This document shows, piece by piece, positions 1 through 64,000 of a stretch of 64,000 bases of DNA (within the stretch, counting starts at the first letter, position 1; the number at the start of each line of letters is the position of its first letter). Below the pieces are notes generated by a model. The model ran no database searches. It had not been told where the DNA came from and worked only from the letters and a program-made list of their open reading frames with translations. The stretch comes from Ruegeria intermedia (GTDB lineage: Bacteria > Pseudomonadota > Alphaproteobacteria > Rhodobacterales > Rhodobacteraceae): the NCBI RefSeq assembly GCF_900129345.1, contig NZ_FQVK01000003.1, positions 124,001 to 188,000 on the forward strand. The letters are read 5' to 3'. The position numbers were made by a program, and so were the translations under genes.

Positions 1-513
1 TTCATACCGGTCCGCAGCGAATATCACCGAAACTGGCTGCTTGAGAGCCTGAACGCCCTGCAGGTCAAGGCTCCCGATCTGGATACACTGAAGACCACGA
101 CTTTTTCAACACCCTTCCCGGTGCGCAGGTCATTGGTATTGGGGTTGCTGGACGAGATCAACGAACGCTTCGGTTCGGTGCAGTCACTCTTCGGGTCGCG
201 CCGGAGACCCTCGGAATTCATGCTGCTGAATGCGTTTTGCCTCCGCGCTGATCCGACCCTTCGCCCATGGTTCGAGGACGCACCCAGCACCGCATTGGGG
301 CTGTGGCCGACCTATTCGCAGCAGAAAATGAAGGACCTGATCGCGCGGATCGACGATCCCGAATTGCTGAGCCTCGGCCTGCACAATCGGGCGGTTTCCA
401 TGCTGACCGCTGACACCCGAGATCGCTTGTTCAAGGCCATCGCACGGCGAGGGATCAGCGATCGTGCGACCACCCAGTCGGTGTTGGATGCAACTTCGGC
501 TCTGGCTGGTTGA
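1..513 (+). CDS. C-terminal part of a protein of unknown function (5' end outside window)
   Basis: Frame 1 is open from the first base to a TGA at 511-513, giving the last 170 residues of a longer protein. I do not recognise a family. The visible part is rich in Arg, Leu and Asp, has no membrane segment, no Cys cluster and no nucleotide-binding loop, and reads as soluble and alpha-helical. A GTG at 121 could be read as a start, but the same frame continues upstream without a stop, so an internal start is not needed. It ends 80 bp before the lolC start and may be the last gene of an upstream unit. Confidence 0.6.
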   Translation, partial: FIPVRSEYHRNWLLESLNALQVKAPDLDTLKTTTFSTPFPVRRSLVLGLLDEINERFGSVQSLFGSRRRPSEFMLLNAFCLRADPTLRPWFEDAPSTALGLWPTYSQQKMKDLIARIDDPELLSLGLHNRAVSMLTADTRDRLFKAIARRGISDRATTQSVLDATSALAG

Positions 514-593
514 ACGGGCGCGCAATTTCGGAACCGGGTTGACCATCCAACCAAATGTCTGAAATGTCCCCCGACAGATTTGCCGGAGCGAAA

Positions 594-1880
594 ATGGCCA
601 GAACACCCCCTCCTTTCGCCGCCTTCGAATGGATGATCGCGTGGCGCTATTTGCGTGCCCGTCGTGCCGAGGGCGGCGTGAGCGTGATGACCTGGATCTC
701 GTTGATCGGAATCACGCTGGCCGTGTTCGCCCTGATCGCGACGTTGGCGGTCCGCTCGGGGTTCCGGTCCGAATTCGTGGGGACCATCCTTGGCGCCAAT
801 GCGCATGTCACGGTGTATTCCGCCGGCAACATCGACGCGCAGGGCCGGGTGGACCGCACCATCTCCGACTATGACGCCATGGCCGAACGCATCGCGCAGG
901 TGCCGGGCGTTCAACGCGCCGCGCCGCTGGTCAAGGGGCAGGTCCTGATCACAAACCGCGACCGCAGCAGCGGCGCCGAGGTGTTCGGCATCCGCCTCGA
1001 TGATCTGCTCAGCCTGCCCGGAATTGCTGAAAGCGATCAAGCCTATGGCGATCTGTCCCGGTTCGAGGAAGGAATCGCCATCGGTTCGGGCGTGGCCCGC
1101 GCCATTGGCGCCACGGTTGGGGATCGGGTCAAGCTGACCTCGCCCAACGGGGTCAAGACCGCCTTTGGCACATCGCCCCGCGTGAATGCCTATGAGGTCG
1201 TCTATGTGTTTTCGGCCGGGCGCTATGATATTGACCGCACCCGCGTCTACATGCCGTTTTCCGAAGCGCAGAGCTTTTTCAACCGCGAAGGCGTCGCCGA
1301 CGAGATCGAAGTGATGGTCGACCGCCCCGAGGACCTGAACCCGATTCTGATCCCGATCCTCGAGGCGGCGGGCGAGCGGGTACAGATCTGGACTTGGCTG
1401 GACGCGTCGGGTGGTTTCCTGCGCGCGCTGGAAGTCGAGGACAACGTGATGTTCATCATCCTGTCGATCCTCGTGCTGATCGCGGCGATGAACATCGTGT
1501 CGGGGCTGATCATGCTGGTCAAGAACAAGGGCCGCGACATCGGCATCCTGCGCACCATCGGGCTGAGCGAAGGCTCGGTGCTGCGGGTGTTCTTCATCTG
1601 TGGCGCCTTCACCGGGATCATCGGCACCGCGATGGGCGTCATCCTGGGCTGCCTGTTCGCGCTCTATATCGACCCGATCTTCTCCTTCGTGAACTACGTG
1701 ATGGGCGGCGGTGTCTGGGATCCGGCGATCCGCGGCATCTATGCCCTGCCGGCCGAGCTGCACCTGTCGGACGTGCTCAAGGCGGTTGGGCTGTCGCTGG
1801 GCCTGTCCTTCTTCGTCACCTATTTCCCGGCCCGCCGCGCGGCGCGGCTGAACCCTGTCGAGGCGCTGCGCTATGAATGA
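594..1880 (+). CDS. lolC: Lipoprotein-releasing ABC transporter, membrane subunit (LolC/LolE family)
   Basis: Inner-membrane subunit of the Lol exporter, which extracts mature lipoproteins from the inner membrane and passes them to LolA. The 428-residue product has the FtsX/MacB-type layout: one N-terminal membrane helix (about residues 27-50), a large periplasmic domain, then three C-terminal helices (about 284-308, 330-358 and 395-418), ending in the family's typical [16 protein letters not shown] chose the ATG at 594 (MARTPPPF) because GGAG lies about 7 bases upstream; an in-frame ATG at 555 would add 13 residues. The stop overlaps the lolD start by 8 bp, so the two are co-translated. Alphaproteobacteria often have one LolC/E-type protein acting as a homodimer, so the letter C rather than E or F is a convention. 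Confidence 0.93.
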
Positions 1881-2559
1881 TGTCACCTTGCGTCTGACCG
1901 GCCTGACCAAGACCTATCTGAAAGGCACGCCCGCCGAGGTGCAGGTGCTGCGCGGTGCCGATCTGGAACTGCGCGCGGGTGAGGCGGTGGCGCTTGTGGC
2001 GCCCTCGGGGGCGGGCAAATCCACGCTGCTGCATATCGCGGGCCTGCTGGATACGCCGGATTCCGGGACGGTCGAAATCGGCGGGCAGGACGCGACCGGC
2101 AAGGGCGACCGCACCCGCACCGCGATGCGGCGGCGCGATGTGGGCTTTGTATACCAGTTCCACCACCTGTTGCCGGAATTCACGGCGTTGGAAAACGTCG
2201 TGCTTCCGCAATTGGCCAACGGCGTGTCCGACCGAGCAGCCAAGGCCCGCGCAATGGATCTGCTGGGCCGTGTCGGTGTCGCCGAACGAGCCGACCACCG
2301 CCCGGCGGCCCTGTCGGGGGGCGAGCAGCAGCGGGTGGCCTTCTGCCGGGCCCTGGCGAATGAACCGCGTGTCCTGCTGGCGGACGAGCCGACGGGAAAC
2401 CTGGACCCGGAGACCTCGGATCAGGTTTTTGCCGCGCTGATGGATCTGGTGCGCGAGTCCGGCCTGTCGGCGTTGATCGCGACGCACAACCTTGACCTGG
2501 CGGCACGGATGGACCGGATGCTGCGGCTGGACGGGGGTGTGCTCAGGCCAGTTGAGTGA
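1873..2559 (+). CDS. lolD: Lipoprotein-releasing system ATP-binding protein LolD
   Basis: ATPase that powers the Lol exporter. The 228-residue protein has a complete single ABC domain: Walker A (APSGAGKST, about residue 45), Q-loop region with [16 protein letters not shown], signature [10 protein letters not shown] (about 148) and Walker B with DEPTGNLD. These are typical of the MacB/LolD subfamily, including the short Lys-Gly rich lead-in before the first strand. It overlaps lolC by 8 bp. The last bases (2543-2559) overlap the convergent transporter gene on the other strand. Function is confident because of the pairing with the FtsX-type permease. Confidence 0.95.
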
Positions 2560-2980
2560 TCGCCACGCCCACGGCCATCACCGCGATCCCGCCGGCGCGC
2601 ATCAGGGTCAGCGGGGTGACCTGCGCACCGAACAGGCCAAAGTGGTCGATGGCCGCGGTGCTGATCAACTGGCCCAACAGCACGAAGAACACCGCGTTGC
2701 CCACACCGAAATGCGGCGCGACATGGGTGATCGACAGGACATAGAAGGCAATCAGAACCCCGGCCAGCATCAGGTGCTTTGGTGTGTGCGCCAACTTGGC
2801 CATGGCCTGCGTGCCCGGCCCCAGCAGCATCACCAGTGCCGAGGCGGCAAAGGCCACGGCAAACAGGATCACCGCCGCCACGGTCGGCGACCCGATCAAC
2901 TTGCCCAGGGCCGCGTTCAGCGCCGCAAGGATGGGCACGCCGATCCCGGCGGCCAGCATGATGGCTGCGTATTGTGTCAT
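2543..2980 (-). CDS. DMT-superfamily small membrane transporter (YdcZ/DUF606 type)
   Basis: A very hydrophobic 145-residue protein with about five membrane helices, matching the length and pattern of the YdcZ/DUF606 branch of the drug/metabolite transporter superfamily (half-size proteins that must pair). Visible marks are the N-terminal helix with [19 protein letters not shown], a loop after TMs 2-3, and a C-terminal GVAITQ helix. The start is the ATG at 2980 because AAGGA sits about 7 bases upstream; longer readings into 3334 run through the divergent cytochrome gene. It is transcribed divergently from that gene and overlaps the lolD 3' end by 17 bp. The substrate is unknown. Confidence 0.75.
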
Positions 2981-3076
2981 TGCCCGGTCCTTGTCGCCTG
3001 TTTCGTTGATCTGGATCATTGCGGCTTGCACCGGTCCGGGCAACCCTGCAAATGCCGGACTGGATGGAGGAACGCG

Positions 3077-3472
3077 ATGAAACTGCTGGTATTTGCAACG
3101 CTGGCCCTGCTGGCCGCCCCGGGCGCTTGGGCGCAGGACGCCGAAGCGGGTGAAGAGCTGTACCTGCATCACTGCGCCACCTGTCACGGGCTGGATGCAA
3201 CCGGCCACGGCCCGATGGCCGGCGTGCTGATCATTCAACCCTCGGATCTGACGGCGCTGAGTGGTGAAGATGGCGTTTTCCCCACCGAACGGGTGGTCAA
3301 ACGCATCGACGGGCGCGATCCGCTGGTCAGCCATGGCAGTCCGATGCCGGTCTATGGCCCCTATTTCGAAGGGCAGGATACGGCGATCAAGGCGCCGACA
3401 GGCCAGCCGATCCTGACCAGCAAGCCCATTGCCGACCTCGTGGCCTATCTGAAGACCCTGCAGGGCGGATGA
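3077..3472 (+). CDS. Small periplasmic c-type cytochrome
   Basis: A 131-residue exported monohaem cytochrome. Residues 1-19 are a classic Sec signal ending AWA, followed by the haem site C33-A-T-C36-H37. A likely distal methionine lies in GSPMPVYGPYF near residue 96, and the C-terminal helix (ADLVAYLKTLQ) is the usual class I closing helix. GGAGG at 3066-3070 is 6 bases before the ATG. It should carry electrons in the periplasm; no partner oxidase or dehydrogenase is adjacent, so the pathway is not evident. Family assignment is from the haem motif and size. Confidence 0.9.
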   Translation: MKLLVFATLALLAAPGAWAQDAEAGEELYLHHCATCHGLDATGHGPMAGVLIIQPSDLTALSGEDGVFPTERVVKRIDGRDPLVSHGSPMPVYGPYFEGQDTAIKAPTGQPILTSKPIADLVAYLKTLQGG

Positions 3473-3475
3473 CCC

Positions 3476-4162
3476 TCAGCGGCAGATGCCCTGAACCTTT
3501 GCGCCACTCCAGGGAAGGACCACGTCGCTTTCGCGCCGGCCGCCGGGCAGGGCGGCGAGGTCGAGATACTTGCTCAACATTTCGTGCAGGCGTTTGGTGC
3601 GCGGCGCGTCAGGCTCCAGCGCGCGGCAGCAGACATATTCCTCGACGATGGCCCCCTGCTGCTCGAAACCGTAGTCCAGAAAGTCCGCCGAGTTGTCCAG
3701 GTCGAACAGGTACGGGTCCTTGCGTCCGCCATGCTCGGCTGCGGCGCGCAGGGGGTGATAGCCCGTCACCGCCCGGTTCTGCCACTGCCAGACATGGGTC
3801 AGTTCATGCGCCAGCAGCATCGCGGCCACCAGGTTGATCCGCTCGGGATAGCTGGCCATGTAGTCCCTTAGATACCAGTCCCGCGTGAAATACACCCGGT
3901 TGAACAGGGCCACGGCCGCGGGCTTGCCGGTGACGGTCTCGGTCTTGATGGGGGGCAGGATGCGTTCGCGGCAGGCCAGCCGAGGGCGGGCCTTGCGTTC
4001 ATAGGTGATGGCGGCCACCGGTGCGCCCCGGACCAGCCGCACCCGATCCAGGTCCAGCGTGTCGCCCTGCACCTGTGCGGCAAAGGCCTTTTCCCGCTCG
4101 GTCAGCGGACGACCGCAGGACAGGAGCGTCAGCGCGACGAGGATCAGAGCCAGCCGGATCAT
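3476..4162 (-). CDS. Putative lipoprotein with HExxH metallopeptidase-like motif
   Basis: A 228-residue predicted lipoprotein: hydrophobic leader with lipobox LLSC (Cys16). Residues 119-123 read H-E-L-T-H within LLAHELTHVWQWQN, the zinc-binding HExxH of many metallopeptidases. A possible third ligand is in the downstream IVEEYVCCR segment, where an acidic residue follows by about 60 residues. Several Cys (CRE, CCR, GICR) could make disulfides. It converges with the cytochrome gene (3 bp gap). I do not recognise a named family; a zinc-dependent peptidase or a peptidase fold used for binding are both possible. Confidence 0.7.
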   Translation of the reverse strand: MIRLALILVALTLLSCGRPLTEREKAFAAQVQGDTLDLDRVRLVRGAPVAAITYERKARPRLACRERILPPIKTETVTGKPAAVALFNRVYFTRDWYLRDYMASYPERINLVAAMLLAHELTHVWQWQNRAVTGYHPLRAAAEHGGRKDPYLFDLDNSADFLDYGFEQQGAIVEEYVCCRALEPDAPRTKRLHEMLSKYLDLAALPGGRRESDVVLPWSGAKVQGICR

Positions 4163-4203
4163 GGCTCAAGCCTAGCCCGGCAGGACAGGGCCGCAAGCGG
4201 TTT

Positions 4204-4866
4204 TCACAGGCTCATGGCCAGAACCCGGCTGATTTCCGTCAGCGACCGGCCCGATTGATCCATCCAGGTGTTGAACGCCTGCTGTACGGCCGCCATCGCC
4301 TTTTTCGAGGTGGCGGGCTTGTCGATCACCCCTTCGGCGATCAGGCGGGCGGTGACGTCGCGCGACAGAATGAAGCTGTCGCGCCCGGCGAACCGCATCG
4401 CGTATTGGGCCGAGGCCCCGCCCAGCCGAGACCCGCGCCGGGCCAGCATGTCGAGCAATCCGACATAGTCGGTCGAAGGCCAGCCGCCCAGAACCTTGCC
4501 CGCGCCGCCCTCGGCGCGCAGGTCCAGCAGAAAGGCGGCGTTGTCGCGCACCGTGGCGATCTTGGTTCCGTTGCGGACGATTCGCTTGTCCTGCAGCAGA
4601 GCGTCGAATTTCTCGTCATCCATGAAGGCGCAGCGCCCCACGTCGAACCCATCGAAGGCGGCTTCGAACCCATCCCACTTGGCCTCGATGACCTTCCAGT
4701 TGAACCCGGCCTGAAAGATGCATTTGGTCAGGATCGACAACCAGCGGTCATCGGGCATCCGGGCCAGTTCGTCCGTGGATTTGGGGCGGGTCAGCTTCTG
4801 TTCGAGCGCGTCTATCCCGCCGTGCCGATCAGCCGCCAGGCCATAGATTTCGTCGAAATGGTGCAT
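4204..4866 (-). CDS. tag: DNA-3-methyladenine glycosylase I (Tag family)
   Basis: Probable base-excision repair glycosylase that removes N3-methyladenine. The 220-residue protein has the Tag-family pattern: a central WLSILTKCIFQAGFNWKVIE helix pair, then KWDGFEAAFDGFDV, then RNGTKIATVRDNAAFLLDL, and a C-terminal YVGLLDMLARRGSRLGG...FILSRDV region. I start at 4866 (MHHFDEIYG) because GGAGG lies 8 bases upstream; the longer frame to 5004 has no such site. The N-terminal Cys and the His/Cys pair that form the zinc snap of E. coli Tag are not evident, so this belongs to a divergent zinc-less group. Transcribed away from the amine transporter. Confidence 0.8.
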   Translation of the reverse strand: MHHFDEIYGLAADRHGGIDALEQKLTRPKSTDELARMPDDRWLSILTKCIFQAGFNWKVIEAKWDGFEAAFDGFDVGRCAFMDDEKFDALLQDKRIVRNGTKIATVRDNAAFLLDLRAEGGAGKVLGGWPSTDYVGLLDMLARRGSRLGGASAQYAMRFAGRDSFILSRDVTARLIAEGVIDKPATSKKAMAAVQQAFNTWMDQSGRSLTEISRVLAMSL

Positions 4867-5020
4867 GTGCTGATCCTCCGGCCTGAATGTTGCCTTTTTG
4901 TTCCTATTTGTGCAACCCCAGCCCAAAGAGAGCGGATGTTCAAACGGGCAGAATCCCGAAAAAACCGGCAATTTTTCACGTTCGGCGAAAGAAATGCTCG
5001 ACAAATGACGGGAATCGGGT

Positions 5021-5044
5021 TTGTGATTGACTGGTCAATCAAAA
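5021..5044. promoter_or_regulatory. BetI-like palindromic operator
   Basis: The core at 5025-5040 is a perfect inverted repeat, GATTGAC-TG-GTCAATC, with further matching T/A bases out to 5021 and 5044 (one mismatch). Its form, ATTGA..TCAAT with A/T-rich ends, is that of operators bound by BetI, the TetR-family repressor released by choline. It lies 221 bp upstream of the transporter start and 155 bp upstream of tag on the other side. That no betI gene is in the window is a caveat; another TetR regulator could own the site. Confidence 0.6.
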
Positions 5045-5181
5045 AACTGCCGCGCCGAAACCGGATGTGTGCGGTCGGGTCTTGGTGTTCGGACCGGAAC
5101 GAAGGGGAGGCGGGACCGGCAAATGTTTCCAGCCAGTCCAAGTGTTCACTTTTCTTTTCCGGCCAAATTTGTGCATGTTGC

Positions 5182-5230
5182 GACATGGTCATGTCACCAG
5201 GCATGTCTGCCGGCAGGACAATCCTGCCGG
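5182..5230 (+). promoter_or_regulatory. Palindrome and leader hairpin before the amine transporter
   Basis: Two symmetric elements sit in the leader of the transporter operon. 5182-5195 is GACATG-GT-CATGTC, a perfect 6+6 palindrome that could be a second regulator site. 5210-5230 is CCGGCAGG-ACAAT-CCTGCCGG, an 8-bp stem ending 34 bases before the start codon, with no T run, so it is more likely an RNA structure in the 5' UTR than a terminator. Together with the BetI-like operator these fill most of the 398-bp gap between tag and the transporter. Confidence 0.4.
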
Positions 5231-5264
5231 GGTGGGCAAAACAAGGAAGACAGGGAGCAAATCC

Positions 5265-6215
5265 ATGAAAAAACTCAGTGTTAGTCTGCTGGCGGTGGTT
5301 GCCGCAGGCGCGGTTCACGCGGCCGAGATGGGCGCGGTGGACGAGCCGATCAAGCTGGCCATCAACGAATGGACCGGCCAGCACGTGACCACGCATGTCG
5401 CGGGCGAGATGCTCGAGGCCGCCGGTTACAAGGTCGAATACGTGACCGCCGGCATGATGAATCAGTTCCAGGCGCTGGCCGATGGCGACATCGACGCGAC
5501 GCTGGAAATCTGGTCGTCGAACGTGTCGGACGAATACGCCAAGAAGATCGCTGAGGGCACCGTGGTCGAGATCGGCGACCTGGGCCTGGATGCCAAGGAA
5601 GGCATCGCCTATCCGGCGCATGTGGCCGACCTGTGCCCGGGCCTGCCCGCGTGGGAGGCGCTGAAGGACTGTGCGCAGGTCTTCGCCACCGCTGAAACCC
5701 TGCCGATGGGTCGTCTGGTCGACTACCCGGCCGACTGGGGCACCCCGGGTGCCGATCGCATGGCCGGTCTGGACCTGCCGTTCAAGGCCGTGCCCGCCGG
5801 GTCCGAAGGGGCCTTGATCGCCGAGCTTCGCGCCTCGACCGAGCGCAAGTCGCCGCTGCTGATCACCTTCTGGCAGCCGCATTGGGCGATGTCGGCCTAT
5901 GACGTGAAATTCGTCGATCTGCCGCCGGGCGAAGAGGCCTGTTTCACCGACCCGGCCTGGGGCCCGAACCCCAATGCCGTCAATGACTGCGACTTTGCGC
6001 CCTCGCGCATCTTCAAGGCCGCTTGGAGCGGCATGGCCGACAAATGGCCGGCGGCCTATGAGATCCTGTCGAACTATCAACTGAGCGTCGAGGATCAACA
6101 GCCGATGATGGGCGCGATCGATGTTGACGGCGGCAAGGTCGAAGAGGTCGTGGCCGACTGGATGGCCCAGAACGAAGACAAATGGCGTCCGGTCGTGGAC
6201 GCGGCAACCAAGTGA
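5265..6215 (+). CDS. Quaternary-amine ABC transporter, periplasmic substrate-binding protein (ChoX/ProX/TmoX type)
   Basis: A 316-residue exported protein of the OpuAC family that captures compounds such as glycine betaine, choline, proline betaine or TMAO. The signal peptide ends near AVHA (about residue 19). Tryptophans expected in the aromatic cage are visible: W36 (NEWTGQ), W83 (LEIWSS), W203 and W207 (FWQPHW). GGGAG is 7 bases before the ATG. The gene order binding protein-ATPase-permease is that of Roseobacter TmoXVW as well as ProXVW-like systems, so order does not settle the ligand. The BetI-like operator upstream favours choline or glycine betaine. Confidence 0.88.
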   Translation: MKKLSVSLLAVVAAGAVHAAEMGAVDEPIKLAINEWTGQHVTTHVAGEMLEAAGYKVEYVTAGMMNQFQALADGDIDATLEIWSSNVSDEYAKKIAEGTVVEIGDLGLDAKEGIAYPAHVADLCPGLPAWEALKDCAQVFATAETLPMGRLVDYPADWGTPGADRMAGLDLPFKAVPAGSEGALIAELRASTERKSPLLITFWQPHWAMSAYDVKFVDLPPGEEACFTDPAWGPNPNAVNDCDFAPSRIFKAAWSGMADKWPAAYEILSNYQLSVEDQQPMMGAIDVDGGKVEEVVADWMAQNEDKWRPVVDAATK

Positions 6216-6224
6216 GCCGCCTAA

Positions 6225-7277
6225 GTGACTGACGCGAATACGCCAGCCATTGCCTGCCGGAATCTCTGGCAGGTCTTTGGCCAAGGTGCAGAGAAGGCCC
6301 TGACCGACGCGCTGGCTCGGTCAGGGGATGACGCCGAAAAGGCCGCCGCCGAGCTGCGCGAACACGGGTTCATTCCCGCCGTGCAGAATGCCAATTTCGA
6401 CGTTCGCGACGGCGAACTGTTCGTCATCATGGGGCTGTCGGGGTCGGGCAAGTCGACGCTGATCCGCTGCATCTCGCAGCTGTTGCCGGGAACGGGCGGT
6501 GAAATCCGCATTGACGGCGACAACGTGCGGGGGGCGCCCAAGAAGAAACTGACCGAGCTGCGCCGCAAGAAGATGGGCATGGTGTTCCAGCATTTCGGCC
6601 TGTTCCCGCACATGACGGTGGCCGAAAACGTGGCCTATCCGCTGCGCGTGCAGGGGGTGGGGCGCAAGGAACGTCTGGCCCGCGCGCAAGAGGTCATCTC
6701 GCTGGTCGGTCTCGAAGGGCGCGAAGACAGCTTCCCGCGTCAACTGTCGGGCGGTCAGCGTCAGCGCGTGGGCATCGCCCGGTCCCTGGCGGTGAACCCC
6801 GACATCTGGTTCCTGGACGAGCCGTTCTCGGCGCTCGACCCGTTGATCCGGCGGCAGTTGCAGGACGAATTCCTGCGCATTCAGGCGACGCTGAAGAAAT
6901 CGATCGTGTTCATCACCCACGACATTGCCGAGGCGCTGAAGCTGGCCGACCGCATCGCGATCATGCGCGACGGCAAGATCGTGCAGATCGGCACGCCTTC
7001 GGACATCGTGCTGCGCCCGGTGGACGATTACGTGCGCGAGTTTTCCAAGGACGTGGCCAAGGGCCAGCATGCCAAGGTTGCCTCGGTCATGCGTCCGGGC
7101 GATGCCGAGCGCGGCCCCGACGACCCGGGCCTGACCGTCAACATGACACTGGACGCGGCGTTGGCGCGTTGCATGGCCTTGTACGAGCCGGTGCCGGTGC
7201 ATGACGAAACCGGTGCGATCGTGGGCACGGTGAACCCGTCGGATCTGGCCGCCGCTTTGCAGGTGGATGACGCATGA
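6225..7277 (+). CDS. Quaternary-amine ABC transporter ATP-binding protein (ProV/OpuAA type)
   Basis: A 350-residue ABC ATPase. It has the ProV-type N-terminal extension (AEKALTDALARSG...), Walker A GLSGSGKST (about residue 70), signature LSGGQRQRVG (about 172), Walker B with FLDEPFSALDP, and the switch His in FITHDIAEALKLADR. The C-terminal 60 residues after the VDDYVREF motif are a short regulatory tail ending in one CBS-like strand-helix (VGTVNPSDLAAAL), smaller than the two CBS domains of E. coli ProV. The start is GTG at 6225, 9 bp after the binding-protein stop. The stop overlaps the permease ATG by 4 bp. Confidence 0.92.
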   Translation: MTDANTPAIACRNLWQVFGQGAEKALTDALARSGDDAEKAAAELREHGFIPAVQNANFDVRDGELFVIMGLSGSGKSTLIRCISQLLPGTGGEIRIDGDNVRGAPKKKLTELRRKKMGMVFQHFGLFPHMTVAENVAYPLRVQGVGRKERLARAQEVISLVGLEGREDSFPRQLSGGQRQRVGIARSLAVNPDIWFLDEPFSALDPLIRRQLQDEFLRIQATLKKSIVFITHDIAEALKLADRIAIMRDGKIVQIGTPSDIVLRPVDDYVREFSKDVAKGQHAKVASVMRPGDAERGPDDPGLTVNMTLDAALARCMALYEPVPVHDETGAIVGTVNPSDLAAALQVDDA

Positions 7278-9340
7278 CCGTTGCAGCTGATGTTCCCACA
7301 CCCGCGCGGGCGCACCTGACGGCGGGGGCGCAGGCGGCGCTGATCACGCTGATCGTCGGTGCGCTGTGCCTGGCGCTCGAGCCGCATGTGCCCTGGCTGG
7401 TCAAGTGGCCCGCGTCATGGGAGGTGCCGGCCACGCAATGGGTGGGCGCCTTCCTCGACTGGTTTCTGAACGCGATCAAACCCGCGGCCCGGCTGTTTTC
7501 CGATCTGATGGCCTATCCGATGAACTGGGCCAATTTCGTGCTGGGCAATACGCCTTGGCCGATCCTGATCGGGCTGGTGACGGCGCTTGGCTGGTATCTG
7601 GGCGGGTTGCCCATGGCGGCACTGGGCTTTCTGGGCCTCGGCTTCGTGCTGGCCTCGGGTTATTGGGCCGAGAGCATGAACACCTTGGCGCTGGTGGCCG
7701 TTTCGGTTCCGGTCGCGCTGATCGTCGGCAGTGCAATTGGCATTCTGGCCAACGAAGTGCCGCGGGTGAAATCGGTGGTTCAGGCGGTGTTGGACATCAT
7801 GCAGACGGTGCCGACCTTTGCCTATCTGACGCCGTTGCTGTTGTTGTTCGGGTTTGGCCCCGTGGTGGGGCTGATCGCCTCGGCCATCTACGCCGCGCCG
7901 CCGATGGCGCGCAACGTGATGTTGGGGTTGGAGCGCGTCGAGCCCGAGATCAAGGAGGCCGCCATCATGTCGGGCGGCACCCGGTTCCAGCAGCTGTTCC
8001 AGGTGGAAATCCCGGCGGCGGCGACGCAGATCATGGTGGGTGTGAACCAGTGTCTGATGGCGGCCCTGTCGATGGTGATCATCGCTGCGGTCATCGGTGG
8101 ATTCAACGACATCGGCTGGGAGGTCCTGCTGACCATGCGCAAGGCGCAGTTCGGTGAATCTCTGCTGGCCGGCATGGTGATCGTTGTCTTTGCCGTGGTG
8201 ATCGACCGCATGAGCGGCACTTTGGCGACCGAGCGCCAACGCTACGACAACCGCGTCGTCTGGGCGGTTCTCGGCTTTGCGGTGCTGTTCACGCTGCTGT
8301 TCTGGGCGCGGCTGCCCAACCCGTCCGAACTGACGCTGCTGGATCCGGTCGCGCAGGCGGTGGACAGCGGCCTGACGGCCTTTACCCAGGACAACGGCCC
8401 GTGGCTGGATGCGCTCAAGAACAACTCGATGTTCTACGTGCTGCTGCCGCTGCGGATCGGTCTGGATCAGGCGGTTCTGCCCTTTACCTGGGGGTTCCAG
8501 TGGACCCCGGCCATGAGCTTTGGCCTGTTCGCGGTAGGTGCGGCGATCGCCTTGCTGATGGCGTGGCGTGGACACCTGACCGGCGGTCTGGTCACGCTGA
8601 TCCTGATCGGCATGCTCGAGACCGGCATCGCGAACCTGCCATGGCCGTTCGTGCTGACCGGCGCGGCGGCGCTGGGCTGGGTGGCGGGCGGTTGGCGCCT
8701 GGCGGCGTTGTCGGTGGCGCTGCTGAGCACGATCCTGATCTCGGGCCTGTGGGAGAGGGCGCTGCTGTCGCTCTATCTCAGCGGTGCGGCGGTGTTCTTC
8801 TGCGCCGTTGTCGGCGGGCTGATCGGCCTCGCCAGCGCGGTCTGGTCGCCGGTCTGGAAGATCGTGCGCCCGATCTGCGACATGCTGCAGACGATCCCGT
8901 TGTTCGTGTTCCTGATCCCGGTGCTGATGGTGTTCCAGATCGGCGAGTTCTCGGCCTTTCTGGCGATCTGCGCCTATGCGATCGTGCCGATGATCCGTTA
9001 CACCCGTCACGGGCTGGTCAACACCCCGGACGAGATGATGGAGGCCGCGATCGCCAGCGGAGCGACCGAGTGGCAGATCATGCGCGACGTGCGTGCGCCC
9101 TATGCTGCGCCCACGATCCTGCTGGGGCTGAACCAGACGATCCTCTATGCCTTTGCGATGCTGGTGATCGCGGCGCTGATCGGCACGACCGGTCTGGGCC
9201 AGTCGATCTATCTGGCGCTGGGGCAGGCGGATGTGGGCCTGGGCATTTCGGCCGGGGCGGCGATGGCCATTCTGGCACTGATCGCTGACCGCATGGTTCA
9301 GGGCTTTGCCGAAGAACGCCGCAAGGCGTTGGGCCTGTAA
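7274..9340 (+). CDS. Quaternary-amine ABC transporter permease, tandem-fused double permease
   Basis: A 688-residue membrane protein, about twice the length of ProW/OpuAB permeases. It contains two complete copies of the binding-protein-dependent permease domain, each with an EAA coupling loop: EPEIKEAAIMSGG near residue 225 and PDEMMEAAIASGA near residue 590. The two domains resemble each other in order of helices but are well diverged, so the fusion is old. A single polypeptide therefore likely supplies both halves of the channel, giving an asymmetric pore working with the ATPase encoded immediately upstream (ATGA overlap) and the binding protein. The last gene of the three-gene operon. Confidence 0.9.
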   Translation: MTVAADVPTPARAHLTAGAQAALITLIVGALCLALEPHVPWLVKWPASWEVPATQWVGAFLDWFLNAIKPAARLFSDLMAYPMNWANFVLGNTPWPILIGLVTALGWYLGGLPMAALGFLGLGFVLASGYWAESMNTLALVAVSVPVALIVGSAIGILANEVPRVKSVVQAVLDIMQTVPTFAYLTPLLLLFGFGPVVGLIASAIYAAPPMARNVMLGLERVEPEIKEAAIMSGGTRFQQLFQVEIPAAATQIMVGVNQCLMAALSMVIIAAVIGGFNDIGWEVLLTMRKAQFGESLLAGMVIVVFAVVIDRMSGTLATERQRYDNRVVWAVLGFAVLFTLLFWARLPNPSELTLLDPVAQAVDSGLTAFTQDNGPWLDALKNNSMFYVLLPLRIGLDQAVLPFTWGFQWTPAMSFGLFAVGAAIALLMAWRGHLTGGLVTLILIGMLETGIANLPWPFVLTGAAALGWVAGGWRLAALSVALLSTILISGLWERALLSLYLSGAAVFFCAVVGGLIGLASAVWSPVWKIVRPICDMLQTIPLFVFLIPVLMVFQIGEFSAFLAICAYAIVPMIRYTRHGLVNTPDEMMEAAIASGATEWQIMRDVRAPYAAPTILLGLNQTILYAFAMLVIAALIGTTGLGQSIYLALGQADVGLGISAGAAMAILALIADRMVQGFAEERRKALGL

Positions 9341-9445
9341 CTCTGGATCGGGGGCGGTGCAGCTGCCCCCGGCCACACTTGATTTCGGACAAGGACCGGG
9401 GCCGTTTCCCCCGGTATCTCGGGTGCAAAACAGGCGGAGATGACC

Positions 9446-10111
9446 ATGGCCGGTTGGGGCGCTTTTGTTGCTGCACTTCTGATCTTTCTGCTCAGCCACG
9501 CCATTCCGGCGCGTCCGGCAGTGCGCGGGCGGTTGATCGGGTTGATGGGGCGCGGGCCCTATTTCGCGGTCTATTCAGCACTGTCGCTGGCGGTTCTGGC
9601 CTGGCTGATCGTGGCCGCGGCCAACGCGCCCTATGTCGAGGCCATCCCGCCGCTGGCGATCCTGCGCTGGGTGCCGCTGCTGGTGATGCCCGTCGTCTGC
9701 TGGCTGGCGGTGGCCGGGCTGGCGGCGACCAACCCCTTTTCCTTCGGCGGCCTGGGGCGCCGCCCGTTCAACCCCGAGCAGCCCGGCATCCTGCGCACCA
9801 CCCGCCACCCGATCCTGCTGGCGATGATGCTGTGGGCGCTGGCGCATCTGCTGGCCAATGGCAGCCTGGCGCATGTGGTTTTGTTCGGACTGTTCGCGGG
9901 TTTTGCCTGGATGGGCATGGCCCTGATCGACAGGCGCAAGGCGCGCGAGATGGGGGCCGATTGGCCGCACCTGTCGCGCAACACCGCACGCCTGTCGTTG
10001 CGGCTGCCGCGCCCCTGGCCGAGGCCCTGGGTCTGGTTGGTGGCGGCGCTGGCCTATGTCGCTTTGTTGCACCTGCACGCGCCGGTGATCGGAGTGCCTC
10101 CGTTGCCTTGA
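9446..10111 (+). CDS. NnrU-family membrane protein
   Basis: A 221-residue polytopic membrane protein with about six helices. The pattern matches NnrU/isoprenylcysteine-methyltransferase-like proteins: SHAIPARPAVRGRLIGLMG near the start, GRRPFNPEQPGILRTTRHP in the middle (the arginine/histidine loop shared with methyltransferases of this fold), and GADWPHLSRNT near the end. NnrU was named for nitric-oxide metabolism regions in Rhodobacter, but no denitrification gene is nearby, so its role here is open. I start at 9446 (MAGWG) because GGAG ends 6 bases upstream; an ATG at 9440 lies inside that site. Confidence 0.8.
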   Translation: MAGWGAFVAALLIFLLSHAIPARPAVRGRLIGLMGRGPYFAVYSALSLAVLAWLIVAAANAPYVEAIPPLAILRWVPLLVMPVVCWLAVAGLAATNPFSFGGLGRRPFNPEQPGILRTTRHPILLAMMLWALAHLLANGSLAHVVLFGLFAGFAWMGMALIDRRKAREMGADWPHLSRNTARLSLRLPRPWPRPWVWLVAALAYVALLHLHAPVIGVPPLP

Positions 10112-10182
10112 TGCGGGTGCTGGAAGGGGCGCCCCATGCGTGCTAATTGAAACAACAAGATGAAACCCAGAAAGGTCTGCCG

Positions 10183-10704
10183 ATGCACCTGGCCTATGTC
10201 ACCACTACCGATCGCGGCGCAACCGACCGCCTGCTGAGCGCGGTAGCCGAACGTCTGCTGGCCAAGGGCGCCCGTCTGGCCGGTGTGGTTCAGACCAACA
10301 CCGAATGCGCCGACAGCAGCAAATGCGACATGGACCTGCGCGTGCTGCCGGATGGCGAAACCATCCGCATCTCGCAATCGCTGGGCAGCCAGTCGCGCGG
10401 GTGCCGGCTGGACCCGGCGGCGTTGGAGCAGGCGGTGGGCCATGTGACGGCGTCTTTGGCCGACCGTCCGCAATTGCTGATCGTCAACAAGTTCGGCAAG
10501 CACGAGGCCGATGGCCGTGGGTTCCGCCACGTCATCGGCGAGGCGCTGGCGCTGGATATCCCGGTGCTGGTCGGGGTCAACGGCCTGAACCGCGACAAGT
10601 TCGTGGATTTCACCGATGGCGCGGCGCAGGCGCTTGAGCCCGATCTGGAGGCCATCGAGGCCTGGTTCGACAGCGTCGCCAAACTGCGGCCTGCCGCCGA
10701 ATAG
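10183..10704 (+). CDS. DUF2478 protein
   Basis: A 173-residue soluble protein. It opens with a beta-strand and turn (MHLAYVTTTDRGATDRLLSAV), has a Cys pair in ECADSSKCDMDLRVLPDG, then SRGCRLDP, a Walker-B-like strand (QLLIVNKFGKHEADGRG) and VLVGVNGLNRDKFVDF. This matches the DUF2478 family, small proteins with a P-loop-like fold whose P-loop is degenerate; some occur next to molybdenum or nitrogenase genes. The start at 10183 is chosen because AAAGG is 7 bases upstream; the frame extends to 10147. No functional partner is obvious here. Confidence 0.7.
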   Translation: MHLAYVTTTDRGATDRLLSAVAERLLAKGARLAGVVQTNTECADSSKCDMDLRVLPDGETIRISQSLGSQSRGCRLDPAALEQAVGHVTASLADRPQLLIVNKFGKHEADGRGFRHVIGEALALDIPVLVGVNGLNRDKFVDFTDGAAQALEPDLEAIEAWFDSVAKLRPAAE

Positions 10705-10794
10705 CAGCTTTCCCGACGTAACGTCCTGAAAACCGGGCTTGTTCGGTTTCGTGCTGGCTGCAATCCTCTGCCCCGGATGGGAGGAGGATCAGCC

Positions 10795-12042
10795 ATGTGG
10801 CAGAACTGGGCAGGCAACCAGACCAGCCAAATACGGCCCAAGCGGCCGACCACGACCGAAGAGTTGCAGCAACTGATCGCCTCGGCCGAAACCCTGCGTC
10901 CGGTCGGGGCAGGGCATTCCTTCACCCCGCTGGTTCCGGGGGCGCATCATATCATTGATCTGACAGCCTTGAACCTGCCCGCCGTGACGCGGGTCGATGG
11001 CGAGCAGGCCTGGGTCAACGCCAATGCCCGTCTGCGGGATCTGTCACCGGCGTTGGCCCGGCACGGCATGGCCTTCCGCAATCTGGGTGATATCAACGTG
11101 CAGACACTGGCCGGCGCGGCGGCCACGGCGACTCATGGCACCGGGCGTACCCTGCCGTGCCTGTCTGCCGAGATCACCGCGGCCCGGCTGATCGGCGCCG
11201 ACGGACAGACCCTGACCACCGACGACATTCCGCTGAACATGGTGCAGGTCTCGCTGGGTCTGCTGGGCATCGTGACCGAGGCGCAGATCAACGTCGTGCC
11301 GAAATACAACCTGTGCCGCCGGGTGCGTCTGTCAGACCTGCAGGACACATTGGAGCGCATGCACCAGCATTGGGACGAGAACCGGAATTTCGAGTTCTTC
11401 TACATCCCCTTCACCGGCAAGACCGTTGAAATCCGGCATGAAATCACCGACGCGCCCGAGACCCGTGCGCCGCGCGATCTGGACATGATCGCCGTCAAGG
11501 TTCTGAAGCTGGCGCGCAATGCGGGTCGCCTCAGCCCTGGCCTGCGGCGCGCCCTGCTGCGTCTGCTGACGCTGGCCCAGTCCGACGAGGACTATGTCGG
11601 CGAAAGCTGGCGTGTTCTGTGCAGCGACCGGCAGATCCGGTTCAAGGAAATGGAATACCACCTGCCGCCGGAAAACGCCCGGGACGTGCTGTCCGAACTG
11701 ATCCGGCGGTTGGAGCGTGACCATGCCGGCATCTATCTCCCCATCGAGGTGCGGCAGACCGCAGGCGACGACGCCAGCCTGTCACCATTCCAAGGTGGCC
11801 CACGGGTATCGGTTGCCATCCACACCGATGCGAAGGAAGGCCATCTGCGCTATTTCGAGGCGATAGAGCCGCTGTTCCTGCAGGCCAGCGGCCGCCCCCA
11901 TTGGGGCAAGTTGCATAGCCTGACCTATTCCGAGCTGTCGCGCCTCTATCCCGATTTCGATGCCTTCTGCGCATTGCGCGAAAAGCTGGACCCAAAGGGC
12001 AAGTTCCTGACGCCCGCGCTGGCCCGGATGTTTCGCCCATGA
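10795..12042 (+). CDS. FAD-linked sugar-1,4-lactone oxidase (D-arabinono-1,4-lactone oxidase family)
   Basis: A 415-residue vanillyl-alcohol-oxidase-fold flavoenzyme. The FAD-binding PP-loop reads RPVGAGHSFTPL (about residues 31-42), whose His is the usual covalent flavin site, followed by NLGDINVQTLAGAAATATHGTG. The C-terminal ALO domain carries the HWxK signature (RPHWGKLHSL) and ends KLDPKGKFL. It should oxidise an aldonolactone or a related sugar or polyol, using oxygen or another acceptor. A strong GAGGAGG (10781-10787) lies 7 bases before the ATG. The stop overlaps the next start (ATGA), so the two products are made together. Confidence 0.85.
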   Translation: MWQNWAGNQTSQIRPKRPTTTEELQQLIASAETLRPVGAGHSFTPLVPGAHHIIDLTALNLPAVTRVDGEQAWVNANARLRDLSPALARHGMAFRNLGDINVQTLAGAAATATHGTGRTLPCLSAEITAARLIGADGQTLTTDDIPLNMVQVSLGLLGIVTEAQINVVPKYNLCRRVRLSDLQDTLERMHQHWDENRNFEFFYIPFTGKTVEIRHEITDAPETRAPRDLDMIAVKVLKLARNAGRLSPGLRRALLRLLTLAQSDEDYVGESWRVLCSDRQIRFKEMEYHLPPENARDVLSELIRRLERDHAGIYLPIEVRQTAGDDASLSPFQGGPRVSVAIHTDAKEGHLRYFEAIEPLFLQASGRPHWGKLHSLTYSELSRLYPDFDAFCALREKLDPKGKFLTPALARMFRP

Positions 12043-13160
12043 CCGCAGAGTATCTTGAACTTCTCGCTCAAGCGCTGCACGATCATGGCGTCGATCGGCC
12101 GGTTGCCGTCGTCGATCTGGACCGGGTCGAGGCGAATTGCGACGCCGCCCGCGCGGGGCTGGGCCACGGTCTGCAGGCCCGGTTGGTGGCCAAATCGCTG
12201 CCGTGCCTGTCTCTGCTGGACCATATCCGCACCCGGATTCCGACATCGGGCCTGATGAGCTTTTCCGAACCCATGCTGTCGGCCCTGCTGGCCGCCGAGC
12301 CGGACACCGACCATCTGCTGGGCAAGCCGCTGCCGGTGACGGCCGCCCGGCGGATTCTTGAGACGCATCCCGACGCCGCCCGACGGGTGCAGTGGCTGAT
12401 CGACACGCCTCAGAGGCTGGATGCGTATCTGTCGCTGGCCACTGACACGGGCCAAACCCTGCGCTTGTCGCTCGAGATCGACGTGGGCCTGCACCGCGGC
12501 GGGTTGACCCCCGATCAGGTCGCAGGCGTCGCGGCACGGATCGCGGATCACGCCCATGCCGCTCTGTCGGGGGTGATGGGGTACGAAGTGCATCTGGCCA
12601 AACTGCCTGCGCCGCTTCGGCGCCGCGCGCGGCGCGCCAGTGCGAAAGCATATGAACGGGCGGTCGCTGCACTGGGGCAGGGGGCGCAGGGGCTGTGCCT
12701 GAACACCGGTGGCAGCCTGACCTTTCAGGATCCGGCCACGCAGAGCCTGGCGACCGAGGTCGCCTTTGGGTCGGTTCTGGTGAAACCCTCGGATTTCGAC
12801 CACGCATCGACCGGGGCGTATCTGCCCGCCCTGTTCCTGGCCACGCCGATCCTCAAGGTGATGCCGCGCAACCCGGTGCCGGGGATCGACCTGCCCGGAC
12901 TGCGCCGGACGAACCTCGCCATTTCCGGCGGACATTACCTGGCCAGCCCCGTCTGGCCCGAGGGGTTCGGCTATTCCGGCGTGTTCGGGCGTTCAAGCAA
13001 TCAAGAGGTCTGGGTTGGTCCCAAAACGACAAAGGCGCAGCCCGACGATATCGCCTTGCTGCGCCCCAGTCAGAGTGAAGCGGTTTTGAACCAGTTCGGC
13101 ACGGTTCTGGCCCTGCGGCAGGGGCGGGTCGTGGCCGAATGGGCCTGCCTGCCCAACTGA
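12039..13160 (+). CDS. PLP-dependent fold-III enzyme (alanine racemase / D-threonine aldolase-like)
   Basis: A 373-residue protein of the alanine racemase-like fold. The N-terminal barrel has AVVDLDRVEANCDAAR and then RLVAKSLPCLSLL, where the Lys of VAKS should bind PLP. Later barrel strands read LSLEIDVGLHRGGL and SGVMGYEVHLAKL, and the phosphate loop region is CLNTGGSLTF. The C-terminal part resembles D-serine dehydratase/D-threonine aldolase enzymes more than alanine racemase. It is coupled by a 4-bp overlap to the lactone oxidase, suggesting a shared pathway, perhaps on a hydroxy amino acid or amino-sugar-derived compound. The exact reaction cannot be read from the sequence. Confidence 0.75.
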   Translation: MTAEYLELLAQALHDHGVDRPVAVVDLDRVEANCDAARAGLGHGLQARLVAKSLPCLSLLDHIRTRIPTSGLMSFSEPMLSALLAAEPDTDHLLGKPLPVTAARRILETHPDAARRVQWLIDTPQRLDAYLSLATDTGQTLRLSLEIDVGLHRGGLTPDQVAGVAARIADHAHAALSGVMGYEVHLAKLPAPLRRRARRASAKAYERAVAALGQGAQGLCLNTGGSLTFQDPATQSLATEVAFGSVLVKPSDFDHASTGAYLPALFLATPILKVMPRNPVPGIDLPGLRRTNLAISGGHYLASPVWPEGFGYSGVFGRSSNQEVWVGPKTTKAQPDDIALLRPSQSEAVLNQFGTVLALRQGRVVAEWACLPN

Positions 13161-13166
13161 CGCCGG

Positions 13167-13922
13167 TCAGATCGCCAAGTATTCCTCGCGCAGCTGGGTG
13201 TTTTCCAGCACTTCGTCAGCAGTGCCGTCAAACACGATGCAGCCGGTGTCCAGAATGATCGCGCGGTCGGCCAGTTGCAGCGCGCGTACCGCGTTCTGCT
13301 CGACGATGATGGTGGTCATGCCCTGCTGCTTGATGTGGATCAGAGTCTTTTCGATCTCGTCCACGATCACCGGGGCCAGCCCCTCGTAGGGTTCGTCCAG
13401 CAGCAGCACCTTGATGTCCCGGGCCAACGCACGGGCGATGGACAGCATCTGCTGTTCGCCGCCCGAAAGGGTCACGCCCTCCTGCTTGCGCCTTTCGCCC
13501 AGACGCGGGAACAGCTCGTAGATCCGTTCCAGCGACCAGCCGATCGGGGGGGCGATCTGGGCCAGTTGCAGGTTCTCCTCGACCGTCAGGCCGGGGATGA
13601 TCCGCCGATCCTCGGGGACAAGGCCCAGCCCTGCTGCCGCGGCCTCGTAGCTGGTCATATTGTGCAGCGGCTTGTGGTCCAGCCAGATCTCGCCGTGGCG
13701 CACCTCGGGCTCGTTTACCCGCGCGATCGAGCGTAGGGTCGAAGTCTTGCCGGCCCCGTTGCGACCCAGCAGGGCCAGGATCTCGCCCTCGTGGACGTTG
13801 AAGCTGACGCCTTGGACGATGTAGCTTTCGCCATAGTACGAATGCATGTCCCACACCGACAGGAACGAAGGCGCGGTGCTGGCCATGTTGGCGTTTCTCG
13901 AAAAGTCAGGTTTCTCGTTCAT
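13167..13922 (-). CDS. livF: Liv-type ABC transporter ATP-binding protein (LivF)
   Basis: A 251-residue ABC ATPase, the second of two in a branched-chain amino acid/amide (HAAT) transporter. Visible are Walker A GRNGAGKTS, signature LSGGEQQMLSIARAL, Walker B LLLDEPYEGLAP and H-loop region IIVEQNAVRAL; the EQN in place of an exact EHD is typical of LivF. The N-terminal 16 residues before FLSVWDMHSYYG are extra, so an internal ATG at 13886 is also possible. Last gene of the minus-strand operon; it converges on the PLP-enzyme gene with a 6-bp gap. Confidence 0.9.
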   Translation of the reverse strand: MNEKPDFSRNANMASTAPSFLSVWDMHSYYGESYIVQGVSFNVHEGEILALLGRNGAGKTSTLRSIARVNEPEVRHGEIWLDHKPLHNMTSYEAAAAGLGLVPEDRRIIPGLTVEENLQLAQIAPPIGWSLERIYELFPRLGERRKQEGVTLSGGEQQMLSIARALARDIKVLLLDEPYEGLAPVIVDEIEKTLIHIKQQGMTTIIVEQNAVRALQLADRAIILDTGCIVFDGTADEVLENTQLREEYLAI

Positions 13923-13931
13923 AGCTTTTCC

Positions 13932-14687
13932 TCACGCCGCCTCGCCCAGATAGGCTTCTCGGACCTTGGGGTTTCCGCGGATGTTTTCGGGGGTGTCCTC
14001 GACCAGCGGCGTGCCCTGCGCCAGAACGGTGATCCGCTCGGCCAGGCTGAACACCACATGCATGTCGTGCTCGATGATCGCGATGGTGATGTCACGCTCG
14101 TCCTTGATCTGTTTCAGCAGGTCGATGGTGTTGTTGGTGTCGGCCCGTGCCATCCCGGCCGTGGGCTCGTCCAACAACAGCAGGCGCGGCTTCTGGCTGA
14201 GGCACATGCCGATCTCGAGCCGCCGTTTGTCGCCGCGCGACAGCGAGGCTGAATGCATGTGCCGCTTGTCGGCCATGTTCATCTCTTCCAGCATGGCCTC
14301 GGCCTGTTCGACCACCTCTTTTTCGTTGGCGATGGTCTCGTAGGCGTGCATGCGGAATGCCCCGTCGCGCATCGCGAAGATCGGGATCAGCATATTTTCC
14401 ATCACGGTCAGTTCGCCAAAGATCTCGGGTGTCTGGAACACCCGGCTGATGCCCATCTGGTTGATCTGGTACGGCTCGCGCCCCAGCACCGACTGGTTGT
14501 CGAACAAGACCGAACCGGTATCCGGGATCAGCTTGCCCACCAGGCAGTTCAGCAGGGTGGACTTGCCCGCCCCGTTGGGGCCGATGATCGCATGGACCGA
14601 GTTTTCCTCGACGCTCAGGTTCACGTCCGTCAGGGCCTTGAGGCCGCCGAAGCGCTTGCTGACATCTTTTACTTTCAGAATTGCCAT
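13932..14687 (-). CDS. livG: Liv-type ABC transporter ATP-binding protein (LivG)
   Basis: A 251-residue ABC ATPase with Walker [15 protein letters not shown], the LivG-type long insertion after VFQTPEIFGELTVMENM, signature SRGDKRRLEIGMCL (SRGD replaces the canonical SGG, a small oddity), Walker B LLLDEPTAGM, and IAIIEHDMHVVFSLAERI. The C-terminal NPKVREAYLGE is characteristic of LivG. It lies 12 bp after livM and 9 bp before livF and will be co-transcribed. It pairs with LivF as a heterodimer under the LivH-LivM membrane pair. Confidence 0.92.
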   Translation of the reverse strand: MAILKVKDVSKRFGGLKALTDVNLSVEENSVHAIIGPNGAGKSTLLNCLVGKLIPDTGSVLFDNQSVLGREPYQINQMGISRVFQTPEIFGELTVMENMLIPIFAMRDGAFRMHAYETIANEKEVVEQAEAMLEEMNMADKRHMHSASLSRGDKRRLEIGMCLSQKPRLLLLDEPTAGMARADTNNTIDLLKQIKDERDITIAIIEHDMHVVFSLAERITVLAQGTPLVEDTPENIRGNPKVREAYLGEAA

Positions 14688-14699
14688 TGACGCGTTCCC

Positions 14700-15905
14700 T
14701 TATTCTGCCGGCTCGGTTTTGCCCTCGCGGGTGTCATCCCCGCCAACGCTTTTGCGGCGGATCCAGTTCAGCAACCGCTGACCGCCCTCGACCAGCCCGC
14801 CGGGCAGGTAGATCACCACCAGCATGAACAGGATGCCCAGGGTCAGGTGCCAGCCCTTGCCGATGAACGGGTGGATGATGAAGACCACCGCGTCCTCGAG
14901 CCCGTCGGGCAGGAAGGCGAACCAGCTGTGCAGCACGTTGTCGTTGATCTTCGAGAAGATGTTCTCGAAATACTTGATGAAGCCCGCGCCCAGAACCGGT
15001 CCGATCAGGGTGCCGGTGCCGCCCAGGATGGTCATCAGAACGACCTCGCCCGAGGCGGTCCATTGCATCCGTTCTGCGCCGGCCAGCGGGTCCATCGCCG
15101 CCATCAGGCCACCGGCCAGGCCGGCATACATGCCCGAGATCACGAAAGCGGCCAGAGTGTAGGGCTTGGAGTTTAGGCCGGTATAGTTCATCCGCTGCTG
15201 GTTCGACTTCACCGCTCGCAGCATCATGCCGAAGGGCGAACGGAAGATGCGGATCGCCAGATAGAACACCACCATCATGATCACCGCGCACAGATAGTAG
15301 CCCGCGTTGAAGTCAAAGCTCCACGCGCCCACATCCATCGTGTAGGTCGCGCGCATCGGCAGTCCGAACAGATGCGGCAGATCGGGCGCATTGGCCCCCT
15401 GCAGGATCTGCGGGTCATCGGCATAGACCTGCAGGCCGGTTTCGCCGTTGGTCAGGTTGAACTTGGGGTTCGACAGCACCGAATAGGCCAGCGCAAAGCT
15501 CATCTGCGCGAAGGCCAGCGTCAGGATCGAGAAGTAGATCCCCGACCGTCGCAGGCTGACATAGCCGATCAGAACCGAGAACAGCCCGGCGACCACGACG
15601 CTCAGCGCGATGGCCGGGATGACGTTGTAGCTGAGCAGCTTGAACATCCAGACGGCCGAGTAGGAACCCACCCCCAGAAAGGCCGCGTGGCCAAAGGACA
15701 GGTATCCGGTCAGGCCGAACAGGATGTTGAACCCGATGGCAAAGATGCCGAAGATCACGAACCGCTGCATCAGGTCCGGATAGCCCGCGTTAAACTGCGC
15801 CATGGCGCTGTCAGTGGGGAAGGGGTTCAGGATGAAGGGGGCCAGCAGCGTCAGGATTGCGACGATGATCAGCAGGCTTGTGTCTTTTTTGTTCAGTCCC
15901 AGCAT
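14700..15905 (-). CDS. livM: Liv-type ABC transporter permease (LivM)
   Basis: A 401-residue membrane protein with about ten helices and the LivM motif [21 protein letters not shown] near residue 65, and [20 protein letters not shown] near 310. The C-terminus after the last helix is a charged tail (about 25 residues). It follows livH with 3 bp between stop and start. Permeases of this group import branched-chain amino acids, urea or short amides; the substrate cannot be fixed from the permease alone. Confidence 0.92.
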
Positions 15906-15908
15906 GGG

Positions 15909-16940
15909 TTATTCCTCCATCACGCCTTTGCGGCCCATCAGACCCCGCGGACGGGTCAGAAGAACGATGATGGCGACAAGGTAGATGATGATCTGGTTGA
16001 TGCCCGGGATCGTGGTGGTCGCCCAGGTGGTCGAGGCAAAGCTTTCAAGGATGCCCAGAAGGAACCCGGCCAGAACCGCGCCGGGCAGCGAGCCCATGCC
16101 GCCGACCACGACGACCACGAAGCTGAGCACAAGGAAATCCATGCCCATGTGATAGTTGGGCGGGTTCAGCGGGCCGTACATCACGCCCGCCAGGCCAGCC
16201 ACGGCGGCGGCGATGCCGAACATGATGGTGAACCGCCGGTCGATGTTGATGCCCAGGAGGCCCACGGTCTCGCGATCGGCCATGCCGGCGCGCACGACCA
16301 TGCCGAAGGTGGTGAACTGCAGGAACGAGAACACGCCCCCGATGATCACCACCGCGAACAGGAAATAGACCAGACGCCAGATCGGATAGATGATCGCGTT
16401 GGGATCGAACCCAAGCGCCACGCCCAGATCGACCGACCCGCTCAACGCAGCGGGCGGCGGGGTCTGGATGGGGTTGGCGCCGAAGAAATACTTGATGATC
16501 TCCTGCAGGACGATGGCAAGGCCGAAGGTGACCAGGATCTGGTCGGCATGCGGACGCTTGTAGAAATGCTTGATCAGGCCGCGTTCCATCACGTAGCCGA
16601 CCATCAGCATGATCGGGATGGCGAACAGGATGGCCAGTGGCACGGACCAGTCGATGATGGTCGCGCCCAGCTCGGGGCCGAACCAGCTTTCGACATAAGG
16701 GGTCTTCACCTTCAGCGGGTTGCCCAGAAAGTCTGTCTGGGTTTCGTCGATGACCTCGTAGCTGAGGTTGAAGATCTTCTGAAGCGTGACGGCACAGAAG
16801 GCGCCGATCATGAACAGGGCCCCGTGGGCAAAGTTCACCACGCCGAGCGTGCCGAAGATCAGCGTCAGCCCCAGCGCAATCAGCGCATAGGCCGAGCCCT
16901 TGTCCAGCCCGTTCAGAATTTGCAGTAGGATTGCGTCCAT
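15909..16940 (-). CDS. livH: Liv-type ABC transporter permease (LivH)
   Basis: A 343-residue permease with the LivH opening (LNGLDKGSAYALIALGLTLIFGTLGVVNFAHGAL) and the C-terminal GGMGSLPGAVLAGFLLG motif. It is longer than E. coli LivH by about 35 residues owing to a periplasmic insertion around residues 55-80 (between ALFMIGAF and the ATIIDWSVPLAI helix). It follows the binding-protein gene after a 105-bp gap that contains a strong hairpin, so its expression is probably set below that of the binding protein. Confidence 0.92.
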   Translation of the reverse strand: MDAILLQILNGLDKGSAYALIALGLTLIFGTLGVVNFAHGALFMIGAFCAVTLQKIFNLSYEVIDETQTDFLGNPLKVKTPYVESWFGPELGATIIDWSVPLAILFAIPIMLMVGYVMERGLIKHFYKRPHADQILVTFGLAIVLQEIIKYFFGANPIQTPPPAALSGSVDLGVALGFDPNAIIYPIWRLVYFLFAVVIIGGVFSFLQFTTFGMVVRAGMADRETVGLLGINIDRRFTIMFGIAAAVAGLAGVMYGPLNPPNYHMGMDFLVLSFVVVVVGGMGSLPGAVLAGFLLGILESFASTTWATTTIPGINQIIIYLVAIIVLLTRPRGLMGRKGVMEE

Positions 16941-17007
16941 TGTCCTTACCTTTGACTGGTCCCGGCAGCGCTCCCCGGTTGTCTGACCGGAGAGAGCCGT
17001 TTTGAGG

Positions 17008-17037
17008 ACTCAGGGGTTTTCTTGCGAAAAACCGAGT
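17008..17037 (-). promoter_or_regulatory. Intercistronic hairpin between binding-protein and permease genes
   Basis: Read on the minus strand the RNA folds as ACTC-GGTTTT-(loop)-AAAACC-CCT-GAGT just 8 bases after the binding-protein stop codon, with no uridine run following. A second small stem, CCGGT/ACCGG, lies just downstream (about 16971-16990). Such hairpins commonly stabilise the upstream message or cause partial termination, giving more binding protein than permease. Confidence 0.45.
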
Positions 17038-17044
17038 GCCGGGA

Positions 17045-18391
17045 TTACGCGCCCGGGTTGCACTTGCCCAGTTCGCCGCCGGCGAACATCGGGTGGTCGG
17101 GTGCGTATTCCACCTGCGCGCGCGGCGTGATCTCGACGATCTCGAGCGTGTCATAGGCGTTGGTCGGGTTCATGTTGCCGCGCACGACCAGCACGTCCTT
17201 GAAGCACTGGTGGTCGTCGGCGCGGTACAGGGTCGGACCATTGCCCAGCCCGTCGAACTCGAAGCCTTCCAGGGCCTCGACGACGCCGCAGGGGTTGAAG
17301 GTGCCGGCGCGTTCGCACGCATCCGCATACAGCAGAACCTGGGCATAGCAGGTCTGGGCCGAGTTCGACGGCGGCTTGCCGTATTTCTCGCCGAACGACT
17401 TCACGAAAGCCTTGGTGCCCTCATCCTGCAACTGCCAGTTCCAGTTCATCGAACCCAGCACGCCCTTGATGTTCTCGCCCGCACCGGCGGCCATCAGTTC
17501 CGAATACAGCGGAACGACGATCTTGAAGTCCTTGCCGTTCACGACCTTGTCCAGCAGGCCGAACTGGATCGCGTTGGTCAGCGAGTTGACCATGTTGCCG
17601 CCGTAGTGGTTCAGAACCAGCACGTCCGCGCCCGAGTTCAGAATCGGCGCGATGTAGGACGAGAAGTCGGTCGATGCCAGCGGGGTCTTGACGGTGTTGA
17701 CCGTTTCCCAGCCCATCGCCTCGGTCGAGGCGACGATCGACTCTTCCTGGGTCCAGCCCCAGTTGTAGTCGGCGGTCAGGTGATAGGCCCGGCGGTCGGT
17801 GCCCATTTCCTTGGCCAGCACCGGCGCCAGCGCCGCGCCCGACATGTAGGCGTTGAAGAAGTGACGGAAGCCGTTTGCCTTCTTGTCCTTGCCGGTGGTG
17901 TCGTTGGCGTGGGTCAGGCCGGCCATGAAGATCACGCCCGCCTCCTGGCAGAGGCCCTGAACCGCCACGGCCACGCCCGAGGACGAGCCGCCGTTGATCA
18001 TGATCGCGCCATCCTTTTCGATCATCGACTTGGCCGATGCGCGCGCCGCGTCCGACTTGGTCTGCGTGTCGCCGGTGACGAACTCGACCTTCTTGCCCAG
18101 GATGCCGTTGCCTTTCAGCGCCTTCGACGTGAAGGTGTTCAGGCAGCCGCCGTCGCCTTCGCCGTTCAGGTGCTCGACCGCCAGCTGCTGCGCCAGCAGT
18201 TCGTCATTGCCTTCTTCGGCATAGGGGCCGGTCTGCGGCACGTTGAAGCCCAGCGTGACCGTGCCGCCCGTGGGTTCGTTGGTATAGGCCGCGGCCGACG
18301 AGGCCGTGAAGATCGTCGGCAGAGCCAGGCCGGCGCTTGTGACGGCACCGGACTTCAGCACGCCGCGACGCGTGACAGATTTGTTTGACAT
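17045..18391 (-). CDS. Liv-type ABC transporter substrate-binding protein with Tat signal
   Basis: A 448-residue periplasmic binding protein of the Peripla_BP_6 (HAAT) family. The N-terminus, MSNKSVTRRGVLKSGAVTSA, is a twin-arginine signal (RRGVLK), so the protein is probably exported folded. The mature part begins near AAAYTNEPTGGTV and contains the family's TGPYAEEG ligand loop, GGSSSGVAVAVQGL and ADYNWGW segments. GGAGG is 5 bases before the ATG at 18391; the frame upstream of it has no such site. It is first in the operon and followed by LivH, LivM, LivG and LivF. At 448 residues it is longer than LivK (about 370), closer to urea/amide-binding relatives. The ligand is unknown. Confidence 0.9.
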   Translation of the reverse strand: MSNKSVTRRGVLKSGAVTSAGLALPTIFTASSAAAYTNEPTGGTVTLGFNVPQTGPYAEEGNDELLAQQLAVEHLNGEGDGGCLNTFTSKALKGNGILGKKVEFVTGDTQTKSDAARASAKSMIEKDGAIMINGGSSSGVAVAVQGLCQEAGVIFMAGLTHANDTTGKDKKANGFRHFFNAYMSGAALAPVLAKEMGTDRRAYHLTADYNWGWTQEESIVASTEAMGWETVNTVKTPLASTDFSSYIAPILNSGADVLVLNHYGGNMVNSLTNAIQFGLLDKVVNGKDFKIVVPLYSELMAAGAGENIKGVLGSMNWNWQLQDEGTKAFVKSFGEKYGKPPSNSAQTCYAQVLLYADACERAGTFNPCGVVEALEGFEFDGLGNGPTLYRADDHQCFKDVLVVRGNMNPTNAYDTLEIVEITPRAQVEYAPDHPMFAGGELGKCNPGA

Positions 18392-18797
18392 GAATTCCTC
18401 CCATTCAGCGGGTTGCGCCCTCGGGCTCCTCTTCCGTCGGGTAAAACACAACCTCGCAAGGCAAGTATGGGGGGCAGATGGAAAATTCCCCAACAAGTGG
18501 CTGGAAAGGAAATATTATTTTGTAAAAAAATGTACTACGCTTCGAGGAAGCCTGTAAACATCCGCGAGTGGATCCGGATTATCCCGCTGTTGCAAAGCGG
18601 TTTCCTCGAAAACTTTTTCGCCGTTCGGCGACAGAGCCGTCGGTGCCGCCATGCAAGCTTGGCGGGTATTTTGCGGTGTACCCCCGTATGCATTGCCACG
18701 GCGCGTCGATTTTCCCGATCTGCCGCGCAATGTCGGGCGGATTCGCGCCGTCCAAGCGTGCGCGCCGGATACCGTTTCCAACAAGATCGAGTGGAGA
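18392..18797. other. Intergenic region upstream of the Liv operon
   Basis: 406 bp with no convincing gene. It is A/T-richer near 18495-18540 (runs of A and T just upstream of the Liv operon, where its promoter should lie). A small perfect stem, TCGCC-GTTC-GGCGA, occurs at 18618-18631 without a T run. I found no clear regulator palindrome or terminator. Confidence 0.5.
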
Positions 18798-18881
18798 TGG
18801 TGGGCGACCCTGGAATCGAACCAGGCGTGCGTCTCCGCGAGGGAGTTACAGTCCCCTGCCACACCTTGCGGCCTGTCGCCC
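18798..18881 (-). tRNA. tRNA-Tyr (anticodon GTA)
   Basis: Minus-strand sequence folds as a class II tRNA: acceptor GGGCGAC (18875-18881) pairs with GTCGCCC (18802-18808), followed by discriminator A and an encoded CCA. The anticodon stem-loop is GGGGA-CTGTAAC-TCCCT, giving anticodon GTA (Tyr). The T-arm contains GGTTCGATTCC and there is a long variable arm, as expected for tRNA-Tyr. Divergent from rlmB. Confidence 0.95.
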
Positions 18882-18997
18882 ACTGTCAGGCGTTGCACCT
18901 GACGTGGAGGCGTGATTACTAGCGCTCAAAAGCAGCGTCAACAGGAAAATTCCGCTTTGGCGCAGGAAACATCTCTTCCGGCCCGGAGGCCAGCAAA

Positions 18998-19771
18998 ATG
19001 AAGAAACCGAAGTGGGTGATCGAGAAGGAACAGGCGCGCAAGGCGGCGGGTTCCGAAACCGTCTGGCTGTTCGGATTGCACGCCGTGCGCGACGCGCTGA
19101 TGAACCCCAAGCGGCAGAAATTGCGCCTGATCGTGACCCGCAACGCGCAGGGCAAGCTGGCCGAGGCCATCGCCGCAGCCGGTATCCAGCCAGAGGTCGT
19201 TGATGCGCGCAAGTTCACCGCCCCGATCGACCCGGGCTCGGTGCATCAGGGCGCGGCGCTTGAGGTCAAGCCGCTGGAATGGGGCGGGCTTGCCGAGAAC
19301 TGCATCGGGCGCGAAAATCCGCGGGTGCTGCTTTTGGATCGCGTCACCGATCCGCACAATGTGGGGGCGATTCTGCGCTCGGCCGAGGTTCTGGGCGCCA
19401 GCGCGGTGATCGGCACACGCCATCACTCGGCGCCGGAAACCGGTGCTCTGGCCAAGACCGCGAGCGGGGCGCTTGAACGCCAGCCTTATCTGCGGGTGCG
19501 CAACCTGGCCGACGCCATCGTCGAATTGCAGAACATGGGGTTCCTGGTTCTGGGCCTGGACGGCGAGGCCGACCAGACTATCGAGGCGGCTCTGGACGGT
19601 CGGCGCGATCAACCCGTGGCCCTGGTTCTGGGTGCCGAGGGGCCGGGGCTGCGTCAGAAGACCAAGGAAACCGTGGATCAGCTTGTCAAAATTGACGCGG
19701 CGGGCGGTTTTGGATCGCTGAACGTCTCAAATGCCGCGGCGATTGCCCTATATGCGTCTCAGTCGCATTGA
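18998..19771 (+). CDS. rlmB: 23S rRNA 2'-O-methyltransferase, RlmB/SpoU family
   Basis: A 257-residue SPOUT methyltransferase. The N-terminal substrate-binding domain reads VWLFGLHAVRDALMNPKR (residues 22-39). The catalytic domain has motif 1 LDRVTDPHNVGAILRSAEVLGA (split here as LDRVTDPHNVGAILR and SAEVLGA), motif 2 LVLGAEGPGLRQKT and motif 3 GFGSLNVSNAAAIALY, which build the knotted SAM site. RlmB methylates the ribose of G2251 in 23S rRNA; TrmH-type relatives act on tRNA G18, and the N-terminal domain favours RlmB. The start is the ATG at 18998, 116 bp from the divergent tRNA-Tyr. Confidence 0.9.
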   Translation: MKKPKWVIEKEQARKAAGSETVWLFGLHAVRDALMNPKRQKLRLIVTRNAQGKLAEAIAAAGIQPEVVDARKFTAPIDPGSVHQGAALEVKPLEWGGLAENCIGRENPRVLLLDRVTDPHNVGAILRSAEVLGASAVIGTRHHSAPETGALAKTASGALERQPYLRVRNLADAIVELQNMGFLVLGLDGEADQTIEAALDGRRDQPVALVLGAEGPGLRQKTKETVDQLVKIDAAGGFGSLNVSNAAAIALYASQSH

Positions 19772-19783
19772 AAGGAGAAAGCC

Positions 19784-20074
19784 ATTCCCGCCCCGTCCAA
19801 GATTGCCACATGCTGCTATTGCGGCACCCGCGCCGCGTTGGTTCTGAGGGGCCGCGAGCGGCATGAGTTGAGCTGCTCCAGTTGCGGCGCTCCGCTGCAT
19901 GAGCTCAAAATGCTGCCCCGCAAGAGGGCGGCGGACCCTGCGGCGCGCAAGACGGCCAACGTGGCGGTGCCGCGCAACGCGCCGATTAAAAGCAAGCGCC
20001 GAAAAAAGAAAAAGAGCCTGCTGTCTCGGGTGCTGGATGAGGCCTGGGACGTCATCGAAGATGTTTTCGACTGA
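19784..20074 (+). CDS. Small zinc-ribbon basic protein, probable ATT start
   Basis: A 96-residue protein if translation starts at the ATT at 19784. The N-terminal part is a zinc ribbon, CCYCGTRA...CSSCGAPLHEL, followed by a very basic stretch (SKRRKKKK) and an acidic amphipathic tail (DEAWDVIEDVFD). The perfect SD AAAGGAG (19771-19777) stands 6 bases before this ATT. The only conventional start in frame is a TTG at 19838, which would delete the first knuckle. It follows rlmB by 12 bp and is probably co-transcribed with it. I cannot name a function; a nucleic-acid- or ribosome-associated protein is a reasonable guess. Confidence 0.7.
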   Translation: MPAPSKIATCCYCGTRAALVLRGRERHELSCSSCGAPLHELKMLPRKRAADPAARKTANVAVPRNAPIKSKRRKKKKSLLSRVLDEAWDVIEDVFD

Positions 20075-20167
20075 ACGCAGCGTGACACGCGGCTTCACAA
20101 CTGCGTCAAGGGGGTTTCGTCGCGCGGCAAAAGTTGCATCTTAGGGGTCTGTTGATTTTGAAATGTG

Positions 20168-20626
20168 ATGCTGATGCTGACCCGACGTTCCGTTCTTGCT
20201 GGTGTGGGCCTGTCCGCCCTCGCTCCGTCCGTGCTTTGGGCGCAAAAGCGGGCGGTGTTCTTTGCGACCGAAAATGGGGCGATGTCCGGCTTTGACGCCG
20301 TGGCCTATTTCCGGGGCGGCCGGCCGATGCGCGGAAGGCCCGACGTCATGGTGATGTGGAAGGGGGCCGCCTGGCATTTCGTGTCGCAGGAACACCGCGA
20401 GGCGTTCGAGCGCAATCCGCGGGCCTTTGCGCCGCGATTCGGCGGGTATTGCGCCTTTGCCATGGCGCATGGTCAGCTCAGCAGTGCGGATCCGACGGCC
20501 TGGAAAATCGTGGATGGGCGCCTGTACCTGACCCACTCGCCGGTGGTCGAAAAGATCTGGGAGGCCAACATGGCAGACTATATCCGCAAGGCCGAGGTGA
20601 ACTGGCCGGACGTCCTGTATCGCTGA
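20168..20626 (+). CDS. YHS-domain protein with export signal
   Basis: About 152 residues. It begins with a twin-arginine-like leader (LTRRSVLAGVGLSALAPSVLWAQ). The mature part is a YHS-type fold: GFDAVAYFRGGRP, WKGAAWHFVSQEHREAFERNP, FGGYCAFAMAHGQL and WKIVDGRLYLTHS. These small periplasmic proteins are known from many Rhodobacterales; some YHS domains bind metal through Cys and His, of which one Cys (GGYC) is present here. Starts at 20165 (GTG), 20168 and 20174 are all possible and none has a strong SD. Function not established. Confidence 0.8.
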   Translation: MLMLTRRSVLAGVGLSALAPSVLWAQKRAVFFATENGAMSGFDAVAYFRGGRPMRGRPDVMVMWKGAAWHFVSQEHREAFERNPRAFAPRFGGYCAFAMAHGQLSSADPTAWKIVDGRLYLTHSPVVEKIWEANMADYIRKAEVNWPDVLYR

Positions 20627-20699
20627 CAGGCTGAGCGAAATTGGCGGATGTCATCAAAAAAATCAGCGCTACCTCTTTTTTTTACGAAACTCGTGCTTA

Positions 20700-20793
20700 A
20701 ATGTCACAGTGACCGCGGATTGGAACTGCCGCGGGTCATTTCACTGTCCCTCGTTCCAAAACTCGGCGCCCAAGGTTTCTTGGGCGCTTTTTT
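20700..20793 (+). ncRNA. Candidate intergenic small RNA
   Basis: In the 197-bp gap after the YHS gene, an A/T-rich stretch (20655-20700) precedes a stem TGACC-GCGG / CCGC-GGGTCA near 20711-20739 and ends in a strong terminator at 20766-20793. A transcript of about 95 nt with two hairpins is suggested. The alternative is that the terminator simply ends the YHS transcript. No known RNA family is recognised. Confidence 0.3.
20766..20793 (+). terminator. Rho-independent terminator
   Basis: A perfect 9-bp stem GCGCCCAAG / CTTGGGCGC with a 4-base loop (GTTT), followed by six T. It closes the YHS-gene transcript or the candidate small RNA upstream, 31 bp before the next gene. Confidence 0.85.
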
Positions 20794-20823
20794 CTTGCCG
20801 GAACTGCAGCTAGGCTGGCACGC

Positions 20824-21294
20824 ATGAGCAGCTATTCCGATGAATACCTGAAATCCATCTTGCAGCGGACCAAGGTCATCGCGGTCGTGGGTGTGTCGAT
20901 GAATCCGGTGCGGCCCAGTTATTATGTGGCGCGCTACCTTTCGCTGAAAGGATACAACGTGATACCGGTCAATCCGGGTCATGCGGGGGCGAGCCTGTTC
21001 GGGCAGACCGTGCGCGCTTCGCTGTCCGAAATCTCGGAACCGGTTGATCTGGTGGACATTTTCCGCAGATCCGAGGCCGTTCCCCCGATCGTGGACGAGG
21101 CATTGGCCGCGTTTCCCGAGTTGCGCACGATCTGGATGCAGATCGGTGTCGAGAATGCCCAGGCCGCGGCGGTGGCGCAGGCGCGCGGGGTTGATGTGGT
21201 GATGAACCGCTGCCCCAAGATCGAATATCAACGCCTGTTCGGAGAGTTGCGCATGGGCGGGTTCGCCACGGGGATCATCTCGTCAAAGCTCTAG
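20824..21294 (+). CDS. CoA-binding domain protein (YccU type)
   Basis: A 156-residue Rossmann-fold protein of the CoA_binding_2 family. The nucleotide loop reads VIAVVGVSMNPVRPSYYVARYL and is followed by GYNVIPVNPGHAG, PVDLVDIFRRSEAVPPIVDEAL, IWMQIGVENAQAA and VMNRCPKIEY, the last being the family's hallmark. Related single-domain proteins bind CoA or NAD without catalysis known; some yeast-to-bacterial homologues protect CoA or act in acyl metabolism. The start has GCTGGCACGC just upstream and no strong SD. It stands alone between a terminator and a convergent lipoprotein gene. Confidence 0.85.
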   Translation: MSSYSDEYLKSILQRTKVIAVVGVSMNPVRPSYYVARYLSLKGYNVIPVNPGHAGASLFGQTVRASLSEISEPVDLVDIFRRSEAVPPIVDEALAAFPELRTIWMQIGVENAQAAAVAQARGVDVVMNRCPKIEYQRLFGELRMGGFATGIISSKL

Positions 21295-21298
21295 CTGC

Positions 21299-21874
21299 TC
21301 AGTTGGCCGTCTCCGGTTTCAGCCGGGCTGCCTGCTCTTGCCGTCTTTTCTCCAGCACGATGTCGCGCGGGACCCAGTCATAGCGCGTGTCCTTGCGCAA
21401 GGGGCTCCAATATAGGACCCCACCATAGCGCCACGGGTCCAGAACGACACCGTCGTACATCGAATCGCCGCGTCGGCTGATGATGGCCGTGCTGTGATCG
21501 ATTCGGAAGGGGTTGTCGGCGTTGGCGATCGCGCGGTGCAGGGTCAGCGTGCGAAACTTCTCCTGCTTCAGGCGCCGCTCGATGTCCTCGGCCCAGTGCC
21601 AGCACAGCCCGCGCGGCCGCAGTCCCTTGTTGACCTTGGCGTTGTGGATCAGAGGGAGATCGGTGATCTGGTATTCCTGCGCCAGCTGCGCGGTATAGGC
21701 ATGGGCGATGCGGGCCGCGCGCTGGGCCTCTTCCGGGTCCACTTCGGGCCCCAGCGCCCGGATCTGGGCGGCCAGCCGCGCGACATCGTCGCTGCGGGCG
21801 GGCGGCGCGGATGTGCAGGCGCCAAGCCCCAGAATGGCCAGCATCGTCAGTGCCCAGATCATGGGTTTGTACAT
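21299..21874 (-). CDS. Predicted lipoprotein of unknown function
   Basis: A 191-residue protein with signal peptide and lipobox LGAC (Cys20 of MYKPMIWALTMLAILGLGAC). The mature part has an N-terminal helix pair (VARLAAQIRALGPEV, EEAQRAARIAHAYTAQLAQEY), then a conserved-looking domain with GLCWHWAEDIERRL, HRAIANADNPFRIDHSTAIIS and YDGVVLDPWRYGG. The pattern of Cys-Trp-His-Trp with a later HST and D-P-W suggests a papain-like or transglutaminase-like fold, but this is a guess. It converges with the CoA-binding gene with 4 bp between stops. Confidence 0.75.
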   Translation of the reverse strand: MYKPMIWALTMLAILGLGACTSAPPARSDDVARLAAQIRALGPEVDPEEAQRAARIAHAYTAQLAQEYQITDLPLIHNAKVNKGLRPRGLCWHWAEDIERRLKQEKFRTLTLHRAIANADNPFRIDHSTAIISRRGDSMYDGVVLDPWRYGGVLYWSPLRKDTRYDWVPRDIVLEKRRQEQAARLKPETAN

Positions 21875-21959
21875 GCCTGCGTCCCTTGTCGCCCCTGCGC
21901 CCGGCAGGCGCTTCGGTCAACCAGTATAGGGCGCGGACGCCGTCGGTGAAAGCCAGGTC

Positions 21960-22277
21960 TCAGCCCCGGTCGCGTGCGGCCTTTTCGGCGATGCCGCTGG
22001 TGCCCTGCCGCCTGGCAAGCTCGGCCAGAACGTCATCCAGCGCCACGTCGCGCGCGGCCAGCATGACCAGCAGGTGATACAGCACGTCGGCGGCCTCGGA
22101 TGTCAGCCGGGCGCGGTCGCCCTTCACGGCTTCGATGATCGCCTCCACGGCCTCTTCGCCGAACTTTTCTGCACATTTCTCGGGGCCTTTGGACAGTAGC
22201 TTGGCGGTCCAGCTTGATTCGGGGTCGGCGCCCTTTCGGGCTGCGATCGTGGCGGCCAGATCGTCCAGTATGCTCAT
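21960..22277 (-). CDS. hisE: Phosphoribosyl-ATP pyrophosphatase
   Basis: A 105-residue MazG-fold enzyme for the second step of histidine synthesis (PR-ATP to PR-AMP and pyrophosphate). The motif [23 protein letters not shown] followed by [16 protein letters not shown] supplies the acidic metal ligands (here split as KFGEEAVE and EAADVLYHL). It is a stand-alone HisE, not fused to HisI. It overlaps hisF by 4 bp and ends the hisA-hisF-hisE unit. Confidence 0.95.
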
Positions 22278-23035
22278 GTCAGCCTCATGGGGATACCCGC
22301 GGATGCCATGTGCTCTTTGGCCTCGCGGATCGTGTATTCGCCGAAGTGAAAGATCGAGGCCGCAAGCACCGCGCTGGCACCGCCGTCGGTCACGCCTTCG
22401 ACCAAGTGGTCCAGATTGCCCACGCCGCCCGAGGCGATCACTGGCACGTCGACCGCGTCCGAGATCGCGCGGGTGAGCGGAATGTTGAACCCCGCCTTTG
22501 TGCCGTCGCGGTCCATCGAGGTCAGCAGAATTTCGCCCGCGCCCTTGGCAACGACGGTTTTGGCAAATTCGACGGCGTTGATGCCGGTTGGTTTGCGGCC
22601 GCCGTGGGTGAAGATCTGCCATTTGCCGGGGCTGACGGTTTTGGCGTCGATGGCGCAGACGATGCACTGGCTGCCGAATTGGTCGGCAGCTTCGGCGATC
22701 ACGTCGGGGTTGGCCACGGCGGCCGAGTTGAAGCTGACCTTGTCGGCCCCGGCCAGCAGAAGCGCGCGCACGTCTTCCTTGGTGCGCACGCCGCCACCCA
22801 CCGTCAGCGGTACGAAGCACTGCTCGGCCGTGCGCTGAACCACGTCGAACATGGTGCCGCGGTTTTCGTGGGTGGCGTGGATGTCGAGAAAGCAGATCTC
22901 GTCCGCGCCGGCGGCGTCATAGGCCTTGGCCGATTCCACCGGATCGCCGGCGTCGCGCAGGCCCACGAAGTTCACGCCCTTGACCACGCGGCCATCGGCG
23001 ACATCCAGACAGGGAATGATACGGGTTTTCAGCAT
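22274..23035 (-). CDS. hisF: Imidazole glycerol phosphate synthase, cyclase subunit
   Basis: A 253-residue TIM barrel. It starts [20 protein letters not shown], with the catalytic Asp (CLDV, D11) and ends with strand motifs [13 protein letters not shown] and [13 protein letters not shown]; the second catalytic Asp lies in [12 protein letters not shown]. It forms the ammonia channel complex with HisH and makes IGP and AICAR. The start at 23035 gives the family length; the frame upstream runs through the intergenic repeat element. Confidence 0.96.
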
Positions 23036-23080
23036 GAGGTGGTTATAGTCCCGGGGATTTTGTCGGCGCAATTTGTTTTG

Positions 23081-23157
23081 GCGGGGCAGGGGGCTGTCTG
23101 CCCCCTCTTGGCCTGCGGCCAATTCACCCCCGAGGATATTTCGGGCCAGATGAAGCA
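23081..23157. repeat. Probable dispersed palindromic element between hisF and hisA
   Basis: The 123-bp gap contains a nested structure: GGGGGC-TGTCT-GCCCCC, TTGGCC-TGC-GGCCAA, and then CCCCCGAGGATATTTCGGG followed by CCAGATGAAG. The order of a G/C palindrome followed by GAGGATATTT and a CCAGATGAAG-like tail is one I associate with intergenic repeats scattered in Rhodobacterales genomes. Only this copy is present in the window. Confidence 0.45.
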
Positions 23158-23158
23158 A

Positions 23159-23881
23159 TCAGTCGCGCAATGCTTTCAGCGCTTGGAGCAGATCCAGCGC
23201 CCCGTCATAAAGCGCGCGGCCCGAGATGGCTCCGTTCAGGTTTGCGCCGCAGTCGCGCAGGGCGATCAGGTCGTCGAGCGAGCTGACCCCGCCGCTGGCG
23301 ATCACCGGGACCGAGACCGCGCGGGCCAGTTCGGCCGTGGCCTCGACATTGGGGCCTTGCATCGCGCCGTCGCGGTTGATGTCGGTGTAGATGATCGCCG
23401 CCACGCCCGCGTCTTCGAAGCTGCGCGCCAGGTCGCCCACCATCACGTCGGTTTCCTCGGCCCAGCCCTTGGTGGCGACCCGTCCGTTGCGCGCGTCGAT
23501 GCCGACGGCGACCTGGCCGGGAAAGGCCTTGGCCGCCTGACGGACCAGATCGGGGTTCTCCACCGCCACCGTGCCCAGAATCACTCGGGCCAGCCCTTTG
23601 TCCAGCCAGGTCTCGATCGTGGCCATGTCGCGGATGCCGCCGCCCAGCTGGGCCGGCACGTTGCAGGATTTCAGGATCGCCTCGACCGGGGCGGCATTCA
23701 CGGGTTCTCCGGCGAAGGCGCCGTTCAAGTCCACCAGATGCAGCCATTCGCAGCCGGCCTCGACAAAGGCGCGGGCCTGGGCGGCGGGGTCTTCGTTGAA
23801 GACCGTGGCCTTGTCCATCTCGCCGCGCAGAAGGCGTACGGCCTGGCCGTCTTTCAGGTCGATTGCGGGGTAGAGGATCAT
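23159..23881 (-). CDS. hisA: ProFAR isomerase (phosphoribosylformimino-AICAR-ribotide isomerase)
   Basis: A 240-residue TIM barrel, the fourth step of histidine synthesis. Starts [21 protein letters not shown] with catalytic Asp (AIDLK), continues [34 protein letters not shown], and has the second Asp in [14 protein letters not shown] and the phosphate loop [13 protein letters not shown]. The start at 23881 fits the family N-terminus exactly; the frame upstream has no homology. Confidence 0.96.
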
Positions 23882-24016
23882 GTCGGGCGGCCTTTTCGTG
23901 ACTGGTACTGGCGCGGGATATGGCACAGGCGGGGCAGGGGATGCAACGCGACGCAAAGTCAATCTTGCCCGAACGGGTGCCGGCGGTCAGACTGCCTGCA
24001 AAACAGGGAGGATACC

Positions 24017-24424
24017 ATGAACAAACTTGCTTGGGCCGCTGCTGCGGTACTGGTCACCTTGGCCACCGGCGCACGGGCGGATGACCCGGTCGACGGGCTT
24101 TGGAAAACCCAGCCGGGGGATACCGGCGGATATCTGCACGTCTCGATCGGGCCTTGCGGCAGCGCCGTTTGCGGCACCATAGACAGTGCCTTCGACAAGG
24201 ACGGAAACCAGCAGCTGGATTACGAGAACCTTGGCAAGAACATCATCTGGGACATGGTCGCGGATGGCGGCGGCAGCTATAGCGGCGGCAAGATCTGGGC
24301 GCCGGACCGGGACAAGACCTACAACTCCAAGATGTCGCTGGACGGTCAGAACAAGCTGACGGTCAAGGGTTGCGTCGCGGGCGGCCTGATCTGTCGCGGT
24401 CAGACCTGGACCCGCGTGCAGTAA
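24017..24424 (+). CDS. DUF2147 secreted protein
   Basis: A 135-residue exported protein with Sec signal ending TGARA (about residue 21). The mature part matches DUF2147: DDPVDGLWKTQPGDTGGYLHVSIGPCGSAVCGTI (split as VDGLWKTQ, YLHVSIGPC and AVCGTI), GKNIIWDMV, GGKIWAPDRDKTYNSKM and GCVAGGLICRGQTWTRV. Four Cys suggest two disulfides in a small beta-barrel. AGGGAGG (24006-24012 region) precedes the ATG. It sits on the opposite strand between hisA and hisH and splits the his cluster. Function unknown. Confidence 0.85.
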   Translation: MNKLAWAAAAVLVTLATGARADDPVDGLWKTQPGDTGGYLHVSIGPCGSAVCGTIDSAFDKDGNQQLDYENLGKNIIWDMVADGGGSYSGGKIWAPDRDKTYNSKMSLDGQNKLTVKGCVAGGLICRGQTWTRVQ

Positions 24425-24428
24425 CCGG

Positions 24429-25067
24429 TCAGGGGGCCCAGGTCAGAAAGTTCCCGATCATCCGCAGGCCCACATCCTGGCTTTTTTCAGGGTGAAACTG
24501 CATCCCGATCATCGTGTCGCGGCCGATCACGGCCGTGACCGGCCCGCCATAGTCCACATGGGCCAGACGTTGCGCCGGATCGGCGACGCGGAAATGGTAG
24601 GAGTGGACGAAATAGACGTGATCGCCCGAGGTGACGCCGTTGAACACCGGGTGCTCGCTCTCGATCACCAGATCGTTCCACCCCATATGCGGAACCTTCA
24701 GCGCGCGGTCTTCGGGCTCGATCCGCACCACGTCCCCGGTCACCCAATTCAGGCCCGGCGTGTCGGTATATTCGCGGCCCGTGGTCGCCATCAGCTGCAT
24801 GCCGACGCAGATGCCCAGGAATGGGCGGCCCTTCTGCTCGACCGCCTCGACCATCGCATCGTGGATGCCCTTGTGCCCGCGCAGCTCGGCCGCGCAGGCG
24901 GGAAAGGCGCCGTCGCCGGGCAGCACCAGCCGGTCGGCGCGCGCGACGACATCGGCATCCGAGGTCACGACGACCTCGCCCGCGTCCATCTCACGCGCCA
25001 TGCGTTGAAACGCCTTTTCCGCCGAATGCAGGTTGCCGCTTTCGTAGTCGATGATCGCGGTCAGCAT
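24429..25067 (-). CDS. hisH: Imidazole glycerol phosphate synthase, glutaminase subunit
   Basis: A 212-residue class I glutamine amidotransferase. The nucleophile is in FLGICVGMQLM, and the His-Glu pair in GMQFHPEKSQ near the C-terminus. The N-terminus MLTAIIDYESGNLHSAEKAF is typical. It delivers ammonia to HisF. The start codon abuts the hisB stop (no gap), so hisB-hisH are co-translated. Separated from hisA-hisF-hisE by the DUF2147 gene. Confidence 0.95.
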   Translation of the reverse strand: MLTAIIDYESGNLHSAEKAFQRMAREMDAGEVVVTSDADVVARADRLVLPGDGAFPACAAELRGHKGIHDAMVEAVEQKGRPFLGICVGMQLMATTGREYTDTPGLNWVTGDVVRIEPEDRALKVPHMGWNDLVIESEHPVFNGVTSGDHVYFVHSYHFRVADPAQRLAHVDYGGPVTAVIGRDTMIGMQFHPEKSQDVGLRMIGNFLTWAP

Positions 25068-25655
25068 CTAGAGCGCGCCCTTGGTGGATGGGATTGCATC
25101 CCCCTTGCGCGGGTCGGTCTCGACCGCCTGGCGCAGGGCGCGGGCGACGGCCTTGAAGGCGGCCTCGGCGATGTGGTGACTGTTGAAGCCGTGCAACTGG
25201 TCGATATGCAGGGTGATGCCGCCATGGGTGGCCAGCGCCTGAAAGAACTCGCGCACCAACTCGGTGTCGAAACTGCCGATCTTGGGCGTCGGCAGGTCCA
25301 CGTTCCACACCAGAAACGGTCGGCCGGACAGGTCCAGCGCGCAGCGCACCTGTGCGTCATCCATCGGCAGATGGCACTCGCCATACCGCCGGATGCCTTT
25401 CTTGTCTCCCAGCGCCTGCGTCAGCGCCTGACCCAACGCGATTCCGGTGTCTTCGACCGTGTGGTGATCGTCGATGTGATAATCGCCTTCGGCCCGGATC
25501 GTCATGTCGATCAGCGAATGGCGCGCCAGCTGGTCCAGCATGTGATCGAAGAACCCCACGCCGGTCCGGTTGTCATAGGTGCCGGTGCCGTCGAGATTGA
25601 TCTCGACCGCGATCTCGGTCTCGGCGGTCTTGCGGCTGATCGAAGCTGTGCGCAT
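25068..25655 (-). CDS. hisB: Imidazoleglycerol-phosphate dehydratase
   Basis: A 195-residue monofunctional IGPD, step six of histidine synthesis. Metal-binding repeats are clear: [31 protein letters not shown] and, in the second half, [25 protein letters not shown]. No phosphatase domain is attached, as usual in alphaproteobacteria. AGAGGA lies about 10 bases before the ATG at 25655. First gene of hisB-hisH. Confidence 0.96.
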
Positions 25656-25810
25656 TGGCGAAATCCTCTTGCTACAGGGGCGCTTATAGACGGGGACGGG
25701 CAGGGGATTCCAGTCAGATCGTTTCGGTCGCGGCCAACTGTTGCAGGGGATTGCGCCCGGCTGCCCGGCGTGCCAGCCTGCGCGCAAGGAAACAAACAAG
25801 GTCATTGAAA

Positions 25811-26050
25811 ATGTCCACCTGCGTCTTCATCCAGATCCGCTGCAAACCCGGCACCACCTACAAGGTCGCCGAAGAAATCGCCCTGCGAGAGATCCATTCG
25901 GAGCTGTATTCGACCAGCGGAGAATGGGACCTGCTGCTCAAGCTCTATATCCCCAAGGATCAGGACGTGGGGCATTTCATCAACGAACGGCTGCTGGACA
26001 TTCCCAACATCGAACGGTCGCTGACCACGATGACGTTCAAGGCGTTCTGA
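25811..26050 (+). CDS. Stand-alone Lrp/AsnC ligand-binding (RAM) domain protein
   Basis: A 79-residue protein consisting only of the RAM/effector domain of Lrp-family regulators ([24 protein letters not shown], with [16 protein letters not shown] and [16 protein letters not shown]). No DNA-binding helix-turn-helix is present. Such small RAM proteins form beta-barrel dimers and can bind amino acids or modulate full-length Lrp proteins. Starts M at 25811 with AAGG about 10 bases upstream. No partner is adjacent. Confidence 0.85.
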
Positions 26051-26120
26051 AAGCGCACACCGATCCGGCCGACATGCGGCTGGGTCGGACCCGACTTTGT
26101 GTTCGGAGAAAGTTGACATC

Positions 26121-26195
26121 TGGAGCGGGCGATGAGATTCGAACTCACGACCCTTACCTTGGCAAGGTAATGCTCTACCCCTGAGCTACGCCCGC
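26121..26195 (-). tRNA. tRNA-Gly (anticodon GCC), copy 1
   Basis: Minus strand: GCGGGCG acceptor, D-arm TAGCTCAGGGGTAGAGCA, anticodon loop CTTGCCAAG (anticodon GCC, Gly), T-arm GAGTTCGAATCTC, 3' CGCCCGCTCCA with encoded CCA. Identical over its 75 bases to the second copy and the 3' member of the pair. Confidence 0.96.
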
Positions 26196-26229
26196 AAACA
26201 GATATCTTGTATGACCTTTCGGTCCTCGT

Positions 26230-26304
26230 TGGAGCGGGCGATGAGATTCGAACTCACGACCCTTACCTTGGCAAGGTAATGCTCTACCCCTGAGCTACGC
26301 CCGC
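26230..26304 (-). tRNA. tRNA-Gly (anticodon GCC), copy 2
   Basis: Same 75-base sequence as the first copy, 34 bp upstream of it on the minus strand, so the two are probably transcribed together. Anticodon loop CTTGCCAAG; CCA encoded. Confidence 0.96.
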
Positions 26305-26452
26305 GCCGTCGAGTGAGGCGTGAACTATAAATTCTCGCGGAAAGCTGCAAGAGGAAAAACGCACGAAAGCCGAAAAAAATTTTTTCGACGGAACGGCGTC
26401 GAGCGGCCGTTCAAAACCTGAAACACCCGACTGAGACGTTGGTGGAGGTGAA

Positions 26453-26590
26453 ATGAGGGGAAGGGTCGAAAATTTGAAGCTTGTGGCCTTGGCAGGCGCA
26501 ATCCTGCTGGCGCTGATGGCCGGTCAGCCGGACAAGCACATGGAGTCAAAGGTTGTGATGCAAGTCCGGACGCCGGCGTCCAACAGCTGA
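26453..26590 (+). CDS. 45-residue small exported or membrane peptide
   Basis: A short ORF with a near-perfect SD (GGTGGAGGTG, about 5 bases before the ATG). It reads MRGRVENLKLVALAGAILLA then LMAGQPDKHMES and a polar tail ending PASNS. A basic N-terminus, one hydrophobic helix and a polar C-terminus suggest a signal-peptide-like or single-span membrane peptide. It lies 81 bp before the next gene, probably in the same transcript. Below the size cut-off of most gene callers. Function unknown. Confidence 0.5.
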   Translation: MRGRVENLKLVALAGAILLALMAGQPDKHMESKVVMQVRTPASNS

Positions 26591-26671
26591 CAGGGTTTCG
26601 TCGTCAGGTTTTTGCCACTTTCGAAATTTAGTGTACTCAATAACCTATATTTGTCCGCAATCCGTGTCGTG

Positions 26672-27688
26672 ATGCGTTCGTCCCGGATAGCTTGGAAGGA
26701 GTTGGTGAGGCATTGGATTTCTTCAATTTCGCGGGTCGTGGCGACATCGATGTTGCTGGCCGGGGCGGTCGGCTTCGTTGCGGTTGTGGCCGCGCCGGAT
26801 GTTGCGGTTGCCAAGAACGGAAATGGCAACGGCAACGGCGGGGGCAAAGGCGGCGGCAACGATGGCGGCAAGGGCAAAGGGGCCGACAAGGCCGGCGACC
26901 GCGGAGGTGCTAAGAGCGGCAATTCCGGGCGCGGCAATGCCAGCAAAGGCAAGTCGGGTCAGGGCAAAGGTTTCTTGTCCGGATTGGGGCTGTCCAAGCC
27001 CAAAGCCGAGCGCAAGTCAGCCAAATCGAATAACCGCGCGACGCGGCAGAACGGGTTTGTGGCGAAACTGGACAACCTGTTCAAAGGGAAAAAGAAAGCC
27101 GGGACACCGGTCCGCAAGGCAAGGGTCGCACCCGTGACTGTGGTGGTGGAGGAACCCTATGCCAAACCCAACAAACACGGCAAGATCGCGTCCGAACTCA
27201 AGGGATTGAATGCTGCGCACGCCAGCCAGACGGCTTTGATGAACGCGGCTCCAAACAGCATGCCGGGCAAGCTTTACAGCTATCAGCAAAGCATATTAGG
27301 TTTTTCCGGCGCCGCCGAGGATCTTGAACAACGCGAACGGGAATTGGCCGACCTGCAAGGCCTGAGCGACTCCGAGATCGAAGACCAGTTCGCACCGACC
27401 GAGGAAGAAGCCGCCGACGGCATCACCGCGCAGGACAAGTATGAAGCCGCCGTGGCCGAGGCCGAACAGGCCGTGACCGAGGCCGAAGACGCGCTGGCCG
27501 AAGCTGACGATCCGCAAGAGGCGCTGGACACGCTGACCGGCGGCCGCGAGCTGTCGGATCCGGCGTTGCATGAACTGCACGACCTGTTGGGCCTGCCAGT
27601 GCCGATCGAGCAGGACGACGAGGTTTCGATCGACGACTCGCCGGACCAGTTGCCGCAACAACCCGTCGCGGCAACCAGCGACGGCTGA
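26672..27688 (+). CDS. Gly/Asn/Lys-rich exported protein with C-terminal helical domain
   Basis: A 338-residue protein of unknown function, if the ATG at 26672 is used (TTG 26612 and GTG 26705 are alternatives; no start has a clear SD at good spacing). A long signal region ends near VAVAK, followed by a low-complexity Gly/Asn/Lys tract (about residues 47-110), then a domain with KPNKHGKIASELKGLNAAHAS and NAAPNSMPGKLYSYQQ, a pattern I associate with conserved hypothetical proteins of alphaproteobacteria. The last third is an acidic coiled-coil-like helix (EAAVAEAEQAVTEAEDALAE). Perhaps a cell-envelope or surface-associated protein; the low-complexity tract would be disordered and positively charged. 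Confidence 0.65.
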   Translation: MRSSRIAWKELVRHWISSISRVVATSMLLAGAVGFVAVVAAPDVAVAKNGNGNGNGGGKGGGNDGGKGKGADKAGDRGGAKSGNSGRGNASKGKSGQGKGFLSGLGLSKPKAERKSAKSNNRATRQNGFVAKLDNLFKGKKKAGTPVRKARVAPVTVVVEEPYAKPNKHGKIASELKGLNAAHASQTALMNAAPNSMPGKLYSYQQSILGFSGAAEDLEQRERELADLQGLSDSEIEDQFAPTEEEAADGITAQDKYEAAVAEAEQAVTEAEDALAEADDPQEALDTLTGGRELSDPALHELHDLLGLPVPIEQDDEVSIDDSPDQLPQQPVAATSDG

Positions 27689-27701
27689 CCGGGCCGAAAC
27701 G

Positions 27702-27729
27702 AAAAAAGGCGCGCCGTGGGGCGCGCCTT
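27702..27729 (-). terminator. Rho-independent terminator of pyc
   Basis: Perfect 8-bp stem GGCGCGCC / GGCGCGCC with loop GTGG. On the minus strand it is followed by six T, placing it 20 bp after the pyruvate carboxylase stop. On the plus strand only two T follow, so it may also weakly end the Gly-rich gene's transcript. Confidence 0.85.
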
Positions 27730-27749
27730 CTATCTCGGGACGATACCGG

Positions 27750-30700
27750 TCACTCCAGTTCGATCAGTAGGTCCTTGGCGTCGATCTGGCCGCCGGGCTG
27801 GACATGCACCGCCTTCACGGTGGCGTCGCGCTCGGCATGGATGCCGGTTTCCATCTTCATCGCCTCGATGGTCAGCAGAAGGTCGCCTTCTTTGACCTCC
27901 TGGCCGGCGGTCACGGCAACGGTCGACACCACGCCCGGCATCGGCGCGCCGACATGGTTGGCGTTGCCCGGCTCGGCCTTGGGCCGCTGAATGGTCGAGG
28001 CCTGAACCATCCGGTTGGGCACCCGGATCACGCGGGGCTGACCATTCAGTTCGAAGAACACCTTCACCTCGCCCTTCTCGTCGGTTTCGCTGATCGCCTG
28101 GCACCGGATTTCCAGCGTCTTGCCGGGGTCGATCTCGGCCGAGATCTCCTCGCCCGGCTCCATGCCGTAGAAGAAGGTCTTGGTCGGCAGGGTGCGCACC
28201 GGGCCATAGATTCGGTGACGGCCCATGTAGTCCAGGAACACCTTGGGATACATCAGGTATCCGTTCAGGTCTTCGTCATCGACCTCCTTGCCCTCCAGCA
28301 GTTTCGACAGCTCGGCGCGGGTGGCCTCCAGATCGGTCGGCGGCAGATGCTTGCCGGGGCGTTCGGTGTTGGGCTTTTCGCCCTTCAACACCTTCTTGAC
28401 GATCTTCTCCGGGAAGCCGCCCGGGGGCTGGCCCAGATTGCCGCGCATCATGTCGATGACCGAGTCCGGGAAGGCGACATCGACATCGGGGTCTTCGACC
28501 TGCTCGCGCGTCAGGCCCTGGCTGACCATCATCAGCGCCATGTCGCCCACCACTTTCGACGACGGCGTCACCTTGACGATGTCACCGAACATCTGGTTCA
28601 CGTCCGCATACATCTGCGCCACCTCGTGCCAGCGTTCCTCCAGCCCCATCGAGCGCGCCTGCGCCTTGAGGTTGGTGAACTGGCCGCCCGGCATCTCGTG
28701 CAGATAGACCTCGGAGGCGGGGGCCTGCAGCCCGGATTCGAAGGCGGCGTATTGGGCGCGCACGGCCTCGAAATAATCGCTGATCTCGCGGATCGCCTTG
28801 ATGTCCAGGCCGGTGTCGCGGTCGGTGTGGCGCAGGGCCTCGACCACGGTGCCCAGCGTCGCCTGGCTGGTATTGCCCGAGAAGCTGTCCATCGCGCAAT
28901 CCACCACGTCCACGCCCGCCTCGCTGGCGGCCAGGATGGTGGCGCTGGCGATGCCGGCGGTGTCGTGGGTGTGGAAGTGGATCGGCAGGCCGACCTCTTC
29001 CTTCAGGGCGCGGATCAGCACCCGCGCGGCGGCAGGTTTCAGCAGGCCGGCCATGTCCTTGAGGCCCAGAACATGGGCGCCGGCGTCGCGCAGCTCCTTC
29101 GCCATGCCGACATAGTATTTCAGGTCATACTTGGCGCGGTTCGGGTCTAGGATATCGCCGGTATAGCAGACGGTGCCTTCGCAGATCTTGCCGTTCTCGA
29201 TCACCGCATCCATCGCCACGCGCATGTTCTCGACCCAGTTCAGCGAGTCGAAGACGCGGAACACGTCGATGTTCTGCGCGGCCTGGCGCACGAATTCCTG
29301 CACCACGTTGTCGGGATAGTTGGTATAGCCCACACCATTGGCGCCGCGCAGCAGCATCTGGGTCATCAGGTTCGGCATGGCCTCGCGCAGGTCGCGCAGG
29401 CGCTGCCAGGGGCATTCCTGCAGGAAACGATAGGCCACGTCGAAGGTCGCCCCGCCCCAGCATTCGACGCTGAACAGCTGCGGCAGGTTCGCGGCATAGC
29501 TGGGTGCGACGCGGATCATGTCGATCGAGCGCATGCGGGTGGCCAGCAGCGACTGGTGCCCGTCGCGCATGGTGGTGTCAGTGATCAGCAACTGGCGCTG
29601 GGCCTTCATCCAGTCGGCCACGGCCTGCGGGCCTTTCTGTTCCAGCAGATTGCGCGTGCCCATCAGCGGTTCGGCCTTGGGCGCGGGGGGCTTGGGTTCC
29701 TTGAGGTCGGCACGCGGGCGCGGGCGATCCTTGGTCTCGGGGTGCCCGTTGACCGTGATGTCGGCGATATAGGTCAGAACCTTGGTGCCCCGGTCGCGGC
29801 GCTTCTTGAACTGGAACAGCTCGGGCGTCTCGTCGATGAATTTGGTGGTGTATTCGTTCGACAGAAAGGTCGGATGCTTCAGCAGGTTCTCGACGAAGGC
29901 GATGTTGGTGGAAACGCCGCGCACGCGGAACTCGCGCAGGGCGCGGTCCATCCGGGCGATCGCCTTTTCCGGCGTCGGCGCCCAGGCGGTGACCTTGGTC
30001 AGCAGCGAGTCGTAATACCGCGTGATCACCCCGCCGGCATAGGCCGTGCCGCCATCCAGCCGGATGCCCATGCCCGTGGCCGAGCGATAGGCCGTGATGC
30101 GCCCATAGTCGGGGATGAAGTTGTTGAGCGGGTCTTCGGTGGTGACGCGCGTCTGCAGCGCGTGGCCGTTCAGGCGGATTTCGTCCTGGCTGGCCTTGCC
30201 GGTGGCCTCGGCCAGGGTCTTGCCCTCGGCGATCAGGATCTGCGCCTGCACGATGTCGATGCCGGTAACCTCTTCGGTCACGGTGTGTTCGACCTGGACG
30301 CGCGGGTTCACCTCGATGAAGTAGAACTTGCCGGTTTCCATATCCATCAGGAATTCGACCGTACCGGCGCATTCATAGTTCACATGCGCGCAGATGCGGC
30401 GGCCCAGATCGCACAGCTCGGCGCGTTGCTCGTCGGTCAGATAGGGGGCAGGGGCGCGTTCCACGACTTTCTGATTGCGGCGCTGGACCGAGCAGTCGCG
30501 TTCATACAGGTGATAGATCTGCCCGTGCTTGTCGCCCAGGATCTGCACCTCGACATGGCGGGCGCGGGTGATCATCTTTTCCAGATAGCCTTCCCCATTG
30601 CCGAACGCGGCCTCGGCCTCTCGGCGGCCCTCCAGAACTTTTTCTTCCAGTTCGTCTTCGGAATGGATCGGGCGCATTCCGCGGCCGCCGCCGCCCCACG

Positions 30701-31187
30701 ACGCCTTGAGCATCAGCGGATAGCCGATCTCGGCCGCTTCCTTGCGGATCGCGTCCATGTCGTCGCCCAGCACCTCGGTCGCGGGGATCACCGGCACGCC
30801 GGCGGCAATCGCCACCTTGCGGGCGCTGGCCTTGTCGCCCAGGGCGCGCATGGTTTCGGCCTTGGGGCCGATGAAAGTGATACCGTTCTGCACGCAGGCA
30901 TCCACGAAATCGGGGTTTTCCGACAGCAGGCCATAGCCCGGGTGGATGGCGTCTGCGCCGCTTTCCTTGGCGACGCGGATGATCTCGTCGATCGACAGAT
31001 AGGCCGCGACCGGGCCCAGGCCCTCGCCGATGCGATACGCCTCGTCCGCCTTGAACCGGTGCAGGCCCAGCTTGTCCTCCTCGGCATAAACGGCAACGGT
31101 GCGTTTGCCCATCTCGTTCGCGGCGCGCATCACGCGAATGGCAATCTCACCCCTGTTGGCGATCAGGATTTTCTTGAAGTCAGTCAT
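27750..31187 (-). CDS. pyc: Pyruvate carboxylase
   Basis: Biotin-dependent, ATP-driven carboxylation of pyruvate to oxaloacetate (anaplerosis). The 1145-residue protein has all domains in one chain: N-terminal biotin carboxylase (KKILIANRGEIAIRVMRA, ATP-grasp loop SWGGGGRGMRPI, FIEVNPRVQVEHTVTE), central carboxyltransferase (DTTMRDGHQSLLATRMR, HFHTHDTAGIASATILAA, MPGGQFTNL), allosteric linker, and C-terminal biotinyl domain with EAMKMETG, biotinylated Lys about 1111. The start at 31187 (MTDFKKI) matches the family; 17 more codons are open upstream. A terminator follows. Stands alone as a single-gene transcript. Confidence 0.97.
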   Translation of the reverse strand: MTDFKKILIANRGEIAIRVMRAANEMGKRTVAVYAEEDKLGLHRFKADEAYRIGEGLGPVAAYLSIDEIIRVAKESGADAIHPGYGLLSENPDFVDACVQNGITFIGPKAETMRALGDKASARKVAIAAGVPVIPATEVLGDDMDAIRKEAAEIGYPLMLKASWGGGGRGMRPIHSEDELEEKVLEGRREAEAAFGNGEGYLEKMITRARHVEVQILGDKHGQIYHLYERDCSVQRRNQKVVERAPAPYLTDEQRAELCDLGRRICAHVNYECAGTVEFLMDMETGKFYFIEVNPRVQVEHTVTEEVTGIDIVQAQILIAEGKTLAEATGKASQDEIRLNGHALQTRVTTEDPLNNFIPDYGRITAYRSATGMGIRLDGGTAYAGGVITRYYDSLLTKVTAWAPTPEKAIARMDRALREFRVRGVSTNIAFVENLLKHPTFLSNEYTTKFIDETPELFQFKKRRDRGTKVLTYIADITVNGHPETKDRPRPRADLKEPKPPAPKAEPLMGTRNLLEQKGPQAVADWMKAQRQLLITDTTMRDGHQSLLATRMRSIDMIRVAPSYAANLPQLFSVECWGGATFDVAYRFLQECPWQRLRDLREAMPNLMTQMLLRGANGVGYTNYPDNVVQEFVRQAAQNIDVFRVFDSLNWVENMRVAMDAVIENGKICEGTVCYTGDILDPNRAKYDLKYYVGMAKELRDAGAHVLGLKDMAGLLKPAAARVLIRALKEEVGLPIHFHTHDTAGIASATILAASEAGVDVVDCAMDSFSGNTSQATLGTVVEALRHTDRDTGLDIKAIREISDYFEAVRAQYAAFESGLQAPASEVYLHEMPGGQFTNLKAQARSMGLEERWHEVAQMYADVNQMFGDIVKVTPSSKVVGDMALMMVSQGLTREQVEDPDVDVAFPDSVIDMMRGNLGQPPGGFPEKIVKKVLKGEKPNTERPGKHLPPTDLEATRAELSKLLEGKEVDDEDLNGYLMYPKVFLDYMGRHRIYGPVRTLPTKTFFYGMEPGEEISAEIDPGKTLEIRCQAISETDEKGEVKVFFELNGQPRVIRVPNRMVQASTIQRPKAEPGNANHVGAPMPGVVSTVAVTAGQEVKEGDLLLTIEAMKMETGIHAERDATVKAVHVQPGGQIDAKDLLIELE

Positions 31188-31239
31188 GGCAAGTCCCGGT
31201 CTTTTGCATTTGGCCGTGTTAATAGACCGAGTTTGCACG

Positions 31240-31251
31240 CAGATATATCTG
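31240..31251. promoter_or_regulatory. 12-bp perfect palindrome in the pyc promoter region
   Basis: CAGATATATCTG is fully symmetric and lies 53 bp upstream of the pyc start. Its TATA-like centre could be part of the promoter -10 region or an operator overlapping it. No regulator is assigned. Confidence 0.3.
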
Positions 31252-31286
31252 TAGTTCTGGGTAGAACCGGCATGTTATCGCTCGCA

Positions 31287-31307
31287 AACGCCGCCTATTG
31301 CGGCGTT
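31287..31307 (-). terminator. Hairpin at the end of the hydroxy-acid dehydrogenase gene
   Basis: 7-bp stem AACGCCG / CGGCGTT with a 7-base loop immediately next to the TAA stop at 31308. On the minus strand the T tract is only TTTG, so it is a weak terminator candidate; on the plus strand TTTTA follows. Confidence 0.5.
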
Positions 31308-32468
31308 TTATGGCACATGCTGCATCGCGGCATCAATGTTTGCGTTAACATCCGGCAGATCTTTTAGCGTTGCGGCACCCAATTGTCCCATATTTGCAAG
31401 CATGTCCTGCCGCAAAATGTCGATGACATGGGCCGGCCCATGCGCGCCCAATGCTGCAACGCCATAGAGGAACGCTCGCCCCAGCATGACCAGATCGGCG
31501 CCCAAGGCGCGCGCCCGCAGAATGTCCAGCCCGCCCGAAACGCCGCTGTCGAAGATCAGCGGCAGGTCGGTGGCGGCGCGGATGGCGGGCAGCATGTCGA
31601 TGCTGGCCGGGGCGCCATCGAACTGGCGGCCGCCGTGATTCGACACCCACAGCGCGTCGATCCCGGCCTGTTTCAACCGCTCGGCATCCTCGGGGCGTAG
31701 CACGCCCTTGATGATGAACGGCCCCCGCCAGTGGTCGCGCAGCCACTTGACGTAATCCATGCCCGGAGAGGTCCTGAGCAGGTACCCGATATGTGCCGTG
31801 GGCGGCAGGTTGGCGGTGCCGTCGATATATTTGTCCAGCGTGCGCATCCGGGGCTTGCCGTGACGGGCCATGCCCCAGGCCCAGGCGGGCCGGGCGGCGA
31901 TCTGCGCCAGCAGGCGTGGCGTCAGGCGCGGCGGATGGGTCAGGCCCGAGCGGGTCTGCCGTTCCCGGCGCGAGGCCACGGGCACATCGACGGTCAGCAC
32001 CAGCGTTCCGAACCCGGCGGACCGGGCGCGGTTCAGCAGGTCGGCGCGAATCTCGGGGTCCTTGGGCGGGTACAGCTGGAACCAGGCGTCGGGTCCGATA
32101 TGCGGGGCCATGTCCTCGGGGCTTTGGCTGGCGACGGTGGACAGAACATAGGGAATGCCCGCCTGCGCGGCGGCGCGCGCCATCAGCGCCTCGGCCCCCG
32201 GCCAGATCAGTCCGCACATCCCGATCGGAGCCATGCCGAAGGGCAGCGGATGGTCGCGCGCCAGAAAGCGGGTGCCGGTGTCGAATTCCAGCGGGCCTTT
32301 CAGGATGGCGGGCAGAAACCCGATGCGGTCCAGCGCCGCCCGGTTGCGTTTCAGCGCGGTCTCGGCCCCGGTGCCGCTGTCGACATAATCCCAGACAAAA
32401 CGCGGCAGCCGACGGCGTGCGCGGCGCTTCAGATGCTCGATGCCCGGATAGGTGCTGTGCAGGTCCAT
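31308..32468 (-). CDS. FMN-dependent 2-hydroxy-acid dehydrogenase (L-lactate dehydrogenase-like)
   Basis: A 386-residue TIM-barrel flavoenzyme of the LldD/glycolate oxidase/mandelate dehydrogenase family. Evidence: FLPAILKGPLEFDT with the FMN strand, PFGMAPIGMCGLIWPGAE, WFQLYPPKD, TVDVPVASRRERQTR, FIIKGVLRPEDAERL, and the active-site signature WVSNHGGRQFDGA, with GGLDILRARALGADLVMLGRAFLYG at the end (given as GGLDILRAR and LVMLGRAFLYG). It oxidises an L-2-hydroxy acid to the keto acid. L-lactate would give pyruvate, the substrate of the neighbouring pyruvate carboxylase, but the short substrate-loop differs among family members, so the ligand is unproven. Confidence 0.88.
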   Translation of the reverse strand: MDLHSTYPGIEHLKRRARRRLPRFVWDYVDSGTGAETALKRNRAALDRIGFLPAILKGPLEFDTGTRFLARDHPLPFGMAPIGMCGLIWPGAEALMARAAAQAGIPYVLSTVASQSPEDMAPHIGPDAWFQLYPPKDPEIRADLLNRARSAGFGTLVLTVDVPVASRRERQTRSGLTHPPRLTPRLLAQIAARPAWAWGMARHGKPRMRTLDKYIDGTANLPPTAHIGYLLRTSPGMDYVKWLRDHWRGPFIIKGVLRPEDAERLKQAGIDALWVSNHGGRQFDGAPASIDMLPAIRAATDLPLIFDSGVSGGLDILRARALGADLVMLGRAFLYGVAALGAHGPAHVIDILRQDMLANMGQLGAATLKDLPDVNANIDAAMQHVP

Positions 32469-32573
32469 GCAGATTGATCCGACCTGCCGCGCGATTCGGC
32501 AAGGGTTTCAGCCGGATGCAGCCCGCGCCCGACGGCTCCACCGGCGCTGCGAAAGAAATTCGCATAACCGTGC

Positions 32574-32588
32574 GAACAAGCCGTGAAC
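32574..32588 (+). promoter_or_regulatory. LexA box (alphaproteobacterial GAAC-N7-GAAC)
   Basis: GAAC AAGCCGT GAAC is an exact match to the direct-repeat operator recognised by LexA in alphaproteobacteria (GAACN7GAAC / GTTCN7GTTC). It ends 41 bp before the helicase start codon, where a repressor would block the promoter. This puts the helicase in the SOS regulon. Confidence 0.75.
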
Positions 32589-32629
32589 AAACCCTTTCCC
32601 TCGGCGCGCTTCCGGCTTAGTTTGGGCGC

Positions 32630-35032
32630 ATGAGCAGTTTCGATGAAAATGACGCCTTCGAAGGCGCCTCGCTGTCGGCCCGCGCCATGGCCGCGCTTCG
32701 GCCCGAGGCGGACTACTTGAATGAATTGAACCCGGCGCAGCGGGAAGCGGTCGAGCTGTTGGATGGTCCGATCCTGATGCTGGCCGGGGCAGGCACCGGC
32801 AAGACCAAGGCCCTGACCACCCGAATTGCGCATCTGCTGAATACCGGCCGGGCCCGTCCGAACGAGATTCTGGCCGTGACCTTCACCAACAAGGCCGCGC
32901 GCGAGATGAAGGAACGGGTGGGTCGCCTGCTGGGCCAGCCCGCCGAGGGGATGCCGTGGCTGGGCACCTTTCACTCGATCTGCGTCAAGCTGCTGCGCCG
33001 CCATGCGGAACTGGTGGACCTCAAGTCGAACTTCACCATTCTGGACACCGACGACCAGTTGCGATTGCTCAAGCAACTGGTGCAGGCCGCCAATATCGAC
33101 GACAAGCGCTGGCCTGCGCGGATGCTGGCCGGCATCATCGACGACTGGAAGAACCGCGCCCTGACGCCCGACAAGGTGCCCGCCGCCGATGCCGGGGCCT
33201 ACAACGCCAAGGGCGTCGAGCTTTACGCTCAATACCAGACCCGCCTGCGCGAGCTGAACGCGGTGGATTTCGGCGACCTGCTGTTGCACATGGTCACCAT
33301 CTTCCAGACCCACCCGGACGTGCTGGAGCAATACCAGCGCTGGTTCCGCTACATCCTTGTGGACGAATATCAGGACACCAACATCGCCCAATACCTGTGG
33401 CTGCGGCTGTTGGCGGGCGGGCACAAGAACATCTGCTGCGTGGGCGACGACGACCAGTCGATCTATGGCTGGCGCGGGGCCGAGGTGGGCAACATCCTGC
33501 GTTTTGAGAAAGACTTTCCCGGGGCCCATGTGGTGCGGCTGGAGCAGAACTATCGCTCGACCCCGCATATCCTCGCCGCCGCCTCGAACGTCATCCGTGG
33601 CAATGAAAGCCGTCTGGGCAAGGAGTTGTGGACCGACAAGCCCGAGGGCGAAAAGGTCCGCCTGATCGGCCATTGGGATGGCGAGGAAGAGGCCCGCTGG
33701 ATCGGCGAAGAGATCGACGCCATGCAGGGCGGCACCCGTGGCGTGCGGCCCATGTCCTTGGATGAAATCGCCATCCTCGTGCGCGCCAGCCATCAGATGC
33801 GCGCCTTCGAGGACCGGTTCCTGACCATCGGCCTGCCCTACAAGGTGATCGGCGGCCCGCGTTTCTATGAACGGATGGAGATCCGCGATGCCATGGCCTA
33901 TTTCCGGCTGGTGGTTTCGCCCGAGGATGATCTGGCCTTCGAGCGGATCGTGAACACCCCCAAGCGCGGCCTTGGCGACAAGGCGCAGCAGACGATCCAG
34001 CGCACCGCGCGTGAACATGGCGTGTCACTGGTTCAGGGCGCGCGGATCGCTTTGGAGCAAGGGCTGATCAAGGGCAAAGGCGGCGCGGCTCTGCGCGAAC
34101 TGGTCGAAGGGCTGGCGCGTTGGAACGCGATGACCCGCGGCCCCCGGATCGAGTTCGAGGACGATTCGGTCATCGACGACGGCACCGCGCCCGTGCGCTA
34201 TGGCCTGCCCGAGGTGTCGCATATCGAACTGGCGCAGATCGTGCTGGACGAATCCGGCTATACCGCCCACTGGCAGAACGACAAGACGCCCGAGGCGCCG
34301 GGCCGCCTGGAAAACCTTAAAGAACTGGTGAACCAACTGGACAATTTCGAGAACCTGCAAGGGTTCCTGGAGCATGTCAGCCTGGTGATGGACAACGAAC
34401 AGGACAGCGGCGGGCCCAAGGTCTCGATCATGACCCTGCACGCGGCCAAGGGGCTGGAGTTTCCCGCCGTGTTCCTGCCGGGCTGGGAGGACGGGCTATT
34501 CCCCTCGCAACGGTCGATGGACGAATCCGGGCTCAAGGGGCTCGAGGAAGAACGGCGGCTGGCCTATGTGGGCATCACCCGCGCCGAAGAGGTCTGCACC
34601 ATTTCCTTCGCCGCCAACCGGCGCGTGTTCGGGCAATGGCAGAACGCGATGCCTTCGCGTTTCATAGACGAATTGCCCGAGGATCATGTCGAGGTTCTGA
34701 CGCCTCCGGGCCTCTATGGCGGCGGCCAGATGTCGGCTGGCATCGAGAGCCGCGCGGCGCAGGCCAATGTCTACAACTCGCCGGGCTGGAAGCGGATGCA
34801 GGCGCGGCAGGGGCAATACGGCATGTCGCAGCCCCGCGAATCCCGCAACACCGTGATCGACGCGACCGCCGTGGCCAGCTTTACCCTGGGCGAGCGGGTG
34901 TTCCACCAGAAGTTCGGCTATGGCGGCGTGGTCGGGATCGAAGGGGACAAGGTCGAGGTCGAGTTCGACAAGGCCGGGACCAAGAAGGTCGTCGCCCGGT
35001 TCCTGTCTGCCAAGGACGACGTGCCGTTCTGA
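32630..35032 (+). CDS. uvrD: ATP-dependent DNA helicase, UvrD/PcrA family
   Basis: An 800-residue superfamily 1A 3'-5' helicase for nucleotide-excision and mismatch repair and fork clearance. All motifs are present: Q-motif LNPAQREAV, I GAGTGKTKALTTR (about residue 53), Ia VTFTNKAAREM, II LVDEYQDTN, III GDDDQSIYGWRGAE, IV LEQNYRST, V MTLHAAKGLEFPAVFLPGW and VI EERRLAYVGITRAEE. The C-terminal part (FTLGERVFHQKFGYGGVV...VEVEFD) is the Tudor-like RNA-polymerase-interacting domain seen in PcrA/UvrD. A LexA box lies just upstream; a terminator follows. Single-gene transcript. Confidence 0.96.
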   Translation: MSSFDENDAFEGASLSARAMAALRPEADYLNELNPAQREAVELLDGPILMLAGAGTGKTKALTTRIAHLLNTGRARPNEILAVTFTNKAAREMKERVGRLLGQPAEGMPWLGTFHSICVKLLRRHAELVDLKSNFTILDTDDQLRLLKQLVQAANIDDKRWPARMLAGIIDDWKNRALTPDKVPAADAGAYNAKGVELYAQYQTRLRELNAVDFGDLLLHMVTIFQTHPDVLEQYQRWFRYILVDEYQDTNIAQYLWLRLLAGGHKNICCVGDDDQSIYGWRGAEVGNILRFEKDFPGAHVVRLEQNYRSTPHILAAASNVIRGNESRLGKELWTDKPEGEKVRLIGHWDGEEEARWIGEEIDAMQGGTRGVRPMSLDEIAILVRASHQMRAFEDRFLTIGLPYKVIGGPRFYERMEIRDAMAYFRLVVSPEDDLAFERIVNTPKRGLGDKAQQTIQRTAREHGVSLVQGARIALEQGLIKGKGGAALRELVEGLARWNAMTRGPRIEFEDDSVIDDGTAPVRYGLPEVSHIELAQIVLDESGYTAHWQNDKTPEAPGRLENLKELVNQLDNFENLQGFLEHVSLVMDNEQDSGGPKVSIMTLHAAKGLEFPAVFLPGWEDGLFPSQRSMDESGLKGLEEERRLAYVGITRAEEVCTISFAANRRVFGQWQNAMPSRFIDELPEDHVEVLTPPGLYGGGQMSAGIESRAAQANVYNSPGWKRMQARQGQYGMSQPRESRNTVIDATAVASFTLGERVFHQKFGYGGVVGIEGDKVEVEFDKAGTKKVVARFLSAKDDVPF

Positions 35033-35076
35033 TCCGGCGGAATGTGCCTTGCGGCACATGCTCGACTGTTTTGGTT

Positions 35077-35106
35077 GGCGCCCGGGCCTGCCCGTGGCGC
35101 CTTTTT
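35077..35106 (+). terminator. Rho-independent terminator of the helicase gene
   Basis: Stem GGCGCC-CGGGC / GCCCG-(T)-GGCGCC with a two-base loop and one bulge, followed by five T. A smaller hairpin, ATGTGCC-TTGC-GGCACAT, sits directly before it (35042-35059). It separates the helicase transcript from the convergent sRNA array. Confidence 0.8.
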
Positions 35107-35123
35107 CATGCCTGAAAGAAAGA

Positions 35124-35201
35124 AACGGCGGTTCCCAGGGAGGAGGAGGGGGAACCGCCGTTCTTGGCAACATCAGAGCAGGGAGGAGGAGGGCCCTGAT
35201 G
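35124..35201 (-). ncRNA. CcsR-type sRNA unit 4 (hairpins 1 and 2)
   Basis: Two hairpins. 35124-35162: arms AACGGCGGTTCC / GGAACCGCCGTT. 35171-35201: arms CATCAG / CTGATG. Both present GGGAGGAGGAG on the plus strand, i.e. CUCCUCCUCCC in the minus-strand RNA loop. 78 nt. The last unit of the array, next to the convergent helicase terminator. On the minus strand it is preceded by the ATACCG tag at 35223-35228. Confidence 0.75.
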
Positions 35202-35235
35202 TATCCGAACCCGGGTTTTCCCCGGTATTTGAAGT

Positions 35236-35311
35236 GCGCGGTGACACCAGGGAGGAGGAGGGGTACCACCGCGCTCTTTTCACATCGGGAAGGGAGGAGG
35301 AGAACCCGATG
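35236..35311 (-). ncRNA. CcsR-type sRNA unit 3 (hairpins 3 and 4)
   Basis: Two hairpins. 35236-35274: arms GCGCGGTG / CACCGCGC plus inner ACC / GGT. 35283-35311: arms CATCGGG / CCCGATG. Loops again carry the CUCCUCCUCCC motif (minus strand). 76 nt. The arm sequence of hairpin 3 resembles hairpin 5 of the next unit, with an A-C internal loop in both, so units are related by duplication. The preceding tag is ATACCG at 35334-35339. Confidence 0.75.
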
Positions 35312-35347
35312 CATCCGTTCCCGGGGGCTGCCCCGGTATCTCGAAGT

Positions 35348-35424
35348 GCGCGGCGACGTCAGGGAGGAGGAGGACGCCGCCGCGCGCTTTCAACATCAGG
35401 GCAGGGAGGAGGAGAGCCCCGATG
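35348..35424 (-). ncRNA. CcsR-type sRNA unit 2 (hairpins 5 and 6)
   Basis: Two hairpins. 35348-35385: arms GCGCGGCG / CGCCGCGC plus GTC / GAC. 35394-35424: arms CATC-A-GGGC / GCCC-C-GATG. Loop motif CUCCUCCUCCC (minus). 77 nt. Comparison with unit 3 shows compensatory change in the stem (GGTG/CACC versus GGCG/CGCC), direct evidence that the fold, not the arm sequence, is selected. Tag ATACCG at 35449-35454. Confidence 0.75.
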
Positions 35425-35459
35425 TATCGGCTTCCGGCAGGTTGGGGCCGGTATAGGGT

Positions 35460-35530
35460 GCGGCAGCATCAGGGAGGAGGAGAGATGCTGCCGCTGAAAT
35501 ACAGGTCCTGTGGGAGGAGGAGTGGACCTG
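35460..35530 (-). ncRNA. CcsR-type sRNA unit 1 (hairpins 7 and 8)
   Basis: Two hairpins. 35460-35494: arms CGGCAGCATC / GATGCTGCCG, extended by one G-C pair. 35502-35530: arms CAGGTCC / GGACCTG. Loop motif CUCCUCCUCCC or CUCCUCCUCCCA (minus). 71 nt. It starts 20 nt after the DUF1127 stop codon, with the ATACCG tag at 35535-35540 between, so it is part of the same primary transcript. Confidence 0.75.
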
Positions 35531-35550
35531 ATCTCGGTATTTCGATGCGC

Positions 35551-35775
35551 TCAGCGCGCGTATTGTTCCTCGGCGGCCTGCATGGCCAGGCGGCGGATCA
35601 TCGAGCGGTGCAGGCCCAGATCGGCCAGTTCGCGATCCGACAGCTCGGACAGTTCGTTCACGGTCTGGCGGTACAGGCGGTACCGTGCGAAACGGGTTTT
35701 TGCAGCTTCGATCAGCGACGCGAAGCGGAATGCCGAGGCGCTTTTGACTGCGCTGTTGGTGGATGCGACTGCCAT
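35551..35775 (-). CDS. DUF1127 small RNA-binding-type protein (CcaF1-like)
   Basis: A 74-residue basic protein. The C-terminal half matches DUF1127: YRQTVNELSELSDRELADLGLHR followed by SMIRRLAMQAAEE (given in two pieces). In Rhodobacter sphaeroides the DUF1127 protein CcaF1 is encoded directly upstream of the CcsR sRNA array and binds RNA, influencing maturation of those sRNAs. The same order holds here: the array begins 20 nt after this stop codon on the same strand. Start is the ATG at 35775; the upstream SD is weak (AGG). The Arg/Lys-rich N-terminal helix (AAKTRFARYRLYRQ) fits RNA contact. Name is by context and domain, not proven identity. Confidence 0.85.
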   Translation of the reverse strand: MAVASTNSAVKSASAFRFASLIEAAKTRFARYRLYRQTVNELSELSDRELADLGLHRSMIRRLAMQAAEEQYAR

Positions 35776-35835
35776 GTTCGTTACCTAATCCGTTTGAGTG
35801 ACTGCCGCGTGTCCACGGCGTTTGCTTGAGACTGA

Positions 35836-35865
35836 AAATAGTCGAATGCTGCAGGCGCACAATAC
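35836..35865 (-). promoter_or_regulatory. Candidate heat-shock-type (RpoH) promoter of the DUF1127-sRNA operon
   Basis: On the minus strand GTATTG (35860-35865), 18 bases, CTATTT (35836-35841). The CTATTT -10 and an xTTG -35 resemble alphaproteobacterial RpoH promoters, which drive the orthologous locus in R. sphaeroides. The first base of the -35 (A rather than C in CTTG) is off consensus. The start codon would be about 55 nt downstream. Confidence 0.35.
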
Positions 35866-36238
35866 CGAACGCCCTCAATGCCGCTATGCAGCAAATGCAT
35901 AGATTGACGGGGAAATCCCGTTGCGGCCCAAAGATGCCAATAAAATATGGGTTTTCCGCAGATGCCCTGTAGTTGTCACGGCATCGGGCAAAACTCGCCT
36001 TGCCAATCTTGCCGAAAATTTCCGCGCGTAAAGCTGAGATTTCAGCGTTTCTGAGATGCCTTGAACTCGGGCAGGTCGCGTCAACGGGTGTGCATGGGAT
36101 CAGATGGGAGATGCGGGATTTCGTGGGATAGGCCTGGAAAACGCCTTGGTTCGCCGGGCTGAGAGGCGCAGTGATTCGCATCGATCAGAGTGATTTCGCC
36201 AAAGAATTCGGTTTCGGTGATGGGCGCCTGAAAAAAGT
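35866..36238. other. Intergenic region between the DUF1127 gene and the mraZ leader
   Basis: About 370 bp with no supported gene. Reading frames here are short or cross the DUF1127 gene antisense. Base composition is lower in GC than the flanking genes. I see no convincing terminator or further regulator site in this stretch. Confidence 0.5.
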
Positions 36239-36253
36239 TGGGAATTCATGGGA
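36239..36253 (+). promoter_or_regulatory. MraZ-type operator (TGGGA direct repeats)
   Basis: TGGGA-ATTCA-TGGGA: two pentamers with a 10-bp period, the spacing at which MraZ, the product of the first dcw gene, binds its own promoter (TGGGN repeats with 5-bp spacers). A third, degenerate TGAAA lies one period upstream. An A/T-rich promoter-like stretch follows at about 36270-36300. Confidence 0.6.
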
Positions 36254-36398
36254 AAAAGTCTTCAGTGAAGAATTGAACTATATATTGTGTGCTAATAGGA
36301 ACAACCTACAACTAGAGGTGTAAGTGAGCTGTTTGAAGATTTGCAGAATGAGTGCTATCCCAGTGTGGATTCGGATTCGGGGAAAATTTCTCATTGAT

Positions 36399-36413
36399 TT
36401 CCATGAATTCCCA
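36399..36413 (-). promoter_or_regulatory. Second, inverted MraZ-type repeat
   Basis: On the minus strand TGGGA-ATTCA-TGGAA, again with a 10-bp period. The 13-bp core TGGGAATTCATGG is identical to 36239-36251 in the opposite orientation, 150 bp away. Such a pair could allow looping or a DNA-bridging complex. Confidence 0.45.
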
Positions 36414-36429
36414 TGGCATCCCTTATTCA

Positions 36430-36638
36430 TCCGATGAGGACGAGGCACATGGGGCGCCAAACGACCCCGAACCAACGATAATCAGGTTTCATACAGGCAT
36501 CTCGCTTTCATCACTCAACAGATCCGGCGCGCGGGCGAGCAGACATCCCCCCCCCAGGTGGCGCGCGCAGCTGGACATCCCGCAAAGCGGGTCAATGCGG
36601 CGGGTTGATCGGTGGCAGCAGATCAACCCGCCGTTTTT
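36430..36638 (+). ncRNA. UpsM-like mraZ-leader sRNA (5' end approximate)
   Basis: The 5' UTR of mraZ contains a stable structured segment ending in an intrinsic terminator at 36598-36638 and, before it, a CCCGC-AAA-GCGGG stem (36579-36591) and a GCGCGC / GCGCGC pair flanking a C9 run. In R. sphaeroides the abundant sRNA UpsM is made precisely this way, by premature termination in the dcw leader followed by RNase E processing. The 3' end is well defined; the 5' end here is set from the length of UpsM (about 200 nt) and is uncertain. Confidence 0.55.
36598..36638 (+). terminator. Leader terminator upstream of mraZ
   Basis: A perfect 13-bp stem, CGGCGGGTTGATC / GATCAACCCGCCG, with a 10-base loop (GGTGGCAGCA) and five T. 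It lies 52 bp before the mraZ start codon, inside the dcw transcript, so readthrough must be partial for the cluster to be expressed. Confidence 0.9.
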
Positions 36639-36689
36639 CATCCGGGGGACGCGATTTTTGGTGGGGCGCAAGCGAAAGGGACAGTCGTC

Positions 36690-37193
36690 TTGGCGCGCAG
36701 GTTCAGAGGTGAAAGCCACCACAAGGTGGATGCGAAGGGCAGGGTGTCGATCCCGGCCTCGTTTCGCCGCGTGCTCGAGGCCTCGGACCCCAACTGGCAG
36801 CCCGGCGGCAACCCCGAACTGGTGATCGTCTATGGCGACCATCGCCGTAAATACCTTGAATGCTATACGATGGAGGCGATCGACGAGGTCGATGCCAAGA
36901 TCGACGCGCTGCCGCGCGGTTCGATGCAGCGAAAGATGCTGCAGCGCCTGTTCCATGGCCAGTCCTTCCCGACCACTGTCGATGAAACCGGACGCCTTGT
37001 CCTTCCGGCCAAGCTGCGCAACAAGATCGGGCTGGAGGGCGAGGCGTTCTTCATCGCCGCGGGCGACACGTTCCAGATCTGGAAGCCCGAGACCTACGAG
37101 GCCGAGGAGCTGGCCGCCACCGAGGAATGGCTGGACGAACTGCCCGAGGATTTCGATCCGATGCAGTTCCTCGACGGCATCGAAGGTGCGTGA
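36690..37193 (+). CDS. mraZ: Transcriptional regulator MraZ
   Basis: A 167-residue AbrB-like DNA-binding protein with two SpoVT/AbrB repeats: [20 protein letters not shown] at the start, with the second in [20 protein letters not shown]. MraZ rings bind TGGGN repeats and regulate the dcw operon. The start is TTG at 36690 (ARRFRGE), with AAAGGGA 8 bases upstream; the frame upstream is open to 36612 but lies in the leader terminator. Begins the dcw cluster; the rsmH ATG follows 5 bp after its stop. Confidence 0.92.
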
Positions 37194-37197
37194 CGGC

Positions 37198-38193
37198 ATG
37201 GCCGGCGCGGATCACACTCCAAGCGACAAGCCCCATATTCCCGTTCTGCTGCGCCCGTTGCTGGACGCAGTCCAGCCGGTTTCCGGCGTCTGGCTGGATG
37301 GTACCTTTGGTGCGGGTGGATACACGCGAGGGCTGCTCGAGGCCGGCGCCGACAAGGTGATCGGTGTCGATCGGGACCCATTGGCGTTTGCAATGGCTGC
37401 AGATTGGGCGGCGGAATATGGCGACCGGCTGGTGATGCAGCCGGGGGTTTTTTCGCGCATGGATGAATATGCCAGCGACCTCGACGGCGTGGTGCTGGAC
37501 CTTGGTGTCTCGTCCATGCAACTTGACCAGGCCGAGCGTGGCTTTTCCTTCATGAAAGACGGCCCGCTGGACATGCGCATGAGCCAGGAGGGCGAAAGCG
37601 CTGCCGATCTGGTCAACTCGGCCACCGAGGCGCAACTGGCCGACATCCTGTTCCACTATGGTGAGGAACGGGCCAGCCGCCGCATCGCGCGCGCCATCGT
37701 CAAGGCCCGTACCGAGGCGCCCATCACCACCACCCTGCGTCTGGCCGAGATCGTAGAATCCTGCCTGCCGCGCGCCAAGCCTGGGCAGTCTCATCCGGCC
37801 ACGCGGTCGTTCCAGGCGCTGCGCATTGCGGTGAATGCCGAATACGAGGAACTGTTCCAGGGCCTGATGGCCGCCGAGCGCGCGTTGAAGCCGGGCGGAC
37901 AGCTGGCGGTGGTCACTTTCCACTCGGTCGAGGACCGGATGGTCAAACGCTTTCTGCAGTCGCGCGCGGGCAAGACCGGCCGTGCCAACCGCTATGCGCC
38001 CGAGATCCAGCAGGATCAGCCGCAATTCACATTGAAGACCCGCAAGGCCATCGGCCCCGACGCGCAGGAGTTGCAGGACAACCCGCGCGCGCGCTCGGCC
38101 AAGTTGCGGGTTGCTGTTCGTACCGATGCTCCGGCGGGGGAAATTGATGCCCGCGCCATCGGCATGCCCATGATTGGGGGAAAGGCAAGATGA
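37198..38193 (+). CDS. rsmH: 16S rRNA (cytosine-1402 N4) methyltransferase RsmH
   Basis: A 331-residue SAM-dependent methyltransferase (MraW). Motifs: [15 protein letters not shown] at the N-terminus, SAM loop [48 protein letters not shown] (given in two parts: [22 protein letters not shown]), [15 protein letters not shown] and [12 protein letters not shown]. It methylates N4 of C1402 in 16S rRNA. The start is the ATG at 37198, 5 bp after mraZ; it overlaps ftsL by 4 bp. Confidence 0.96.
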
Positions 38194-38558
38194 AGAGTAT
38201 TCTGTTTGTATTGACCGCCTTGGGTGTTTTCGGGCTGGCCCTGTGGGCCTATCAGGAAAACTACCGCACCCAACAGGTATTGAAGGAAACCCAATCCTTG
38301 CAGCGCCAGATCGGCGCGGCGCAGGCGCGGCTGGCGATATTGCAGGCCGAATGGGCCTATCTGAACCGCCCCGACCGACTACGTGAACTGGCCGACCTGA
38401 ATTTCGAGCGTCTGGGCCTGCTGCCGCTGCGCGCCGAGCAATTCGGGCGCGCCGACCAGATCGCCTATGCCGAGGATCCCGACCTGCCTATCGCCGACCC
38501 GATCGAATTGCAGGCGATCACCGACACTCAGGCCCTGGGCGAGGTGCAGATCCCATGA
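38190..38558 (+). CDS. ftsL: Cell division protein FtsL
   Basis: A 122-residue bitopic protein: short cytoplasmic N-terminus, one membrane helix (about residues 4-21, [18 protein letters not shown]), then a heptad-like helix ([20 protein letters not shown]) and the conserved [12 protein letters not shown]. FtsL joins FtsB and FtsQ in the divisome core. Assignment rests on position between rsmH and ftsI and this layout. ATGA overlaps with both neighbours. Confidence 0.9.
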
Positions 38559-40342
38559 TCCGAACGCCGCTCCGCCCGCTTGCCCGCGTGCTCGAAGCCC
38601 GCGCCCGTGGCGAAAACCCCAAGGTGATCGAGCGCGAGAACATCCGCCGCCGCCATGAGGAAATGAAGGACCGCGCCCGCGCCCGCGCCGAGGGGCGGTT
38701 GTTGGTGCTGGGCGTGTTCTTCTTTCTGGCCTTCGGCGTGGTGGGATTCCGCATGGGTGTTCTGGCCACGTCCGAGGCGCAAGAGCCCGTCGCCAGCGCC
38801 CCCGGCGCCTCGATCGCCATGCAGCGGGCCAATATCGTCGACCGGCACGGGCGGATCCTGGCCACCAATCTGGATACCTATTCGGTCTATGCCCAGCCGC
38901 CGTTGATGATCGACCCGATCGGCGCCGCGGAAAAGCTGGCCGCGATCTTCCCCGATCTGGACAAGGAGCGCCTGATCAAGGACTTCACCGGCAAGCGCAA
39001 ATTCCTGTGGATCAAGAAACGTATCTCTCCCGAGCAGAAGCAGGCGGTGCATGACATCGGCGATCCGGGCATCCTGTTCGGCCCCCGCGAGATGCGGCTC
39101 TATCCCAACGGCCGGCTGGCCGCGCATATTCTGGGCGGGTCGGGCTTTGGGCGCGAAGGCGTCTCGGCCGCCGAGGTGATCGGCGTGGCCGGGGTGGAAA
39201 AGCAGTTTGACGACTATCTGCGCGACCCGGCCAACGGCAACAAGCCGCTGCAGCTGTCGCTGGACCTGACGGTCCAGGCGGCGGTGGAACAGGTGCTGGA
39301 CGGCGGCATGAAGATCATGAACGCCAAGGGCGCCTCGGCCGTGCTGATGAACGCCCATACCGGCGAAGTGATTGCTGCGGCGTCGCTGCCCTCGTTCGAC
39401 CCGAACGACCGTCCGCGCCCGCCGACCTCGGGGTTTGATCCCTCGGACAGCCCGCTGTTCAACCGCTATGTGCAGGGCGTGTACGAACTGGGCTCGGTCT
39501 TCAAGATCTTCACCGCCGCGCAGGCGGTCGATCTGGGGCTGGTCAATGCCGACACGATCATCGACACCTCGGGCCCGATGAAAATCGGGCGGTTTCCGAT
39601 CGGCGAATTCAACGGCAAGGATTACGGCAAGATCAGCGTGACCGATGTGATCGTGCACAGTTCGAACCGCGGCACGGGGCGGCTGGCGCTGCAGATCGGC
39701 GCCGAGCGCCAGCAACAGTTCTTGGATGCGCTGGGCATGTTCGACCCCACCCCGTTCGAGATCGTCGAGGCCAAGGGCGGGGTGCCGCTCAAGCCCAGGA
39801 AATGGGGTGAATTGAGCACCGTCACCATTTCCTACGGCCACGGCCTGTCGACCAGCCCGATGCATCTGGCGGCGGGCTATGCGGCCATTGCCAATGGCGG
39901 CCATTATGTCAGCCCCACGATCCTGCGCCGCAACGGGCCGCATTACGGGCCGCGCGTGATGTCGGAAAATGCCGCACGGCAATCGCTGATGATGCTGCGC
40001 AAGGTGGTGACGGACGGAACCGCCAGCTTTGGTGACGTGCCGGGCTATGCCGTGGCCGGCAAGACCGGCACCGCCGACAAGCCCAAACCACGCGGCGGAT
40101 ACTATGATGACAAGGTGATCGCCACTTTTGCCTCGGTCTTTCCGGCCTATGATCCGAAATACGTTCTGGTCGTGGCGCTGGACGAACCGTCGATCCTGGC
40201 CTACGGCGAAAAGCGCCGCACGGCAGGCTGGACGGCGGTGCCCGTGGCGGCCGAGCTGATCGGCCGCATCGCGCCGCTGCTGGGCCTGCGTCCGCGGCTT
40301 GAGCCTGAGGATCGCGCTGCTATAACGCTGACCTCGAATTAG
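38555..40342 (+). CDS. ftsI: Penicillin-binding protein 3, septal transpeptidase FtsI
   Basis: A 595-residue septal peptidoglycan transpeptidase. N-terminal membrane helix about residues 48-66, PBP dimerisation domain with ANIVDRHGRILATNLDTYS, then the transpeptidase domain with SxxK (YELGSVFKIF, about residue 311), SxN (HSSNRGT) and KTG (AGKTGTADKP). Anchored in the inner membrane with its catalytic part in the periplasm; partner of FtsW. The last bases overlap nothing; murE follows 21 bp later. Confidence 0.96.
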   Translation: MIRTPLRPLARVLEARARGENPKVIERENIRRRHEEMKDRARARAEGRLLVLGVFFFLAFGVVGFRMGVLATSEAQEPVASAPGASIAMQRANIVDRHGRILATNLDTYSVYAQPPLMIDPIGAAEKLAAIFPDLDKERLIKDFTGKRKFLWIKKRISPEQKQAVHDIGDPGILFGPREMRLYPNGRLAAHILGGSGFGREGVSAAEVIGVAGVEKQFDDYLRDPANGNKPLQLSLDLTVQAAVEQVLDGGMKIMNAKGASAVLMNAHTGEVIAAASLPSFDPNDRPRPPTSGFDPSDSPLFNRYVQGVYELGSVFKIFTAAQAVDLGLVNADTIIDTSGPMKIGRFPIGEFNGKDYGKISVTDVIVHSSNRGTGRLALQIGAERQQQFLDALGMFDPTPFEIVEAKGGVPLKPRKWGELSTVTISYGHGLSTSPMHLAAGYAAIANGGHYVSPTILRRNGPHYGPRVMSENAARQSLMMLRKVVTDGTASFGDVPGYAVAGKTGTADKPKPRGGYYDDKVIATFASVFPAYDPKYVLVVALDEPSILAYGEKRRTAGWTAVPVAAELIGRIAPLLGLRPRLEPEDRAAITLTSN

Positions 40343-40363
40343 GCAGTCCGACAGAGGTGGGTC

Positions 40364-41845
40364 ATGGGCGCAAGGTCAAAGAAACTCAGCCAGCTGGCCC
40401 TGACCGCGCGCGGCGGTGCCGACCCCGAGATTGCCGGGCTGGCCGTGGACAGCCGTCAGGTCAAGGACGGCTTTCTGTTCGCGGCACTGCCGGGGACGCG
40501 CGTGCATGGGGGCGAATTCATTCAATACGCCCTGCGCATGGGGGCTGCGGCCATCCTGACCGATGCCGAAGGCGCGCGGATCGCCGCCGATGAACTGGCC
40601 GCCTCGGACGCCGCCCTGGTGGTGGTGCAGGACCCACGCCAGTCGCTGGCATATACCGCCGCGTTGTGGTTCGGGGCGCAGCCGCGCACCATGGTGGCGG
40701 TCACCGGCACCAACGGCAAGACCTCGATTTCGACCTTCGTGCGCCAGATCTGGACCGAGCTGGGCCACATGGCCGTCAATCTCGGCACCACAGGGGTCGA
40801 GGGCGCCTGGACCGCACCGCTGGCCCACACGACCCCCGAACCCATCACCCTGCATCGCTGTCTGGCCGAGGCTGCCGAGGCCGGCGTGACCCACGCCGCG
40901 ATGGAGGCCTCGTCGCACGGCCTGGAACAGCGCCGGCTGGACGGCGTGCACCTGACGGCGGCGGGGTTTTCGAATTTCACCCAGGATCACCTGGACTATC
41001 ACGCGACGTTCGAGGCGTATTTCGCCGCCAAGGCCGGCCTGTTCGACCGGGTTCTGCCGCAGGACGGAACGGCCGTGATCAACATGGATGATCCGAAAGG
41101 GGCCGCGATCCGTGACATTGCGCAGGCGCGCGGTCAGACAGTTTTGACCGTAGGCAGTGGGGATGTCGATCTTTGCCTGTTGAACCAAAGGTTTGACGCT
41201 ACCGGGCAGGATCTGCGCTTTGCCTGGCGCGGCAAGACCTTCCAGACCCGGCTGAACCTGATCGGCGGGTTCCAGGCCGAAAACGTTCTGCTGGCCTGCG
41301 GGCTGGTCATTGCCAGCGGAGACGAGCCCGACCATGTCTTTGACACCCTGCCGCATCTGACCACGGTGCGGGGGCGGATGCAGTTGGCGGCAACCCGCAG
41401 CAACGGGGCGGCTGTATTCGTCGACTACGCGCACACGCCCGACGCCGTGGCCACCGCGTTGCAGGCGCTGCGTCCGCATGTGATGGGCCGGTTGATCGCC
41501 ATCGTCGGCGCAGGCGGCGACCGCGACGCGACCAAGCGCCCGCTGATGGGGCGGGCCGCGGCCGAGAACGCCGATATCGTCTTTGTCACCGACGACAACC
41601 CGCGCTCGGAAGACCCCGCCGCCATCCGCGCTGCGGTGATGGCCGGGGCCCCCGACGCGACCGAGATTGCCGATCGGGCCGAGGCCATCCTGCGCGGCAT
41701 CGATGCATTGCAGCCGGGCGATGCGCTGCTGATCGCGGGCAAGGGGCACGAGACCGGGCAGATCGTGGGTGACCAGGTTCTGCCCTTCGATGATGTGGAA
41801 CAGGCCAGCATCGCCGTGGCCGCACTGGACGGGAGGGTCGCATGA
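40364..41845 (+). CDS. murE: UDP-MurNAc-tripeptide synthetase (meso-DAP adding) MurE
   Basis: A 493-residue Mur ligase adding the third residue. ATP loop VAVTGTNGKTSIST, second domain HTTPEPITLHRCL with the ASSHGLEQRRLDGV segment, HDYAHTPDA region (FVDYAHTPDAV), and the DNPR tetrapeptide (VTDDNPRSEDPAAI), which marks meso-diaminopimelate rather than lysine specificity. Overlaps murF by 4 bp. Cytoplasmic. Confidence 0.96.
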   Translation: MGARSKKLSQLALTARGGADPEIAGLAVDSRQVKDGFLFAALPGTRVHGGEFIQYALRMGAAAILTDAEGARIAADELAASDAALVVVQDPRQSLAYTAALWFGAQPRTMVAVTGTNGKTSISTFVRQIWTELGHMAVNLGTTGVEGAWTAPLAHTTPEPITLHRCLAEAAEAGVTHAAMEASSHGLEQRRLDGVHLTAAGFSNFTQDHLDYHATFEAYFAAKAGLFDRVLPQDGTAVINMDDPKGAAIRDIAQARGQTVLTVGSGDVDLCLLNQRFDATGQDLRFAWRGKTFQTRLNLIGGFQAENVLLACGLVIASGDEPDHVFDTLPHLTTVRGRMQLAATRSNGAAVFVDYAHTPDAVATALQALRPHVMGRLIAIVGAGGDRDATKRPLMGRAAAENADIVFVTDDNPRSEDPAAIRAAVMAGAPDATEIADRAEAILRGIDALQPGDALLIAGKGHETGQIVGDQVLPFDDVEQASIAVAALDGRVA

Positions 41846-43236
41846 CGCTCTGGACCGCATCCGAGGCCGCCGCCGCGACGGGCGGACGGGCCACGACCGA
41901 CTGGCAGGCGGGCGGTGTGTCGATCGACACGCGCACGCTGCAACCGGGCGACCTGTTCGTGGCGTTGAAGGCGGCGCGCGACGGGCATGATTTCGTGGCG
42001 CAGGCGCTGGAAAAAGGGGCTGCCGCCGCGCTGGTGTCGCGCGTGCCCGACGGTGTGGCCGCAGATGCGCCATTGTTGATCGTCGATGACGTGCAGACCG
42101 CGCTAGAGGCGTTGGGCCGCGCCGCCCGTGACCGGTGCAAGGCCCGCGTGGTTGGGGTGACGGGCAGTGTCGGTAAGACCTCGACCAAGGAGATGCTGGC
42201 GACCATCCTGTCGGATCAGGGCCGCACCCATGCCAGCGTTGCCAGCTACAACAACCATTGGGGCGTGCCGCTGACTCTGGCCCGGATGCCGCGCAACACC
42301 GAATATGCGGTGATCGAGATCGGCATGAACCACCCCGGCGAAATTGCGCCCCTGGCGCGGCAGGCCCGCCCGCATGTGGCGCTGGTCACCACCGTCGCCG
42401 CGGTTCACTTGGAGGCGTTCGAGTCGGTTGCTGGCATTGCTCACGAAAAGGCCGCTATCTTCGAAGGGTTGGAGGCCGGCGGCACCGCCATCGTGAACGC
42501 CGACCTGGATCATACCGACATCTTGCGCACATGCGCCGCCCGGCACGGCGCGGTGATCGTGGATTTCGGCCGCACCGCATCGGATTATCGGCTGACCGGC
42601 GTGACCCAGTCGCCCACGGACATTCACGTGACCGCCGAGGCCATGGGCCAGGCTATTTCCTTCGATGTGCAATCTGCGGGGACGCATTTTGCCATGAACG
42701 GCCTGGGCGCGCTTGCCGCTTGTGTCGCGCTGGGCATCGATCTGGACGCGGCCATCTCCGGCCTGGCCAAATGGGCGCCGGTCACGGGGCGGGGCGTGCG
42801 CGAGATTCTGACACTGCCGGATGGCGGGCAGATCGAACTGCTGGATGACAGCTACAACGCCAATCCGACCTCGATGGCGGCGGCGCTGGATGTGTTGGCG
42901 GCGGCGCAGGGCGCACGGCGCATCGCCTTTTTGGGCGACATGAAGGAGTTGGGGCCGCAAGAGCATGCCATGCACGCGTGCTTGGCCGATGCGCCGGCCA
43001 TGGCACGGATCGACAAGGTGCATTGCATCGGCCCGTTGATGCGGGCGCTGCACGAGGCCCTGCCCGAGGACAAGCGTGGCCTGTGGTTCGAAACCAGCAC
43101 CGAAATGGCCCGGCATCTGCCGGGGCTGGTGCAGGCGGGCGATGCGGTTCTGGCAAAGGGTTCGCTGAGCATGGCGCTGGCACGGATTGTTGACGGATTG
43201 CGGAAATTGGGGCAAGTGGGCGCGCTTGATGCATGA
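41842..43236 (+). CDS. murF: UDP-MurNAc-pentapeptide synthetase MurF
   Basis: A 464-residue Mur ligase adding D-Ala-D-Ala. N-terminal domain with VSIDTRTLQPGDLFVALKAARDGHDF (given in part: SIDTRTLQPGDLFVALK), ATP loop GVTGSVGKTSTKEML, ASYNNHWGVPLTLAR, IEIGMNHPGEI, and DDSYNANPTSMAAALD. The start is ATG at 41842 in an ATGA overlap with murE. Makes the complete UDP-MurNAc-pentapeptide used by MraY, the next gene. Confidence 0.96.
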   Translation: MTLWTASEAAAATGGRATTDWQAGGVSIDTRTLQPGDLFVALKAARDGHDFVAQALEKGAAAALVSRVPDGVAADAPLLIVDDVQTALEALGRAARDRCKARVVGVTGSVGKTSTKEMLATILSDQGRTHASVASYNNHWGVPLTLARMPRNTEYAVIEIGMNHPGEIAPLARQARPHVALVTTVAAVHLEAFESVAGIAHEKAAIFEGLEAGGTAIVNADLDHTDILRTCAARHGAVIVDFGRTASDYRLTGVTQSPTDIHVTAEAMGQAISFDVQSAGTHFAMNGLGALAACVALGIDLDAAISGLAKWAPVTGRGVREILTLPDGGQIELLDDSYNANPTSMAAALDVLAAAQGARRIAFLGDMKELGPQEHAMHACLADAPAMARIDKVHCIGPLMRALHEALPEDKRGLWFETSTEMARHLPGLVQAGDAVLAKGSLSMALARIVDGLRKLGQVGALDA

Positions 43237-43270
43237 CCACCCATGACCGCCATGTAAGAAAGGCTTTTGG

Positions 43271-44353
43271 ATGCTCTATTGGTTGACCGCCCTGTCGGAC
43301 GGAGGGGATTTTTTCAACCTCTTCCGCTACATCACGTTCCGCGCAGGCGGCGCCTTTCTGACGGCTCTGATCTTTGGCTTCCTGTTCGGCAAGCCGTTGA
43401 TCAACGTGCTGCGCCGGAAACAAGGCAAGGGTCAGCCGATTCGGGATGACGGCCCCGAGGGGCACTTTACCAAGGCCGGCACGCCCACGATGGGCGGGCT
43501 GCTGATTGTCGGTGCTCTGGTGACCTCCACGCTGATTTGGGCTCGGTGGGACAACCCCTATGTCTGGATGGTTCTTTTCGTCACGCTGGCCTATGCGGCC
43601 ATCGGATTCGCGGACGACTATGCCAAGGTGTCGAAGCAGAATACCAAGGGCGTTTCAGGAAAAATGCGTCTGGCTTTGGGCATCATCATCGCCGCGCTGG
43701 CCGCGCTGTGGGCGACGCTGCACCATCCGGAAATGCTGCAGAACCAGCTGGCCGTGCCGATCTTCAAGGACACGCTGATCAATTTGGGGATCTTCTACAT
43801 TCCGTTCTCGATCGTGGTGATCGTGGGGGCGGCGAATGCCGTCAACCTGACCGACGGACTGGACGGGCTGGCCATCATGCCCGCGATGATCGCGGCCTCG
43901 ACCTTGGGCGTGATAGCCTATGCGGTGGGTCGCGTCGACTTTACCGAATATCTGGACGTGCACTATGTGCCCGGCACGGGTGAGATCCTGATCTTCACTG
44001 CCGCGCTGTTTGGAGGCGGTCTTGGGTTCCTGTGGTACAACGCGCCGCCCGCCGCGGTGTTCATGGGCGATACTGGATCATTGGCGCTGGGCGGCGCGCT
44101 GGGTGCGATCGCGGTGGCGACCAAGCACGAGCTGGTGCTGGCGATCGTCGGCGGCCTGTTCGTGGTCGAGGCGCTGAGCGTGATCATCCAGGTGCTGTAT
44201 TTCAAACGCACCGGGCGGCGGGTCTTCCTGATGGCCCCGATCCATCACCACTATGAGAAAAAAGGCTGGGCCGAGCCGACCATCGTGATCCGGTTCTGGA
44301 TCATCTCGTTGATCCTGGCGATGATTGGTCTGGCCACGCTGAAGGTCCGGTAG
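43271..44353 (+). CDS. mraY: Phospho-MurNAc-pentapeptide translocase MraY
   Basis: A 360-residue integral membrane enzyme with about ten helices that transfers phospho-MurNAc-pentapeptide to undecaprenyl phosphate (lipid I). Motifs: [18 protein letters not shown] (metal-binding DD), [13 protein letters not shown], and the [11 protein letters not shown] triple-histidine loop. AGAAAGG is about 8 bases before the ATG. Separated from murD by 150 bp of palindromic sequence. Confidence 0.97.
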
Positions 44354-44404
44354 GGCTCCCGCCGGGCGCGGTGGGCCGGCGGCCCGCATGTACCCGTTGG
44401 GCCC

Positions 44405-44427
44405 GGCTCGCGCCAAAGGCGCGAGCC
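44405..44427 (+). repeat. Perfect hairpin in the mraY-murD gap
   Basis: GGCTCGCGCC-AAA-GGCGCGAGCC, a 10-bp perfect stem with a three-base loop, followed by TGACGCCGCCC and no T run. The form resembles dispersed G/C palindromes of roseobacters more than a terminator. A second imperfect set of G/C repeats precedes it (44360-44395). Confidence 0.5.
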
Positions 44428-44503
44428 TGACGCCGCCCTTGCCAAGGGTCAATTCTTCGGTACAGGGTGGCGGCGCATTGGCAGATGGAAGAAGGTGCGC
44501 GGC

Positions 44504-45898
44504 ATGATCCCGGTCAAAGGGTTTTCAGGACATAAGGTTGCGGTTCTGGGGCTGGGTCGGTCGGGCCTGGCCACGGCGCGCGCATTGCGGGCCGGTAGGG
44601 CCGAGCCGGTCTGCTGGGATGACAACCCTGCCGCGCGCGAAAAGGCCGAGGCCGAGGGCTTCGTGTGTCAGGACCTGAGACGGCAGGGCGCCTTTGACGC
44701 GATCGCCACGTTGATCGTATCGCCCGGCATTCCCCATCTTTATCCCGAACCCAACCCGGTTGTTGCCGCCGCGTTGCAGGCCGGGGTCCCGGTCGACAAC
44801 GACATCGGTCTGTTCTTCCGCTCGTTGGGTGGTGCCGAATGGGACAAGTTTGACGTGCCGCCGCGCGTGGTCGCCGTCACCGGTTCGAACGGGAAATCGA
44901 CCACGGCGGCGTTGATCCACCACATCCTGACCCAGTCGGGGCGCGAGGCGCAGCTGGCGGGCAATATCGGGCGCGGCGTGCTGGATATCGACCCCGGCGG
45001 TGATGGATCGGTGGTGGTGCTGGAGCTTTCCAGCTATCAGACCGAGCTGGCGCGTGCGCTGACGCCCGACGTGGCGGTGTTCACCAATCTCTCGCCCGAC
45101 CATCTGGACCGGCACGGGGGCATGGGCGGCTATTTCGCCGCCAAGCGCCGCCTGTTCTCAGAAGGTGGCCCAGACCGTGCCGTGATCGGCGTGGACGAGA
45201 TCGAAGGCGCGTTTCTGGCCGGTCAACTGGCCGAAGGGCCGGGCGACGACCGGGTGATCCGAGTCTCGGTGGCGCGCAAATTGGCCGGGCCCGGCTGGCA
45301 GGTCTTTGCCCGCAAGGGGTTCCTGTCGGAATACCGCAAGGGGCGGCAGGCCGCTTCGATCGACCTGCGCGGCATCAAGGGCCTGCCCGGAACCCACAAC
45401 CACCAGAACGCGTGTTCGGCCTATGCCGCCTGCCGCGCGTTGGGGCTGGCGCCCAAGATGATCGAGGACGCGCTGCACAGCTATCCGGGTCTGCCGCACC
45501 GCAGCCAGATCATCGCCGAGGCAAACGGCGTGACCTTCGTGAATGACTCCAAGGCCACCAATGTCGACAGCGCGGTCAAGGCGCTGGGCGCGTTCAAGAA
45601 GATCCGCTGGATCTGCGGCGGGCTCGAGAAAGAGGGCGGTATCGCCGCGCTGAACGACGCGACCGAAGAGGTTCTGTGCGCCTATGTGATCGGGCGCGAG
45701 GCGGCCGCGTTCGCCATGCAATTGTCGGTCGAAACCCGCGTCTGCACCACCATGGCCGCGGCGGTTGAGCAGGCCATGCAGGACGCTGCACCGGGTGAAA
45801 CCATACTGCTGGCCCCAGCAGCGGCCAGTTTCGACCAGTATGACAATTTCGAACAGCGCGGCGACGACTTTGTGGCACAGGTGAAGCGGCGGTTGTGA
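44504..45898 (+). CDS. murD: UDP-MurNAc-L-Ala--D-Glu ligase MurD
   Basis: A 464-residue Mur ligase. N-terminal Rossmann segment [21 protein letters not shown] loop [48 protein letters not shown] (quoted as SSYQTE and [12 protein letters not shown]), and [14 protein letters not shown]. The ATG at 44504 has AGAAGG about 9 bases before it; a GTG at 44495 would add three residues. Adds D-glutamate to UDP-MurNAc-L-Ala. Followed by two genes unrelated to the wall before ftsW. Confidence 0.95.
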
Positions 45899-46005
45899 TC
45901 CCGGCGTTTGCAATGAACCGCCGATTGCGCCAAGGTGAACCGCCATCGGCTTGACGCGCCTGAAGTTTCCGGATTTGCGTCAGGCGAAACAGACACGAGG
46001 TCACA

Positions 46006-46383
46006 ATGATGCTGAACCGCAAGCTTTCCCTGATCCTGCCCGCGCTTCTGGCTGTGGCGGCCTGCGCTGATGTCGGCGCGAACTATCAGCCTATCGTCGA
46101 TGGCCCGGTCAGCCCCAACTACAATGCCGACCTGGCCCAGTGTCAGGCCCTTGCGCGCCAGCAGGGCACCGTCGATGCCAATACCGCGCGCAGTGCCGCC
46201 ATCGGTGCGGCCGGGGTGGCCGGCACCAAGGCCATCATCGACGACAGCGCCAGCGATCTGGGCCGCGCGGCCGTGGCCGGCGCATTGGTGGGCGCGGGCG
46301 CCAGTGCCATCTCGAACACGCAGAAGCAGGAAGTCATCGTGCGCAACTGCATGCGCGGGCGCGGCTACAACGTCGTAGGCTGA
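46006..46383 (+). CDS. Small glycine-zipper lipoprotein
   Basis: A 125-residue lipoprotein: leader with lipobox VAAC (about Cys20), a mature part starting ADVGANYQPIVDGP, one Cys near QCQALARQ, then a glycine/alanine-rich zipper (SAAIGAAGVAGTKAI and AAVAGALVGAGASAIS), and a C-terminal NCMRGRGYNVVG. It resembles SlyB/Gly-zipper envelope lipoproteins. It interrupts the dcw order and overlaps the convergent flavoprotein gene by 19 bp. Role unknown. Confidence 0.75.
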   Translation: MMLNRKLSLILPALLAVAACADVGANYQPIVDGPVSPNYNADLAQCQALARQQGTVDANTARSAAIGAAGVAGTKAIIDDSASDLGRAAVAGALVGAGASAISNTQKQEVIVRNCMRGRGYNVVG

Positions 46384-47561
46384 ACGCGACCGGCGATTGC
46401 TTTTCCGGCGGCGTGGCCCGAGGACCACGCCCACTGGAAATTGTATCCGCCCAGCCATCCGGTGACATCCACCGCTTCACCAATCGCAAAGAGGCCGGGG
46501 ACATCCCTGGCCTCCATCGTTTTGGAGGACAGGCCGTCCGTGTCGATGCCGCCCAAGGTGACCTCGGCGGTGCGGTACCCCTCGGTGCCTGCGGGGGTCA
46601 GCACCCAGTTGGACAGCGCATCGGTCAGCGCCTGCAGCGCCGCATCCGATTGATCGGCCAGGTTGCCGTGCATCGGGATCCGGGCGCTCAGATACTCGAC
46701 CAGGCGGGTGGGCAGGTGGCGCGCGAGTTCCGTGGTCAGGGCCTTGCGGCCGGCGCTTTGCCGCCGTTCGCGCAGCAGGTCGAACAGGGGCAGGTCGGGG
46801 ATCAGGTTGACCCGGATCGCCTCGCCCTCGCGCCAGTATGAGGACAGTTGCAGAACCGCCGGCCCGCTCAGGCCGCGATGGGTGAACAGCAGCGCCTCGT
46901 CGAAACTTGCGCGCGCATTCGACAGTCGCGCGGGGACGGACACACCGGACAGGTCCTTGAACCGCCCATCCGGGAAGGTGAAGGGCACCAGGGCCGCGCG
47001 GGTTTCAGTCACGCGCAGGCCGAACTGCGCGGCGATGTCATAGGCCAGCCCGGTTGCGCCCATTTTGGGGATGGATTTGCCGCCGGTGGCCAGCACCAGG
47101 TTGGCGCAGCTCAGGTCATGCCGAGCGCCCTCGCGCTCGACCGACAGGGAAAACCCGGTTTCGGTCTTGCGCAGATCGCGCAGCGACGTGTGCAACCACA
47201 GCTCGGCGCCTGCGCGGTCTATCTCGGCCAGCAGCATGGCGATGATCTGCTTCGATGAACCGTCGCAGAACAGCTGCCCCAGCGTCTTTTCGTGCCAGGC
47301 GATGCCGTGACGACCCACAAGGTCGATGAAATCCCATTGCGTGTATCGCGCCAGCGCCGACTTGCAGAAATGCGGGTTCTGCGACAGAAAGTTCTGTGGT
47401 CCGGCATGGAGGTTGGTGAAGTTGCACCGCCCCCCGCCCGAGATGCGGATCTTTTCCCCCGGCGCCTTCGCGTGATCGATCACCAGCACACGCCCGCCGC
47501 AATGGGCGGCGCACATCATGCCGGCGGCTCCGGCGCCCAGTATGATCGTGTCAAATCGCAT
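46365..47561 (-). CDS. FAD-dependent oxidoreductase, HI0933/YhiN family
   Basis: A 398-residue flavoprotein on the strand opposite to the dcw genes. N-terminal dinucleotide motif DTIILGAGAAGMMCAAHCG, second motif GEKIRISGGGRCNFTN typical of the HI0933 family, LATGGKSIPKMGATG, and the C-terminal EVTLGGIDTDGL...GLFAIGEAVDVTGWLGGYNFQWAWSSG (pieces quoted). The start at 47561 (MRFDTIIL) fits; the frame runs open far upstream through ftsW antisense. Reaction unknown; family members may act in tRNA or flavin chemistry. Confidence 0.85.
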   Translation of the reverse strand: MRFDTIILGAGAAGMMCAAHCGGRVLVIDHAKAPGEKIRISGGGRCNFTNLHAGPQNFLSQNPHFCKSALARYTQWDFIDLVGRHGIAWHEKTLGQLFCDGSSKQIIAMLLAEIDRAGAELWLHTSLRDLRKTETGFSLSVEREGARHDLSCANLVLATGGKSIPKMGATGLAYDIAAQFGLRVTETRAALVPFTFPDGRFKDLSGVSVPARLSNARASFDEALLFTHRGLSGPAVLQLSSYWREGEAIRVNLIPDLPLFDLLRERRQSAGRKALTTELARHLPTRLVEYLSARIPMHGNLADQSDAALQALTDALSNWVLTPAGTEGYRTAEVTLGGIDTDGLSSKTMEARDVPGLFAIGEAVDVTGWLGGYNFQWAWSSGHAAGKAIAGRVQPTTL

Positions 47562-47690
47562 GCCCCGCCCTTGGCGCGGATTGACGCCAATGACAAGAGG
47601 AAGAGGCTGGCCTGAGGGGTGTTTTCCCTGTAGACTCTCAAACAGATCCCGAAAACGGGACGGTAACGAGGCAGAGAGTGGCGGTATCTC

Positions 47691-48854
47691 ATGACTGAGA
47701 TGGTGTATGGCGCGGTCCAGGACCAGCGCGGTGAACCGATCCTTCCGAAATGGTGGCGGACGATTGACCGCTGGACGATGTCCTGCGTGCTGATCCTGTT
47801 TGCGATCGGGCTTCTGCTGGGGCTGGCCTCGTCGCCGCCGCTGGCGCAGCGCAACGGGTTCGATCCGTTCCACTATGTCGAGCGGCAGGCGCTGTTCGGA
47901 TCGCTGGCGCTGACAGCGATGCTGCTGACCTCGATGATGTCGCCCACGCTGGTGCGGCGGCTGGCGGTTCTGGGCTTTCTGGCGGCCTTCGTGGCGCTGG
48001 CCTTCCTGCCGATCTTCGGGACCGATTTCGGCAAGGGGGCGGTGCGCTGGTATTCGCTGGGCTTCGCCTCGGTCCAGCCGTCCGAATTTCTGAAGCCCGG
48101 CTTCATCGTCGCCGCCGCTTGGCTGCTGGCGGCGGCGCAAGAGATCAACGGCCCGCCGGGGCGTCTGTGGTCCTTCGCGCTGTGCCTGTCGATCGTTGGC
48201 ATGCTGGTGATGCAGCCCGATTTCGGTCAGGCTTGCCTGATCCTGTTCGGCTGGGGCGTGATGTATTTCGTGGCCGGCGCACCGATGCTGCTGTTGCTCA
48301 GCATGGCGGGGGCGGTTGTTCTTGGGGGAATGGTGGCCTATTCCAACTCGGACCATTTCGCCCGGCGCATCGACGGGTTTTTGAATCAGGAGGTCGATCC
48401 GACCACCCAGTTGGGCTATGCCACCAACGCCATTCGCGAGGGCGGCCTGTTCGGCGTGGGCGTCGGAGAGGGGCAGGTGAAATGGTCGCTGCCCGATGCG
48501 CATACCGATTTCATCATCGCCGTCGCGGCCGAGGAATACGGCCTGATCCTGGTGCTGATCATCATCGCGCTTTATGCGCTGATCGTCGTGCGCTCGCTGC
48601 TGCGGCTGATGCGCGAACGTGACATGTTCATCCGTCTGGCGGGCACCGGTCTGGCCTGCATGTTCGGCGTGCAGGCGATGATCAACATGGGCGTCGCCGT
48701 GCGCCTGCTGCCGGCCAAGGGCATGACGCTGCCCTTCGTCAGCTACGGCGGCTCGTCACTGATCGCGGGCGGCATCGCCGTGGGCATGCTGCTGGCCTTC
48801 ACCCGAACCCGCCCGCAGGGCGAGCTGGGCGACATTCTTCGCGGACGAGGCTGA
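47691..48854 (+). CDS. ftsW: Lipid II polymerase/division protein FtsW
   Basis: A 387-residue SEDS-family membrane protein with about ten helices; polymerises lipid II at the septum with FtsI. Motifs: [23 protein letters not shown] (quoted as [20 protein letters not shown]) and [21 protein letters not shown], with [27 protein letters not shown] near the end (quoted as [18 protein letters not shown]). The stop overlaps murG's ATG by one base. Start at 47691 is the first ATG; a short polar N-terminus precedes the first helix. Confidence 0.95.
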
Positions 48855-49951
48855 TGACGAACCCCTATTTGCTGATCGCGGCTGGCGGAACCGGGGGCCA
48901 CATGTTCCCCGCTCAGGCGCTGGCCGAGGCGATGCTGAAAAAGGGCTGGCGCGTGCGCCTGTCCACCGACGCGCGCGGCGCGCGCTATACAGGCGGTTTT
49001 CCGCATTCCACCGAGATCGTCGAGGTCTCCTCGGCCACATTCGCGCGCGGCGGGCTGACGGCCAAGGCGCTGGCCGGTCCGCGGATCGCGGCCGGAGTTG
49101 TGGGGATGACGGCCCAGTTTCTGCGCGACAGGCCGGACGTGGTGGTGGGGTTCGGCGGTTATCCTTCGATCCCGGCGCTGAGCGCGGCGGTGATGCTGCG
49201 TCTGCCCCGCATGATCCACGAACAAAACGGCGTTCTGGGGCGCGTGAACCAGCTGTTCGCCACCCGTGTGGCGCATGTGGCCTGCGGCGTCTGGCCCACC
49301 GACCTGCCCGAGGGCGCCCACGGCATCCACACCGGCAACCCGGTGCGTGCCGCGGTACTGGAACGCGCCGCCGCGCCCTATATTCCGCCCGGAGACTATC
49401 CGATGTCGGTGCTGGTGATGGGCGGCAGCCAGGGCGCCCGCATCCTCAGCGACGTGGTGCCCGGCGCCATCGCTGCACTGCCCGAGAACCTGCGCCAGTA
49501 CATCCGTGTCTCGCACCAGGCGCGCGAGGAGGACGCCGAGCGGGTCACCGCCTTCTACGCCGAGCACGGGATTCTGGCCGAGGTCCAGCCGTTTTTCCAC
49601 GATGTCCCCCGCCGCATGTCCGAGGCGCAACTGGTGATCAGCCGCTCGGGCGCGTCCAGCGTGGCTGACATCTCGGTGATCGGGCGGCCCTCGATCCTGA
49701 TCCCCTTCGCCGCCGCAGCGGGCGACCACCAGACCGCCAATGCGCGCGGGCTGGTGCAGGCGGGCGCGGCGATCATGATCCCCGAAAAGGCTCTTGACGT
49801 TCCCGCCCTGACCGAGCAAATCGCACTGGTTCTGACCAACCCCGAAGCCGCACAGAAAATGGCCCATGCCGCCCTGACGGTCGGGGCGCCCGACGCGACC
49901 GAGCGTCTGGTGGCCCTTGTCGAACAGCTGGCGCAGAAGGAGACCCCATGA
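48854..49951 (+). CDS. murG: UDP-GlcNAc:lipid I N-acetylglucosaminyltransferase MurG
   Basis: A 365-residue GT-B glycosyltransferase that makes lipid II on the inner face of the membrane. G-loop [46 protein letters not shown] and the acceptor-domain [18 protein letters not shown] and [12 protein letters not shown] motifs. One-base overlap with ftsW, 4-bp overlap with murC. Confidence 0.96.
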
Positions 49952-51357
49952 ATCCAGCAACCAAACTGCCGCAGGATGTCGGACCGATCCATTTCGTGGG
50001 CATCGGCGGCATCGGGATGTCGGGCATCGCCGAGGTGCTGCTGAACCTTGGGTACCAGGTGCAGGGATCCGATCTGAAAGCCTCGAAGATCACCGACCGT
50101 CTGGCGTCGCTGGGAGCCGAGATTTTCGTGGGTCAGCGGGCTGAAAACCTCGACAATGCGGCCGTCGTGGTCGTTTCGACCGCGATCAAGCCGGGCAACC
50201 CGGAACTGGACGGCGCGCGTGCGCTGGGCCTGCCGGTGGTGCGCCGTGCCGACATGCTGGCCGAGCTGATGCGACTGAAATCCAATATCGCCATCGCCGG
50301 TACCCACGGCAAGACCACCACCACCACGATGATGGCCGAGTTGATGGTGGCGGGCGATTTCGACCCGACCGTCATCAACGGCGGCGTGATCCATGCCTAC
50401 GGCTCGAACGCGCGGATGGGGCAGGGCGAATGGATGGTGGTCGAGGCCGACGAGTCCGACGGCTCGTTCAACCGGCTGCCGGCGACCATTGCCATCGTCA
50501 CCAATATCGACCCCGAGCACATGGAGCATTGGGGTGATTTCGACCGGCTGCGCGCGGGCTTTCATGATTTCGTCTCGAACATCCCGTTCTACGGTCTGGC
50601 GGTGTGCTGCACCGACCATGCCGAGGTTCAAGCGCTGGTGGGCCGCATCACCGATCGCCGCGTGCGCACCTATGGGTTCAACGCTCAGGCCGACGTGCGT
50701 GCAGTCAACCTGACCTACAAGGGCGGCATCGCGCATTTCGACATCCACCTGCAATACGAGGATACCGTGATAGAGGGTTGCACCCTCCCGATGCCGGGCG
50801 ATCACAACGTCTCGAACGCGCTGTCGGCCGTGGCCGTGGCACGTCATCTGGGCATGAAAACCGCTGAAATCCGCGACGCGCTGGCCAATTTCGGCGGCGT
50901 CAACCGCCGCTTTACCAAGGTGGGAGAGGTGAATGGCGTCACCATCATCGACGACTACGGCCACCACCCGGTGGAAATCGCGGCGGTGCTCAAGGCCGCG
51001 CGTCAGGCGACCGAAGGCCGCGTGATCGCCGTGCACCAGCCGCACCGCTATTCGCGCCTGTCCAACCTGTTCGACGATTTCTGCGCCTGTTTCAACGACG
51101 CCGATGTCGTGGCCATTGCCGAGGTGTTCTCCGCCGGAGAGGACCCGATCGAAGGCGCCAACCGCGATGATCTGGTGCAGGGCCTGATCCGCCACGGCCA
51201 CCGCCACGCGCGGGCGCTGCTGGACGAAGGTGACCTGGAGCGTCTGGTCCGCGAACAGGCCCGGCCCGGCGACATGGTCGTCTGCCTGGGTGCCGGAACC
51301 ATCAGTGCCTGGGCCAACGCGCTGCCGGACCGGTTGAAGGTCAAACAAGCCGTTTGA
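49948..51357 (+). CDS. murC: UDP-MurNAc--L-alanine ligase MurC
   Basis: A 469-residue Mur ligase, first amino acid addition. N-terminal [21 protein letters not shown] loop [47 protein letters not shown] (quoted as [11 protein letters not shown] and [10 protein letters not shown]), and [14 protein letters not shown]. Overlaps murG by 4 bp. Followed by three small membrane-protein genes and murB. Confidence 0.96.
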
Positions 51358-51432
51358 CGTTCGCGGGCATTTGGGTGCACAACTTGCGGATGTGTCGCTG
51401 CCCTTGCATGTGACTCATTTGCGGAGAGAACC

Positions 51433-51681
51433 ATGGAGTATTCCGTCATCTTTGCCGCCCTTTGGGTTATCTGCGCCACTGTGGTGGCACTGCTGCCGAT
51501 GCGCCTGCAATTTCCGCCGGGCATCGTGCTGCTGATCTGCGCGCCGGTTCTGATCGCCTGGCTGGGCGTGGCGCATGGCTGGCTGATCGGAGTGCTGGCT
51601 TTTGCCGGGTTCGTATCGATGTTCCGCAACCCCATCCGGTACTACTGGCGCAAATGGTCCGGCCGCGAGGTGGGACAATGA
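51433..51681 (+). CDS. DUF2484 small membrane protein, first copy
   Basis: An 82-residue protein with three predicted membrane helices (about residues 4-22, 27-44 and 47-63) and a basic end (NPIRYYWRKWSGREVGQ). DUF2484 proteins are found in Rhodobacterales between murC and murB. GGAGAG is about 6 bases before the ATG. Overlaps the second DUF2484 gene by 4 bp. Function unknown. Confidence 0.8.
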   Translation: MEYSVIFAALWVICATVVALLPMRLQFPPGIVLLICAPVLIAWLGVAHGWLIGVLAFAGFVSMFRNPIRYYWRKWSGREVGQ

Positions 51682-51944
51682 GCTGGTCGCTTGCGCTTGC
51701 CGCCCTGTGGGGCATCGCCGCCAACGTGCTGGCCATGATCCCCAGCAAGGACAACCACTGGACCCGCGCCTATGCGCTGATCGCCGTGGGTATTCCGATC
51801 CTGGGCTATGTCACCTATGAAAACGGCCCGTGGGTCGGCCTGTTCGTACTGGCCGCCGGCATGTCGGTGCTGCGCTGGCCGGTGATCTATCTGACCCGTT
51901 GGACAAAGGCGAAAATGCAAGGCATGAAGGCGGCGGACAAATAA
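51678..51944 (+). CDS. DUF2484 small membrane protein, second copy
   Basis: An 88-residue paralogue of the preceding gene: same layout, opening SLALAALWGIAANVLAMIPS versus SVIFAALWVICATVVALLP in the first copy, and ending in a basic tail (RWPVIYLTRWTKAKMQGMK). The ATGA overlap means the two are made together, perhaps as a heterodimer. Likely origin is tandem duplication. Confidence 0.8.
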   Translation: MSWSLALAALWGIAANVLAMIPSKDNHWTRAYALIAVGIPILGYVTYENGPWVGLFVLAAGMSVLRWPVIYLTRWTKAKMQGMKAADK

Positions 51945-51968
51945 CCCGACACCCTTCGGAGGCCAACG

Positions 51969-52262
51969 ATGACGGACATCGCCACATTTGCTTACCTGCC
52001 GCTCGCGGCGCTTGTGCTCGGGACGCTGGCCGGATTTGTCGCCGCGCGATGGCTTGGCCTGCGCGCGCTGTTGTGGCTGATTGGTTTGACTTCGCTTGTT
52101 GCGCTTGTCCTGATCGCGATGTTGGCAGGCGTCGGCACGGGCGAGGAGGAGCAGGCCTTTGGCCCCTTCGTCTGGTTGACCGGAGGTGTTCTGCCGATTC
52201 TGTTCGCTGAAATCATGGGCGGAGTCGTCGGGCGCAGCCTGACGGTGCGTTCCGGGCAATGA
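51969..52262 (+). CDS. Small membrane protein of unknown function
   Basis: A 97-residue protein with three hydrophobic segments (about residues 8-26, 30-53 and 67-85) and a short acidic loop [18 protein letters not shown] lies about 7 bases before the ATG. It overlaps murB by 4 bp and is part of the murC-to-murB insertion. No family recognised. Confidence 0.7.
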
Positions 52263-53185
52263 CCACGATCCCAACGCCTCGTGGCCGTCTGACTGCGGCC
52301 CGTGCTCTGAACGACCTCACTTGGCTGCGCGTCGGCGGCCCGGCTGATTATCTGTTTCAGCCGGCTGACCTTGAGGATTTGCAGGCTTTCCTGCGCGACC
52401 TTCCGGCCGAAATGCCGGTGTTCCCGATGGGCGTCGGCTCGAACCTGATCGTGCGCGATGGGGGGCTGCGGGCCGTGGTGATCCGGCTAGGGCGCGGCTT
52501 CAACGGCATATCGGTCGAGGGCACCACCGTCACCGCAGGGGCAGCCGCGCTGGATGCGCATGTAGCGCGCAAGGCGGCGGATGCGGGGGTGGACCTGACC
52601 TTTCTGCGCACCATCCCCGGTTCCATCGGTGGGGCCGTGCGGATGAACGCCGGGTGCTATGGCAGCTACACGGCGGATGTTCTGAAATCGGCTACCATCG
52701 TCACCCGGCAGGGCGAGGTGGTCGAACTGACACCCGCCGAGCTGAACTTCCGCTATCGTCAGTCCGACCTGCCCGAGGGTGCGGTGCTGGTGTCGGCCAC
52801 GTTCCAGGGCCCGGCGGGTGACCCGGCCGACCTGCATGCCCGGATGGAGGCGCAGCTGAAAAAGCGCGACGAGACCCAGCCCACCAAGGACCGCAGCGCC
52901 GGGTCGACCTTTCGCAATCCGGCCGGGTTTTCCTCGACCGGGCGGGCCGATGATGTGCACGACCTGAAGGCCTGGAAGGTGATCGACGACGCCGGAATGC
53001 GCGGCGCCCGGCGCGGGGGCGCACAGATGAGCCCCAAGCACTCGAATTTCCTGATCAACACCGGAAACGCCACCGCCGCCGACCTCGAAGGGCTGGGCGA
53101 AGAGGTGCGAAAAAAGGTTTACGAAACAAGCGGGATCACGCTAGAGTGGGAAATCATGCGGGTCGGTGATCCGCTGACAGATTAA
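52259..53185 (+). CDS. murB: UDP-N-acetylenolpyruvoylglucosamine reductase MurB
   Basis: A 308-residue FAD enzyme completing UDP-MurNAc synthesis with NADPH. FAD motifs [51 protein letters not shown], and the catalytic Ser region [19 protein letters not shown], with [19 protein letters not shown] near the C-terminus. Type II-like shorter form without the Tyr loop is suggested by length. Starts ATG in a 4-bp overlap. Confidence 0.95.
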
Positions 53186-53289
53186 AGCCCCGACCGTCAG
53201 ACCAAAACAGGCAAAATCAGGCGACGGATCAAAGGCATAACGAAATACGGACCACCAGATAAGGTCCGGGGACATTGAGGCGCACGAAC

Positions 53290-54210
53290 GTGGGTAGGTC
53301 GAGCAGGACAAACCCCAAAGTGGCGGTATTGATGGGTGGCCCCTCGGCGGAGCGCGAGGTGTCTCTCAGCAGCGGGCGCGAATGCGCAGCCGCCCTTGTG
53401 GGAGAAGGGATCGAGGTCGTCGAGCTGGACGCCGGTCCCGACCTTTGTGCGCGTTTGCAGGACATCAAGCCCGACGTGGTATTCAACGCCCTGCATGGCC
53501 GCTGGGGCGAGGACGGTTGCGTGCAGGGTCTGCTGGAGTGGCTGCGGATGCCCTACACGCATTCCGGCGTGTTGGCCTCGGCGCTGGCCATGGACAAGCA
53601 ACGCAGCAAAGAGGTTTTCCGCGCGGCCGGCCTGCCGGTGGCCGACAGCGTGATCGTTCCGAAATCGGACGTGATGGCGGGGCACGTCATGCCCGCGCCA
53701 TATGTGGTCAAGCCCAACAACGAAGGATCGAGCGTCGGGATCTATCTGGTGTTCGAAGGGTCGAATGGCCCGCCGCAGCTGTCGGATGACATGCCCGAGC
53801 AGGTCATGGTCGAGCAATACGTGGCCGGGCGCGAGCTGACGGTGACCGTGATGGGCGACCGCGCTTTGACCGTGACCGAGATCCTGACCGACGGCTGGTA
53901 TGACTATGACGCCAAATACAAGCCCGGCGGATCGCACCACGTGCTGCCCGCCGACATCCCGCCGCGGATCTTCGATCTGTGCATGGATTATGCCCTGCGC
54001 GCCCACCAGGTTTTGGGCTGCCGGGGCGTCAGCCGCACCGACTACCGCTGGGACGAGACCCGGGGCGAAGAGGGCCTGTTTCTACTGGAGACCAACACCC
54101 AGCCGGGTATGACCCCCACCTCGCTGGTGCCTGAACAAGCCGCGCATCTTGGCATGACCTTCGGTCAGCTCTGCGCCTGGATGGTCGAGGACGCCTCATG
54201 CGATCGTTGA
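53290..54210 (+). CDS. ddl: D-alanine--D-alanine ligase
   Basis: A 306-residue ATP-grasp ligase. KVAVLMGGPSAEREVSLSSG at the start, PYTHSGVLASALAMDKQRSK, APYVVKPNNEGSSVGIYLV (ATP loop), EQYVAGRELTVTVM and the C-terminal LLETNTQPGMTPTSLVPEQA. I chose GTG at 53290 with TGAGG 9 bases upstream; a TTG at 53275 would add five residues. Makes the D-Ala-D-Ala used by MurF. Overlaps ftsQ by 13 bp. Confidence 0.93.
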   Translation: MGRSSRTNPKVAVLMGGPSAEREVSLSSGRECAAALVGEGIEVVELDAGPDLCARLQDIKPDVVFNALHGRWGEDGCVQGLLEWLRMPYTHSGVLASALAMDKQRSKEVFRAAGLPVADSVIVPKSDVMAGHVMPAPYVVKPNNEGSSVGIYLVFEGSNGPPQLSDDMPEQVMVEQYVAGRELTVTVMGDRALTVTEILTDGWYDYDAKYKPGGSHHVLPADIPPRIFDLCMDYALRAHQVLGCRGVSRTDYRWDETRGEEGLFLLETNTQPGMTPTSLVPEQAAHLGMTFGQLCAWMVEDASCDR

Positions 54211-55199
54211 CCGCCAGTCGTGCGCCGGATGTGTATCGGGCCAAACCGCTTGCGGGGCCGGATGCCGCGTTTCAGGCTGGCGGCAATACCAAGGCCGACC
54301 CCAAGCTGCGCCTGCGCGGCGGTCGCCTGTTCCGCCGTCGCGCCGGGCGCGCCGATCCCGCCCCTTCGCGCCTCAGCTACCGCCTGCAGCGCTGGATGCT
54401 GACCCCCGGTATCCGGCGCGGCCTCAAGATCGGCCTGCCGCTGGCTGCGCTGGCCACCGCCATCGGGCTGTTCTTTGCCGACGAAACTCGGCGCGACGCG
54501 CTGGCTGCGCAAGTTGATGGTGCGATCACAGCTTTCCAGGAACGCCCCGAATTCATGGTCAAGCTGATGGCGATCGACGGGGCCGGGACCGACCTGTCCG
54601 ATGACATCCGCGAGGTGGTGCCGCTCGATTTCCCGATCAGCTCGTGGGATCTGGATGTCGAGCAGATCCGAGACACGATCACCGGGCTGGACCCGGTGAA
54701 ATCGGCCAGCGTGCGGATCCGGCCGGGCGGTATCCTGCAGGTGGACGTGGTCGAGCGTCAGCCGGTGGTCGTCTGGCGCACGCGCGAAGGCCTCGACCTG
54801 CTGGACGAAACCGGTGCGCATGTGGCGTCGATCGCCCGACGGACGGAGCGGCCCGATCTGCCGCTGATCGCGGGAGCGGGCGCCGACGAGCATGTGGCCG
54901 AGGCGCTGGAGCTGCTGCGCACCGCGCGCAGCCTGGAGGACCGTGTGCGCGGCCTGCTGCGGGTGGGCGAGCGGCGCTGGGATCTGGTGCTGGACCGCAA
55001 CCAGCGCATCATGCTGCCGACCGAACGCCCGGTGCGTGCGCTGGAGCGGGTTCTGGCAGTGAACGAGGTTCAGGATCTTCTGGAGCGGGACGTGGCCGTG
55101 GTCGACATGCGGCTGGGGTCGCGCCCGACGATCCGAATGACCGAAGCCGCCAGCGCAGACTGGTGGAATACAAAAGTGACAACGGGTAACGGGCAGTGA
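54198..55199 (+). CDS. ftsQ: Cell division protein FtsQ
   Basis: A 333-residue bitopic protein: long basic cytoplasmic N-terminus (about 75 residues), one membrane helix (about residues 77-94, KIGLPLAALATAIGLFF), a POTRA domain (FMVKLMAIDGAGTDLSDDIREVV, quoted in part) and a beta domain with GLDPVKSASVRIRPGGILQVDVVERQPVVVWR (quoted as GLDPVKSASVRIRPGG and VVERQPVVVWR). Connects FtsL/FtsB to the divisome. It overlaps ddl by 13 bp and ftsA by 4 bp. Confidence 0.93.
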   Translation: MRSLTASRAPDVYRAKPLAGPDAAFQAGGNTKADPKLRLRGGRLFRRRAGRADPAPSRLSYRLQRWMLTPGIRRGLKIGLPLAALATAIGLFFADETRRDALAAQVDGAITAFQERPEFMVKLMAIDGAGTDLSDDIREVVPLDFPISSWDLDVEQIRDTITGLDPVKSASVRIRPGGILQVDVVERQPVVVWRTREGLDLLDETGAHVASIARRTERPDLPLIAGAGADEHVAEALELLRTARSLEDRVRGLLRVGERRWDLVLDRNQRIMLPTERPVRALERVLAVNEVQDLLERDVAVVDMRLGSRPTIRMTEAASADWWNTKVTTGNGQ

Positions 55200-56542
55200 A
55201 TACGATGATGACCGATCTTTATCAGTCTCAGCGCGCGATGCGCCAGATGCGCCAGCAGGCCATGCAGCGGGGGGTGGTCGCGATCCTTGATGTGGGGACA
55301 TCCAAGATCGCCTGTCTGGTGCTGCGGTTCGACGGAACCGGTCGGCTGAGCGAGGACAATTCGATCGGCTCGCTGGCCGGGCAGACCGGGTTTCGGGTCA
55401 TCGGCGCGGCGACCACCCGGTCGCGTGGGGTGCGGTTCGGCGAGATCACGGCCATGCAGGAAACCGAACGCGCCATCCGCACCGCGCTGCAGGCGGCGCA
55501 GAAGATGGCCGACATCCGGGTCGATCACGTGATCGCCTGTTTCTCGGGGGCCAACCCGCGCTCGTACGGACTGGACGCGCAGGTGGACCTGGACGGGCAA
55601 GAGGTGACCGAGGCCGAGATCGGCCGCGTTCTGAACGCTTGCGACGTGCCGGATTACGGAGCAGGGCGCGAGGTGCTGCACGCCCAGCCGGTAAATTTCG
55701 CGCTCGACAACCGGTCGGGCCTGATCGACCCGCGCGGGCAGATGGGGCAGACGCTGGCCGTGGACATGCACATGCTGACGGTCGATGCGGTCGCCATTCA
55801 GAACCTGGTGCGCTGCGTCAAGCGGTGCGATCTGGAGTTGGCGGGCATTGCCAACTCGGCCTACGTGTCGGGCATCTCGGCGCTGGTCGAGGACGAACAG
55901 GAACTGGGCGCTGCCTGCATCGACATGGGCGGTGGATCGACCGGCGTGTCGATCTTCATCAAAAAGCACATGATCTATGCCGACAGCGTACGCATGGGCG
56001 GCGATCACGTCACCAGCGACATTTCGATGGGGCTGGGGATCTCGACCACCATCGCCGAACGGATCAAGACCTTCAACGGAGGCGTTAACGCCACCGGCGC
56101 CGATGACCGCGACATGATCGACATCGGAGGAGAGACCGGCGATTGGGAGCACGACCGCCGCACCGTCAGCCGGGCCGAGTTGATCGGCATCATGCGCCCT
56201 CGCGTCGAAGAGATCCTGGAAGAGGTCCGCCTGCGGCTGGACGCGGCCGGGTTCGACCACATGCCCAGCCAGCAGATCGTGCTGACCGGAGGGGGCAGCC
56301 AGATCCCCGGTCTGGACGGTCTGGCCAGCCGCATCCTGGGCCAGCGGGTCCGCCTGGGGCGGCCGCTGCGGGTGCATGGCCTGCCGCAATCGGCGACGGG
56401 TCCCGGCTTTTCTTCGGCGGTCGGGTTGGCGCTGTTTGCCGCGCATCCGCAGGACGAATGGTGGGATTTCGAAACCCCTGTCGATACCTCGGCGGTGCGC
56501 CCGTTCCGCCGCGCCGTGCGCTGGTTCCGTGAAAACTGGTAG
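55196..56542 (+). CDS. ftsA: Cell division protein FtsA
   Basis: A 448-residue actin-like ATPase that tethers FtsZ to the membrane. Phosphate-1 loop AILDVGTSKIACLVL, the 1C insertion region with RGVRFGEITAM, phosphate-2 AACIDMGGGSTGVSIF, and adenosine loop LTGGGSQIPGLDGLA. The C-terminal FRRAVRWFRENW is an amphipathic membrane-targeting helix. GTG at 55196 overlaps the ftsQ stop; ATGs at 55205 and 55208 are equally possible (MTDLYQSQ is a common start in relatives). Upstream of ftsZ, separated by a pseudogene. Confidence 0.95.
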   Translation: MNTMMTDLYQSQRAMRQMRQQAMQRGVVAILDVGTSKIACLVLRFDGTGRLSEDNSIGSLAGQTGFRVIGAATTRSRGVRFGEITAMQETERAIRTALQAAQKMADIRVDHVIACFSGANPRSYGLDAQVDLDGQEVTEAEIGRVLNACDVPDYGAGREVLHAQPVNFALDNRSGLIDPRGQMGQTLAVDMHMLTVDAVAIQNLVRCVKRCDLELAGIANSAYVSGISALVEDEQELGAACIDMGGGSTGVSIFIKKHMIYADSVRMGGDHVTSDISMGLGISTTIAERIKTFNGGVNATGADDRDMIDIGGETGDWEHDRRTVSRAELIGIMRPRVEEILEEVRLRLDAAGFDHMPSQQIVLTGGGSQIPGLDGLASRILGQRVRLGRPLRVHGLPQSATGPGFSSAVGLALFAAHPQDEWWDFETPVDTSAVRPFRRAVRWFRENW

Positions 56543-56945
56543 GCGCCTGTTTCGGGCCGTGGCGCTGGCCGCGGCCCTGATGCCCTGCGCGGTCCCGGCC
56601 CAGACCCGCATCACCCCGGATGACTTTCTGGACGCGGTCGTGGGCAAGACCGTCACCTTCCACGAACTGACCAGCGGAGCGTAGGTGGGCACCGAACAGT
56701 TCGTCAGTCGAACGCTCTCGGTGTGGCGGCGCGCGGGTGAAGGCTGTGTCTACGGCCGCATCACCACGCCCGACGGCCAGCTGTGTTTCCTCTATGACAA
56801 CGAGCCCGGACCTGTCTGTTGGTGGCCGTTCATCCACCAAGGGCGCCTGCTGGTACGGATCGCACGGCTGGGCGACGGCGAAATCCAGCAGGTCGGAGCC
56901 ATGTCAGACGAAGGGCTGGGCTGTCCTTCGGTCCCGATCAGCTGA
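56529..56945 (+). pseudogene. Secreted small protein gene disrupted by an in-frame amber codon
   Basis: One continuous frame from GTG 56529 to the TGA at 56943-56945 is broken only by a TAG at 56682-56684. Before it: a signal peptide (RAVALAAALMPCAVPAQ) and TPDDFLDAVVGKTVTFHEL; after it, VGTEQFVSRTLSVWRRAGE, a Cys pair (GRITTPDGQLCFLYD, GPVCWWPF) and a C-terminal CPSVPIS. The two parts read as one roughly 138-residue exported protein, with no frameshift. The codon could have been Leu, Trp or Gln by one substitution. It starts inside the ftsA 3' end (14-bp overlap). I do not recognise a family. Confidence 0.75.
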
Positions 56946-57288
56946 AAAATCCGGTTGCGGCGCAGAGGTTTATGCCGCAAGATATCCCCAACGCCCGTCA
57001 GAGGCCGACCGGCAGGACCCGAGCAGTCAGCCGTCGTGAACAAGTTCCAGAATTACCGCCCGCCTGAATGGGTTGGGTTGAATACGTGTGTCTGGTAGCA
57101 GTGTCCTGTTCGACCGCTAGATGTTCTGGGTTCAGGCGAGATGACGCGGAAAATCGCCTTAATTCCTCCACATTTTGTGGATTCGCGCGATTTTTGGCGT
57201 GACGTTTGGGCTTTGGAAATGTAGAATCAAACGTGGATAGGCAAGAAAAACACCGCTTTGCGGGATCAGAATTACAGGCGGACAGAGC
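56946..57288. promoter_or_regulatory. ftsZ upstream region with GANTC sites
   Basis: 343 bp without a gene. It contains a CCACA-TTT-TGTGG palindrome around 57168-57180 and three GANTC sites (57180-57184, 57224-57228, 57297-57301), the last overlapping the beginning of ftsZ. GANTC is the target of the cell-cycle methyltransferase CcrM, which influences ftsZ in Caulobacter. The ftsZ promoter must lie here, since the preceding gene is broken. Confidence 0.45.
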
Positions 57289-58896
57289 ATGACATTGAAT
57301 CTTTCGATGCCCGGGCACGACGAACTCAAGCCTCGGATCACGGTATTTGGCGTCGGCGGTGCCGGTGGCAACGCCGTCAACAACATGATTGAAAAACAAC
57401 TGGACGGCGTTGATTTCGTGGTCGCGAACACCGACGCACAGGCGCTGCAGCAAAGCCGCTCGTCGGCGCGGGTGCAGCTGGGCATCAAGGTGACCGAAGG
57501 GCTGGGTGCAGGCGCCCGGGCATCGGTCGGTGCCGCCGCCGCCGAAGAGAGCATCGAGCAGATCGTCGATCACCTGGCCGGCGCGCATATGTGCTTCATC
57601 ACCGCCGGCATGGGCGGGGGCACCGGCACCGGCGCCGCTCCGATCATCGCGCAGGCCGCGCGTGAACTGGGCGTACTGACCGTGGGCGTGGTGACCAAGC
57701 CGTTCCAGTTCGAAGGCGCCAAGCGCATGCGTCAGGCCGAGGACGGCGTCGAGGCGCTGCAGAAGGTCGTTGATACGCTGATCATCATCCCCAACCAAAA
57801 CCTGTTCCGTCTGGCCAACGAAAAGACCACGTTCACCGAGGCCTTCTCGATGGCTGATGACGTGCTTTATCAGGGCGTCAAGGGCGTGACCGACCTGATG
57901 GTGCGTCCGGGCCTGATCAACCTAGACTTTGCCGACGTCCGCGCCGTGATGGACGAGATGGGCAAGGCCATGATGGGCACCGGCGAGGCCGAGGGCGAAG
58001 ATCGCGCCATCCAGGCCGCCGAAAAGGCCATCGCCAACCCGCTGCTGGACGAAATCAGCCTCAAGGGCGCCAAGGGTGTCCTGATCAACATCACCGGCAG
58101 CCACGATCTGACCCTGTTCGAACTGGACGAGGCCGCCAACCGCATCCGCGAGGAAGTGGACCCCGAGGCCAACATCATCGTCGGCTCCACTCTGGACCCC
58201 GAGATGGAAGGCAAGATGCGCGTCTCGGTCGTGGCAACCGGGATCGACGCCAGCGACAGCGCCGCCGAAGCCCCGGCGCCGCGCCGGTCGATGGCAGCGC
58301 CGCTGAGCCGCGCCACCTCGGCCGAGCAGGAAGCCCCTGAAGTCGAGACCCAGCCGCGTCCGGCCGAAGTTGCCGAGGCGGCCGAGAACATCGCGCCGAG
58401 CCTGTTCGAGTCGATCGAGGATGTCGAGCTCAAAGAGAGCTTCTACGACTCGGGTGCCGAAACCGCGTCGGATGACGATGACCTTCCGCCGCCGGCCTAC
58501 CAGCCTCGCGCGGCCGAAGCCGGGCCGGCGCCCCAGCCGGTCGAACCCGCCGCCGATCCTGTGCATTCCCATGCGCCGGGCACCCCTTCGCCGCAGGCCA
58601 TGCAGCGGTTGCAGGCCGCGGTTCAGAAAGTGCCGAACGAGTCGCAGCGCCTGAACGCGCAGCGTCCTCAGGCGCCGACGCAACCACCGCGCCCCGCGGC
58701 TGAGGAACGGCCGCGTTTCGGCTTCAACCGTCTGATCGACCGGATGACCGGACATGCGCCGGACACCCCCGCGCAGCCCGTGCGGCAGCAGCCCGAACTG
58801 CGCCAGACTGACGCTACGGCACCTGCGCCGGACGCGGCCGACCCGGATCAGGAGCGGATCGAGGTTCCGGCGTTCCTGCGGCGTCAGGCCAACTGA
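57289..58896 (+). CDS. ftsZ: Cell division GTPase FtsZ
   Basis: A 535-residue tubulin-like GTPase that forms the Z-ring. GTP signature [10 protein letters not shown] ([19 protein letters not shown]), [15 protein letters not shown] at the N-terminus, and [20 protein letters not shown] (T7-type loop). After the GTPase (about residue 320) comes a very long Pro/Ala-rich linker of about 200 residues and the conserved C-terminal peptide EVPAFLRRQ, which binds FtsA and partners. Long linkers are usual in alphaproteobacteria. A rho-independent terminator follows. Confidence 0.97.
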
Positions 58897-58916
58897 TCGC
58901 GGTAACAAATTCTGAA

Positions 58917-58949
58917 AAAGGGTCGCCGGGTGGCGGCCCTTTATTTTTG
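58917..58949 (+). terminator. Rho-independent terminator after ftsZ
   Basis: Stem AAAGGGTCGCC / GGCGGCCCTTT (one T-G wobble) with loop GGGT, followed by A then TTTTT. Ends the dcw transcript 20 bp after the ftsZ stop; lpxC is therefore expressed separately. Confidence 0.85.
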
Positions 58950-59107
58950 TTTTTTAGATACTTACCTGCGGGTCGGCAGGCTTTTGCCGATCGTTCGCAA
59001 AACTGTTTCATTCGGTTACAAAGAGTGAGTTGAGCAGCGTTCGAGCCTTCCTTAACTGAGTGGCAACACGGCCGATCCAGGTCGGACACCGCTCACTGAG
59101 GTCCCAT

Positions 59108-60028
59108 TTGCAACAGACGCTCAAATCTTCGGTCACGTTCAAAGGCGTGGGTTTGCACAGCGGCAAGCCTGCGACGATGGTTCTGAAGCCGGCTGCCGCC
59201 GGGCACGGTATCTGGTTCAAGCGGACCGACATCGAACTGGGCAATGCGATGATCCCGGCGATCTATGACGTGGTCGAGCGCACCCAGCTGTGCACGCGTC
59301 TGGTGAATGATGCGGGCGTCTCGGTGTCGACCGTCGAACATATCATGGCGGCCCTGGCCGGATGCGGAATCCACAATGCCTTGATCGAGATCGACGGCCC
59401 TGAGGTTCCGATCATGGATGGCTCGTCCATCGAATTCGTGCGCGGCATCATGTCCAAGGGTGTGCGCCGCCAGGCCAGCCCCGTTCTGGCCTACGAGGTG
59501 CTCAAACCGGTCGTCGCCGAGCGCGAAGGCGCGCGGGCGTCGATCCGCCCGGCGGACGGTTTGATCATCGAATTTCACATCGATTTCGAAGACGCGGCCA
59601 TCGGACGGCAGACCAAGATTCTGGACATGCGCAACGGTGCCTTTGCCCGCGAATTGTCTGATTGTCGAACGTTCTGCCGTCGCTCGGATGTTGAGGCGAT
59701 GCGCGAAAACGGTCTGGCACTGGGCGGCACGTTGGAGAACGCTGTCGTGGTGCAGGGCGACTCGGTTCTGACCCCGGGCGGCTTCCGCCGTGCGGACGAA
59801 GCCGTGCGCCACAAGATGCTGGATGCGCTGGGGGATCTGTATCTGGCCGGCGGCCCGATTTTCGGCCATTTCGTCGGCGAGAAATCCGGCCACGCGATGA
59901 CCAACACGCTGCTGCGCAAACTGTTCGAAACGCCCGGTGCGGTGCGCCCGGTTCTGTGCACGCCGGAACAGGCATTGCAATTGCCGGGGCAGGGCCTGGC
60001 CTTGGCGGAAATCCCGCAGGTGGCCTGA
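59108..60028 (+). CDS. lpxC: UDP-3-O-acyl-N-acetylglucosamine deacetylase LpxC
   Basis: A 306-residue zinc enzyme, the committed step of lipid A synthesis. Zinc ligands are in STVEHIMAALAG (His) and RHKMLDALGDLYLAG (His and Asp); the catalytic His is in GHFVGEKSGHAMTN. The N-terminus reads LQQTLKSSVTFKGVGLHSGK. The start is TTG at 59108, with GAGG (59098-59101) 6 bases upstream; an ATG-like start upstream at 59060 lacks an SD. Inner-membrane-associated, cytoplasmic. In many proteobacteria lpxC follows ftsZ as here. Confidence 0.95.
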   Translation: MQQTLKSSVTFKGVGLHSGKPATMVLKPAAAGHGIWFKRTDIELGNAMIPAIYDVVERTQLCTRLVNDAGVSVSTVEHIMAALAGCGIHNALIEIDGPEVPIMDGSSIEFVRGIMSKGVRRQASPVLAYEVLKPVVAEREGARASIRPADGLIIEFHIDFEDAAIGRQTKILDMRNGAFARELSDCRTFCRRSDVEAMRENGLALGGTLENAVVVQGDSVLTPGGFRRADEAVRHKMLDALGDLYLAGGPIFGHFVGEKSGHAMTNTLLRKLFETPGAVRPVLCTPEQALQLPGQGLALAEIPQVA

Positions 60029-60153
60029 TCTGTCCCGTCTTGGCGACAATTCCGTCGCGGGTCGTTTAAGGCGTTTTGCACCGGAATTTTATATGCTAGA
60101 CCAAAGCCCAATCCGGGGTTACCCAAAGAGACAAGACGACTAGGATGGGCGGT

Positions 60154-61017
60154 ATGGTTGGCTTCAAGGCGGCAGTCAGGCTTGCGGGCGTGATTCTTCT
60201 GGCGGCTACTTTGACGGCATGCGGCAATGCGGGCGGCCTGTTCGGAAACAAGGGGGCCGATCGGTCCCAGAACCTCGAAGGCTATACCCCCGAACAGATT
60301 TTCACCCGTGGCGAATTCGAGCTGTCGCAGAACCGGCCGGATGACGCCGCCTGGTATTTCTCGGAGGTCGAGCGCCTGTACCCCTATTCCGAATGGGCAA
60401 AGCGGTCGCTGATCATGCAGGCCTTTGCGTTTCATTCGGACAAGAATTACGAGGAAAGCCGTGCCGCCGCGCAGCGGTATATCGATTTCTACCCCACCGA
60501 CGAAGACGCGGCCTATGCGCAGTACCTTCTGGCGCTCAGCTATTATGACCAGATCGACGAGGTCGGCCGCGACCAGGGCCTGACCTTCCAGGCGCTGCAG
60601 GCGCTGCGCACGGTGATCGAGGTCTATCCCGACAGCGAATACGCCACCTCGGCCGTGTTGAAATTCGATCTGGCCTTCGACCATCTGGCGGGCAAGGAAA
60701 TGGAGATCGGGCGCTATTATCTGCGTCAGGATCACTATACCGCCGCAATCAACCGCTTCCGTGTCGTGGTCGAGGATTTCCAGACCACAACCCACACTGC
60801 CGAAGCGCTGTACCGCCTGGTCGAAGCCTATCTGGCCCTGGGGCTGGTTGACGAGGCGCAGTCGGCTGGCGCGATCCTTGGCTACAACTACCAGTCGTCC
60901 GAATGGTATGATGCGGCTTACAAGCTGCTGACGTCGCGCGGGCTTGAACTCAAGAGCCGCGGCAACAACTGGCTCAGCCAGATCTACCGCCAGACGATCA
61001 AGGGCCAGTGGTTATAA
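60154..61017 (+). CDS. bamD: Outer membrane assembly lipoprotein BamD
   Basis: A 287-residue lipoprotein of the BAM complex. Signal with lipobox LTAC (about Cys21, TLTACGNAGG), then TPR helices: YTPEQIFTRGEFELSQNRPDDAAWYF (first repeat, quoted in part: ARGE-like FTRGEFELSQNRPDDAA), VERLYPYSEWAKRSLIMQAF, AAQRYIDFYPTDEDAAYAQYL and IGRYYLRQDHYTAAINRF. It cooperates with BamA in outer membrane protein insertion. I favour the ATG at 60154, about 8 bases after AGGA; the ATG at 60145 lies inside that SD. Followed by recN. Confidence 0.93.
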   Translation: MVGFKAAVRLAGVILLAATLTACGNAGGLFGNKGADRSQNLEGYTPEQIFTRGEFELSQNRPDDAAWYFSEVERLYPYSEWAKRSLIMQAFAFHSDKNYEESRAAAQRYIDFYPTDEDAAYAQYLLALSYYDQIDEVGRDQGLTFQALQALRTVIEVYPDSEYATSAVLKFDLAFDHLAGKEMEIGRYYLRQDHYTAAINRFRVVVEDFQTTTHTAEALYRLVEAYLALGLVDEAQSAGAILGYNYQSSEWYDAAYKLLTSRGLELKSRGNNWLSQIYRQTIKGQWL

Positions 61018-61053
61018 TCGCCATGGTCACAGGCTTGGGACGCTGACGACCCG

Positions 61054-62703
61054 ATGCTGCGCGCCCTTGATATCCGCGACATGCTGATCATCGACCGGCT
61101 GGAACTGACCTTTCAGCCGGGCCTGAACGCGCTGACCGGCGAAACGGGCGCGGGCAAGTCGATCCTGCTCGACTCGCTGGGCTTCGTGCTGGGCTGGCGC
61201 GGACGGGCCGAACTGGTCCGGCAGGGGGCCGCGCAGGGCGAGGTCGTGGCCGAGTTCGAACTGCCCGAGGACCATCCCGCCCATGCGATCCTGGCCGAGG
61301 CCGGGTTGCCCGGCGGCTCGGAACTGATCCTGCGCCGCGTCAACACCGCCGAGGGGCGCAAGACCGCCTGGGTCAATGACCGCCGCTGCTCGGGCGAGGT
61401 GTTGCGCGCGCTGTCGGAAACCTTGATCGAGCTGCACGGCCAGCATGATGACCGGGGCCTGCTGAACCCGCGCGGCCATCGCGCCATGCTGGACGCCTAT
61501 GCCGGGGCCGAGCCGCAACTGGCCACCGTGCGCGCTGCCTGGGCCGAGATGGCGCGCGCCCGCAAGGCCCTGGCCGAGACCGAGGCCGCCGTGGCCGCCG
61601 TGCGCAGCGAAGAGGAATTTCTGCGGCACTCCGTGGCCGAACTCGACAAGCTTGACCCGCAGCCGGGCGAGGATGCCGAGCTCGACGCCCGCCGCCGGAT
61701 GATGCAGGGGGCCGAGCGCATCCGCGACGACGTGGCCCGCGCCTTTGCCCTGCTGGGCGGTGACGGGGCCGAAGGGGCGATGGCGGATGCCGTGCGCTGG
61801 CTGGAAGGCGTCGCCGACCGGGCGGATGGCCAACTGGACGAGCCGATCGCCGCCCTGGGGCGCGCCCTGATCGAGCTGGGCGAGGCGCAGGACGGCGTGA
61901 CCGCCTGCCTCGAGGCGCTGGACTTCAACCCTGTCGAGTTGGAGCAGACCGAGGAACGTCTGTTCGCCATCCGCGCGGTGGCCCGCAAGCATGACGTGGC
62001 CCCCGATGATTTGAGCGGTTTCGCCGACACGCTGCGCGCCCGTCTGGGCCAGCTTGAGGCCGGAGACGCCGACCTGGCCGACCGCCGTGCTGCGGTGCAG
62101 GCCGCGCAGGCCGCCTATGACGCAGCCGCCGAGGCACTCAGCGCCCTGCGGCGCGAAGCTGCCGGCCGGCTGGACGCGGCGGTAATGGCCGAGCTTGCAC
62201 CGCTCAAAATGGAGCGTGCGGTGTTCGAGACCCAGATCACGCCCGCCGACCCCGGACCCGATGGGCAGGACGCCGTGGCCTTTACCGTGGCCACCAACCC
62301 GGGCGCGCCGTCGGGACCGCTGAACAAGATCGCCTCGGGCGGGGAACTCAGCCGCTTTCTGCTGGCGCTCAAGGTGTGCCTGTCGGGCGATGACAGCACC
62401 CGGACCATGATCTTTGACGAAATCGACCGCGGGGTGGGCGGCGCCACGGCCGATGCCGTGGGCCGCAGGCTTGCGGCGCTGGCGCAGGCCGGGCAGGTGC
62501 TGGTGGTAACCCATTCGCCGCAGGTCGCGGCGCGCGCCGCGCATCACTGGCGGGTTCAGAAACACGTGACCGACGGGCAGACCCTGTCCACCGTTCTGCC
62601 GCTGTCCGAATCCGACCGGATCGACGAGATCGCCCGCATGGTTTCCGGCGACACCATTACCCCCGAGGCCCGCGCCGCCGCCCGCGCGCTGCTGCAGGCC
62701 TGA
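61054..62703 (+). CDS. recN: DNA repair protein RecN
   Basis: A 549-residue SMC-like ATPase for double-strand break repair. Walker A NALTGETGAGKSILLDSL (about residue 35), coiled-coil arms between about 150 and 370 (ARARKALAETEAAVAAV, and GDADLADRRAAVQAAQAAYDAA), signature KIASGGELSRFLLAL, Walker B TMIFDEIDRGVGG and LVVTHSPQVAARA. No LexA box is visible in the 36 bp after bamD, so any SOS control would come through an upstream promoter. Confidence 0.95.
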   Translation: MLRALDIRDMLIIDRLELTFQPGLNALTGETGAGKSILLDSLGFVLGWRGRAELVRQGAAQGEVVAEFELPEDHPAHAILAEAGLPGGSELILRRVNTAEGRKTAWVNDRRCSGEVLRALSETLIELHGQHDDRGLLNPRGHRAMLDAYAGAEPQLATVRAAWAEMARARKALAETEAAVAAVRSEEEFLRHSVAELDKLDPQPGEDAELDARRRMMQGAERIRDDVARAFALLGGDGAEGAMADAVRWLEGVADRADGQLDEPIAALGRALIELGEAQDGVTACLEALDFNPVELEQTEERLFAIRAVARKHDVAPDDLSGFADTLRARLGQLEAGDADLADRRAAVQAAQAAYDAAAEALSALRREAAGRLDAAVMAELAPLKMERAVFETQITPADPGPDGQDAVAFTVATNPGAPSGPLNKIASGGELSRFLLALKVCLSGDDSTRTMIFDEIDRGVGGATADAVGRRLAALAQAGQVLVVTHSPQVAARAAHHWRVQKHVTDGQTLSTVLPLSESDRIDEIARMVSGDTITPEARAAARALLQA

Positions 62704-62785
62704 TGCAAGCCTGCCGCAGGTTGCGACTTTTCTCTGCGCGATGCGTGCGTTACCAAGGGTCATCACCCAACCCCGCCGAGGGCCA

Positions 62786-64000
62786 ATGACCCACTCCATC
62801 CGTTCCGTGTTGCAAACCCAGCTCCAGCAAGCCCTGGCCGCGCTCAAGGACGCCTGGCGGGTCATGCTCCGCCGCGGGCCAAGCCAGATTCAGTTCTGGT
62901 TCATCGCCTTGGCCATCGGCGTCGCGGCAGGGTTCATGGCGCTGGGGTTTCGCAAGGGCATCAACGCCTTGCAGGCCTATGTCTACCAGACTGACGATAT
63001 TCTCCACCTGCACAGTTTTGCCGAGAATCTGCCGTGGGAGATGGTGCTGATCATCCCAATTATCGGCGGTCTGATCGTGGGGGTGATTTTGCACCTGTTC
63101 ACCGATGACGGCCGTGTGCGCTCGGTTGCCGACGTGATCGAAGGCGCCGCCGTCAACGATGGTCGGGTCGAAACCAAGGCCGGCATCGCCTCGTTCCTGG
63201 CCTCTCTGATCACGCTCAGCACCGGCGGCTCGACCGGGCGGGAAGGGCCGGTGGTTCACATGGCCGGCGTGATCTCGACCTGGGTCAGCAACCGCATTCA
63301 TGCCGACGGCATCACCGGGCGCGATCTGCTGGGTTGTGCCGTGGCCGCCGCCGTCTCGGCCAGTTTCAACGCCCCCATCGCCGGGGCGCTGTTCGCGCTC
63401 GAGGTGGTGTTGCGCCATTTCGCCGTGCATGCCTTTGCGCCGATCGTCATCGCCTCGGTGGCGGGCACGGTCATCAACCGGCTGGAATATGGAGACGTGA
63501 CCGAATTCATTCTGGAAACGCCGGGATCGTTGCAATTCTACGTCGAACTTCCGGCCTTCCTGATCCTCGGGCTGGTCTGCGGTCTGGTGTCGCTGGCGCT
63601 GATGCGCGCGATCTTCTTTGCCGAGGATTTAGGGACCCACGTCCAAGCACGCCTGTCACTGCCGCGCTGGCTGCGCCCGGCGGTGTCCGGGGCGATGCTG
63701 GGGGGGCTTGCCGTCTGGTTTCCGCATATCATCGGTGTGGGTTACGAAACCACGATCCGCGCCCTGACCGGCGATCTGGTGCTGACCACCGCCATCCTGT
63801 TCGCGGTGGTGAAAACCGCCGCCGTCGCCATTACCATGGGCGGGCGCATGGGGGGCGGTGTGTTCTCGCCCTCGCTGATGATCGGGGCGCTGACCGGTCT
63901 GGCCTTTGGCCTGATCGCGACCGGGCTGCTGCCGGATGTGTCCGGCACGCACACGCTCTATGCCTTCGCGGGGATGGGGGCGGTTGCGGCTGCGGTGCTG
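62786..64000 (+). CDS. CLC-family chloride channel or H+/Cl- antiporter (3' end outside window)
   Basis: The frame is open from the ATG at 62786 to the window end (405 codons, no stop). Membrane protein with the CLC selectivity motifs: LSTGGSTGREGPVVHMAG (GxxGREGP, with the gating Glu of REGP) and TMGGRMGGGVFSPSLMIGAL (GxFxPxL). Also AAAVSASFNAPIAGALFALEVVL, the conserved AxFNAPxAGxxFxxE strand (quoted as SASFNAPIAGALFALE). The intact gating glutamate is consistent with either an exchanger or a channel; the so-called proton glutamate lies later in the protein, and I cannot place it. No terminator or partner is visible. Confidence 0.9.
   Translation, partial: MTHSIRSVLQTQLQQALAALKDAWRVMLRRGPSQIQFWFIALAIGVAAGFMALGFRKGINALQAYVYQTDDILHLHSFAENLPWEMVLIIPIIGGLIVGVILHLFTDDGRVRSVADVIEGAAVNDGRVETKAGIASFLASLITLSTGGSTGREGPVVHMAGVISTWVSNRIHADGITGRDLLGCAVAAAVSASFNAPIAGALFALEVVLRHFAVHAFAPIVIASVAGTVINRLEYGDVTEFILETPGSLQFYVELPAFLILGLVCGLVSLALMRAIFFAEDLGTHVQARLSLPRWLRPAVSGAMLGGLAVWFPHIIGVGYETTIRALTGDLVLTTAILFAVVKTAAVAITMGGRMGGGVFSPSLMIGALTGLAFGLIATGLLPDVSGTHTLYAFAGMGAVAAAVL

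Follow-up and report, generated by a model that had tools for sequence, protein, structure and literature searches.

An Eight-Hairpin RNA Array behind a DUF1127 Gene of Ruegeria intermedia and Its Putative Relation to the ccaF1-CcsR Operon

Introduction

Arrays of small RNAs with repeated hairpins are already known from Rhodobacter and from rhizobia (PMC10253847, PMC3927594, PMC10746234). For Rhodobacter (Cereibacter) sphaeroides, PMC7866481 describes the RNAs CcsR1-4 as being cut from the 3′ region of ccaF1 by RNase E and degraded by PNPase, and calls them Hfq-dependent. A terminator and RNase E processing are described for ccaF1-CcsR relatives (PMC10253847, PMC7866481), and a figure legend in PMC10253847 gives the ccaF1-CcsR operon of R. 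sphaeroides a RpoHI/HII promoter. Excess CcaF1 is said to disturb CcsR maturation in this organism (PMC8307010).

The rhizobial counterparts are the ar14 RNAs (Rfam family RF02344) with NfeR1 and SmelA075-A099. They belong to the "cuckoo" family, which PMC3927594 and PMC10746234 define by several hairpins with a constant CCUCCUCCC loop and variable stems. According to the same sources SmelA075 is stress-induced. NfeR1 is described as Hfq-independent and under the control of LsrB and NtrC; its loops silence ntrB by pairing at the translation start, which a triple-loop mutant does not do (PMC10746234).

Here we describe an array of this type in Ruegeria intermedia. The analysis followed up an initial annotation made from the sequence of a 64,000-nucleotide stretch of DNA, which we call the window.

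Results and Discussion

Structure of the Hairpin Array

The minus strand of positions 35124-35535 forms eight hairpins, each with CUCCUCCUCCC in its loop (8/8 by folding), as the initial annotation had proposed. The 431-nt array folds with −202.4 kcal/mol compared to a mean of −140.5 kcal/mol for 100 shuffled sequences (z −10.96). The eight loops have 11 nt in common. Exact copies of CTCCTCCTCCC are located on the minus strand at 35138-35148, 35181-35191, 35250-35260, 35292-35302, 35362-35372, 35404-35414, 35472-35482 and 35512-35522. This loop word occurs eight times in the window versus a chance mean of 0.05, a number that none of 100 shuffles reached. In the whole 3.86-Mb genome it was found eight times, always inside the array, and the backwards word four times. 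The longest uninterrupted stems of hairpins 1 to 8 comprise 7, 11, 10, 13, 9, 13, 10 and 14 pairs; in shuffled flanks stems of at least 7 pairs arose in 1.5% and of at least 8 pairs in 0.5% of the cases. The perfect pairing that had been claimed for the arms was not found, since hairpin 1 is bulged and several G-U pairs are present.

The array falls into four two-hairpin units; loop starts are 40–43 nt apart inside a unit and 68–70 nt apart across units. The grouping was recognized correctly in the initial annotation. The lengths given there (78, 76, 77 and 71 nt) have to be replaced by the measured hairpin-to-hairpin spans of 76, 78, 76 and 79 nt. All on the minus strand, unit 1 (35460-35535) consists of hairpins 1 (35496-35535) and 2 (35460-35494), unit 2 (35348-35425) of hairpins 3 (35393-35425) and 4 (35348-35385), unit 3 (35236-35311) of hairpins 5 (35283-35311) and 6 (35236-35274), and unit 4 (35124-35202) of hairpins 7 (35170-35202) and 8 (35124-35162). 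Units 2–4 are each preceded, again on the minus strand, by a folded CCGG..CCGG spacer hairpin without the loop motif, at 35434-35451 (CCGGC..GCCGG), 35321-35336 and 35211-35225 (CCGGG..CCCGG), respectively. The four ATACCG tags reported earlier were all found in place; the tag opens the spacer hairpin in units 2–4 but not in unit 1.

Hairpin 8 is followed by the T-rich tail TTTCTTTCTTT (35114-35123, minus strand), with TTTTT retained in most of 23 aligned sequences, and together they probably double as a terminator. A terminator scan called no terminator for the array because its rule permits loops of 3–8 nt only. The terminator-like last hairpin and the position of all hairpins directly 3′ of a gene would also suit a mere cis element that stabilizes or terminates the DUF1127 mRNA. 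We regard this explanation as highly improbable: a single hairpin would suffice for such a function, and a stabilizer needs no eightfold conserved loop while the stems change.

6C RNAs of actinobacteria consist of two hairpins with C-rich loops. Matches to 6C RNA below threshold were obtained at 35120-35205 (E 0.057), 35455-35536 (E 0.085) and 35344-35428 (E 1). This likeness is probably due to chance or convergence.

DUF1127 Gene and Genomic Locus

The gene directly upstream of the array (35551-35775, minus strand), correctly recognized in the initial annotation, encodes a CcaF1-like DUF1127 protein of 74 amino acids (Pfam PF06568, E 1e-16) and would open the operon. Pairing in hairpin 1 sets in approximately 15 nt past the stop codon of this gene, not 20 nt as had been noted for the array start. 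Only this one of the six DUF1127 genes of the genome has loops downstream, and only this one has the combination of box 1 and TTGTGC-YGCAG (see below) within 500 nt upstream. One of the five others (L215) has a TTGTGC within the same distance; there, the rest of the module is missing.

The gene order in the window is mraZ (divergent), DUF1127, array and uvrD (convergent). Among the matches listed, 41 of the 58 loci that extend far enough upstream have mraZ there in divergent orientation, and 27 of the 47 that extend far enough downstream have uvrD there in convergent orientation; one or the other accompanies the array in 68 of 101. Among the matches listed, the proteins of the locus are most similar to Ruegeria records, with identities of 92% (UvrD, L072), 91% (MraZ, L014) and 79% over 73 amino acids (DUF1127, L110); UvrD is 86% identical to a listed Tropicibacter record, which exceeds the 85% of one Ruegeria record. 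Records close to the R. intermedia genome itself may be absent from this listing. mraZ is the first gene of the division cluster and runs divergently from the operon at approximately 35900-36700 of the window. In R. sphaeroides the mraZ leader yields the sRNA UpsM, as reported in PMC5089854.

Distribution and Covariation in Relatives

Two or more loops at array spacing were detected in 54 of 54 genomes of the genus and in 107 of 149 of the family, own genome counted in both cases; the pattern was missing from 42 of the 149 family genomes. A scan of bacterial and archaeal species for three loops at array spacing returned at least 118 stretches. Of the 118 listed, 102 are alphaproteobacterial or unplaced by title, with L021 ("bacterium") and L085 ("Proteobacteria") counted among them, and 101 of these 102 carry arrays of at least three hairpins. 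The other 16 were rejected as chance or coding matches: at least three hairpins were called in four of them, and DUF1127 was upstream in none.

Uncut arrays (82 among the matches listed) contained 3 to 17 called hairpins, where the folding-based caller detects only CCTCCTCC loops and undercounts arrays with degenerate loops. The longest uncut array among the matches listed, in Wenxinia marina (L080), has 17 called hairpins with a repeating spacing of three hairpins instead of two. An array of 14 loops was found in the family genome G051 (L242); five of its seven listed loop-to-loop stretches are identical, which suggests a recent duplication or conversion of units. Nineteen of 24 genus relatives have 5 or 6 loops, a tally likewise restricted to CCTCCTCC loops, and this number fits three units. 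Unit 3 of the window is an extra middle unit; the Ruegeria arrays L014, L063 and L072 aligned with it have no equivalent. Eight loops as in the window are present in L131.

A DUF1127 gene lies directly upstream on the same strand in 86 of the 101 arrays with three or more hairpins among the matches listed. Ten of the remaining 15 begin within 130 nt of the edge of the locus. Five uncut arrays (L025, L066, L078, L086 and L107) had no recognizable DUF1127 within 700 nt upstream. In one of them, the three-hairpin array of a Rhizobium MAG (L086), two DUF1127 matches are located downstream and none upstream.

The initial annotation had deduced compensatory changes from the paralogous hairpins of the window. 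Alignments of the orthologous loci that could be anchored (22 of 25 in the case of the first two units and 23 of 25 in that of the last) revealed such changes clearly for hairpins 1–4 and weakly for hairpins 7 and 8. In unit 1 (22 orthologous sequences, 20 distinct) two-sided changes occurred in 6 of 23 pairs, a value reached by 2 of 500 shuffles, and 98.2% of the cells pair. The covariation score of this unit exceeded all 500 shuffles and also all slid versions, over which the test favours the given structure since it was taken from the window's own fold. Unit 2 showed two-sided changes in 9 of 28 pairs (0 of 500 shuffles) with 97.0% of the cells pairing. The last unit provided weak evidence with 2 of 31 pairs (reached by 7 of 500 shuffles). 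A measure of further pair types did not exceed the shuffles for units 1 and 2. The spacer hairpin of unit 2 is paired in 100% of the cells of 20 distinct orthologues, with one-sided changes only, and that of unit 4 is invariant in 22 distinct sequences.

Throughout the aligned genus sequences, hairpins 2, 4, 7 and 8 keep the loop core CTCCTCCC without any change. Exceptions occur in hairpins 1 and 3, and some relatives have a shortened loop there. The conserved loops with compensating arms that were expected in related genomes are indeed present.

Relation to CcsR1 and ar14 RNAs

At the Rfam gathering thresholds only two tRNAs were detected in the window. The comparison with CcsR1 (RF02791, gathering score 65.3 bits) that had been recommended gave matches for all four units in a 1801-base search, namely 45.5 bits (E 1.8e-9) for unit 1, 30.5 bits (E 4.8e-5) for unit 2, 32.6 bits (E 1.2e-5) for unit 3 and 34.2 bits (E 4e-6) for unit 4, all below the gathering threshold. 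The four scanned Ruegeria loci L014, L063, L072 and L110 did not reach the CcsR1 threshold either. The two scores with ar14 (52.1 and 49.1 bits) are likewise below the respective threshold of 58.8 bits.

Three family genomes, picked for loop stretches resembling the Rfam consensus (L241–L243), each contain one array unit above the CcsR1 gathering score (94.1, 106.2 and 86.7 bits). Their arrays are located downstream of DUF1127 between mraZ and uvrD and have the same promoter module as the window. Thus, the parallel to ccaF1 and CcsR1-4 drawn in the initial annotation holds. By locus and promoter, the window contains the Ruegeria-lineage orthologue of the ccaF1-CcsR operon, despite the Rfam scores below threshold.

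With ccaF1-CcsR1-4 of R. sphaeroides the array shares the DUF1127 gene, followed on the same strand by four units of two CCUCCUCCC-loop hairpins each, a probable terminator and a RpoH-like promoter sequence; the locus match runs via the CcsR1 arrays of the three family members. Relative to the CcsR1 model the units of the window score below the threshold (30.5–45.5 versus 65.3 bits). The 11 nt shared by the eight loops are a further difference, and the spacer hairpins between the units may be another. With the ar14/NfeR1/SmelA075-A099 RNAs the array has the identical CCUCCUCCC loop and variable stems in common, and its several hairpins place it within the cuckoo definition. The rhizobial RNAs, in contrast, carry three or four hairpins per RNA and not two per unit.

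Promoter Module

Upstream of the DUF1127 gene, TTGTGC-N16-TATTTT (35835-35862, minus strand) forms the presumed core promoter with RpoH-like −35 and −10 regions. Two further elements belong to the conserved minus-strand module. Box 2, TTGTGCGCCTGCAGCAT (35846-35862), overlaps the −35 region and the spacer. Box 1, TATGCATTTGCTGCATAGCGGCATTG (35876-35901), is found at a fixed distance to TTGTGC and includes a PhaR-like dyad at 35879-35893.

In 107 of the loci listed, the sequence upstream of DUF1127 was 150 nt or longer. Five of these loci (L060, L065, L090, L115 and L125), which we assign to the Hyphomicrobiales by name, were left out; L041 (Maritalea) was kept, giving 102. Among the matches listed, TTGTGC was present in 101 of the 102 upstream sequences, TTGTGC[AG]NN[CT]GCAG in 100 and the rigid module GCATRGC-N19/20-TTGTGC in 97, where the 102 are not independent, with 24 of the genus of the window (window included) and some loci duplicated. 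Without the genus and L001–L012, TTGTGC was still found in 70 of 71 and the composite module in 66 of 71 of these sequences. A TTGTGC also occurs in L060, one of the five removed.

The −10 part of the relatives is mostly YATNTT, often CCCCATGTT, with CCATGT as the commonest form (14 rows among the matches listed). We take the YATNTT form to resemble the RpoH-type consensus, which agrees with the RpoHI/HII promoter given for R. sphaeroides (PMC10253847). A sigma-70 scan found no promoter for the array.

The dyad CTGC-N3-GC[AG]G or its mirror occurred in 99 of the 107 upstream sequences among the matches listed, versus 1.5 in shuffles, and in 41 of 620 random 300-nt windows from the same loci. 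The sequence points to a putative switch upstream of the operon that is conserved and resembles boxes of carbon-storage genes, and this is a new lead.

Box 1 holds a second, overlapping inverted repeat, ATGCA-N5-TGCAT, which is visible in many relatives. A GGTCA element is often located farther upstream of box 1 in relatives. A second factor may bind near box 1 at one of these elements.

PhaR as a Candidate Regulator

PhaR of P. denitrificans or R. sphaeroides recognizes TGC-rich sequences according to PMC10888616. For S. meliloti, PMC12542648 reports a palindrome core YGCRNYGCR, the sequestration of PhaR by PHB and the repression of the sRNA MmgR by PhaR. The genome of R. intermedia contains a phaR gene, and PhaR was found in 78 of 80 family genomes. 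A 148-amino-acid ORF between phaC and phaR matched Phasin_2 with E 6.3e-5; its 23.6 bits narrowly miss the cut-off of 24.9. This Pfam test of the presumed phasin gene refers to the R. intermedia genome.

The promoter region of the presumed phasin gene contains CTGCAGCGCAG and CTGCGATGCGG, 29 nt apart. A pair of boxes 26–30 nt apart precedes the presumed phasin gene in 20 of 30 phaR loci. In all 20 the second box follows immediately on a TTGNNN, and behind it lies an ORF of 147–178 amino acids. Counted upstream of phaR itself, after one of the 30 loci (L186) that could not be anchored had been left out, a box was present directly upstream in 5 of 29 loci (shuffled mean 1.3) and farther upstream, at the presumed phasin gene, in 24 of 29 (shuffled 4.1).

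A matrix was built from the phasin-gene boxes on both strands. In 1074 random windows its 99% level was 9.0 and the maximum 14.7. Box 1 of the window scored 18.1. Among the matches listed, a site above the 99% level was found in 94 of the 102 array upstream sequences (64 of 71 without the genus and L001–L012), and box 1 itself exceeded it in 86 of 97. Box 1 scores are below the phasin-box median of 25.7. Like PhaR (AniA) operators, box 1 has a TGCTGC-N3-GC[AG]GC dyad. In contrast to the phasin-gene boxes, whose central triplet is nearly always RNY, the array dyad has ATA or ATG at its centre in 78 of 81 readable rows among the matches listed, and box 2 exceeded 9.0 with the phasin-box matrix in none of 101. 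In the genome TGCTGCNNNGCRGC matched 41 times versus 7 times for the backwards control. Of the 34 matches inspected, 33 fall within some ORF of at least 100 amino acids, which does not discriminate because the array promoter and the phasin site also fall in ORFs.

In stationary phase R. sphaeroides is reported to have lower CcsR1 and very low ccaF1 levels (PMC8307010, PMC11354728), which is an ill fit to a simple storage switch. Among the best literature matches for PhaR, phasin or polyhydroxybutyrate together with DUF1127, CcsR or CcaF1 (in one case the best 15 of 11,472), no report of PhaR control of a CcsR-type operon was found; PMC9230146 mentions PhaR and DUF1127 separately, and PMC11354728 mentions polyhydroxybutyrate and CcsR separately.

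We only tentatively propose, with some doubt, that in Rhodobacteraceae the operon might be a direct target of PhaR, a repressor that binds PHB granules. When the carbon store is full, PhaR would leave box 1, and together with RpoH this would turn the operon on, so that the RNAs would shut GGGAGGAG genes of uptake and catabolism. Another regulator that recognizes a TGC dyad at box 1 is possible.

Proposed Function of the Array and Candidate Targets

We give a probability of roughly 0.8 to the following reading of the whole operon. A single transcript would start approximately 50 nt upstream of DUF1127 at the RpoH-like promoter and end at hairpin 8. It would encode the small DUF1127 protein and carry the four two-hairpin sRNAs in its 3′ region. 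RNase E would cut the AU-rich linkers between the units under the influence of the DUF1127 protein. The two CUCCUCCUCCC loops of each mature RNA would pair with the extended Shine-Dalgarno sequence GGGAGGAG in target mRNAs, keep ribosomes from binding and thereby lower target expression. The number of units may set the dosage. The near-fixed loop would be the working part, and the stems would hold it open and be free to drift.

By analogy to NfeR1, whose loop pairs at the start of ntrB, the eight loops should cover extended Shine-Dalgarno sequences. The pattern GGGAGGAG-N4-10-ATG matched 21 times in the genome and its backwards control once. Four of the 21 are the other strand of the array, which leaves 17 candidates. 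Pfam was run on 16 of these, including some edge-cut proteins; the 21-amino-acid frame of L221 was left out. The candidates comprise two solute-binding proteins, an acetyl-CoA synthetase, another AMP-binding ligase, a phenylacetate catabolism protein, a molybdenum hydroxylase, a sulfide dehydrogenase flavoprotein, a short-chain dehydrogenase, a mandelate-racemase-type enzyme, a lactone oxidase and an alanine symporter. Off this theme are a glycosyltransferase, a ParB-like, a nuclease-like and a DUF6362 protein and a recombinase. As candidates from a motif count these genes may be targets; genes with strong Shine-Dalgarno sequences may carry such motifs anyway.

The core of the anti-Shine-Dalgarno sequence is CCUCC, which occurs twice in the loop. 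Loops made under stress could act as an unspecific global brake and dampen all mRNAs with strong Shine-Dalgarno sequences without selected targets. The variable stems, which show no evident target-specific sequence, and the up to 17 hairpins per array among the matches listed would agree with this. We consider such a brake unlikely, since the core CTCCTCCC, invariant in hairpins 2, 4, 7 and 8, extends beyond CCUCC and so speaks for longer pairing with only some of the mRNAs, and flhR is reported as a specific target of CcsR (PMC8307010).

RNAs of the RsmZ type titrate CsrA. By the same principle the eight loops might serve as a multivalent sponge that binds and titrates the DUF1127 protein or another RNA-binding protein. 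The repetition of one identical loop on variable stems, again in up to 17 hairpins per array among the matches listed, would suit a sponge, and the R. sphaeroides relative of the adjoining gene encodes an RNA-binding protein (PMC10253847). However, the same loop in NfeR1 acts by pairing with ntrB at the translation start (PMC10746234), and the loop is exactly complementary to Shine-Dalgarno sequences. The sponge thus appears less probable still than the global brake, and we prefer repression of target mRNAs by loop pairing.

Conclusions

In the family the ccaF1-CcsR locus is a widespread feature, in which the number of units varies while the loop core hardly changes. PhaR is one named candidate for the control of the operon besides RpoH, and its involvement would connect carbon storage with the control of translation. 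If this tentative assignment is true, the operon would constitute a storage-sensing translational brake on carbon intake.
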